Shown in pieces: positions 1 to 34,182 of a stretch of 34,182 nt of DNA (the first letter of the stretch is position 1; the number at the start of each line of letters is the position of its first letter). The notes beneath the pieces were generated by a model. The model saw only the letters and a list, made by a program, of their open reading frames with translations, was not told where the DNA came from and made no database searches. Position numbers and translations under genes: made by a program. Location: positions 4,037 through 38,218 of the forward strand of contig JADDRA010000051.1 in the NCBI GenBank assembly GCA_016781105.1, in the 5' to 3' direction. This DNA comes from Actinomycetota bacterium. GTDB lineage: Bacteria; Actinomycetota; Acidimicrobiia; Acidimicrobiales; CADCSY01.

Positions 1-27
1 GGAGCGACAGCACGAAAGGACGACGCT

Positions 28-792
28 ATGAGCGACGGCAGGGGGCACGAGGCCAAGGCCGAGGAGCACACCGACGACGTCCTCACCGTGCGGGGCGTGC
101 GCAAGACCTACGAGGCCGAAGGGGTGCCGGTGCGAGCCCTGCGCGGCGCCGACCTCACGATGCGCCGGGGTGAGTTCGTGGCCGTGATGGGGCCGTCGGG
201 GTGTGGGAAGTCGACACTGTTGAACCTCGTCGCCGGGCTCGACAGCGCCGACGAGGGCGAGATCGTCATCGACGGAGAGGTCGTCACCGGGCGCACCGAG
301 GACGACCTGGCCCGCATGCGCCGCCGTCACATCGGCATCGTGTTCCAGTTCTTCAACCTGCTCGAGGGCATGAGCGTGCTCGAGAACGTAGCCCTGCCCG
401 CCATCGTGGCCGGCATGAAGCGCAAGGTGGCCGAGACCCGGGCCCGTGACCTGCTCGACCTGCTCGGCTTGTCCGACAAGATCAAGGCGGCGCCGGGCGT
501 CCTGTCCGGCGGCCAGCGCCAACGCCTGGCCATCGCCCGGGCCCTGGCCAACCAGCCCACCCTGGTGCTGGCCGACGAGCCCACGGGGGCCCTCGACTCC
601 GAAGGCGGACACGAGGTCATGGAGCTGTTCCGTCGCCTCCATGCCGGAGGCCAGGCCATCCTGCTCGTCACCCACGACGCCGAGGTGGCCAGTGCGGCCG
701 ACCGGATCGCCCACATGCGCGACGGCAAGGTCGTGGCCGACGCCGTCGACGTGACGGCCCAGGCCCAGCCTCCCGCCCCCGCCGGCGTCTGA
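28..792 (+). CDS. ABC transporter ATP-binding protein (MacB/LolD-like exporter family)
   Basis: Walker A GPSGCGKST, signature LSGGQRQRLAIARAL, Walker B LVLADEPTGALD, H-loop VTHD; LolD/MacB-like sequence. Confidence 0.95.
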   Translation: MSDGRGHEAKAEEHTDDVLTVRGVRKTYEAEGVPVRALRGADLTMRRGEFVAVMGPSGCGKSTLLNLVAGLDSADEGEIVIDGEVVTGRTEDDLARMRRRHIGIVFQFFNLLEGMSVLENVALPAIVAGMKRKVAETRARDLLDLLGLSDKIKAAPGVLSGGQRQRLAIARALANQPTLVLADEPTGALDSEGGHEVMELFRRLHAGGQAILLVTHDAEVASAADRIAHMRDGKVVADAVDVTAQAQPPAPAGV

Positions 793-823
793 GTCCTTCT
801 CTCGTCGAGCTCCGAGGTCGACT

Positions 824-838
824 GTTGTATGCTACAAC
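824..838. promoter_or_regulatory. Perfect palindrome GTTGTA-TGC-TACAAC containing a -10-like TATGCT, just upstream of the HTH antitoxin GTG start
   Basis: Read directly: 6-bp arms, 3-bp centre; GTG start at 841. Confidence 0.6.
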
Positions 839-840
839 CG

Positions 841-1095
841 GTGCTCACGGTACCCCAAGCGGCACGACGTACGGGCCGACACCCAGAGACGCTCCGGCGC
901 TGGATCCGCGAAGGCAAGCTGCGATCCACCAAGGTGGGGACCCAGCACTTCATCGACGAGGCCGAGCTCGATGACCTCGACGCCGACGCGGGTGACCGGC
1001 TGCCCATCCCCGAAGGATGGTGGACCACCACTGTCACCGGAGAGCCCATGCCCGACGTTCTCGCCGCCGTACGCCGCAGCCGGCGAGCGCAGTAG
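841..1095 (+). CDS. MerR/excisionase-type HTH DNA-binding protein, probable antitoxin
   Basis: LTVPQAARRTGRHPETLRRWIREGKLRSTKVGTQHFIDEAELDDL is an HTH_17-like motif; directly upstream of a PIN gene. GTG 841 preferred over ATG 829 because 829 lies inside the palindrome. Confidence 0.8.
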   Translation: MLTVPQAARRTGRHPETLRRWIREGKLRSTKVGTQHFIDEAELDDLDADAGDRLPIPEGWWTTTVTGEPMPDVLAAVRRSRRAQ

Positions 1096-1106
1096 GTGCG
1101 CGGCGT

Positions 1107-1502
1107 GTGCCGTTGGTGATCGATGCCAGCGTCGCCGTCACGGCTGCCCTGGACCAGGCCGGACTGGCGACGCTCGGTCGGCGCGGCCTCATCGCCCCAC
1201 CGCTGCTGTGGTCGGAGGCGAGCACGGTGCTCCGCCAACTGGCGTGGCGGGGAGAGCTCACCGACGACGCCGGGGACCAGGCGCTGGTCCGCCTCGACGA
1301 TGGGACGGTCACCCCGACCGCTCCACGCGGTCTCTACCGAGAAGCCACGCTGATCGCCCGCCGGCTCGGCTGGGCCAAGACCTACGACGCCGAGTACGTC
1401 GCCTTGGCGTCGCTCCAGGGCTGCCCCCTGCTGACCGAGGACCGGCGGCTCCAGCACCGGGCCAGCTCGATCGTGGAGGTCCTCGGCCCGTCCGATCTCT
1501 GA
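1107..1502 (+). CDS. PIN-domain toxin (VapC-like ribonuclease)
   Basis: VPLVIDASVAVTAAL N-terminal Asp motif, internal SEASTVLRQL, KTYDAEYVALASLQGCPLLTEDRRL C-terminal acidic motif; starts 11 nt after the HTH stop. Confidence 0.88.
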   Translation: MPLVIDASVAVTAALDQAGLATLGRRGLIAPPLLWSEASTVLRQLAWRGELTDDAGDQALVRLDDGTVTPTAPRGLYREATLIARRLGWAKTYDAEYVALASLQGCPLLTEDRRLQHRASSIVEVLGPSDL

Positions 1503-1662
1503 AACCTCCGGACCGCCCGCTCCCTGGCCCTCGCCCGCCCGACGGCCGTGCTGGCCACGATCGTCGTGACGGCCATGCTCGTGGCCATCCTCCTCGCCGC
1601 CGTGCCTGCCCATGCCGCCGTCGCATCCGCCCGGCCGTCGCCCTGAGTTGGAGTCAACCGGC

Positions 1663-3813
1663 ATGGCCGTGACCGTCGAACCCGCCGCCCCCCAGGCCGG
1701 CCCCGCCCTGGCGCCGCCCGCGCCACCCGTGGAGTGGCATCCGGGGGCCAGCCTGGCTCCCGCCGCCCTCATCCTGCTGGCGGCCGGGCTGGCCCTGGCC
1801 GGGCGCGACGGGTTGACCCCGGGCGAGGTGGTCCGGGTCGCCCTGGTGGTGGCCTGGGCCGTGGCCGGCGCCGTCCTGGCCACCCGCCGCCCGCTGCGCG
1901 CCCTGGGCCTGGTGGTGCTGGGCGGGGTGGCCGCCGCCGCCGTGGCCTGCCTGGCCACCGCCGTGGTGGAGGCGGGTTGGCGCGGCGCTCCCGTGGTGGT
2001 GGCCTTCGTCGTGCGTGCCCTCTCCGTCGCCCTCCTCCCGGCGGTCGGGCTCCACCTGCTGCTGGGGCTCCCCCACGGCGCGCTGCGCTCCCGGCCCCGG
2101 CGGAACACCGCAGTCGTCGGGTACGCCGGCGGGGCCGGCCTGGGCCTCGGGCTCTGGGCCGCCCGCCCGGGGCTGCCCATCTGGCCGCTGTGGTTGGCGC
2201 TCGCCCTGGCCGCGGTGTGCGGGCTGACCGCCGCCAACCGCCGCTACGTCAGGACCGTCGGGGTGGAGCGCCAACGGCTCCAGTGGGTCGGGTGCGCCCT
2301 GGCGGTGGTGGTCGAGGCCGCCGTGGTGGTGATCGCCCTGCGGACCCTGCTCGGCTGGCCCCACCACGCCCCGCTGGTGGCCGCCGCCGCCAGTGCCCTC
2401 GTCCCCCTCGCCCTCGTCGCCGGTGCCTCCCGGCTGGTCACCCGGGTCGACCGCATCCTGGTGCACACCGTGTCGCTGACCGGGCTCACCGGCGTCGTGG
2501 CGGCCACCTACCTCGTCATCGTCGTCGGCCTCGGCCAGGTGCCCGACGAGGCCGAGCGCAACCTGCTGGTGCTGTCCATGGTCGCCGCCGCCGTGGCTGC
2601 CGCGGTCTACCTGCCGGCTCGCCGGCGCCTGGGCGACGCCGCCAACCGCCTGGTCTACGGCGAGCGCGAGCCACCCGACACGGTGCTGCGCACCTTCGGC
2701 AGCCGGCTCTCGCGAGCCGTCCCCATGGACGAGCTGCTGTTGCAGCTGGCCGAGTCCCTGCGCAAGACCATGGCCCTGGCCGCCGCCGAGGTGTGGACCG
2801 GCGCCGACGGGCACCTGTCGCGAGCCGTCTCGGTGCCGGACCGGCCCGCCGACCATCTCAGCCTGGGTCCGGCCGAGCTCCCGGTCGTGGCCCGCTCGGG
2901 TGTCTCCGGCCCGGCCTGGTTGGCGGTGTGGCTCCCCGCCCTGTTGGAGGGGCGCGCCGACGTCCAGCTCCGGGTGGCCCCGGTCACCCACTCCGGCGCC
3001 CTGCTCGGGCTCATCGTGGTCGAGCGGGGGGCGGCTGCCGACGGGTTCGACGAGGAGGACGAGCGGGTGCTGACCGAGCTGGCCCGCCAGGTCGGCCTGG
3101 CCCTGCACAACGTCGCCCTCGACTCCGCCCTGCAGGCGAGCCTGGACGAGGTCCGGCGCTACGCCGGCGAGCTGCAGGCATCCCGGGCCCGCATCGTGGC
3201 CACCGCCGACGCCGAGCGACGCCGGATCGAGCGCAACCTCCACGACGGCGCCCAGCAGCACCTGGTCGCCCTGGCCGTGAACCTGCGCCTGGCCCGGGAC
3301 TTCGTGGGCGACGATCCCGAGGCGGCGACGGCCATGCTCGACGAGCTGGCCGTCAGCATCAAGGACACGATCCAGGAACTTCGCGACCTCGCCCACGGCA
3401 TCTACCCGCCCCTGCTGGTCGACAACGGGCTGCCCGACGCCCTGCGGGCCGCGGCCGGGCGCAGCCCGCTCGACGTCGATGTCCAGGCCGACGGCGTCGG
3501 GCGCTTCCCCACCGAGGTGGAGGCAGCGGTCTACTTCTGCTGCCTGGAAGCCCTGCAGAACGCGGCCAAGCACGCACCGCGAGCCCGGGTCAGCGTGCGG
3601 GTGTGGGAGGAGGGCGCCGTGCTGCACTTCGAGGTGGCCGACGACGGCCCCGGCTTCGATCCTCGGACCGTCCCCCAGGGCCACGGGTACGTCAACATGA
3701 GTGACCGCCTGGGTGCCTTCGGAGGGACCGTCACGTGGGACTCCACCCCCGGTGCGGGAGCACGGGTCTCGGGCTGCGTGCCGATCTCCCGGCCGGTGCC
3801 CGAGGCCCCCTGA
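1663..3813 (+). CDS. Membrane sensor histidine kinase (HisKA_3 / HATPase_c, GAF-like region)
   Basis: Multi-TM N-terminus; ERRRIERNLHDGAQQHLVALAVNLRLA (H-box), CCLEALQNAAKHA (N-box), VADDGPGFD (G-box). Confidence 0.93.
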   Translation: MAVTVEPAAPQAGPALAPPAPPVEWHPGASLAPAALILLAAGLALAGRDGLTPGEVVRVALVVAWAVAGAVLATRRPLRALGLVVLGGVAAAAVACLATAVVEAGWRGAPVVVAFVVRALSVALLPAVGLHLLLGLPHGALRSRPRRNTAVVGYAGGAGLGLGLWAARPGLPIWPLWLALALAAVCGLTAANRRYVRTVGVERQRLQWVGCALAVVVEAAVVVIALRTLLGWPHHAPLVAAAASALVPLALVAGASRLVTRVDRILVHTVSLTGLTGVVAATYLVIVVGLGQVPDEAERNLLVLSMVAAAVAAAVYLPARRRLGDAANRLVYGEREPPDTVLRTFGSRLSRAVPMDELLLQLAESLRKTMALAAAEVWTGADGHLSRAVSVPDRPADHLSLGPAELPVVARSGVSGPAWLAVWLPALLEGRADVQLRVAPVTHSGALLGLIVVERGAAADGFDEEDERVLTELARQVGLALHNVALDSALQASLDEVRRYAGELQASRARIVATADAERRRIERNLHDGAQQHLVALAVNLRLARDFVGDDPEAATAMLDELAVSIKDTIQELRDLAHGIYPPLLVDNGLPDALRAAAGRSPLDVDVQADGVGRFPTEVEAAVYFCCLEALQNAAKHAPRARVSVRVWEEGAVLHFEVADDGPGFDPRTVPQGHGYVNMSDRLGAFGGTVTWDSTPGAGARVSGCVPISRPVPEAP

Positions 3814-3824
3814 CTACACCGTCC

Positions 3825-4235
3825 TCAGACGTCCCGGCCGTCCCCGCCCGCACCGTTGGCCCGGCGGTCGTCCCAGAGCCGGCGCAGCAGGCCCGGCCCC
3901 AGCTCCTCTTTGTTGACGTAGGCCTCGGCGCCGCTGGTCCGGGCGTCGGGGGGGAGGTCGCCGAGCTGGTAGGTGGAGCACAGGAACACCACCGTGGAGG
4001 GCGCGTCGGCCAGGATCCGGCGGGTCGCCTCGATGCCGCTGATGCCGGGCATGTTGATGTCCATCAGCACCAGGGCCGGGTGCAGGGCGGCCACCTGTTC
4101 GAGGGCCTGCTCTCCGGTCTCGGCCTCCCCCACCAGCTCGAAACCCTCGCTGCGGCGCAGCACGGCCGCGGCGGCGAGGCGGAAGGGTCGCTGGTCGTCG
4201 ACGACCAGCACAGGCACTGCGACCGACTGGGACAT
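3825..4235 (-). CDS. Stand-alone response regulator receiver domain protein
   Basis: VPVLVVDDQRPFRLAAAAVL, LVLMDINMPGISGIEATRRI, FLCSTY, NKEELG; no output domain before the stop. Confidence 0.9.
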   Translation of the reverse strand: MSQSVAVPVLVVDDQRPFRLAAAAVLRRSEGFELVGEAETGEQALEQVAALHPALVLMDINMPGISGIEATRRILADAPSTVVFLCSTYQLGDLPPDARTSGAEAYVNKEELGPGLLRRLWDDRRANGAGGDGRDV

Positions 4236-4313
4236 CCTCCTCCAATACTGCCTGCCGGCGGTGTTGGCGCCGAGGGTACGACCCGGTGTGTCGTCGGTGG
4301 GGCTGGTACCCCC

Positions 4314-4982
4314 TCAGTGTGCCTGGTCGGCCAGGTACAACAGCACCGCCTTGACCCTGCGGTTCACGTCGCGCTCCTCCGAGAGGCCCAGCTTGGAGAA
4401 GATCGAGTTGGTGTGCTTCTCGACCGCCCGCTCGCTCAGCACCAGGGAGGCGGCGATGGCGGCGTTGCTCTTGCCCTGGGCCATCTCCCCCAGGATCTCG
4501 CCTTCCCGCCGGGTGAGGTGCTCCAGGCCCGACCGCGCCCGGCGAGAGCTGGCGGCCACCAGCGCCTCGACGACCTTGGGGTCGATCACCGAACCCCCCC
4601 GGGCCACCTCCCGGATGGCCGACACCAGCTCCTCGACGTCGCCCACCCGCTCCTTGAGCAGGTAGGCCCGGCCCTCGGAGCCTCCGCCCAGCAGGGCCAG
4701 GGCGTAGGCGGGGTTGGCGTACTGGCTGAGGACGACGACGCCGATCGAGGGGCGCTCGGCCCGCAGCCTGGCCGCGGCCTGGATGCCCTCGTCGGTACCG
4801 GTGGGGGGCATGCGGATGTCGGTGACGACGACGTCGGGCTGATCGTGGTCGATCATCTCCAGCAGGCCGGGGAGGTCGCCGCACACGCCGGCCAGCACCA
4901 GGTCGTCCTGGCTCTCGAGCAGCCGGGACACGCCCTCGCGCAGCAAGACGCTGTCTTCGGCCAGCACCACCCGGATCGACAC
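4314..4982 (-). CDS. NarL/LuxR-family response regulator
   Basis: Receiver IRVVLAEDSVLLREGV...DVVVTDIRMPPT plus LuxR HTH LTRREGEILGEMAQGKSNAAIAASLVLSERAVEKHTNSIFSKLGL; GTG start at 4982. Confidence 0.93.
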   Translation of the reverse strand: MSIRVVLAEDSVLLREGVSRLLESQDDLVLAGVCGDLPGLLEMIDHDQPDVVVTDIRMPPTGTDEGIQAAARLRAERPSIGVVVLSQYANPAYALALLGGGSEGRAYLLKERVGDVEELVSAIREVARGGSVIDPKVVEALVAASSRRARSGLEHLTRREGEILGEMAQGKSNAAIAASLVLSERAVEKHTNSIFSKLGLSEERDVNRRVKAVLLYLADQAH

Positions 4983-5073
4983 CGTCACTGACCGTAGCGG
5001 GCGATCGACCTTCGGGCAGGGGGGCGCCGCCACCGCAGGGAGCCCCCAGGGGCCGCCCCGGTAGCATCCACGC

Positions 5074-7647
5074 GTGCCCGAGGACGACTTCCGCCTGCCC
5101 CGCCACGTCGTCCCCCGCCGCTACGAGTTGCGCATCGAGCCCGACCTCGAGACCGCCACCTTCTACGGCACCGTCGCCGTCGCCGTCGACCTGCTCGAGG
5201 CGAGCACCGAGATGGTGTGCCACGCCGCCGACCTCGAGATCGACGGCGCCTGGCTGGCCGGACCCGGCGGCACCCGCGTCGAGGCCGAGCCCCGGCTCGA
5301 CGCCCAGGCCGAGCGCCTGACCCTCGCCCTGGTCTCCACCGCCGCGCCGGGCGACTGGACGGTGCACGTCGGCTTCCGGGGGGTCCTCAATGACAAGCTG
5401 GCCGGCTTCTACCGCAGCGTCTACACCGACCCGTCCGGCGCCGAGCGGGTCATCGCCACCACCCAGATGGAGGCCACCGACGCCCGGCGGGTGTTCCCGT
5501 GCTGGGACGAGCCCGACCGCAAGGCGGTCTTCGCCGTCACCCTGGTGGTGGCCGAGGGCCTGCTGGCGGTGAGCAACGGCGGGGTGGCCACCGAGACCCC
5601 CACGGGCGACGGTCGGGTGGCGGTGCGCTTCGCCGACACCGTGCCCATGAGCACCTACCTGGTGGCCCTGGTGGTCGGTCCCCTGGAGGCCACCGAGCCC
5701 CTCGACGTCGACGGCGTCGCCCTGCGCGTCGTCCACGTGCCCGGCAAGGCTCACCTGGCCCCCTTCGCCCTGGAGGTGGCGGCCTTCTGCCTGCGGTGGT
5801 TCCGCGACTACTACGGCATCGCCTACCCCGGCGACAAGTGCGACCTCGTGGCCCTGCCCGACTTCGCCTTCGGGGCAATGGAGAACCTGGGCGCCATCAC
5901 CTTCCGGGAGCAGGTGCTGCTCGTCGACCCCGAGGCCGTGGCCCAGGCCGAGCTCCAGCGGGTGGCCGACGTGGTCGCCCACGAGCTGGCCCACATGTGG
6001 TTCGGCGACCTGGTGACGATGCGGTGGTGGAACGGCCTGTGGCTGAACGAGGCCTTCGCCACCTTCATGGAGGTGGCCGCGGTCGACGCCTTCCGGCCCG
6101 AGTGGCGGCGCTGGGACGCCTTTGCCACCGAGCGCGCCGCCGCCTTCGCCGTCGACTCGCTGGCCAGCACCCGACCCGTCGAGTACCCGGTGCGCTCCCC
6201 CGAGGAGGCCGAGGGCATGTTCGACGTGCTCACCTACCAGAAGGGCGCGTCGGTGCTGCGCATGCTCGAGCAGTACCTGGGCGCCGAGGCGTTCCGGGAG
6301 GGCATCCGCCGCTACCTGGCCGCCCACGCCTACGCCAACGCGGAGACGACCGATCTGTGGGACGCCATCGAGGAGGCCAGCGGCGAGCCGGTCCGGCGCA
6401 TCATGGACGCCTGGATCTTCCAGGGCGGCTACCCCCTCGTCGGGGTCTCGGCGGGCGAGTCGGGCGTGCGCCTCGATCAGCGTCGCTTCGGGTTCTCCGG
6501 TGGCGGTGCCGCCGGGCCTGCCGCCTGGCCGGTGCCCGCCCTGGTCGCCGGCGGCGGGAGCGCCCCCCGACGGGTGCTGCTCGACCAGGACGGCGTCGAC
6601 CTCGACCTTCCCAACGGCGCCGGCACGGGGGGCGGGGCGGACGACCCACCGGTCGTGGTCAACGCCGGGGGCCACGGCTTCTACCGGGTGCGCTACTCGG
6701 TCGACCTGCTGGCCCGGCTGCGACGGTCGCTCGCGAGCCTGGCCCCGGTGGAGCGGGCCCTGCTGGTCGACGACACCTGGGCCTCGGTCCTGGCCGGCGA
6801 CACGCCCGCGTCGGGCTTCCTCGACCTGGCCGGTGGCTTCTCCTCGGAGTCCGACCACACCGTGTGGGCCACCCTGGCCGGCGCGCTGGGCGCCATCGAC
6901 CACCTCCTCGACGGCGAGGCCAGGACCCACTTCGCCCGCTGGCTGCGGGGCCTGGCCGGGCCCGCGCTCGACCGACTGGGCTGGCAGCCGGAGCCGGGCG
7001 AGGACGAGCGCACCCGCCAGACGCGGGGCCTGGTGATCACCCTGGCCGGCACGCTGGGCGACGACCACGAGGTGGTGGCCCGGGCCCGCAAGCTCCACGC
7101 TGACTACCTGGCTCGGCCGGCCTCAGTCGACCCCGACGTGGCCGCCGCCGCCCTCGCCGTGGTGGCCGCCCACGGCAGCGCCGGGGACTACGACCAGGTG
7201 TGGGAGCGGTCCCGCACCTCGGCGTCGCCCCAGGAGGCCACCCGCTACCTCTACGCCCTGGCCCGGTTCCCCGACGACCACCTGGCCCGGCGCACCCTGG
7301 CCAGCACCCTCACCGACGACGTGCGCTCCCAGAACGCCCCCTTCGTGGTCGGGCGCCTGCTGGCCAACCGGGATGCCGGGGCCACCGCCTGGGCCTTCGT
7401 CGAGGACAGCTGGGACGCCATGCTCCGGCGCTTCCCCGACAACGCCATCCCCACCATGCTGGGCGGCGTCACCGCCCTGTCGACCCCGGCCCTGGCCGAT
7501 CGGGTCGACGCCTTCCTCGCCGAGCACCCCGTACCCCAGGGAGCCCGCACCATCGAGCAGCACCGGGAGCGGTTGCGGGTCAACGTCGCCCTCCGAGCCC
7601 GCGAGGCCGGCCCGGTGGCGGAGTGGTTGGCCGCCCGGGAGGCCTGA
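5074..7647 (+). CDS. pepN: M1-family aminopeptidase (PepN-like)
   Basis: GAMENLGAITFRE and HELAHMWFGDLVTMRWWNGLWLNEAFATFME (HEXXH-18-E). Confidence 0.96.
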   Translation: MPEDDFRLPRHVVPRRYELRIEPDLETATFYGTVAVAVDLLEASTEMVCHAADLEIDGAWLAGPGGTRVEAEPRLDAQAERLTLALVSTAAPGDWTVHVGFRGVLNDKLAGFYRSVYTDPSGAERVIATTQMEATDARRVFPCWDEPDRKAVFAVTLVVAEGLLAVSNGGVATETPTGDGRVAVRFADTVPMSTYLVALVVGPLEATEPLDVDGVALRVVHVPGKAHLAPFALEVAAFCLRWFRDYYGIAYPGDKCDLVALPDFAFGAMENLGAITFREQVLLVDPEAVAQAELQRVADVVAHELAHMWFGDLVTMRWWNGLWLNEAFATFMEVAAVDAFRPEWRRWDAFATERAAAFAVDSLASTRPVEYPVRSPEEAEGMFDVLTYQKGASVLRMLEQYLGAEAFREGIRRYLAAHAYANAETTDLWDAIEEASGEPVRRIMDAWIFQGGYPLVGVSAGESGVRLDQRRFGFSGGGAAGPAAWPVPALVAGGGSAPRRVLLDQDGVDLDLPNGAGTGGGADDPPVVVNAGGHGFYRVRYSVDLLARLRRSLASLAPVERALLVDDTWASVLAGDTPASGFLDLAGGFSSESDHTVWATLAGALGAIDHLLDGEARTHFARWLRGLAGPALDRLGWQPEPGEDERTRQTRGLVITLAGTLGDDHEVVARARKLHADYLARPASVDPDVAAAALAVVAAHGSAGDYDQVWERSRTSASPQEATRYLYALARFPDDHLARRTLASTLTDDVRSQNAPFVVGRLLANRDAGATAWAFVEDSWDAMLRRFPDNAIPTMLGGVTALSTPALADRVDAFLAEHPVPQGARTIEQHRERLRVNVALRAREAGPVAEWLAAREA

Positions 7648-7652
7648 GCGGG

Positions 7653-8774
7653 ATGGGCGGTGCCGGTCCGCTGTCGGTCTTCGCCGTCGAGGACACGAGT
7701 GCCCAGCTCACGTGGGGAGCCTGGGAGGGGGCGCCGACCCGGGTGGAGGCCGGCGACGCCTCTGCGGTGGTGGGCGACGGTGGCGGGCCCGGCGCCGCCG
7801 TGCTGCACGGCCTGCCTCCCGATGCCGACCTCGACCTGGTGGCCCAGCCCGAGGGCGGGCCCACCCGCTGGCTCGGCCCGCTGCGCACCCTCGCGCCGCC
7901 CCCGGGCCGGGAGCTGTTCCGCTTCGCCACCGTCAACGACGTCCACCTCGGCGATCCCCGTTTCGGGTACCTCCCCACCGTGGCCCACCCCGCCGGCGAC
8001 GGCCAGCCCCCACCCGAGCGCTGCCTGGGTGCAGCCGTGGCCGAGCTGGCCGAGTGGGGAGCCCAGCTCGTCGTGGCCAAGGGCGACATCACCGACCACG
8101 GCAGCGTGGAGGAGTGGGAGACGGCGGCGGCCCTGCTGTCGGGCCCGGGGCTGCCCGTCGAGGCCATGCTGGGCAACCACGACGTGTGCGCCGGCGCCAC
8201 CGAGGGCGATCAGGTCCTGGCCGGCGCCGGCATCACCCTCAGCACGGGCGCTCCCCAGGCCCGGGACCTGCCCGGGTTCCGCCTGGTCCTGACCGACACC
8301 ACCGTGGCCGAGCACAACCGGGGCACCGCTGCTCGCCTGGGCGGCGTCGGCGACCTCGTGGCCGAGGCCGACGGCCCGGCGGTGGTGGCCCTGCACCACC
8401 ACCTCCAGCGCCACCGGTTGATGACCCACCCGCCCCGGGGGATCCCCGGGCGCGAGGCCATGCCCTTCCTCGACGAGCTGGCCCGCGCCAACCCGGCCAG
8501 CCTGGTCGTCACCGGCCACAGCCACCGTCACCGCCGCCACCGCTGGGGCCCGCTCACGATCACCGAGGTGGGCTCCCCCCAGGACTACCCCGGGACCTGG
8601 GCCGGCTACGTCGTCCACGAGGGTGGCATCCGCCAGGTCGTGCGCCGGGTGGCCGATCCCGACGCCCTCGCCTGGACCGAGTCCACCCGTGACTGCTTCC
8701 TCGGCCTGTGGGGCCGCTGGTCCCCGGGCACCCTGACCCAGCGCTGCTTCAGCCTCACCTGGCCCGAACGCTGA
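7653..8774 (+). CDS. Calcineurin-like metallophosphoesterase
   Basis: FATVNDVHLGD, KGDITDHG, LGNHDV, VALHHH, VTGHSHRHRRH; ATG at 7653. Confidence 0.9.
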   Translation: MGGAGPLSVFAVEDTSAQLTWGAWEGAPTRVEAGDASAVVGDGGGPGAAVLHGLPPDADLDLVAQPEGGPTRWLGPLRTLAPPPGRELFRFATVNDVHLGDPRFGYLPTVAHPAGDGQPPPERCLGAAVAELAEWGAQLVVAKGDITDHGSVEEWETAAALLSGPGLPVEAMLGNHDVCAGATEGDQVLAGAGITLSTGAPQARDLPGFRLVLTDTTVAEHNRGTAARLGGVGDLVAEADGPAVVALHHHLQRHRLMTHPPRGIPGREAMPFLDELARANPASLVVTGHSHRHRRHRWGPLTITEVGSPQDYPGTWAGYVVHEGGIRQVVRRVADPDALAWTESTRDCFLGLWGRWSPGTLTQRCFSLTWPER

Positions 8775-8779
8775 ACCCC

Positions 8780-8828
8780 GTTCTTGCGTCTGTGAGCGTC
8801 ACCTGCTGGGACTGAGCGACGCAAGAAC
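8780..8828. repeat. Inverted repeat GTTCTTGCGTC / GACGCAAGAAC between two convergent genes (possible bidirectional terminator or intergenic repeat)
   Basis: Perfect 11-bp arms at 8780-8790 and 8818-8828, 27-nt loop; no clear T-tract. Confidence 0.6.
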
Positions 8829-8869
8829 AGCGCGGGGCCGGCGGGCCGGCCCGACCGCGACCAGGACGC

Positions 8870-9850
8870 TCACCCGTCGAAGCGCAGGCCGTAGACCTCC
8901 TCGTAGCCGGGCAGGCACAGCGGGCGCTCGGGGCACTCGGGCGGCCCGCCCAGCACCAGCGGCTCCGACACCTCGAGCAGGTCCGATACCGCCTGCAGGT
9001 CGTACTGCTCGGCCGTCTCCCGGGTGACGACCAGGGCGTTCTGGTCCTGGGCCTCGGACGGCTCCAGGAGGGTGAGCCCTTCGGCCAGCAAGGCCTCGAT
9101 GCGCTCGACGCCCCCTTCGGGCGACACCGACTCGGCCTCGGGGTCGAGGAAGGCGAGCAGGCTCTGGAGGTACTCGGGGACGATGTCGAGCTCGCCGCTC
9201 ACCAGCGAGGGATACGTCACCTGCTCCCGCGATCCGAGGTTGGCCTCCACCGTCACGTCGTAGCCGTGGGCCCGCAGGGCCTCGGCGTACATGTGGGCCA
9301 CGATCGTGCTCTCGGTGAAGTTGGCCGAGCCCACGGTCAAGGGTCCTGAGCCCTGGGGATCAGCCACCTCCAGCAGGCCCTCGGCTTCGAGGAAGTCGCG
9401 CGCCACGACCGCAGGGTCCTCTTTGTCCCCGTCGACCCGCTGGTTGAGCTCGGTGATCCCCTCCGTGGTCAGCGCCGCCGACACCTGGTCGAGCACCTCG
9501 GCGGCGGCCTCGTCGACCGCCTCGGTGCGCACCAGCGGGGTGATGTTCTCCGAGCCCTGCAGGCCCCGGTCGTCGTCGAGGACGACCCAGTCGTTGGCGG
9601 CGATGGCGCCGACGGTCGAGAACAGCACGGCCAGGTCGATGTCGCCCTGCTCGAGAGCGGTGACGGTGACGGCCCCGGGCTCGAGCGGCTGGAAGCCGAA
9701 GGCCGTCGCCGCCTCTCCACCACCGCCACCGGCCCCCGTCCCACCGGGGTCGGTCTCCACCGTGGAGGAATCGGCACAGCCGGCCAGGGCCAGGGCGCCG
9801 GCCAGCACCAGCGCGAGCAGCGGGCGGAGGCGGGCGGGCATGGTCGTCAT
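8870..9850 (-). CDS. Osmoprotectant (glycine betaine/choline) ABC transporter substrate-binding lipoprotein, ProX/OpuC type, lobe order apparently permuted
   Basis: Lipobox ALAGC; GDIDLAVLFSTVGAIAANDWVVLDDD and LTVGSANFTESTIVAHMYAEAL...GELDIVPEYL...LVLGGPPECPER; adjacent ProW-like permeases. Confidence 0.88.
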   Translation of the reverse strand: MTTMPARLRPLLALVLAGALALAGCADSSTVETDPGGTGAGGGGGEAATAFGFQPLEPGAVTVTALEQGDIDLAVLFSTVGAIAANDWVVLDDDRGLQGSENITPLVRTEAVDEAAAEVLDQVSAALTTEGITELNQRVDGDKEDPAVVARDFLEAEGLLEVADPQGSGPLTVGSANFTESTIVAHMYAEALRAHGYDVTVEANLGSREQVTYPSLVSGELDIVPEYLQSLLAFLDPEAESVSPEGGVERIEALLAEGLTLLEPSEAQDQNALVVTRETAEQYDLQAVSDLLEVSEPLVLGGPPECPERPLCLPGYEEVYGLRFDG

Positions 9851-9960
9851 GGGAGTCCTTCCTGCAGTCCCTCCGGGGTGGCGCCCGGTCGTTTCCCATC
9901 AGACCAGATGGCAGCCAGCGGGGCCATCTCGCCGCCCCCGATTCTGGGCGCTTCGGTTGC

Positions 9961-10665
9961 TCAGCCACCTCGATCGTCGACAAAGCGGACGCGTTGGGGA
10001 CGGGGCCGAGGGCCAGGCCCGGGAGCCAGCGCCCGCTGCACCCGGCCCAGCCCCAGCTCGGTGACCAGGGCCAGGAAGGCGACGGCCAGGGCTCCGGCGA
10101 AGACCTCCACGGTGTCGCCCGTGCGCAGCCCGAGCAGGACGAGCGCACCCAGGCCCCCGTAGCCGACCAGGGCGGCCAGGGTGGCGGTGCCCACCACCTG
10201 CACGGCGGCGGTGCGCACTCCGGCCATGACCAGGGGCAGGGCCACGGGCAGCTCCACGGCGAGGAAGAGCTGGCGCCCGGTCATCCCCATCCCCAGGGCC
10301 GCCTCCTTCAGCTCGGCGTCGACCTCCCGGATCCCGACGTAGCCGTTGGTGACCATGGGCGGGACGGCCAGGGCGACCAGGGCGACCAGGGCCGGTGTCG
10401 TGCCGATGGAGCTGAGCTGGAGGGCGAGGACGAGCACGGCGAAGGAGGGCAGGGCCCGGCCCGCGTTGGAGACGTTGACGGCGACGACGCCACCCCGGCC
10501 CAGGTGGCCGAGCACCAGGCCGAGGGGCAACGCCAGCGTCGCCGCCAGCGCCATGGCCACCACGCAGATCCACAGGTGCTCGACGGCGAGGTTGGCCACA
10601 CCCGTCTCGCCCCGCCAGTTGGCCCGGTCGTTGAACCAGGCCGCCACCTCGACCAGGAAGTCCAA
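9961..10665 (-). CDS. Osmoprotectant ABC transporter permease (ProW/OpuBB-like)
   Basis: Multi-TM; REVDAELKEAALGMGMTGRQLFLAVELPVALPLVMAGVRTAAVQVVGTATLAALVGYGGLG. Confidence 0.9.
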   Translation of the reverse strand: MDFLVEVAAWFNDRANWRGETGVANLAVEHLWICVVAMALAATLALPLGLVLGHLGRGGVVAVNVSNAGRALPSFAVLVLALQLSSIGTTPALVALVALAVPPMVTNGYVGIREVDAELKEAALGMGMTGRQLFLAVELPVALPLVMAGVRTAAVQVVGTATLAALVGYGGLGALVLLGLRTGDTVEVFAGALAVAFLALVTELGLGRVQRALAPGPGPRPRPQRVRFVDDRGG

Positions 10666-10669
10666 GCCC

Positions 10670-11326
10670 TCAGCCCCTCGCCGTCCAGGGCGTGAGGCGG
10701 CGCTGGACGACCAGCAGGGCGATGTCGGCGACCGCGGCCATGGCCACCGACAGGGCCGAGCCCACGACCAGCGGCGTGCGGAAGTCGCGGTTGAGCCCGT
10801 CGAGGATGAGCTGGCCCAGCCCGCCGTGGCCGATGAGGGCGGCCACCGTCACCAGACCGATGGTGGTCACGGTGGCGATGCGCACCCCGGCCACGATGGC
10901 GGGCAGGGCGAGGGGAAGCTCGATGCGGGCCAGGCGGCGGGCCCGTCGGTACCCGAGGCCCTGGGCTGCCTCCCGCACCTCGGCGGGTACGCCGTCGAGC
11001 CCGGCCACGATGTTGCGCACCAGGATGAGCAGCGTGTAGCCCACCAGCCCGATGAGGGCCGTGGTGCGCGACAGGCCCGTCCACGGCAACAGCAGCGCGA
11101 ACAGCGCCAGGGACGGGATGGCGTAGACCACGCCGGCGGCGGTCAGCACCGGCGGGTAGAGCCGGGGCCAGCGCCGGGCGGCCAGGGCCAGGGGCAGGGA
11201 GACGGCGATGCCGATGGCCACGGCCAGGGTGGTGAGCTCGACGTGCTCGCGCAGCAGGTCGAGGATCAGGGGCCGGTGGCCGGCGACCCACTCCCAGTCG
11301 ACCCACGCCTGCCGGCCCGTCACCAC
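10670..11326 (-). CDS. Osmoprotectant ABC transporter permease (ProW/OpuBB-like)
   Basis: VPAEVREAAQGLGYRRARRLARIELPLALPAIVAGVRIATVTTIGLVTVAALIGHGGLG. Confidence 0.9.
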   Translation of the reverse strand: MVTGRQAWVDWEWVAGHRPLILDLLREHVELTTLAVAIGIAVSLPLALAARRWPRLYPPVLTAAGVVYAIPSLALFALLLPWTGLSRTTALIGLVGYTLLILVRNIVAGLDGVPAEVREAAQGLGYRRARRLARIELPLALPAIVAGVRIATVTTIGLVTVAALIGHGGLGQLILDGLNRDFRTPLVVGSALSVAMAAVADIALLVVQRRLTPWTARG

Positions 11327-11370
11327 CGGCCCCGTTGTAGCCGAGGTCCGGCGGTAACGTCGGGGGACCC

Positions 11371-12498
11371 GTGATATGCCTGGAGCACCTGACCAAGCGC
11401 TTTCCCGGCGGCCAGGTGGCGGTCGACGACCTCAGCCTCGACGTCGCCGAGGGCGAGGTGTGCGTCCTGGTGGGGCCGTCGGGCTGCGGCAAGACCACGA
11501 CCATGAAGATGATCAACCGCCTGGTGGAGCCCACCAGCGGCCGGGTCCTCCTCGACGGCGTGGACGTGACGTCCGGCGACCCGGTCGCCCTGCGCCGGCG
11601 CATCGGCTACGTCATCCAACAGATCGGGCTGTTCCCCCACCAGAGCATCGCCGCCAACGTGGGGACCGTCTGCCGGCTCCTCGGCTGGGACCGGGCCCGG
11701 GTCGACGCCCGGGTCGACGAGCTGCTCGAGTTGGTCGGCCTGGACCCCGCCACCTACCGGGATCGCTACCCCCACCAGCTCTCGGGTGGGCAGCGCCAGC
11801 GGGTCGGGGTGGCCCGGGCGCTCGGTGCCGACCCGCCCGTGCTGTTGATGGACGAGCCCTTCGGCGCCATCGACCCCGTCACACGGGAGCGCCTGCAGCA
11901 GGAGTTCCTGCGCCTGCAGGCCGAGCTGGGCAAGACGGTCGTCTTCGTCACCCACGACATCGAGGAGGCGGTCACCCTCGGCGACCGCATCGCCGTGCTG
12001 GCCGAGGGCGGTGTGCTGGCCCAGCACGACACGCCCGCTCGCCTCCTGGCCCAGCCGGCCAGCGAGTTCGTGGCCGACTTCGTGGGCACCGACCGGGGCC
12101 TCCAGCGCCTCAAGGTGACGCCGGTCGACCCTGCCGACCTGGAGCACCCCCTGGTGGTGCGGACGACCACTCCCCTGGCCGAGGTGCGGGCCGCCCTGGA
12201 GCGCGACGGCGCCGAGCACGCCCTGGTGGTCGACGACGAGCAGCGGCTGCGGGGCTGGGTCCGCCGACCCTGGGTCGACGGAGAGGGCCGAGCCGGAGAG
12301 CGGGCCCGGCCGGTGGAGGCGACGGTGGCGACCGGGGCGAGCCTCGGCGACGCCCTCTCCCAGCTGCTGCTCCACGACGCCGGCTGGGTGGCGGTGCTCG
12401 ACGGCGAGCACTCCCTCGGCGTCCTCAGCCCCGCCGCGCTTCACACCGCCAGCCGCCGGCGCCTGGACGGGGCCCCCACCCGTCCCCCGACCGGCTGA
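11371..12498 (+). CDS. Osmoprotectant ABC transporter ATP-binding protein with C-terminal CBS-like region (ProV/OpuBA-like)
   Basis: GPSGCGKTTTMKMINRLVEPTSG, LSGGQRQRVGVARAL, LLMDEPFGAIDP; tail VVDDEQRLRGWV... and AVLDGEHSLGVLSPAALH. Confidence 0.93.
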   Translation: MICLEHLTKRFPGGQVAVDDLSLDVAEGEVCVLVGPSGCGKTTTMKMINRLVEPTSGRVLLDGVDVTSGDPVALRRRIGYVIQQIGLFPHQSIAANVGTVCRLLGWDRARVDARVDELLELVGLDPATYRDRYPHQLSGGQRQRVGVARALGADPPVLLMDEPFGAIDPVTRERLQQEFLRLQAELGKTVVFVTHDIEEAVTLGDRIAVLAEGGVLAQHDTPARLLAQPASEFVADFVGTDRGLQRLKVTPVDPADLEHPLVVRTTTPLAEVRAALERDGAEHALVVDDEQRLRGWVRRPWVDGEGRAGERARPVEATVATGASLGDALSQLLLHDAGWVAVLDGEHSLGVLSPAALHTASRRRLDGAPTRPPTG

Positions 12499-12511
12499 CC
12501 CCACCGCCGGA

Positions 12512-13801
12512 TCAGGCCGGTGGGTCCTCGAAGGCGGCCAGCACCTCGCCCTGGGCCACGTAGGTCCGCCCCGGGCCGACCGCCGGGCTGGCCCGGGCCT
12601 CGCCCGTCAAGCCCGCCGTGCCCACCACCTCCCCGCCGGGAAGCCCGAGCAGGGTGAGCCGCCCGGAGCTGGTGGCCGCCACCCTGACCCCGTCGGTGTC
12701 CACCCGCACCCCCTCCTCGCCTCCGTCCACCCCGGCCTGCCAGCGCCGCTCCCCGGTCTCGCCGTCGAGGACGACCACACCCTCGGCGGTGGCCAGGGCC
12801 ACCACGCTCCCGGCCACGACCGGCGGCTGCACCAGGCCGGGATCGGGCACCCGCCAGCGCTCGCTCCCGTCCCCGGCGTCCAGCCCCACCAGTGCCCCGG
12901 TACCGTCCACGGCCACGGCCACCTCCTCTCCCAGGGCGGGCGCCACCTGGGGGGGTGCCAGGCTCAGCGCCGACCAGCGGGCATCGCCGCTGGCGGCGTC
13001 GAGGGCGACCAGCCCATCCGGTGCGGCCACCACGGCCAGGCCCACCCCGGCGGCGATCGGGTCGGCGCCGGTGCCGGCCGGGCTGCGCCAGCGCTCCTCG
13101 CCGGTCGCGCCGTCCAGGGCGATGACCTCACCGGCACTCACGAGGACGAGCCCGCCGGACAGGGCCAGCCGGCCGGAGAACGGGGCGTCGACCACCACCC
13201 GCCACTGCTCGGTGCCCGTGCGGGCGTCCACCCCGAACACGTGCCCGGCATCGGAGCCGGCCACCTGGGTAGCCAGGTAGACGAGACCTCCGGCGCTCGA
13301 GGGCGCGGCCAGCGCCCGCTCCCCGGTCTCGAAGCGCCAGCGGGCTGCACCGGTCTCCACGTCGGCAGCCACCAGCTCGCCCGAGCGGGTGGCCACGAAG
13401 ACCGTCGTCGACTCCAGCACCGGGCCGCCCACCACCGCCCCGCCGGCTCGCAGCCTCCACCGGGCCTCGAGCGGCGGTGGTCCTCCCCGGAGCAGGGCGG
13501 CGGCCAGGACCGTTCCCACGACCACCGCCGCCACCGCCACGACCGGGCGGCGGGAGCGGGGCGGAGAGGCCGCCGCCGAGGGCGACGGCCGGGGGAACGC
13601 CAGCCCGCACGACGGACACGAGGACCGCTCCCCGAGCGCCGCCGTGGTCCCGCAGGCCGGGCAGCGGGGAGCCGGCGGAGGGGCCTGGGGTACCTGGTTG
13701 CGAGGCGCGCCGCAACGGGGGCAGGCGTCGCCGGCGCCCCGGTCGGCCCGGCCGCACGACCAGCAGATGACCGTCGAGGTCCCCGGGCCCGGCCCGCTCA
13801 C
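12512..13801 (-). CDS. Double zinc-ribbon, single-TM, PQQ-like beta-propeller protein
   Basis: CWSCGRA...CPRCG and CPACGTT...CPSCG; TM VVAVAAVVVGTVLAAALL; repeated LxALDxxTGexRW blades. Confidence 0.85.
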   Translation of the reverse strand: MSGPGPGTSTVICWSCGRADRGAGDACPRCGAPRNQVPQAPPPAPRCPACGTTAALGERSSCPSCGLAFPRPSPSAAASPPRSRRPVVAVAAVVVGTVLAAALLRGGPPPLEARWRLRAGGAVVGGPVLESTTVFVATRSGELVAADVETGAARWRFETGERALAAPSSAGGLVYLATQVAGSDAGHVFGVDARTGTEQWRVVVDAPFSGRLALSGGLVLVSAGEVIALDGATGEERWRSPAGTGADPIAAGVGLAVVAAPDGLVALDAASGDARWSALSLAPPQVAPALGEEVAVAVDGTGALVGLDAGDGSERWRVPDPGLVQPPVVAGSVVALATAEGVVVLDGETGERRWQAGVDGGEEGVRVDTDGVRVAATSSGRLTLLGLPGGEVVGTAGLTGEARASPAVGPGRTYVAQGEVLAAFEDPPA

Positions 13802-13825
13802 GCTAGCTCGCCCAGCCCCGCGAGC

Positions 13826-14242
13826 TCAGGAAGCGAAGGTGACGATCGTGAAGGTCCCGTAGGCGAAGAGGACCCCGCTCACGGTGTAGACGACGGCCTT
13901 CACCCCGGCCCGCAGGGCGGGCCGGCGGACGTAGTCGTCGATGCTCCAACGCAGGCCGTTGAGGCCGTGCAGGAGGGCGAGGGCCAGCAGGGTCCAGTCG
14001 AACAGGCGCCACAGCGGGTTGTCCCAGCGCTCGGCCACAAAGGCGGCGTCGGTCTCGACCACGTCGTTGACGATGTGGGTCAGGGCGAAGTGGGCCAGGG
14101 CCAGGAACACCAGCACCAGGCCGGAGACCCGCATGAAGAACCACGACCACGTCTCGAAGCTCGGGCGGGGCCGGCGCACCCGGGCGGCCGCCGCCGGCAC
14201 CACCTCTGTGGGAGTCGGGGAGGGAGAGACGCGGGTGCTCAC
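13826..14242 (-). CDS. sdhD: Succinate dehydrogenase membrane anchor subunit
   Basis: SFETWSWFFMRVSGLVLVFLALAHFALTHI...LLHGLNGLRWSIDDYVRRP; GTG start overlaps the sdhC stop. Confidence 0.88.
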   Translation of the reverse strand: MSTRVSPSPTPTEVVPAAAARVRRPRPSFETWSWFFMRVSGLVLVFLALAHFALTHIVNDVVETDAAFVAERWDNPLWRLFDWTLLALALLHGLNGLRWSIDDYVRRPALRAGVKAVVYTVSGVLFAYGTFTIVTFAS

Positions 14243-14619
14243 CCGAGCAGGGTCCCGTCGATGAACGGCTTCAGGATGACGTAGCCGCACGGGAGGCCGG
14301 CGACGAGGGTGAGGATGACGACGGCCGAGAGCAGGCGCCGCTCGTTGCGCACCGCGCCGGGGAAGAAGTCGACCGCCACCACGCGCAGACCGTTGAGGGA
14401 GTGGAACAACAGGGCGAGGAGCAGCCCCACCTCGAACAGGCGCAACAGGACGTTCCCGTAGAGCTCGTGCACCTCGTCGTAGAGCTCGGTGCTCAGGTTG
14501 ATCAACGAGACGTCGACGATGTGCAACAACAGGAACAGGAACACGAGCACCCCGGAGATCCGGTGGCCGACGAAGGCCCACTGGCCCGACCGGCCCCGGT
14601 AGACCGTGCTGGTGCTCAC
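14239..14619 (-). CDS. sdhC: Succinate dehydrogenase cytochrome b556 subunit
   Basis: YRGRSGQWAFVGHRISGVLVFLFLLLHIVDVSLI...LLFHSLNGLRVVAVDF. Confidence 0.9.
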   Translation of the reverse strand: MSTSTVYRGRSGQWAFVGHRISGVLVFLFLLLHIVDVSLINLSTELYDEVHELYGNVLLRLFEVGLLLALLFHSLNGLRVVAVDFFPGAVRNERRLLSAVVILTLVAGLPCGYVILKPFIDGTLLG

Positions 14620-14623
14620 CGCG

Positions 14624-14806
14624 TCACCGGCGCCGGAACCAGCGGTCGGTGCGCACGGTGGTGGCCACGACGTGGAGGGCGAAGGCGCCCACGAGGAGGG
14701 TCACCACGCCCAGGGCCACGGAGAAGACGACCTGCGCCGTGGTGAGGGCCATGGTGATGGCCGTGGTCAGGGGCACCGTCGGGGCCGCGTTCAGGGCCGG
14801 CGTCAC
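14624..14806 (-). CDS. Small (60 aa) single-TM hydrophobic protein between serS and sdhC
   Basis: MTPALNAAPTVPLTTAITMALTTAQVVFSVALGVVTLLVGAFALHVVATTVRTDRWFRRR; fits tightly between serS and sdhC on the same strand. Confidence 0.6.
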   Translation of the reverse strand: MTPALNAAPTVPLTTAITMALTTAQVVFSVALGVVTLLVGAFALHVVATTVRTDRWFRRR

Positions 14807-14810
14807 CGCC

Positions 14811-16091
14811 TCACGCTAGCTTCGTCGACCCCCCCAGCCACGGCGCCAGCGCCTGTGGCAGCTCCACGCTCCCGTCGGGCCGGCGCCCGGTCTCGACCAG
14901 GGTGGCCCAGATGCGGGGCCAGGCCAGGGCCGAGCCGTTGAGCGTGTGGACGAAGGCCACCCTGGCGTCCTCCCGGCGCCGGTAGCGCACGTCGGCCCGG
15001 CGGGCCTGGTAGTCGCCGAACCACGAGACCGACGACACCTCCAGCCACTGGTCGCACCCCGGGGCGTAGACCTCGAGGTCGAACTGGCGGGCCTGGGTCT
15101 GGCCCAGGTCGCCGGTGCAGATGTCGAGCACCCGGTAGGCCAGGCCCAGCTCCCCGAGCAGGCCCTCGGCCCGGGCCAGCAGCTCGGCGTGCACGTCCTG
15201 CGCCTGCTCGGGCGTGGCGTAGGCGAGGATCTCGACCTTGTCGAACTCGTGGACCCGCAGCAGCCCCCGGGTGTCGCGCCCGGCCGACCCCGCCTCCCGG
15301 CGGAAGCAGGGGGTGGCGGCGGTCAGGCGCAGGGGCAGGTCGGCCTCGGCCAGGACCTCGCCCGCCGCCACCGACGTGAGCGGGACCTCGGCGGTGGGGA
15401 TGGCCCACAGGTCGTCGCGCTCGAGGTGGTAGGCGTCGTCGGCGAACTTGGGGAGCTGCCCGCTGGCGGTGATGGTCTCCGTGCGCACCAGGCTGGGAGG
15501 GCGCAACTCCTCGAAGGCGTCGGCGTGGCGGTCGAGGGCCCAGGCGGTCAGCGCCCGCACCAGGCGGGCACCGGCGCCCCGGTAGAGGGGGAACATCGAG
15601 CCCGACAGCTTGGCTCCCCGCTCCAGGTCGAGGATGCCCAGCTCGGCGCCGACGTCCCAGTGCGGGACCCGCTGGTGCTCCCCGTAGGCGGCAGGGTCCG
15701 GTCCCTCCACCCGCACGACCACGTTGTCGGCCTCGCCGGCCCCGTCGGGTGCGTCGTCGGCGGGCAGGTTGGGGATGCGCAGCAGCAGCTCGCGCACCTC
15801 GACGGCGAGGGCATCGGCCTCGGCCGCCAGGGCTCGCTCTCGCTCACCGACCTGCCGGCTCCACGCCATGCGGGCCTCGGCCCCGGCCGAGTCGCCCGCC
15901 CGGCGCAGCCGGCCCACCTCCTTGGACACCTGGTTGACCTGCGCCCGCAGCGTGTCCCGCTGGGCGGCCAGCCGGCGGTGGCGGGCGTCGACCTCGGCCA
16001 GGTGGTCGACCTCGCGCGTGTCGACGCCCTTGCGCACCAGCCCCGCCCGCACCACGTCCAGCTCGGTGCGGACCCGGCGGATGTCGAGCAT
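14811..16091 (-). CDS. serS: Seryl-tRNA synthetase
   Basis: MLDIRRVRTELDVVRAGLVRKG coiled-coil N-terminus; class II motifs TPCFRREAGSAGRDTRGLLRVHEFDKVEI and TLNGSALAWPRIWATLVETGRRPDGSVELPQALAPWLGG. Confidence 0.97.
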   Translation of the reverse strand: MLDIRRVRTELDVVRAGLVRKGVDTREVDHLAEVDARHRRLAAQRDTLRAQVNQVSKEVGRLRRAGDSAGAEARMAWSRQVGERERALAAEADALAVEVRELLLRIPNLPADDAPDGAGEADNVVVRVEGPDPAAYGEHQRVPHWDVGAELGILDLERGAKLSGSMFPLYRGAGARLVRALTAWALDRHADAFEELRPPSLVRTETITASGQLPKFADDAYHLERDDLWAIPTAEVPLTSVAAGEVLAEADLPLRLTAATPCFRREAGSAGRDTRGLLRVHEFDKVEILAYATPEQAQDVHAELLARAEGLLGELGLAYRVLDICTGDLGQTQARQFDLEVYAPGCDQWLEVSSVSWFGDYQARRADVRYRRREDARVAFVHTLNGSALAWPRIWATLVETGRRPDGSVELPQALAPWLGGSTKLA

Positions 16092-16145
16092 GACGGCCGA
16101 CGGTAGTGGACCGATCGTCCCGAACCGGCGGTAGCGTCCGGCCCG

Positions 16146-17141
16146 GTGCCCGCCTCGCCCGACCTCCCCGCGGTGTCGGTCGCCGGCCTGGTGGTGCGCT
16201 ACGGGCGGGTCACGGCGGTCGACGGCGTCAGCTTCGACGCCCGTGCCGGCCAGGTGCTCGCGCTCCTCGGTCCCAACGGGGCAGGCAAGACGACCACGGT
16301 GGAGACCCTGGAGGGCTACCGGCGCCCCGACGCCGGCTCGGTGTCGGTGCTCGGCCTCGACCCGGTCGACGACCACGCCGGCCTGGTCCCCCGCCTCGGG
16401 GTCATGCTCCAGCGGGGTGGCGTCTACCCCGGCATCCGCCCCCGGGAGGTGCTGCGCCTCTTCGCCGCCTTCTACCCCGATCCCGAGGACCCCGACGAGC
16501 TGCTCGAGCGGGTCGGGCTCTCGTCCGTCGCTCGCTCGACCTGGCGAGCGCTGTCGGGGGGTGAGCAGCAGCGCCTGTCGCTGGCCCTGGCGGTGGTGGG
16601 TCGGCCCGAGGTGGCCTTCCTCGACGAGCCCACCGCCGGCGTCGACCCCGGCGGGCGCCAGGTGGTGCGCCAGGTGGTGCGCGACCTGGCCGCCGCCGGC
16701 GCGGCCGTGGTCCTGACCACCCACGAGCTGGAGGAGGCCGAGCGCCTGGCCGACCGGGTCGTCATCGTCGACCGGGGTGCGGTGGTGGCCGCCGGCACGC
16801 TGGCCGAGCTGACGGCGGGCGGACCGGCCCAGGAGATCCGCTTCGGCGCCCCGCCCGGCCTCGACGCCCCGGCGCTGGCCGTCGCCCTCGGGGCGGCCGT
16901 CGAGGAGGTGGCCCCCGGCGAGTACCTGGTGGGCTGCGCACCCACGCCGGCCGCGGTGGCCGCTCTGACCGCCTGGCTGGCCGACGCCGACCTGCCCCTG
17001 GCCGACCTGCGGGCCGGGCGCCACACCCTGGAGGACGTCTTCCTGCGCCTGACCGGGGCCGACCACGACGAGCCGGACCGCGCCCGTGCCGGTGACGGCC
17101 GCGCCGCCCGCTCCGCCCGTCAGGGCCGGTCCGGGCCGTGA
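16146..17141 (+). CDS. ABC transporter ATP-binding protein (DrrA/CcmA-like)
   Basis: GPNGAGKTTTVETLEGYRRPDAG, LSGGEQQRLSLALA, AFLDEPTAGVDPGG. Confidence 0.94.
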   Translation: MPASPDLPAVSVAGLVVRYGRVTAVDGVSFDARAGQVLALLGPNGAGKTTTVETLEGYRRPDAGSVSVLGLDPVDDHAGLVPRLGVMLQRGGVYPGIRPREVLRLFAAFYPDPEDPDELLERVGLSSVARSTWRALSGGEQQRLSLALAVVGRPEVAFLDEPTAGVDPGGRQVVRQVVRDLAAAGAAVVLTTHELEEAERLADRVVIVDRGAVVAAGTLAELTAGGPAQEIRFGAPPGLDAPALAVALGAAVEEVAPGEYLVGCAPTPAAVAALTAWLADADLPLADLRAGRHTLEDVFLRLTGADHDEPDRARAGDGRAARSARQGRSGP

Positions 17142-17872
17142 GCGCCGCCGCCGTCGCCGCCCAGACCCGGGTCGAGCTGACCCTGACCCTGCGCCGGGGT
17201 GAGTCGGTCCTGCTCACCCTCGGCATCCCCGTGGTGCTGCTGGCGTTCTTCTCGGTGGTCGACGTGCTGCCGCTGCCGGCCGGGGTCCGCGAGCCCGTCG
17301 ACTTCCTCGCCCCCGGCATCCTGGCCCTGGCGGTGATGTCGACGGCCATGGTGAGCCTGGCCATCGCCACCGGCTTCGAGCGCTCCTACGGCGTCCTCAA
17401 GCGCCTGGGCGCGACACCGCTGGGTCGGCCCGCCCTGCTGGCGGCCAAGACGGCCGCCGTCCTGGCCGTGGAGGCGCTCCAGGTGGTGGTGCTGGTGGCC
17501 GTGGCCAGCCTGCTGGGGTGGCGACCGGAGGGGAGCGCGCTGCTGGCAGCCGGCGCCGTCCTCCTGGCCACCGTGGCCTTCGCCGGCATCGGCCTGCTCA
17601 TGGCCGGCACCCTGCGGGGCGAGGTCACCCTGGCCGCCGCCAACGGCCTCTACCTGGTGCTGCTCCTGCTCGGAGGCATGGTCTTCCCCCTCGACCGCCT
17701 GCCCGCCGCCCTCGAGGCCGTCGCCCGCCTGCTCCCTGCCGCCGCCCTGAGCGAGGCCCTCGACGGCGCCCTGTCGGCGCCCGCCGCCGTGGCCGCTGGC
17801 CCCTGGGTGGTCCTGGCCGCCTGGGCGGTGGCCGCCCCCGCCCTGGCCGCCTGGCGCTTCCGCTGGGAGTAG
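17138..17872 (+). CDS. ABC-2 type transporter permease
   Basis: Multi-TM; FERSYGVLKRLGATPLGRPALLAAKTAAVLAVEALQ; overlaps the upstream ATPase stop by 4 nt. Confidence 0.9.
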   Translation: MSAAAVAAQTRVELTLTLRRGESVLLTLGIPVVLLAFFSVVDVLPLPAGVREPVDFLAPGILALAVMSTAMVSLAIATGFERSYGVLKRLGATPLGRPALLAAKTAAVLAVEALQVVVLVAVASLLGWRPEGSALLAAGAVLLATVAFAGIGLLMAGTLRGEVTLAAANGLYLVLLLLGGMVFPLDRLPAALEAVARLLPAAALSEALDGALSAPAAVAAGPWVVLAAWAVAAPALAAWRFRWE

Positions 17873-17874
17873 GA

Positions 17875-17907
17875 CATCACGACAGCATCGCTCCTGCTGT
17901 TATGATG
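17875..17907. promoter_or_regulatory. Imperfect 13-bp inverted repeat CATCACGACAGCA-N7-TGCTGTTATGATG with embedded TATGAT -10-like box, upstream of the RHH antitoxin
   Basis: 11/13 arm positions complementary; GTG start at 17913 lies 6 nt after TATGAT. Confidence 0.65.
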
Positions 17908-17912
17908 CCTCA

Positions 17913-18170
17913 GTGAGGACGACGGTCACCCTCGATCCCGATGTCGCCGCCGCGCTCGAGCAGGCCGCTCGCGAACGACGTACCTCGTTCAAGAAGGTGC
18001 TGAACGACGCCGTCCGGGCCGGGCTGCGCCCTGCCGTGGCCCCTCGCCCCTACCGGCTCCCGACCCGGCCCATGGGGCTGCGGCCGGGGATCGACCTGGA
18101 CAAGGCGTCGGCGATAGCCGGCGATCTCGACGATCGAGAGGTGATGCGCAAGCTCGAGCTGCGGAAGTGA
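17913..18170 (+). CDS. Ribbon-helix-helix antitoxin (CopG/VapB-like)
   Basis: VRTTVTLDPDVAAALEQAARERRTSFKKVLNDAVRAGL. Confidence 0.88.
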   Translation: MRTTVTLDPDVAAALEQAARERRTSFKKVLNDAVRAGLRPAVAPRPYRLPTRPMGLRPGIDLDKASAIAGDLDDREVMRKLELRK

Positions 18171-18598
18171 GGTTGGTCGACCTGAACCTCCTGCTCTACG
18201 CCCTCGACGAGACCTCGCCCCATCACGGCCGGGCCAGGGACTGGGTGGAGGAGGCGATGTCGGGGCCCGAGACGCTGGCCCTGGCCTGGTCGGTCCTCCT
18301 GGGCTTCGTGCGTCTGTCCACCCGGGCCGCCGTCTTCGAGCACCCGCTGCCGGTCGACGACGCCCTCGACCTCGTCGACGACTGGCTGGCGCAACCCGCC
18401 ACCACCGTCGTGCACCCCACGCAGCGCCATGGGGCGATCCTGCGGTCGCTCCTGCAACCCCTGGGCACGGCCGGCAACCTGACCACCGACGCACACCTGG
18501 CGGCGCTCGCCATCGAGCACGGGGCCGAGCTGTGCTCCTCCGACGCCGACTTCTCTCGCTTCCCCGGCGTGCGCTGGACCGATCCCCTCCGTCGCTGA
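18167..18598 (+). CDS. vapC: PIN-domain toxin (VapC)
   Basis: VRLVDLNLLLYALDETSPHH...NLTTDAHLAALAIEHGAELCSSDADFSRFPGVRW; overlaps the antitoxin by 4 nt. Confidence 0.93.
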   Translation: MRLVDLNLLLYALDETSPHHGRARDWVEEAMSGPETLALAWSVLLGFVRLSTRAAVFEHPLPVDDALDLVDDWLAQPATTVVHPTQRHGAILRSLLQPLGTAGNLTTDAHLAALAIEHGAELCSSDADFSRFPGVRWTDPLRR

Positions 18599-18744
18599 CT
18601 CCAGCAGCCCGGCGCCGTCAACGGACGGCATTTGCGGACGATCGTGGTGGCTGAGCAACAGCAAGCGCCCAGAATGATGCCGAGGACAGCCTGACCCCCG
18701 ACGACAGGTGAGCGCCGCTGAGGACGGGCGACGCCTGGCGCTGC

Positions 18745-19683
18745 TCAGCGCTCCGGCTCGGCGGGGGCGGGGCCGGCCCGGCGGAGCTCCCGCTCGACCT
18801 GCTCCCAGGTGAGGACGTCGCCGTCGGCGCTGCGGACCGGGGCCCGGCGGTCGAGGGGAACCCCGGGCGAGCGGTCGTCGAGCTCCTTGCTGGCGGCGAA
18901 GCGGAAGAACAGCACGGTGATGACCGTCCACAGCAACAACCCGCCCACCACCTTCATGAGCATCCCGGCGAACTGCTGGTCGTGGGCGACGGACAGGCCG
19001 AAGACCCGGGGGACGACGTCGTAGGCCCGGTACACGATCCCGTCGGCGAAGGTCAGCCACCCGGCGGGGACGGTGGGGATGATCGACTGGAGGAACAGGT
19101 AGCCCATCTGCCCCGGCAGCGACAGGCGCAGCTCGGGGAGGGGCCCGGCCACCGGCAGCCACATGAGCAGGGCGCTGCTCACCACCAGCACGTGGACGCC
19201 GTAGTGGAGCAGGCCGTTGGCCACCGAGGTGTTGACCACCGCCGGCCAGTGGGTGAAGACGACCACCCCGTTGAAGATCAACGTGGCCGCCACCGGCCGG
19301 GCCAGGCGCCGGACGACGCCGTAGCCCTTCCCCGAGCCCACCAGCATCCGGGCCAACCACGTCGGGGTGGCCAGCAGGGCCATGGGTGGCACCACCAGCG
19401 ACAGCAGGAGGTGCTGGCCCATGTGCACGCCGTAGAGGTACTCCTCTCCGAGGTCGTGCACCGGCCAGTCGGCTGCGACCCACAGGGCGACCAGGGCGGC
19501 CACGAACCACGCCACCTGGCTCCGGGTCACCACCGGCTCGCCCGGGCGGGTGGCCCGGGGGCCGATGCGGGTGACGGCCCAGACGTAGGCGAGGGCCAAG
19601 CCGACCACGAGCGCCCACACCTCGGGATGAGGCTGCCAGCGCCAGGGATCGCCTCGCACCACGGTGGCGGCGAGCACGGGCAT
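18745..19683 (-). CDS. ctaG: Cytochrome c oxidase assembly protein, caa3_CtaG family
   Basis: Multi-TM; LYGVHMGQHLLLSLVVPPMALLATP, HDQQFAGMLMKVVGGLLLWTVITVLFFRFAASKE. Confidence 0.88.
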   Translation of the reverse strand: MPVLAATVVRGDPWRWQPHPEVWALVVGLALAYVWAVTRIGPRATRPGEPVVTRSQVAWFVAALVALWVAADWPVHDLGEEYLYGVHMGQHLLLSLVVPPMALLATPTWLARMLVGSGKGYGVVRRLARPVAATLIFNGVVVFTHWPAVVNTSVANGLLHYGVHVLVVSSALLMWLPVAGPLPELRLSLPGQMGYLFLQSIIPTVPAGWLTFADGIVYRAYDVVPRVFGLSVAHDQQFAGMLMKVVGGLLLWTVITVLFFRFAASKELDDRSPGVPLDRRAPVRSADGDVLTWEQVERELRRAGPAPAEPER

Positions 19684-19693
19684 GGGGGGACGC

Positions 19694-20041
19694 CTACCAG
19701 AACCGGAACGTCGTGAGGGTGGCGGCGTAGACGCCCACGGCGAGCACCAGGCCGGACACGAACACCCGGGTGAACAGGTTCGAGTCGAAGCGCAGGTGCA
19801 TGAACCAGGCCACGACCAGGACGAACTTCACGATCATCATGATCACCAGCGCGGGCACCAGCAGCGCACCCAGTTGGTCCTCGACGTAGAAGCTGGCCAC
19901 CTCCAGGGCGGTGAGCACGGCCAGGATGAGGGCGATCCCCACGTAGCTGCGGTCGCTCGGGTGGTCGTGGCCCTCGTGCTCGGTCTGGGCGTCGTGCTCC
20001 GCCTGCGCCTCCCGGGCCAGGGTCTCGTCGCTCACGCTCAC
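19694..20041 (-). CDS. Cytochrome c oxidase subunit IV (COX4_pro/CyoD-like)
   Basis: YVGIALILAVLTALEVASFYVE...LVIMMIVKFVLVVAWFMHLRFDSNLFTRVFVSGLVLA. Confidence 0.88.
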   Translation of the reverse strand: MSVSDETLAREAQAEHDAQTEHEGHDHPSDRSYVGIALILAVLTALEVASFYVEDQLGALLVPALVIMMIVKFVLVVAWFMHLRFDSNLFTRVFVSGLVLAVGVYAATLTTFRFW

Positions 20042-20051
20042 CTGTGCCTCC

Positions 20052-20711
20052 TCACGCCGGGATCAGGTAGACGAGGGTGAAGATGATGATCCAGATGATG
20101 TCGACGAAGTGCCAGTAGAGGCCCACGATCTCGACCGTCTCCGATCGCTCGGCCGGGAGCCGCCCCCGCAGCGACATCACGAACAGGCTGACCAGCATGA
20201 GGATCCCGATGGTGACGTGCACCCCGTGGAAGCCGGTGAGGGTGTAGAAGGCCGAGCTCTGCAGGTTGGTCGTGTAGCCCAGGCCCTCCCGTACGAACGA
20301 GGTGAACTCGTACACCTGCCCGGCGATGAAGGTGGCGCCGAGCATGGCCGTGGTGAGCAACCAGGTGCGGGCCCGACGGTGGTCGGCCCGCTGGATGGCC
20401 GACAGCGACAGCACCATGGTCAGCGAGCTCATCAGCAGCACGAAGGAGCTGACCGAGGTGAAGGGGATGTCGTAGAGGTCGCCCACGGCCGGCCCGACCA
20501 TGCCCTCGACGTCCTTGGAGCGGTAGAGCAAGAAGGCGGAGATGAGCCCGCCGAAGAGCAGGCACTCCGAGCCGAGGAACAGCCACATCCCCAGCTTCTC
20601 GTTCGACAGCCCGGTGCTGGTGTGATGCGCCGGCGCCGCCGCGTCGTGGGGGACGTGGTCGGCCCGGTCGGCCACCACCTCGGGCGGCGCGGTCTGCTCG
20701 CTGACGCTCAT
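20052..20711 (-). CDS. ctaE: Cytochrome c oxidase subunit III
   Basis: KLGMWLFLGSECLLFGGLISAFLLYR...FYTLTGFHGVHVTIGILML...GLYWHFVDIIWIIIFTLVYL. Confidence 0.95.
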   Translation of the reverse strand: MSVSEQTAPPEVVADRADHVPHDAAAPAHHTSTGLSNEKLGMWLFLGSECLLFGGLISAFLLYRSKDVEGMVGPAVGDLYDIPFTSVSSFVLLMSSLTMVLSLSAIQRADHRRARTWLLTTAMLGATFIAGQVYEFTSFVREGLGYTTNLQSSAFYTLTGFHGVHVTIGILMLVSLFVMSLRGRLPAERSETVEIVGLYWHFVDIIWIIIFTLVYLIPA

Positions 20712-22795
20712 GCTCGCTCCCCCGACCCGGCGCGGTCGCCGCTGGCCGTCGCCCCGTCACCGGCGCCGACCCCCACCAGTTCGGCCTCCTCCCCGGTGGC
20801 GTCGGTGCCCGGCCCGGGGCCGTGCCCGTCGTCGTGGCCGTGGTCGTCGTGGCCGGCCTCGGGGTCGACCGACGGCTCGAGGCCCAGGCCCACGACACCC
20901 CCCACGACCATGATCCCCCCCAGCGCCGAGAGCCAGTAGGTGTAGAGCAGCCCGTAGCTGATCAGGGGCAGGCCCAGGGCGATGACGATGGGCCAGTACG
21001 ACGGCGAGGGCAGGTGGATCGAGGAGGTGTCGACCTGGGGCTCCCGGCCTCCCCGGCCCAGCGACACCTCGTCGACCGCGCTGAGGAACTCGTAGTGCTC
21101 CCGGCGCACGGGCCGACCCGACTCGTCCTCGTCGTACTTGCGGTGCCACCACTCGTCGAGGTGACCGACGGTGGGTTCCACGTCGAAGTTGTGGACCGGC
21201 GGTGGCGAGGAGGTGGCCCACTCGAGGGTGCGGCCGTCCCACGGGTCGGCGCCGGCGTGGGGGTTCTTGCGGCTGCGCACCACGTTGTAGACCCAGACCA
21301 GGAAGGACAGGGCGATGAGGAACGAGCCAATGGTCTCCAGCAGGTTCATCAAGTCCCAGCCCATCCCCTCGGGATAGGTCGCCGTGCGCCGAGGCATGCC
21401 CTGGAGCCCCACGATGTGCATGGGGCCGAAGGTGAGGTTGAACCCGGCGAACATGAGCCAGAAGTGGACCTTGCCGATGCGCTCGCTGAGCTTGTGGCCG
21501 AAGATCTTGGGCCACCAGTAGTAGATGCCGGAGAAGATCCCGAACATCGAGCCACCGAAGAGCACGTAGTGGAAGTGGGCCACGACGAAGTAGGTGTCGG
21601 TCTGCTGGGTGTCGTGGGGAGCCACCGAGTGCATGACCCCCGACAGGCCGCCGATGGTGAACTGGGAGACCAGGCCCACGGCGAAGAGCATGGCCACGGT
21701 GAAGCTCAACTTGCCCCGCCAGAGCGTGCCGATCCAGTTGAAGATCTTCACCCCGGTCGGCACGGCGATGAACATGGTCGACAGCGAGAAGGCGGCGACC
21801 GAGACCGGTCCCACGCCCGAGGCGAACATGTGGTGGGCCCAGACCCCCCATCCCATGAAGCCGATGGCGATGCCCGAGAACACCATGAAGGGGTAGCCGA
21901 AGAGCGGCTTGCGGGAGAAGGTGGGGATCACGTCCGAGACGATCCCGAAGGCGGGCAGGATGAGGATGTAGACCTCGGGATGGCCGAAGATCCAGAACAG
22001 GTGCTGCCACAGCAGGGGGTCGGCCCCGGCCTCCACCACGAAGAAGTTGGCCCCGTAGAGCCGGTCGAACATGAGCAGGAACAAGGCCACGGTGATGACG
22101 GGGATGGCGAAGAGCAGCAGGAACTGGGCCACCAGGGCCATCCACACGAACACCGGCATGCGCAGCAGGGTCATCCCCGGCGCCCGCATGTTGAGGCAGG
22201 TGACGATCAGGTTGACGGCGCCCACCAGCGAGGCGATGCCGGTGATCTGCAGGCCCAGGACCCAGAAGTCGATCCCGTGCCCGGGCGAGTAGGCGACGCC
22301 CGACTGGGGGGCGTAGTTGAACCAGCCGCTGTCGGGGGCGCCACCCAGGAAGAAGCTGGAGTAGAGGAACAGGCCGCCGAAGAGGAAGACCCAGTAGCTG
22401 AAGGCGTTCAGCCGAGGGTAGGCGACGTCGCGGGCCCCGATCATCAACGGGATGAGGTAGTTGGCGAAGCCTGCCAGCATGGGCATGATCACCAGGAACA
22501 CCATGGTGGTGCCGTGCATGGTGAAGAGCTGGTTGTAGACCTGGGGGTCGAGCACCTGGCCGTTGGGCTGGGCGAGCTGAGCCCGGATGAGCAGCGCCTC
22601 CAGGCCGCCGAGGGCGAAGAAGGCCATGGCGGTGGCGCCGTACATGATCCCGATCTTCTTGTGGTCTACCGTGGTCAGCCACGAGCGCCAGCCCGGGCTG
22701 TCCGACGGGCGGGTGAAGACGCCGAGGGGCTTGCGCACCACGGCCTCCTCTCCCGAGGTCAGCTCGAGGGGGGGACGTTCCTCCGTCAGCGCCAT
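20708..22795 (-). CDS. ctaD: Cytochrome c oxidase subunit I, all canonical metal ligands present
   Basis: TMHGTTMVFLVIMP, FGHPEVYILILPAFGIVSDVIPTFS, GWGVWAHHMFASG, FVVAHFHYVLFGG. Confidence 0.98.
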   Translation of the reverse strand: MALTEERPPLELTSGEEAVVRKPLGVFTRPSDSPGWRSWLTTVDHKKIGIMYGATAMAFFALGGLEALLIRAQLAQPNGQVLDPQVYNQLFTMHGTTMVFLVIMPMLAGFANYLIPLMIGARDVAYPRLNAFSYWVFLFGGLFLYSSFFLGGAPDSGWFNYAPQSGVAYSPGHGIDFWVLGLQITGIASLVGAVNLIVTCLNMRAPGMTLLRMPVFVWMALVAQFLLLFAIPVITVALFLLMFDRLYGANFFVVEAGADPLLWQHLFWIFGHPEVYILILPAFGIVSDVIPTFSRKPLFGYPFMVFSGIAIGFMGWGVWAHHMFASGVGPVSVAAFSLSTMFIAVPTGVKIFNWIGTLWRGKLSFTVAMLFAVGLVSQFTIGGLSGVMHSVAPHDTQQTDTYFVVAHFHYVLFGGSMFGIFSGIYYWWPKIFGHKLSERIGKVHFWLMFAGFNLTFGPMHIVGLQGMPRRTATYPEGMGWDLMNLLETIGSFLIALSFLVWVYNVVRSRKNPHAGADPWDGRTLEWATSSPPPVHNFDVEPTVGHLDEWWHRKYDEDESGRPVRREHYEFLSAVDEVSLGRGGREPQVDTSSIHLPSPSYWPIVIALGLPLISYGLLYTYWLSALGGIMVVGGVVGLGLEPSVDPEAGHDDHGHDDGHGPGPGTDATGEEAELVGVGAGDGATASGDRAGSGERA

Positions 22796-22802
22796 CAGGG
22801 CA

Positions 22803-23885
22803 TCACTCCAAGGTTTCCAGGTAGGAGTACAGGGCGTCGATCTCGTCTTCGGTCAGCTCGCCGATCACCATCAGCGACCCGGCCTTGCGCTGGGGATCCC
22901 GCAGCCAGGCCTCGAGCTCGTTGCGATCGTCGAGGTCGTAGATGCACCCGGCAAAGCAGTCGCGGCTGAACAGGTGGGTGAGGTCGGGGGCGGGCGGGGA
23001 GTCGGCTGCCACCGACTCGAAGGAGCCCTGGACCTGGTGGCAGCCGGCGCAGCCCTTCTGGGAGAACAGCTCGAAGCCCTGGGCCGCCAGCCCCGACAGC
23101 GGCTTCTGGGGCGGGCGCTGCATCCCCTCGACCCAGTCCTCCCAACCGGCCTGGTCGTGGGCCACCACCTTGAGGCGCATGTTGGCGTGCGAGGTCCCGC
23201 AGAACTCGGCGCACTGGCCCGAGTAGACGCCGGGCTCGTAGGCCTCCAGGGACCAGGTGTGGGTGCGACCAGGCACGACGTCTTGCTTGCCGTTGAGCCG
23301 GGGCGTCCAGAAGGAGTGGATGACGTCGGGCGAGGTCAGGGTCAAGAAGACCGGCTGGCCCGCGGGGATGTGCAGCTCGTTGGCGGTGACGATGGGCTCT
23401 TCGATGCCGAACTCGGACTGGCCCTCGGGGTACTGGTAGCCCCACCAGAACTTCTGGCCGGTGACCGACACCTGCAGGGCGTTGGCCGGCTCGGCGCTGA
23501 GCGTGAACACGACCGGGATGGTGAACACGGCGACCAGGCCCAGCACCAGGGCGGGCAGGATCGTCCAGCTGATCTCCAGCTTGGTGCTGCCGTGGAACTG
23601 GACGGGCAGCTCGTCGTCGTTGTCGTCCCTGCGCCGGCGGTAGCGGACCACGGCGTAGACGATGAGCCCCTCGACCAGGACGAACACGGCTACGGCGACC
23701 CAGAAGATGGGCATGAAGAGGTTGTCGAGCGTCTCGGCCAGGGGGCCGGCGGGTTCGAGGACGTCCTGGGGCGCGTCGCGGGCGCAGCCGCCGGCCACCA
23801 GGGCCACGACCAGACCCAGGAGTGTGAGCCGGCCCCGTCTCACCATGGTGGGGCCAGGGTGGCCGAGCCGAGCGCCCTTCGCCAA
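22803..23885 (-). CDS. ctaC: Cytochrome c oxidase subunit II with C-terminal cytochrome c domain (caa3 type)
   Basis: CuA motif YSGQCAEFCGTSHANMRLKV and heme c motif FSQKGCAGCHQVQG. Confidence 0.96.
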   Translation of the reverse strand: MAKGARLGHPGPTMVRRGRLTLLGLVVALVAGGCARDAPQDVLEPAGPLAETLDNLFMPIFWVAVAVFVLVEGLIVYAVVRYRRRRDDNDDELPVQFHGSTKLEISWTILPALVLGLVAVFTIPVVFTLSAEPANALQVSVTGQKFWWGYQYPEGQSEFGIEEPIVTANELHIPAGQPVFLTLTSPDVIHSFWTPRLNGKQDVVPGRTHTWSLEAYEPGVYSGQCAEFCGTSHANMRLKVVAHDQAGWEDWVEGMQRPPQKPLSGLAAQGFELFSQKGCAGCHQVQGSFESVAADSPPAPDLTHLFSRDCFAGCIYDLDDRNELEAWLRDPQRKAGSLMVIGELTEDEIDALYSYLETLE

Positions 23886-23886
23886 G

Positions 23887-24717
23887 TCACCCGCCCCCTT
23901 GGCCCTGAGCCGGGGCCGGCGCCTCGTCGGCGTGCCCGGTGCCCTCGGGCGCCTCGGCCCCAGGGCCGGATCCCGACCCCTCCTCGGGTCCTTCCTCGGC
24001 GTGCCCTTCCTCGGCGTGCTCCTCGAACTCGCGCTCGCCGGCCACCGCGGCCACGATGCCGCCGCCGAGCAACCCCACGGCGCCGAGCACCACGAGCACG
24101 GCCAGCAACGACGAGCTGACCCGGGGTCGGGAGCTGAGCAGGACCCCGACGCCGAGGATGACGCTGGCCACCACGATGGCCACGACGGTGGAGCCCGCCT
24201 TCGGCAGCGCCAACAGGATCCGGGAGAAGGCGAGCACGGCCACGGCGATCCCGATCAGCGACAGGGCGGGGATCTCGACCGGGTACATGATCCGGTTGCG
24301 CAGGCGCTGGTTGACCGTGGCGTCGGCGGTGGAGCGCTCGGCCCAGCTCTGGACCATCCACTCCACCAGGGTGATGCCGAGGATGGCGAAGCCGACGTAG
24401 AGCAGCGCTCCACCCGTGGCCAGGCCCACTGCGCACACGGCGGCGCCGAGCGCAGCCGTGGCCGGCCAGGCGGCGGCGAAGCGGGTGGCGACGGGACGTC
24501 GCTCGGCGGCGGTCGACGGCGCGCCGTCGGCGGCCAGGGCCACGTCGCCGTCGCGCAGGGTGATGGAGGTCACCCCGAGGATCAACCCGGCCACGGCGGT
24601 GAAGGCCAGCACCAGCGTGCCGTAGGGCTCGCCGCCGCTGGCCAGCAGGTAGGCCAGCGCCCCGATCACACCGAGGGCGACCACCCCGAACCAGAACCTC
24701 GACCCGGTGTTGACCAT
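23887..24717 (-). CDS. Multi-TM membrane protein with acidic, His-containing C-terminal tail, unknown function
   Basis: Several hydrophobic helices; tail REFEEHAEEGHAEEGPEEGSGSGPGAEAPEGTGHADEAPAPAQGQGGG; packed between ctaC and the subunit III paralogue. Confidence 0.8.
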   Translation of the reverse strand: MVNTGSRFWFGVVALGVIGALAYLLASGGEPYGTLVLAFTAVAGLILGVTSITLRDGDVALAADGAPSTAAERRPVATRFAAAWPATAALGAAVCAVGLATGGALLYVGFAILGITLVEWMVQSWAERSTADATVNQRLRNRIMYPVEIPALSLIGIAVAVLAFSRILLALPKAGSTVVAIVVASVILGVGVLLSSRPRVSSSLLAVLVVLGAVGLLGGGIVAAVAGEREFEEHAEEGHAEEGPEEGSGSGPGAEAPEGTGHADEAPAPAQGQGGG

Positions 24718-24720
24718 GGC

Positions 24721-25344
24721 TCACGGACCCCCGACGAGGAACCAGATGCTGTACCAGACGACGAGGCCGACCGCCACGCTGAAGTGCCAGAAGGTGACGG
24801 CGCTGACCACCATCTCCCGGTTGTCAGGGGAGAACTGGCCGCCCAGGGCGCGAAAGCCCACGACCACCAGGGCCACGTGGGCGGCGATCACCACCAGGAG
24901 GTGGGTGACGGTCACGGCGTACACGGTGGTGGCGAAGCGGGAGGCCTCGGCCACCATCCCGAGCTGGGACCACGAGAAGGACAGGGCGTTGACGAAGGCC
25001 AGGCCGAGCACGAGCGTGAGCCCGAGGGCCACGTAGGCGGCCCGCCGGTCCCGGCCGTTGATGGCCGACACCGACCACTGGGCGGTGACCGACGACATGA
25101 GGAGGGTCAGGTAGCCGACGAAGAGGGGGACGTTGGGCAGGACGACGTCCTGGGGGACCCAGGCCTCGCCGGCCGCCCGGGCCACCTCACGAGCCGAGAA
25201 GTAGCTGGCCAGCAGGCCCCCGAAGAGGGTGGTGCCGGCGGCGACGGCGAACAGGGTGCCCACCAGCAAGACGTTGCGCCGGCCCCGCTCGGGTGCGGGG
25301 GCCAGGGCGGGCAGCATCCCGGCGGCCGTGCTGGGCGCGCTCAT
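24721..25344 (-). CDS. Heme-copper oxidase subunit III paralogue (divergent)
   Basis: GTTLFGGLLASYFSAREVA..., GLTLVLGLAFVNALSFSWSQ..., VVSAVTFWHFSVAVGLVVWYSIWFLV align with subunit III topology. Confidence 0.85.
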   Translation of the reverse strand: MSAPSTAAGMLPALAPAPERGRRNVLLVGTLFAVAAGTTLFGGLLASYFSAREVARAAGEAWVPQDVVLPNVPLFVGYLTLLMSSVTAQWSVSAINGRDRRAAYVALGLTLVLGLAFVNALSFSWSQLGMVAEASRFATTVYAVTVTHLLVVIAAHVALVVVGFRALGGQFSPDNREMVVSAVTFWHFSVAVGLVVWYSIWFLVGGP

Positions 25345-25392
25345 GGCGACGCGCTCATGGCGACGCGCTCATGGGGACGCGCTCATGGGGAC
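25337..25392. repeat. Four 14-bp tandem repeats GCGCTCATGGSGAC spanning the junction of the subunit I and subunit III paralogues
   Basis: Units 25337-25350, 25351-25364, 25365-25378, 25379-25392; each carries ATGA on the minus strand. Confidence 0.95.
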
Positions 25393-27032
25393 GCACTCCC
25401 GCCGTCGGTGCCAACCGGCACCGGGCCGCCGGCCTCGGCACCGTCCTGGGCGCCGTCCCGGCCGTCGAGCGGCCACGCCGAGGTCACGGGAGGGAGCTCG
25501 CCGGTGAAGTTCTCCGCCGGTGGGGGCGAGCTCGTGGCCCACTCCAGGGTCGCCGCGCCCCACGGGTTGGCGATGGCCCGGGTGCCCCCCTTGCGCCCGG
25601 CCCGGACCACCAGATCGCCGACGACCACGAGCAGCCCGAGCGCGGCCAGGGCTCCGCCGGCCATGCTGGCGCCGTTGAGCAGGGTGGTGAGGGTGTCGCT
25701 CTCGAAGCTGGCGGTCAGCCGGGCCTGGTCGGAGACCAGCGCGCTCACCAGGTCGGGGACGGCCAGCAGGAGCACGCCCCAGAAGGTCAGGGCGAAGGCC
25801 GCGGTCCCCGCAGCGTCCCCCAGGTGGACGCCCCAGATCTTGGGAGCCCAGAACCACAGGGCGGCGTAGGCGCCCAGGACCCCGGCGCCGAACAGGGTGA
25901 GGTGGACCTGGGCCGTCGTCCACACCGTCGGGTCGAGCTCGAGGCCGGGGATGACCAGCACGGCGCCGGCCAGGGCCCCGAGCAGGAGGTGGACGACCGC
26001 GCCGAGGGCCAGCAGCAGCGCGGGCTTGCGCACGAAGTGGCCGCGGCGCACGACGTCACCGAGCACGCCGACCAGGGCGAGGGCCGGGACCACGGCGACG
26101 AGGCCGGCCACCACGTAGAGCAGGTCGTCGGCGTAGGGCTCGACCTGGGCCCACGCACCGAAGCCGAGCAGGCCCAGGGCACCGAGGACGGCGATGCCGG
26201 CGCTGTTGCGGCGCAGCCGGCTGCGGGCGAGCACGGGGACGACCTCGGCGGCCACGCCCGCAGCGGGCACGGCCAGCAGGTACACCTGAGGGATCGACCA
26301 GAACCAACCGATCTGGCCCGCGGGCTCGAGGGCGGCCAGGTCGGCCCCGAAGTGGTGGTGGATGAAGAGCTCGATCAGGCGGGCCAGCAGGACCGGCGTG
26401 GCCAGCAGGGTCAGGCCGCCGCCCACCACCACCGACCAGGTGAACATCGGGGTGCGCAGCATGGTCATGCCCGGTGCCCGCAGGGTGACGGCGGTCGTGA
26501 GGATGCTGATCAGGGCGAGGCACGTCGAGGCAGCCAGGAGGGCGAGGCTGAGCAGGTACAGGTCGGTCCCCACCGTGCTGGCGCCGTCGAGGCCCCCGTC
26601 GGCGGCGTAGGCCCCGAGCAGCAGGGCACCACCGAGGACGTAGGTCCACAGGGCGGTGGCCGAGCCTCGGGGGAAGGCGATGTCGCTGGCCCCGATCTGC
26701 AGGGGCACCAGGTAGGTGGCCAGGCCCAGGAAGAACGGGACCAGGAACAGCAGGACGGTGACCTCGCTGTGGAGCGTGTGCACCTGGGCGAAGGCCCTGG
26801 AGGGCACGAGCTGGAAGCCGCCGTTGATGCGCTCGACGCCGAGGACCCCACCGGCGGCGCTGCCGACCAGCAGGAACGCCAGGGCGAAGGCCAGGTAGAG
26901 CCGGCCCACCACCTTGTGGTCGAAGGTCGTCAGCCACCGGGCCGGGCCCGTCAGCTCCCGCTCGGGCGGGGTCCCGGCCGGCCCCTCGACGGCACTCGAG
27001 CCCGCCTCGGCTCGGGTCTCGGTCATGGTCAC
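25383..27032 (-). CDS. Heme-copper oxidase subunit I paralogue lacking CuB/heme a3 ligands
   Basis: WLTTFDHKVVGRLYL, HTLHSEVTVLLFLVPFFLGLATYLVPLQIGASDIAFPR, LRAPGMTMLRTPMFTW, FWAPKIWG, TLEWATSSPPPAENF match ctaD; HPEVY->IPQVY, WAHHM->WAQVE, AHFHY->AQVHL. GTG start at 27032 (ATG alternative at 27026). Confidence 0.9.
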   Translation of the reverse strand: MTMTETRAEAGSSAVEGPAGTPPERELTGPARWLTTFDHKVVGRLYLAFALAFLLVGSAAGGVLGVERINGGFQLVPSRAFAQVHTLHSEVTVLLFLVPFFLGLATYLVPLQIGASDIAFPRGSATALWTYVLGGALLLGAYAADGGLDGASTVGTDLYLLSLALLAASTCLALISILTTAVTLRAPGMTMLRTPMFTWSVVVGGGLTLLATPVLLARLIELFIHHHFGADLAALEPAGQIGWFWSIPQVYLLAVPAAGVAAEVVPVLARSRLRRNSAGIAVLGALGLLGFGAWAQVEPYADDLLYVVAGLVAVVPALALVGVLGDVVRRGHFVRKPALLLALGAVVHLLLGALAGAVLVIPGLELDPTVWTTAQVHLTLFGAGVLGAYAALWFWAPKIWGVHLGDAAGTAAFALTFWGVLLLAVPDLVSALVSDQARLTASFESDTLTTLLNGASMAGGALAALGLLVVVGDLVVRAGRKGGTRAIANPWGAATLEWATSSPPPAENFTGELPPVTSAWPLDGRDGAQDGAEAGGPVPVGTDGGSASP

Positions 27033-27039
27033 GGCGCGC

Positions 27040-27927
27040 TCACCGCAGGAGTTGGTCGAGGGCCATGGCCCCGAACAGCAGGCTGATGTAGGAGATCGAC
27101 CAGTGGAACAGGCGCATGGCCCTGGCCGGCTCGGGCACCCGCAGGAGCTCCACGGCGTACCAGGTGAACACCGCCCCGAGCACCACGGCCGCCACCAGGT
27201 AGAGGCCACCCATGCCGGCCACGGGGACGAAGGCGAGGGTCAGGGCCCACAGCACCAGGCTGTAGGCCAGGATGCGCCGCGCCGTGGCCCGCAGCCCGGC
27301 CACGGCAGGGAGCATGGGCACCTCGGCGGCGGCGTAGTCCTCCCGGTAGCGCACGGCAAGAGCCCAGAAGTGCGGCGGGGTCCACACGAAGATGACGGCG
27401 AAAAGTACCAGGGGGGCCCACCCCAGGGCATCTCGGACCGCAGCCCACCCCACCAGCACCGGGACCGCCCCGGCGGCGCCGCCGATGACGATGTTGCTCG
27501 ACGACGTGCGCTTGAGCCACAGGGTGTAGACGACGACGTAGAAGGCGGTGGCGCTCATGGCCAGGACGGCGCTGAGCAGGTTGACCCCCGTCCAGAGCAG
27601 GGCGAAGGCGGCGAGCTCCAGGGCCAGGGCGAACACCAGGGCCTGGCCCGGCTCGATGGCGCCGGTCACGAGCGGGCGGTTGCGGGTGCGGCGCATGATC
27701 CGATCGATGTCCCGGTCGATGACCATGTTCAAGGCGTTCGCTCCCCCGGCCGCCAGGGCCCCGCCGGTGAGGGTGGCGGCCACCAGCCACAGCGACGGCC
27801 ACCCCCCCTCGGCCACGACCATGGTGGGCAGGGTGGTCACCAGCAACAGCTCGATGATGCGGGGCTTGGTGAGCGCGACGTAGGCACCGACTCTCGACGT
27901 GATCGCAGGCCCGGCCACGTGCTGCAT
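27040..27927 (-). CDS. ctaB: Protoheme IX farnesyltransferase (heme O synthase)
   Basis: YVALTKPRIIELLLVTTLPTM...GGANALNMVIDRDIDRIMRRTRNRPL...FVWTPPHFWALAVRYREDYAAAEVPMLP. Confidence 0.97.
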   Translation of the reverse strand: MQHVAGPAITSRVGAYVALTKPRIIELLLVTTLPTMVVAEGGWPSLWLVAATLTGGALAAGGANALNMVIDRDIDRIMRRTRNRPLVTGAIEPGQALVFALALELAAFALLWTGVNLLSAVLAMSATAFYVVVYTLWLKRTSSSNIVIGGAAGAVPVLVGWAAVRDALGWAPLVLFAVIFVWTPPHFWALAVRYREDYAAAEVPMLPAVAGLRATARRILAYSLVLWALTLAFVPVAGMGGLYLVAAVVLGAVFTWYAVELLRVPEPARAMRLFHWSISYISLLFGAMALDQLLR

Positions 27928-28074
27928 CGGCCGACGACACTAGGCCCAATCCCCACCCAACCAGAAGTTGGCGCCGAGCCCCGTGCCGGGCCGATCGGCA
28001 CTGGCTCCCGGACGCCCCTGGCGGCGCGCCCGCGGTTCCTCGTCCTCGCGGCGGCGCCTCTACCATCGGGCTCG

Positions 28075-29022
28075 ATGGGCCTGCCCGCGATCTCGCCCGC
28101 CGCCTACCGCCGGGTCACCCTCCTGGCCGTGGTGGCGCTGGGCTTCATCGTGGTCACCGGGGCCGCCGTGCGCCTCACCGGTTCGGGCCTGGGCTGCACC
28201 GACTGGCCGACCTGCGAGCAGGGACGGCTGGCGCCGGCCGAGATCACCGATGCGCCGGCCATGATCGAGTTCGTCAACCGCCTCATCACCGGGGTGGTCT
28301 CGGTCGCCGTGGTCCTCGCCGTGGCCGGGGCCTGGCGCCGGCGCCCCCGGCGCCGCGACCTGGTGTGGCTGGCTGCGGGCCTGGTGGCCGGGGTCGTGGG
28401 CCAGATCGTCCTCGGCGGCCTGGTCGTGCTCTTCGAGCTTTCCCCCCGGCTGGTCATGGGCCACTTCCTGCTGTCCATGGTCATCCTGTGGAACGCGGTC
28501 GTGCTCCACCACCGGGCCGGGCGCCCCGGCGGGCCGGTGGTGGCCCTGGTCGAGCCCTCGTTGGTGGGCCTGGCCCGCCTGGTGTTCGCCGCCGGCGCAC
28601 TGGTGGTCTTCACCGGGACCGTCGTCACCGCCTCGGGACCCCACGCCGGCGACAGCCAGGCCGCTCGGCTCGACCTCTTCCTCCCCGACGTGGCCCGTCT
28701 CCACGGTCTGTCGGTGGTGGTGCTGGCCAGCCTCGCCCTGGTCCTGGCCGTGGGCCTGCGTCGCCAGCAGGCCCCCCCGGCGGTCCAGCGCTCGTCCCGA
28801 GTCCTCCTCGCCGTGCTCGTGGCCCAGGCGGCCGTGGGCTACACCCAGTACTTCACCGGCGTGCCCGCCCTCCTCGTCGGGGTGCACATCCTCGGCGCCG
28901 TGGCCGTGTGGAGCGCGGTGGTGGCGCTCAACCTGGCGGTGTCCGGCCCCACCGCGGTGTCGCCGGCCGGGGCCGACGCCCCGCCGGCCCCCGCCGACGC
29001 TCCCGCCCTGGCCGGCTCCTGA
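28075..29022 (+). CDS. ctaA: Heme A synthase (COX15/CtaA family)
   Basis: [83 protein letters not shown]. Confidence 0.95.
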
Positions 29023-29029
29023 GGCCCCC

Positions 29030-29329
29030 ATGGCCGCTCCCACCCCGGCTCCCGTCGAGGTCGACGAGCCCGACCTGGGCGAGGTCACCGAGGTCGACAC
29101 GCCCTGGATCGTCCTGGTCTGGAACGACCCCATCAACCTCATGTCCTACGTGACCTGGGTCCTCCAGAAGCTGTTCGGCTACAGCCGGGAGAAGGCGACC
29201 GAGCTCATGCTCGACGTCCACCACAAGGGCCGGGCGGTGGTGGCCAACGGCAGCCGGGAGAAGTGCGAGCTCGACGTGTTCCGCCTGCACGAGCACGGCT
29301 TGTGGGCCACCATGCAGCACGACCGGTGA
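29030..29329 (+). CDS. clpS: ATP-dependent Clp protease adaptor
   Basis: [72 protein letters not shown]. Confidence 0.97.
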
Positions 29330-29342
29330 GGGCCAGCTGATC

Positions 29343-29819
29343 GTGCGGGGGCCGGTCCGGCGCACCCGCAAGGGTGACTTCGAGCTGCGGCTGTCCGAGC
29401 GGGAGCGCCAGCTCCTGGCCTCGCTGGCCGCCCAGCTGCGGGGAGCTCTGGAGGCCGACACCGATGCCGGCGGGGCCAAGGACCCCACCCTGCGGCGGCT
29501 GTTCCCCACCGCTTACCCCGACGACGAACGCCGCGACCTGGAGTACCGATCGATGGTGCACGACGACCTGCTGGCCCGGCGCAGAGCCGCCCTCGACACC
29601 GTGGAGCAGACACTGGAGGCCACGCGCCTCGACGAGGACGAGCTCCTGGCCTGGATGGGCGCGGTCAACGACCTGCGCCTGGTGCTCGGCACCCGCCTCG
29701 ACGTCAGCGAGGAGACCGAGCTGGTGGCCGACCCGGCCGACCCCGACGCGCCCGTCCTGGCTGTCTACGGCTACCTCGGGTTCCTCCTCGAGTCCATGGT
29801 GAGCGCCCTGTCGGGCTGA
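29343..29819 (+). CDS. DUF2017-family protein
   Basis: LRLSERERQLLASLAAQLRG...LRRLFPTAYPDDERRDLEYRSMVHDDLL...YGYLGFLLESMV; next to clpS. Confidence 0.85.
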   Translation: MRGPVRRTRKGDFELRLSERERQLLASLAAQLRGALEADTDAGGAKDPTLRRLFPTAYPDDERRDLEYRSMVHDDLLARRRAALDTVEQTLEATRLDEDELLAWMGAVNDLRLVLGTRLDVSEETELVADPADPDAPVLAVYGYLGFLLESMVSALSG

Positions 29820-29823
29820 GGCG

Positions 29824-29876
29824 CGGCACCACCAGCTCGCCGCGGTCCTTTTCTCGAGCAGGTCGTCGTGGTGCCG
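29824..29876. repeat. Inverted repeat CGGCACCAC / GTGGTGCCG downstream of the DUF2017 gene
   Basis: Perfect 9-bp arms at 29824-29832 and 29868-29876; loop contains CCTTTTCTC. Confidence 0.45.
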
Positions 29877-29887
29877 ATGCAACGGGG

Positions 29888-30109
29888 GTGGCGACTCAGG
29901 CGAGCACATCCGGACCGTGGGCCGATCCGTCGGCGCCCGGCTACGCGGCCGGGCCGTGGGGCTGGGTCCGGTCCCATCGCCTCTACAGCGCGAGCGTCGC
30001 GGCCATCGTCGCCGCCACCCTGGTCGGTGCCCAGTGGGCGGGCCAGCCCTCGGGACACGTCGGGCCCACCTCCTCGCCGTCCTCGGCGGCGGTGACGGCC
30101 TCGGAGTAG
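29888..30109 (+). CDS. Possible small single-TM protein (73 aa)
   Basis: GTG start; RSHRLYSASVAAIVAATLVGAQWAG TM-like segment; fills the gap before convergent degV. Confidence 0.4.
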   Translation: MATQASTSGPWADPSAPGYAAGPWGWVRSHRLYSASVAAIVAATLVGAQWAGQPSGHVGPTSSPSSAAVTASE

Positions 30110-30116
30110 CTGCCGA

Positions 30117-30971
30117 TCAGCGGGCCGGAGGGTGGTAGTAGAAGGCGCCGGCGGTCCCGGGGCCGGTGTGGGCCCCGACGCTGGGGCCGATGCGGTAGCG
30201 CACCAGCTCGCGCACCTCGGGGGTGCCGGCCAGGTGCTCTTCCAGGGCCTGCCACAGGGGGGCGGCGCCGGCGTCGGCGATTCCCAGCGCCACCCGAAGG
30301 GCTCCGGCGTCACCGGCCGCCCGCACGTGGGCGGCCATCGTGCGGGCGGCCTCGGCCACGTCGCTGGCCTGGCCGATCGTGTTCACCTCGCCGCCGGCCA
30401 TGGTGAGGACGGGGACGGCGCCGGGCTGGTCCTCAGGGGAACCGGCCACGGCGGCGAGACGTCCCCCTGCCCGGGCCAGGTCGAGGGCGCCGACGGTGAA
30501 CACCGTCCCCACGGTGCCGGCCACGGTCGCGGCCACCAAGGCCGCCTCCTCCAGCGACCCACCGCCGGCCAACACCTCGCCGGCCTCCCACACGCAGCAG
30601 CCGACCCCGAAGCTGGCGGTGCCCGTGTCGACGATGCGCACGGGCACTGGGGCCTCGGCGGCCGCCACCCGAGCGCTGTTGACCGTGCCCGAGATCGACG
30701 ATCCGACGTGCACGGCCAGGATCTCGGTGACGCCCCGGCTGGCCAGCTCGCGGAACACCGCGGCGAAGCGCCCGGGGCTGGGCTGGGACGTGGAGACCTC
30801 GGGCCGTCGCCCTGCCTCGAAGCGGGCGTAGAAGGCATCGGCGTCGAGGTCGACGCCCTCGAGGAAGCTCTCCCCGTAGATGCTCACCGAGAGCGGGACC
30901 ACCTCGACGCGGTAGCGCTCCACCAGCTCGGGCGGGAGCTGGGCGTTGGAGTCGGTGACCAGGGCGATCAC
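30117..30971 (-). CDS. DegV-family fatty-acid-binding protein
   Basis: IALVTDSNAQLPPELVERYRVEVVPLSVSIYGESFLEGVDLDADAFYARFE...TSQPSPGRFAAVFREL...AVHVGSSISGTVNSARVAA. Confidence 0.93.
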   Translation of the reverse strand: MIALVTDSNAQLPPELVERYRVEVVPLSVSIYGESFLEGVDLDADAFYARFEAGRRPEVSTSQPSPGRFAAVFRELASRGVTEILAVHVGSSISGTVNSARVAAAEAPVPVRIVDTGTASFGVGCCVWEAGEVLAGGGSLEEAALVAATVAGTVGTVFTVGALDLARAGGRLAAVAGSPEDQPGAVPVLTMAGGEVNTIGQASDVAEAARTMAAHVRAAGDAGALRVALGIADAGAAPLWQALEEHLAGTPEVRELVRYRIGPSVGAHTGPGTAGAFYYHPPAR

Positions 30972-31678
30972 GCCGGGCCGGCCACGGCCCTGAGCCGGGG
31001 GCGGGGTCCCACCGGCACCAGGGGCTCCCGGTCGCCGCCGTCGGGAGGCGGGTCGGGCGGACCCGGGGACGCGAGCGGAGGGGGCTCGGTGGCCAGGCGG
31101 TAGAGGATCACCGCGCTGGTGGCCGCCGCGGCCAGGGGCAGGGCCAGGGTGGGCGGGGGCCCCCAAAGGTTCGGCCACCCCCGCCGCCACCACAGCGCCG
31201 ACGCGGCAACCCACACCGACGAGGAGACGACGGTGGCGCCCACGTGGCGGCGCTTCCACCAGGGCAGGACCGCCCCGGCCCAGGCCACCAGCAGGTCGAC
31301 GATCGACCACACCGGGAAGGTGGCGGCGCACTGGCCCACGCTGGTGGCCACGCCCTTGCCGCCCCGCCAGCCGTTCCAGACCGGGAAGCAGTGACCGACC
31401 ACGGCGGCCACGCCGCCCACATGGGCACCGGTGCCGCCGGCCACGAGCCGCCCGAGCGTGCAGCCCAGGGCACCCTTGGCGATGTCGACCGCCATCACGC
31501 TGTAGCCCCAGCGGGGGCCGAGGAACTTGATGGCGTTGTTGGCCCCCGGGTTGCGGCTGCCGATGCTGCGCAGGTCGGTTTCGCCTCCGGTGGCCAGCCG
31601 GCAGGCGACGTCGGCGGAGGGGGCGGTTCCGGCCACGTAGGCCAACCCGGCGGCGGCGAGCAGGCGCGGCGCTCCCAC
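30968..31678 (-). CDS. plsY: Glycerol-3-phosphate acyltransferase PlsY family (divergent)
   Basis: DLRSIGSRNPGANNAIKFLGPRWG, DIAKGALGCTLGR, VVGHCFPVWNGWRGGKGVATSVG; overlaps the degV start by 4 nt. Confidence 0.88.
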   Translation of the reverse strand: MGAPRLLAAAGLAYVAGTAPSADVACRLATGGETDLRSIGSRNPGANNAIKFLGPRWGYSVMAVDIAKGALGCTLGRLVAGGTGAHVGGVAAVVGHCFPVWNGWRGGKGVATSVGQCAATFPVWSIVDLLVAWAGAVLPWWKRRHVGATVVSSSVWVAASALWWRRGWPNLWGPPPTLALPLAAAATSAVILYRLATEPPPLASPGPPDPPPDGGDREPLVPVGPRPRLRAVAGPA

Positions 31679-31755
31679 CGCCCGCAGGCTAGCAACTTCA
31701 GCCGCGGTTGAACCTCGGGCGCCAGTTGGCGGCGGCGGCGGTACCGTCCTCCTTC

Positions 31756-32616
31756 GTGGCGGTCCGGGTGGAGCGGCTGACCGTGGCCCCCGGCGTGTCC
31801 CTCCACGTCGAGCACCGCCACGGGGGGGACCCCGCCTTCGTGCTGGTCCACGGCCTGGCCTCCAACCTGCGCCTGTGGGACGGGGTCGCCGTGTGCCTGG
31901 CGGGGTGGGGCCACGCCGTGGCCGCCGTCGACCAGCGGGGGCACGGACGGAGCGACAAGCCCGACCAGGGCTACGACTTCGAGACGGTCACCGACGACCT
32001 GGCCCGGCTGGTCGAAGGACTCGGCTTCGACCGCCCGGTGCTCGTGGGCCAGTCGTGGGGCGGCAACGTCGTCCTCGAGGCCGCCTGGCGCTTCCCCGGA
32101 TTGGCGAGGGGCGTGGCCTGCATCGACGGGGGGTGGATCGAGCTTCGGCGGCGCTTCCCGAGCTGGCGCGAGTGCAAGGCGGCCCTGACCCCCCCGGCGA
32201 TGGCCGGCCGGCCGGTGGCCGAGGTGGAAGCCGAGGTGCGTCGAGCGCATGCGGACTGGTCCGAGCAGGCCGTCGCCGGGGCCCTGGCCTGCTTCGAGCA
32301 GCGACCCGACGGGACGGTCGCCCCCTGGCTCGGCCTGGAGCACCACCTCGCCATCCTGCGTTCGCTGTGGGACCACCGGCCCTCCTCCCGCTACCCCGGC
32401 ATCGATGTCCCCGTGCTGCTGGTACCGGCGGAACCTGATCCGTCTGCGGTCGATCCCGACGGCGAGCACCGCCGGCGCGAGGTCGAGGAGGCGGCGCGCA
32501 GCCTGGCCCGCAGCCGGGTGCGCTGGGTGCTGGGCGACCACGACCTGCACGCCCACCACCCCAAGGAGGTGGCCGACCTGTTGCACGAGGCGAGCGTGGA
32601 CGGGTTCTTCGGATGA
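31756..32616 (+). CDS. Alpha/beta hydrolase
   Basis: FVLVHGLASNLRLWDGVA, VAAVDQRGHGRSDKP, VLVGQSWGGNVVLEAAWRFP, VLGDHDLHAHHPKEVADLLHE. Confidence 0.92.
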   Translation: MAVRVERLTVAPGVSLHVEHRHGGDPAFVLVHGLASNLRLWDGVAVCLAGWGHAVAAVDQRGHGRSDKPDQGYDFETVTDDLARLVEGLGFDRPVLVGQSWGGNVVLEAAWRFPGLARGVACIDGGWIELRRRFPSWRECKAALTPPAMAGRPVAEVEAEVRRAHADWSEQAVAGALACFEQRPDGTVAPWLGLEHHLAILRSLWDHRPSSRYPGIDVPVLLVPAEPDPSAVDPDGEHRRREVEEAARSLARSRVRWVLGDHDLHAHHPKEVADLLHEASVDGFFG

Positions 32617-33902
32617 GCGCCTCGGGCCCGTGGCCCCGCCTCCTCGCCATCATGGGATCGGGCGAGACCAGCCCCACCATGGTCGGCACCCACCGCCGGC
32701 TCGTCGAGCGGATGGGACCCGCCCCCGTTCCCGCCGTCGTGCTCGACACCCCCTTCGGCTTCCAGGCCAACGTCGAGATCCTGACCCGACGGGCGGTCGA
32801 GTACTTCCGGGAGAGCGTGGGCCTGGAGGTCGAGGTGGCCCGCTGGCGTTCGGCGGCGGAAGGTTCGACCCTCGAGGCCGAGCGCTCGCTGGCTCGCCTG
32901 CGGTCGGCCCGCTACGTCTTCGCCGGCCCCGGCAGCCCCTCCTACGCCCTTCGCCAGTGGGCCGGCTCGCCGGTTCCCGCCACCCTGGCCGCCAAGCTCG
33001 AGCAGGGGGGCTGCCTCACCTTTGCCAGCGCCGCCGCCCTGACCCTGGGAGCCGCCACCGTGCCCGTCTACGAGATCTACAAGGTGGGCGAGGAGCCGTG
33101 CTGGCTCGAGGGCCTCGATCTGCTGGCGCTGGCCGGCCTGCCCGGCATGGCCCTGATCCCCCACTACGACAACACCGAAGGGGGCAACCACGACACCCGC
33201 TACTGCTACCTGGGCGAGCCCCGCCTGGCCCGGTTGGAGGAGCAACTCCCCCACCACGGCTTCGTGCTCGGCGTCGACGAGCACACCGGCCTCGTGCTCG
33301 ACCTCGATGCGGGCACGGCCAGCGTCGTGGGCCGGGGCGGGGTCACCGTGCGCCGGCAGGGCTACAGCACCAGCTTCCCGAGCGGCTCGGAGGTGCCCAT
33401 CGCCGACCTGCGCCGGGCGGGGACGGCCCGGGGCGACGGGGGTGGGCCCCCGTCCACCACGGCAGCGGCGCCTCGGCCTCCTGGCGACCCCGAGGCGGAT
33501 GCAGCTGCCCCGGCGTCGCTGGTGGCCGCCTCCCGCCTGCTCGAGGCCCGCTTCGTGGCCGCGGTCGACGAGCGCGACGTCGACGCCGCCGTCGCCGCCG
33601 TCCTCGAGCTCGACGCCGCCATCGTCTCCTGGTCGCGCGACACGCTGCAGTCGGACGACGCCGACCAGGCCCGGGCTGCGCTGCGAGCGATGATCGTGCG
33701 CCTGGGCGAACTGGCCCGGGTCGGGGCGAGCGACCCCGAGGAACGGGCCCGGCCCTTCGTCGAGGCCGTGCTGGAGGCCCGCAGCGCCGCCCGGGCCGGC
33801 CGCGACTGGGCCACGGCCGACGCCTTGCGAGACCATCTCGTCGCCGCCGGGGTCGAGATCAGTGACACGCCGGAGGGGACCGACTGGAGGCTGCTATCGT
33901 GA
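32613..33902 (+). CDS. Peptidase S51/type 1 glutamine amidotransferase-like protein fused to a CysRS-like C-terminal (DALR_2 + tail) region
   Basis: N-terminus LLAIMGSGETSPTMV...YVFAGPGSPSYALRQW...GGCLTFASAAALTLGA...IPHYDNTEGG; C-terminus EARSAARAGRDWATADALRDHLVAAGVEISDTPEGTDWRL resembles the CysRS tail; no HIGH or KMSKS motif seen. Confidence 0.8.
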   Translation: MSASGPWPRLLAIMGSGETSPTMVGTHRRLVERMGPAPVPAVVLDTPFGFQANVEILTRRAVEYFRESVGLEVEVARWRSAAEGSTLEAERSLARLRSARYVFAGPGSPSYALRQWAGSPVPATLAAKLEQGGCLTFASAAALTLGAATVPVYEIYKVGEEPCWLEGLDLLALAGLPGMALIPHYDNTEGGNHDTRYCYLGEPRLARLEEQLPHHGFVLGVDEHTGLVLDLDAGTASVVGRGGVTVRRQGYSTSFPSGSEVPIADLRRAGTARGDGGGPPSTTAAAPRPPGDPEADAAAPASLVAASRLLEARFVAAVDERDVDAAVAAVLELDAAIVSWSRDTLQSDDADQARAALRAMIVRLGELARVGASDPEERARPFVEAVLEARSAARAGRDWATADALRDHLVAAGVEISDTPEGTDWRLLS

Positions 33903-33926
33903 ACGTGCCTCCGCGTCGGGTTTCGA

Positions 33927-33999
33927 GCCCCCATCGTCCAGCGGCCTAGGACGCCGCCCTTTCAAGGCGGCAACACGGGTTCGAATCCCGTTGGGGGTG
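33927..33999 (+). tRNA. tRNA-Glu (anticodon TTC)
   Basis: Acceptor GCCCCCA/TGGGGGT, anticodon arm CCGCC-CTTTCAA-GGCGG, T-arm CGGGTTCGAATCCCG. Confidence 0.95.
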
Positions 34000-34031
34000 C
34001 GCACGAGCGGCGCAGGGTCACCGCTCAACCT

Positions 34032-34109
34032 GGTCCCGTGGTGCAGTTTGGAGTGCACGCCGCCCTGTCAAGGCGGAGGTCGCGAGTTCAAATCTCGTCG
34101 GGACCGCCA
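34032..34109 (+). tRNA. tRNA-Asp (anticodon GTC), CCA encoded
   Basis: Acceptor GGTCCCG/CGGGACC, anticodon arm CCGCC-CTGTCAA-GGCGG, T-loop TTCAAAT, 3' GCCA. Confidence 0.95.
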
Positions 34110-34118
34110 CAAGTTCAC

Positions 34119-34182
34119 GGTCGGGTAGCTCAGTTGGCAGAGCGCGCGCCTGAAAAGCGCGAGGTCACCGGATCGACGCCGG
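34119..34182 (+). tRNA. tRNA-Phe (anticodon GAA), truncated by the window end
   Basis: TAGCTCAGTTGGCAGAGC D-arm, anticodon arm CGCGC-CTGAAAA-GCGCG; sequence ends in the T-arm. Confidence 0.9.

Follow-up and report, generated by a model that had tools for sequence, protein, structure and literature searches.

A catalytically erased subunit I and its companion subunits, a putative pseudo-oxidase module encoded with the caa3 oxidase of Acidimicrobiales

Nitric oxide reductases and other relatives of the heme-copper oxidases have altered active sites, yet they keep their hemes and a metal site. Among kinases and other enzymes, dead paralogues are well known to act as partners of their live counterparts. 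Two described systems come close to the locus studied here. The first is the actinobacterial bcc-aa3 core CtaD/CtaE/CtaF (for example PDB 6adq, 7q21 and 8hcr), which it resembles in the subunit I fold and in the three subunit types present. The second is the caa3 operon of other Actinomycetota (ctaC-D-E-F-G-X), with which it shares the live genes and a homologous X protein, having three transmembrane helices and a cupredoxin domain.

The window analysed in this work is a stretch of 34,182 nucleotides from a genome of the Acidimicrobiales (GCA_016781105.1, contig JADDRA010000051.1). On its reverse strand it carries a complete caa3-type operon: ctaC (22803..23885), whose start codon is uncertain and which encodes a subunit II with CuA and cytochrome c domains; ctaD (20708..22795), the canonical subunit I with a complete ligand set; ctaE (20052..20711), the canonical subunit III; ctaF (19694..20041), a caa3-type subunit IV; and ctaG (18745..19683), of the caa3 assembly factor family. 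Directly upstream of this operon lie degenerate versions of subunits I, III and IV, here called SU1x, SU3x and SU4x/X. They are preceded by ctaB, encoding heme O synthase (27040..27927, reverse strand), which ends 7 bases before the SU1x start. Divergent from ctaB is a ctaA-like candidate for heme A synthase (28075..29022, forward strand), assigned from reading the sequence alone. The C-terminal extension of the live CtaD has a weak, sub-threshold match to subunit IV (PF12270, residues 597-640), and thus this protein may carry subunit IV-like helices of its own. By eye, a small frame adjoining ctaG (18167-18598, forward strand) resembles PIN-domain proteins of the VapC type, and a frame at 32613-33902 (forward strand) resembles cyanophycinase-type peptidases, its C-terminal part being similar to the end of cysteinyl-tRNA synthetase.

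The oxygen-reducing site and the heme a ligands of SU1x

SU1x, the catalytically erased subunit I, occupies 25383..27032 of the reverse strand and starts at the GTG at 27032, taken here as residue 1, or at the ATG at 27026. The original prediction described an intact reading frame with subunit I motifs, and indeed the frame is open, the protein matches Pfam COX1 (PF00115; 181 bits, E=4e-53), and solved subunit I chains score up to 217 bits against it in alignment. Its score with TIGR02891, the CtaD/CoxA equivalog, is 257 bits, below the cut-off of 670.75. AlphaFold gives a confident model (pLDDT 87.7, pTM 0.89), with a TM-score of about 0.8 to solved subunit I, as expected of a homologue with the 12-helix fold; its closest structural matches come from subunit I in actinobacterial bcc-aa3 supercomplexes.

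When SU1x was aligned with the CtaD of the same window, with relatives and with solved subunit I chains, the ligand losses predicted for helices VI, VII and X were all found. In helix VI, HPEVY is replaced by I247-P-Q249-V-Y251, so that the CuB His and the gating Glu are gone and the Tyr is kept; in helix VII both CuB His are replaced (Q296-V297); and in helix X the a3 His has become Q375. The K-channel segment, previously reported as not recognisable, has Ala and Leu at the Thr and Lys positions. SU1x therefore lacks both residue sets of a functional O2 reductase, namely the three CuB His with the a3 His, and the gating Glu with the K-channel Lys. The conserved flanking residues P248, W371, W395 and K398 fix the register, which indicates that the ligand His have not shifted nearby. 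Displacement of these residues is ruled out by the same anchors together with 47 homologues, of which 45 lack the CuB His at all three positions and two have one of them. Sequencing error is likewise ruled out, since relatives of the same genus (79% and 76% identity) share these losses; absence from close relatives had been named as grounds for rejecting the prediction. Judged from its residues, SU1x is unable to reduce O2 or to move protons along the known paths, in agreement with the original view of an oxidase paralogue without O2 reduction. This sequence finding is firm and unusual, and it is from here that we infer a mechanism.

The fate of the low-spin heme site is different. The prediction that both heme a His are kept is true of the window protein, which has the bis-His pair in helices II (H88, within TLHSEVT) and X (H377). 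It also holds in most of the window's taxonomic family, but across the 47 SU1x proteins the pair is kept in only 15 and lost in 32, with at least four changes on the tree; in one locus from the window's own genus (L010) both His have been lost. The a3 His persists in seven of the 47. In subunit I, the helix I Arg and an Arg-Arg pair contact heme a. The window SU1x has Gly in place of the former, and its Arg-Arg pair is broken. With the His pair missing from 32 of the 47 proteins and the supporting arginines from the window protein, heme binding is not the conserved function of the family, and as such it can be ruled out. A bis-His heme a protein acting as carrier, conduit or sensor, to which the ligands kept in the window and in 15 members, and the a3 His kept as well in seven members, might point, is consequently rather improbable, and this part of the original prediction is weakened.

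Companion subunits, origin and selection

The original prediction considered SU1x as a single gene. The subunit I paralogue is real, but a module of three genes with counterparts of subunits I, III and IV had been overlooked. SU3x (24721..25344, reverse strand) is a subunit III homologue nearest to the actinobacterial aa3 CtaE model, which is also the match for 31 of 32 SU3x relatives. At its junction with SU1x, a 14-base unit (GCGTCCCCATGAGC and near variants; 25339-25394, reverse strand) occurs four times in tandem. Each copy overlaps an ATGA, and the final ATG (25344) starts SU3x; from the sequence, this chain of repeats could possibly serve as termination-reinitiation sites.

SU4x/X (P4; 23887..24717, reverse strand) joins an N-terminal half resembling aa3 subunit IV (CtaF) to a C-terminal domain X with three predicted transmembrane helices. 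Queried singly, the window protein gave no family match, but a profile built from its relatives hits aa3 subunit IV (CtaF) in the first half, with E down to 5e-8. Its model is of moderate quality (pLDDT 74, pTM 0.47), and a fold search with this model returned nothing under E=0.017, the list being headed by aa3 subunit IV. Among 31 relatives scanned with Pfam, 10 carry a cupredoxin domain, and about two thirds of the fusion proteins are without it, the window protein being among those with no cupredoxin tail.

The cupredoxin borne on X in many relatives, the placement of the module between ctaB and ctaC, and the linkage of ctaG in every Acidimicrobiales locus read whole could suggest an assembly platform, which would hold CtaC/CtaD or pass on heme A or copper (via the X cupredoxin) during biogenesis and be absent from the mature enzyme. 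We regard this as unlikely. An entire I+III+IV scaffold is large for a chaperone and, as both the cupredoxin and the heme a pair are often missing, cofactor hand-over is not a conserved feature. Both the heme and the cupredoxin features are confined to particular lineages.

In rapidly computed trees, whose branches are long, SU1x (47 rows) forms one side of a branch with support 100 and SU3x (43 rows) one side of a branch with support 97, and the subgroups of the two trees broadly match. A tree in which SU1x was constrained to group with aa3 scored 8.3 log units above the free search (p-AU 0.595), and one in which it was constrained to caa3 was 23 log units worse but was not rejected (p-AU 0.214). 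The source of the module would be an A-family oxidase, probably of the actinobacterial aa3 type.

The end branches of SU1x are several times longer than those of canonical subunit I. Between the window and a relative of the same genus, dN/dS of SU1x is 0.125 (YN00) or 0.40 (NG86), compared to 0.18 (NG86) for CtaD, in codon alignments that span open frames and whose synonymous sites are possibly saturated. Selection on SU1x is relaxed but purifying. The long branches and an NG86 value about twice that of CtaD are what a redundant oxidase copy decaying without function might show, but this is very improbable: nearly all loci, which come from about 30 families, have open frames, dN/dS is under 1, the gene order is fixed and co-occurrence with the live enzyme is almost perfect. 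A pseudogene is ruled out by the open frames, the dN/dS values and the gene order.

The erosion is uneven along the protein. Measured against canonical enzymes, conservation peaks in helices III-V (0.78-0.83) and in the C-terminal LEWATSSPPPxNF tail (1.00), the retention of which had been correctly predicted, and the IV-V loop is also among the least-eroded regions. The lowest values (0.42-0.54) are found in the loop before helix VI and in helices VIII-XI. The helix III-V side of subunit I faces subunit III.

Distribution and linkage to the caa3 operon

All 47 SU1x proteins found belong to a single clade within Acidimicrobiales. A search of 59 relatives found subunit I genes paired about 4-5 kb apart in most of the genomes that carry the paralogue; a scan of genome contigs with a conserved peptide matched mostly canonical oxidases. 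In the fetched loci, from about 30 families, the order ctaB-SU1x-SU3x-SU4x/X-ctaC-D-E-F-G is fixed, with additional genes inserted between SU4x/X and ctaC in some of them. Locus L045, from the branch whose SU1x retains the helix X HxH, has there a thioredoxin-like frame (10700-11180, forward strand; AWCPPC, TlpA/ResA-like by eye). In locus L048 (6356-11054), the module and ctaC are separated by an ABC transporter with a solute-binding protein, which by eye is of the metal type, and by a Fur-like frame.

Co-occurrence was counted in 148 Acidimicrobiales genomes (completeness floor 90), many of them metagenome bins, using SU4x/X as the marker for each genome; SU1x was read in the fetched loci only. 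SU4x/X is present in 89 of the 89 genomes with a caa3 ctaD and neither gene occurs in 50, these counts being of genomes and not of independent events, so that one gain followed by joint inheritance contributes to them. In the remaining nine, SU4x/X occurs but a full caa3 ctaD match is lacking, and most of these seem to be contig ends or broken assemblies. One of the nine (genome G034, locus L065, 10094-13950) contains SU1x, SU3x and a truncated SU4x that has an in-frame stop, with no adjacent caa3 genes. ABC transporter genes occupy the place expected for the caa3 operon, which may reflect rearrangement, loss or misassembly (contamination 6).

Full-length SU4x/X was not found outside Acidimicrobiales in the class and phylum samples, and none of the caa3 loci read from other Actinomycetota has SU1x or the pseudo-oxidase module. 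These loci contain ctaC-D-E-F-G and, in nearly every case, a separate X protein, which adjoins ctaG in most of those read and has a cupredoxin in most of those scanned. The module is dispensable for caa3 oxidases in general, as other Actinomycetota have caa3 operons that lack it. Outside the order, X has its own gene within the caa3 operon; here it is fused to SU4x, and this fusion links the dead copy with the live enzyme. The near-constant joint occurrence of live and dead copies makes it probable that the dead one is a built-in partner.

According to these data, we consider it reasonably probable that SU1x, SU3x and SU4x/X constitute a pseudo-oxidase, an obligate non-catalytic partner of the caa3 oxidase and most likely a lasting structural half of it. 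This reading draws on the loss of the site, the single clade, purifying selection, gene order, co-occurrence with caa3 ctaD and the X fusion; the module is encoded and inherited with ctaC/D/E, as a caa3 subunit should be. The module would consist of degenerate A-family copies of subunits I, III and IV that lost the O2 site and proton paths and kept the fold, with helices III-V and the C-terminal tail. The live caa3 oxidase would be produced together with it and would need it, lastingly or during assembly, and this half would dock to, stabilise or position the caa3 complex. We propose that it associates physically with that complex, stabilises it and stays in the mature enzyme. More tentatively, the caa3 oxidase of Acidimicrobiales may be an asymmetric live/dead complex, with the erased I+III+IV half obligate across much of the order. 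Of the options in the original prediction, that of a partner of the real oxidase is favoured, since the active site is lost and the module is strictly linked to the caa3 operon.

In M. smegmatis (PMC8361435), the main contacts between complexes III and IV, to QcrB (cytochrome b), are made via CtaE and CtaF, the subunits that SU3x and SU4x resemble. This makes conceivable an adaptor role, in which the aa3-like III and IV subunits would dock the caa3 oxidase to a complex III. Such a role seems doubtful at best, as many module genomes have a short cytochrome b match (often the only one, in frames of about 260-300 aa) and lack the long QcrB type present in module-less genomes, so that the known partner is often absent. 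The window's own genome has two QcrB-type genes (C16 and C88).

Comparison with known oxidases

A published description of the module was not found in the open-licence literature searched, nor was a described case of a dead paralogue as partner of a heme-copper oxidase core. A fold kept while the copper site, a3 ligand and proton paths were erased would part the structural role of an oxidase core from its chemistry, and the module would open to experiment the question of why some respiratory oxidases require a second core. It also cautions that, in these genomes, a match to Pfam COX1 may be a protein incapable of O2 reduction.

SU3x and SU4x score best against the actinobacterial aa3 branch. 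Unlike the bcc-aa3 core, the module is devoid of CuB, a3 and proton-path residues and has no copy of subunit II; its SU4x is fused to X, and it is encoded with caa3 and not with qcrCAB. The caa3 operon of other Actinomycetota has X as a gene on its own, and the loci read there have no module. Active-site residues are changed both in nitric oxide reductases and in SU1x, but SU1x has no CuB site, is usually without the a3 ligand and often without any heme ligand.
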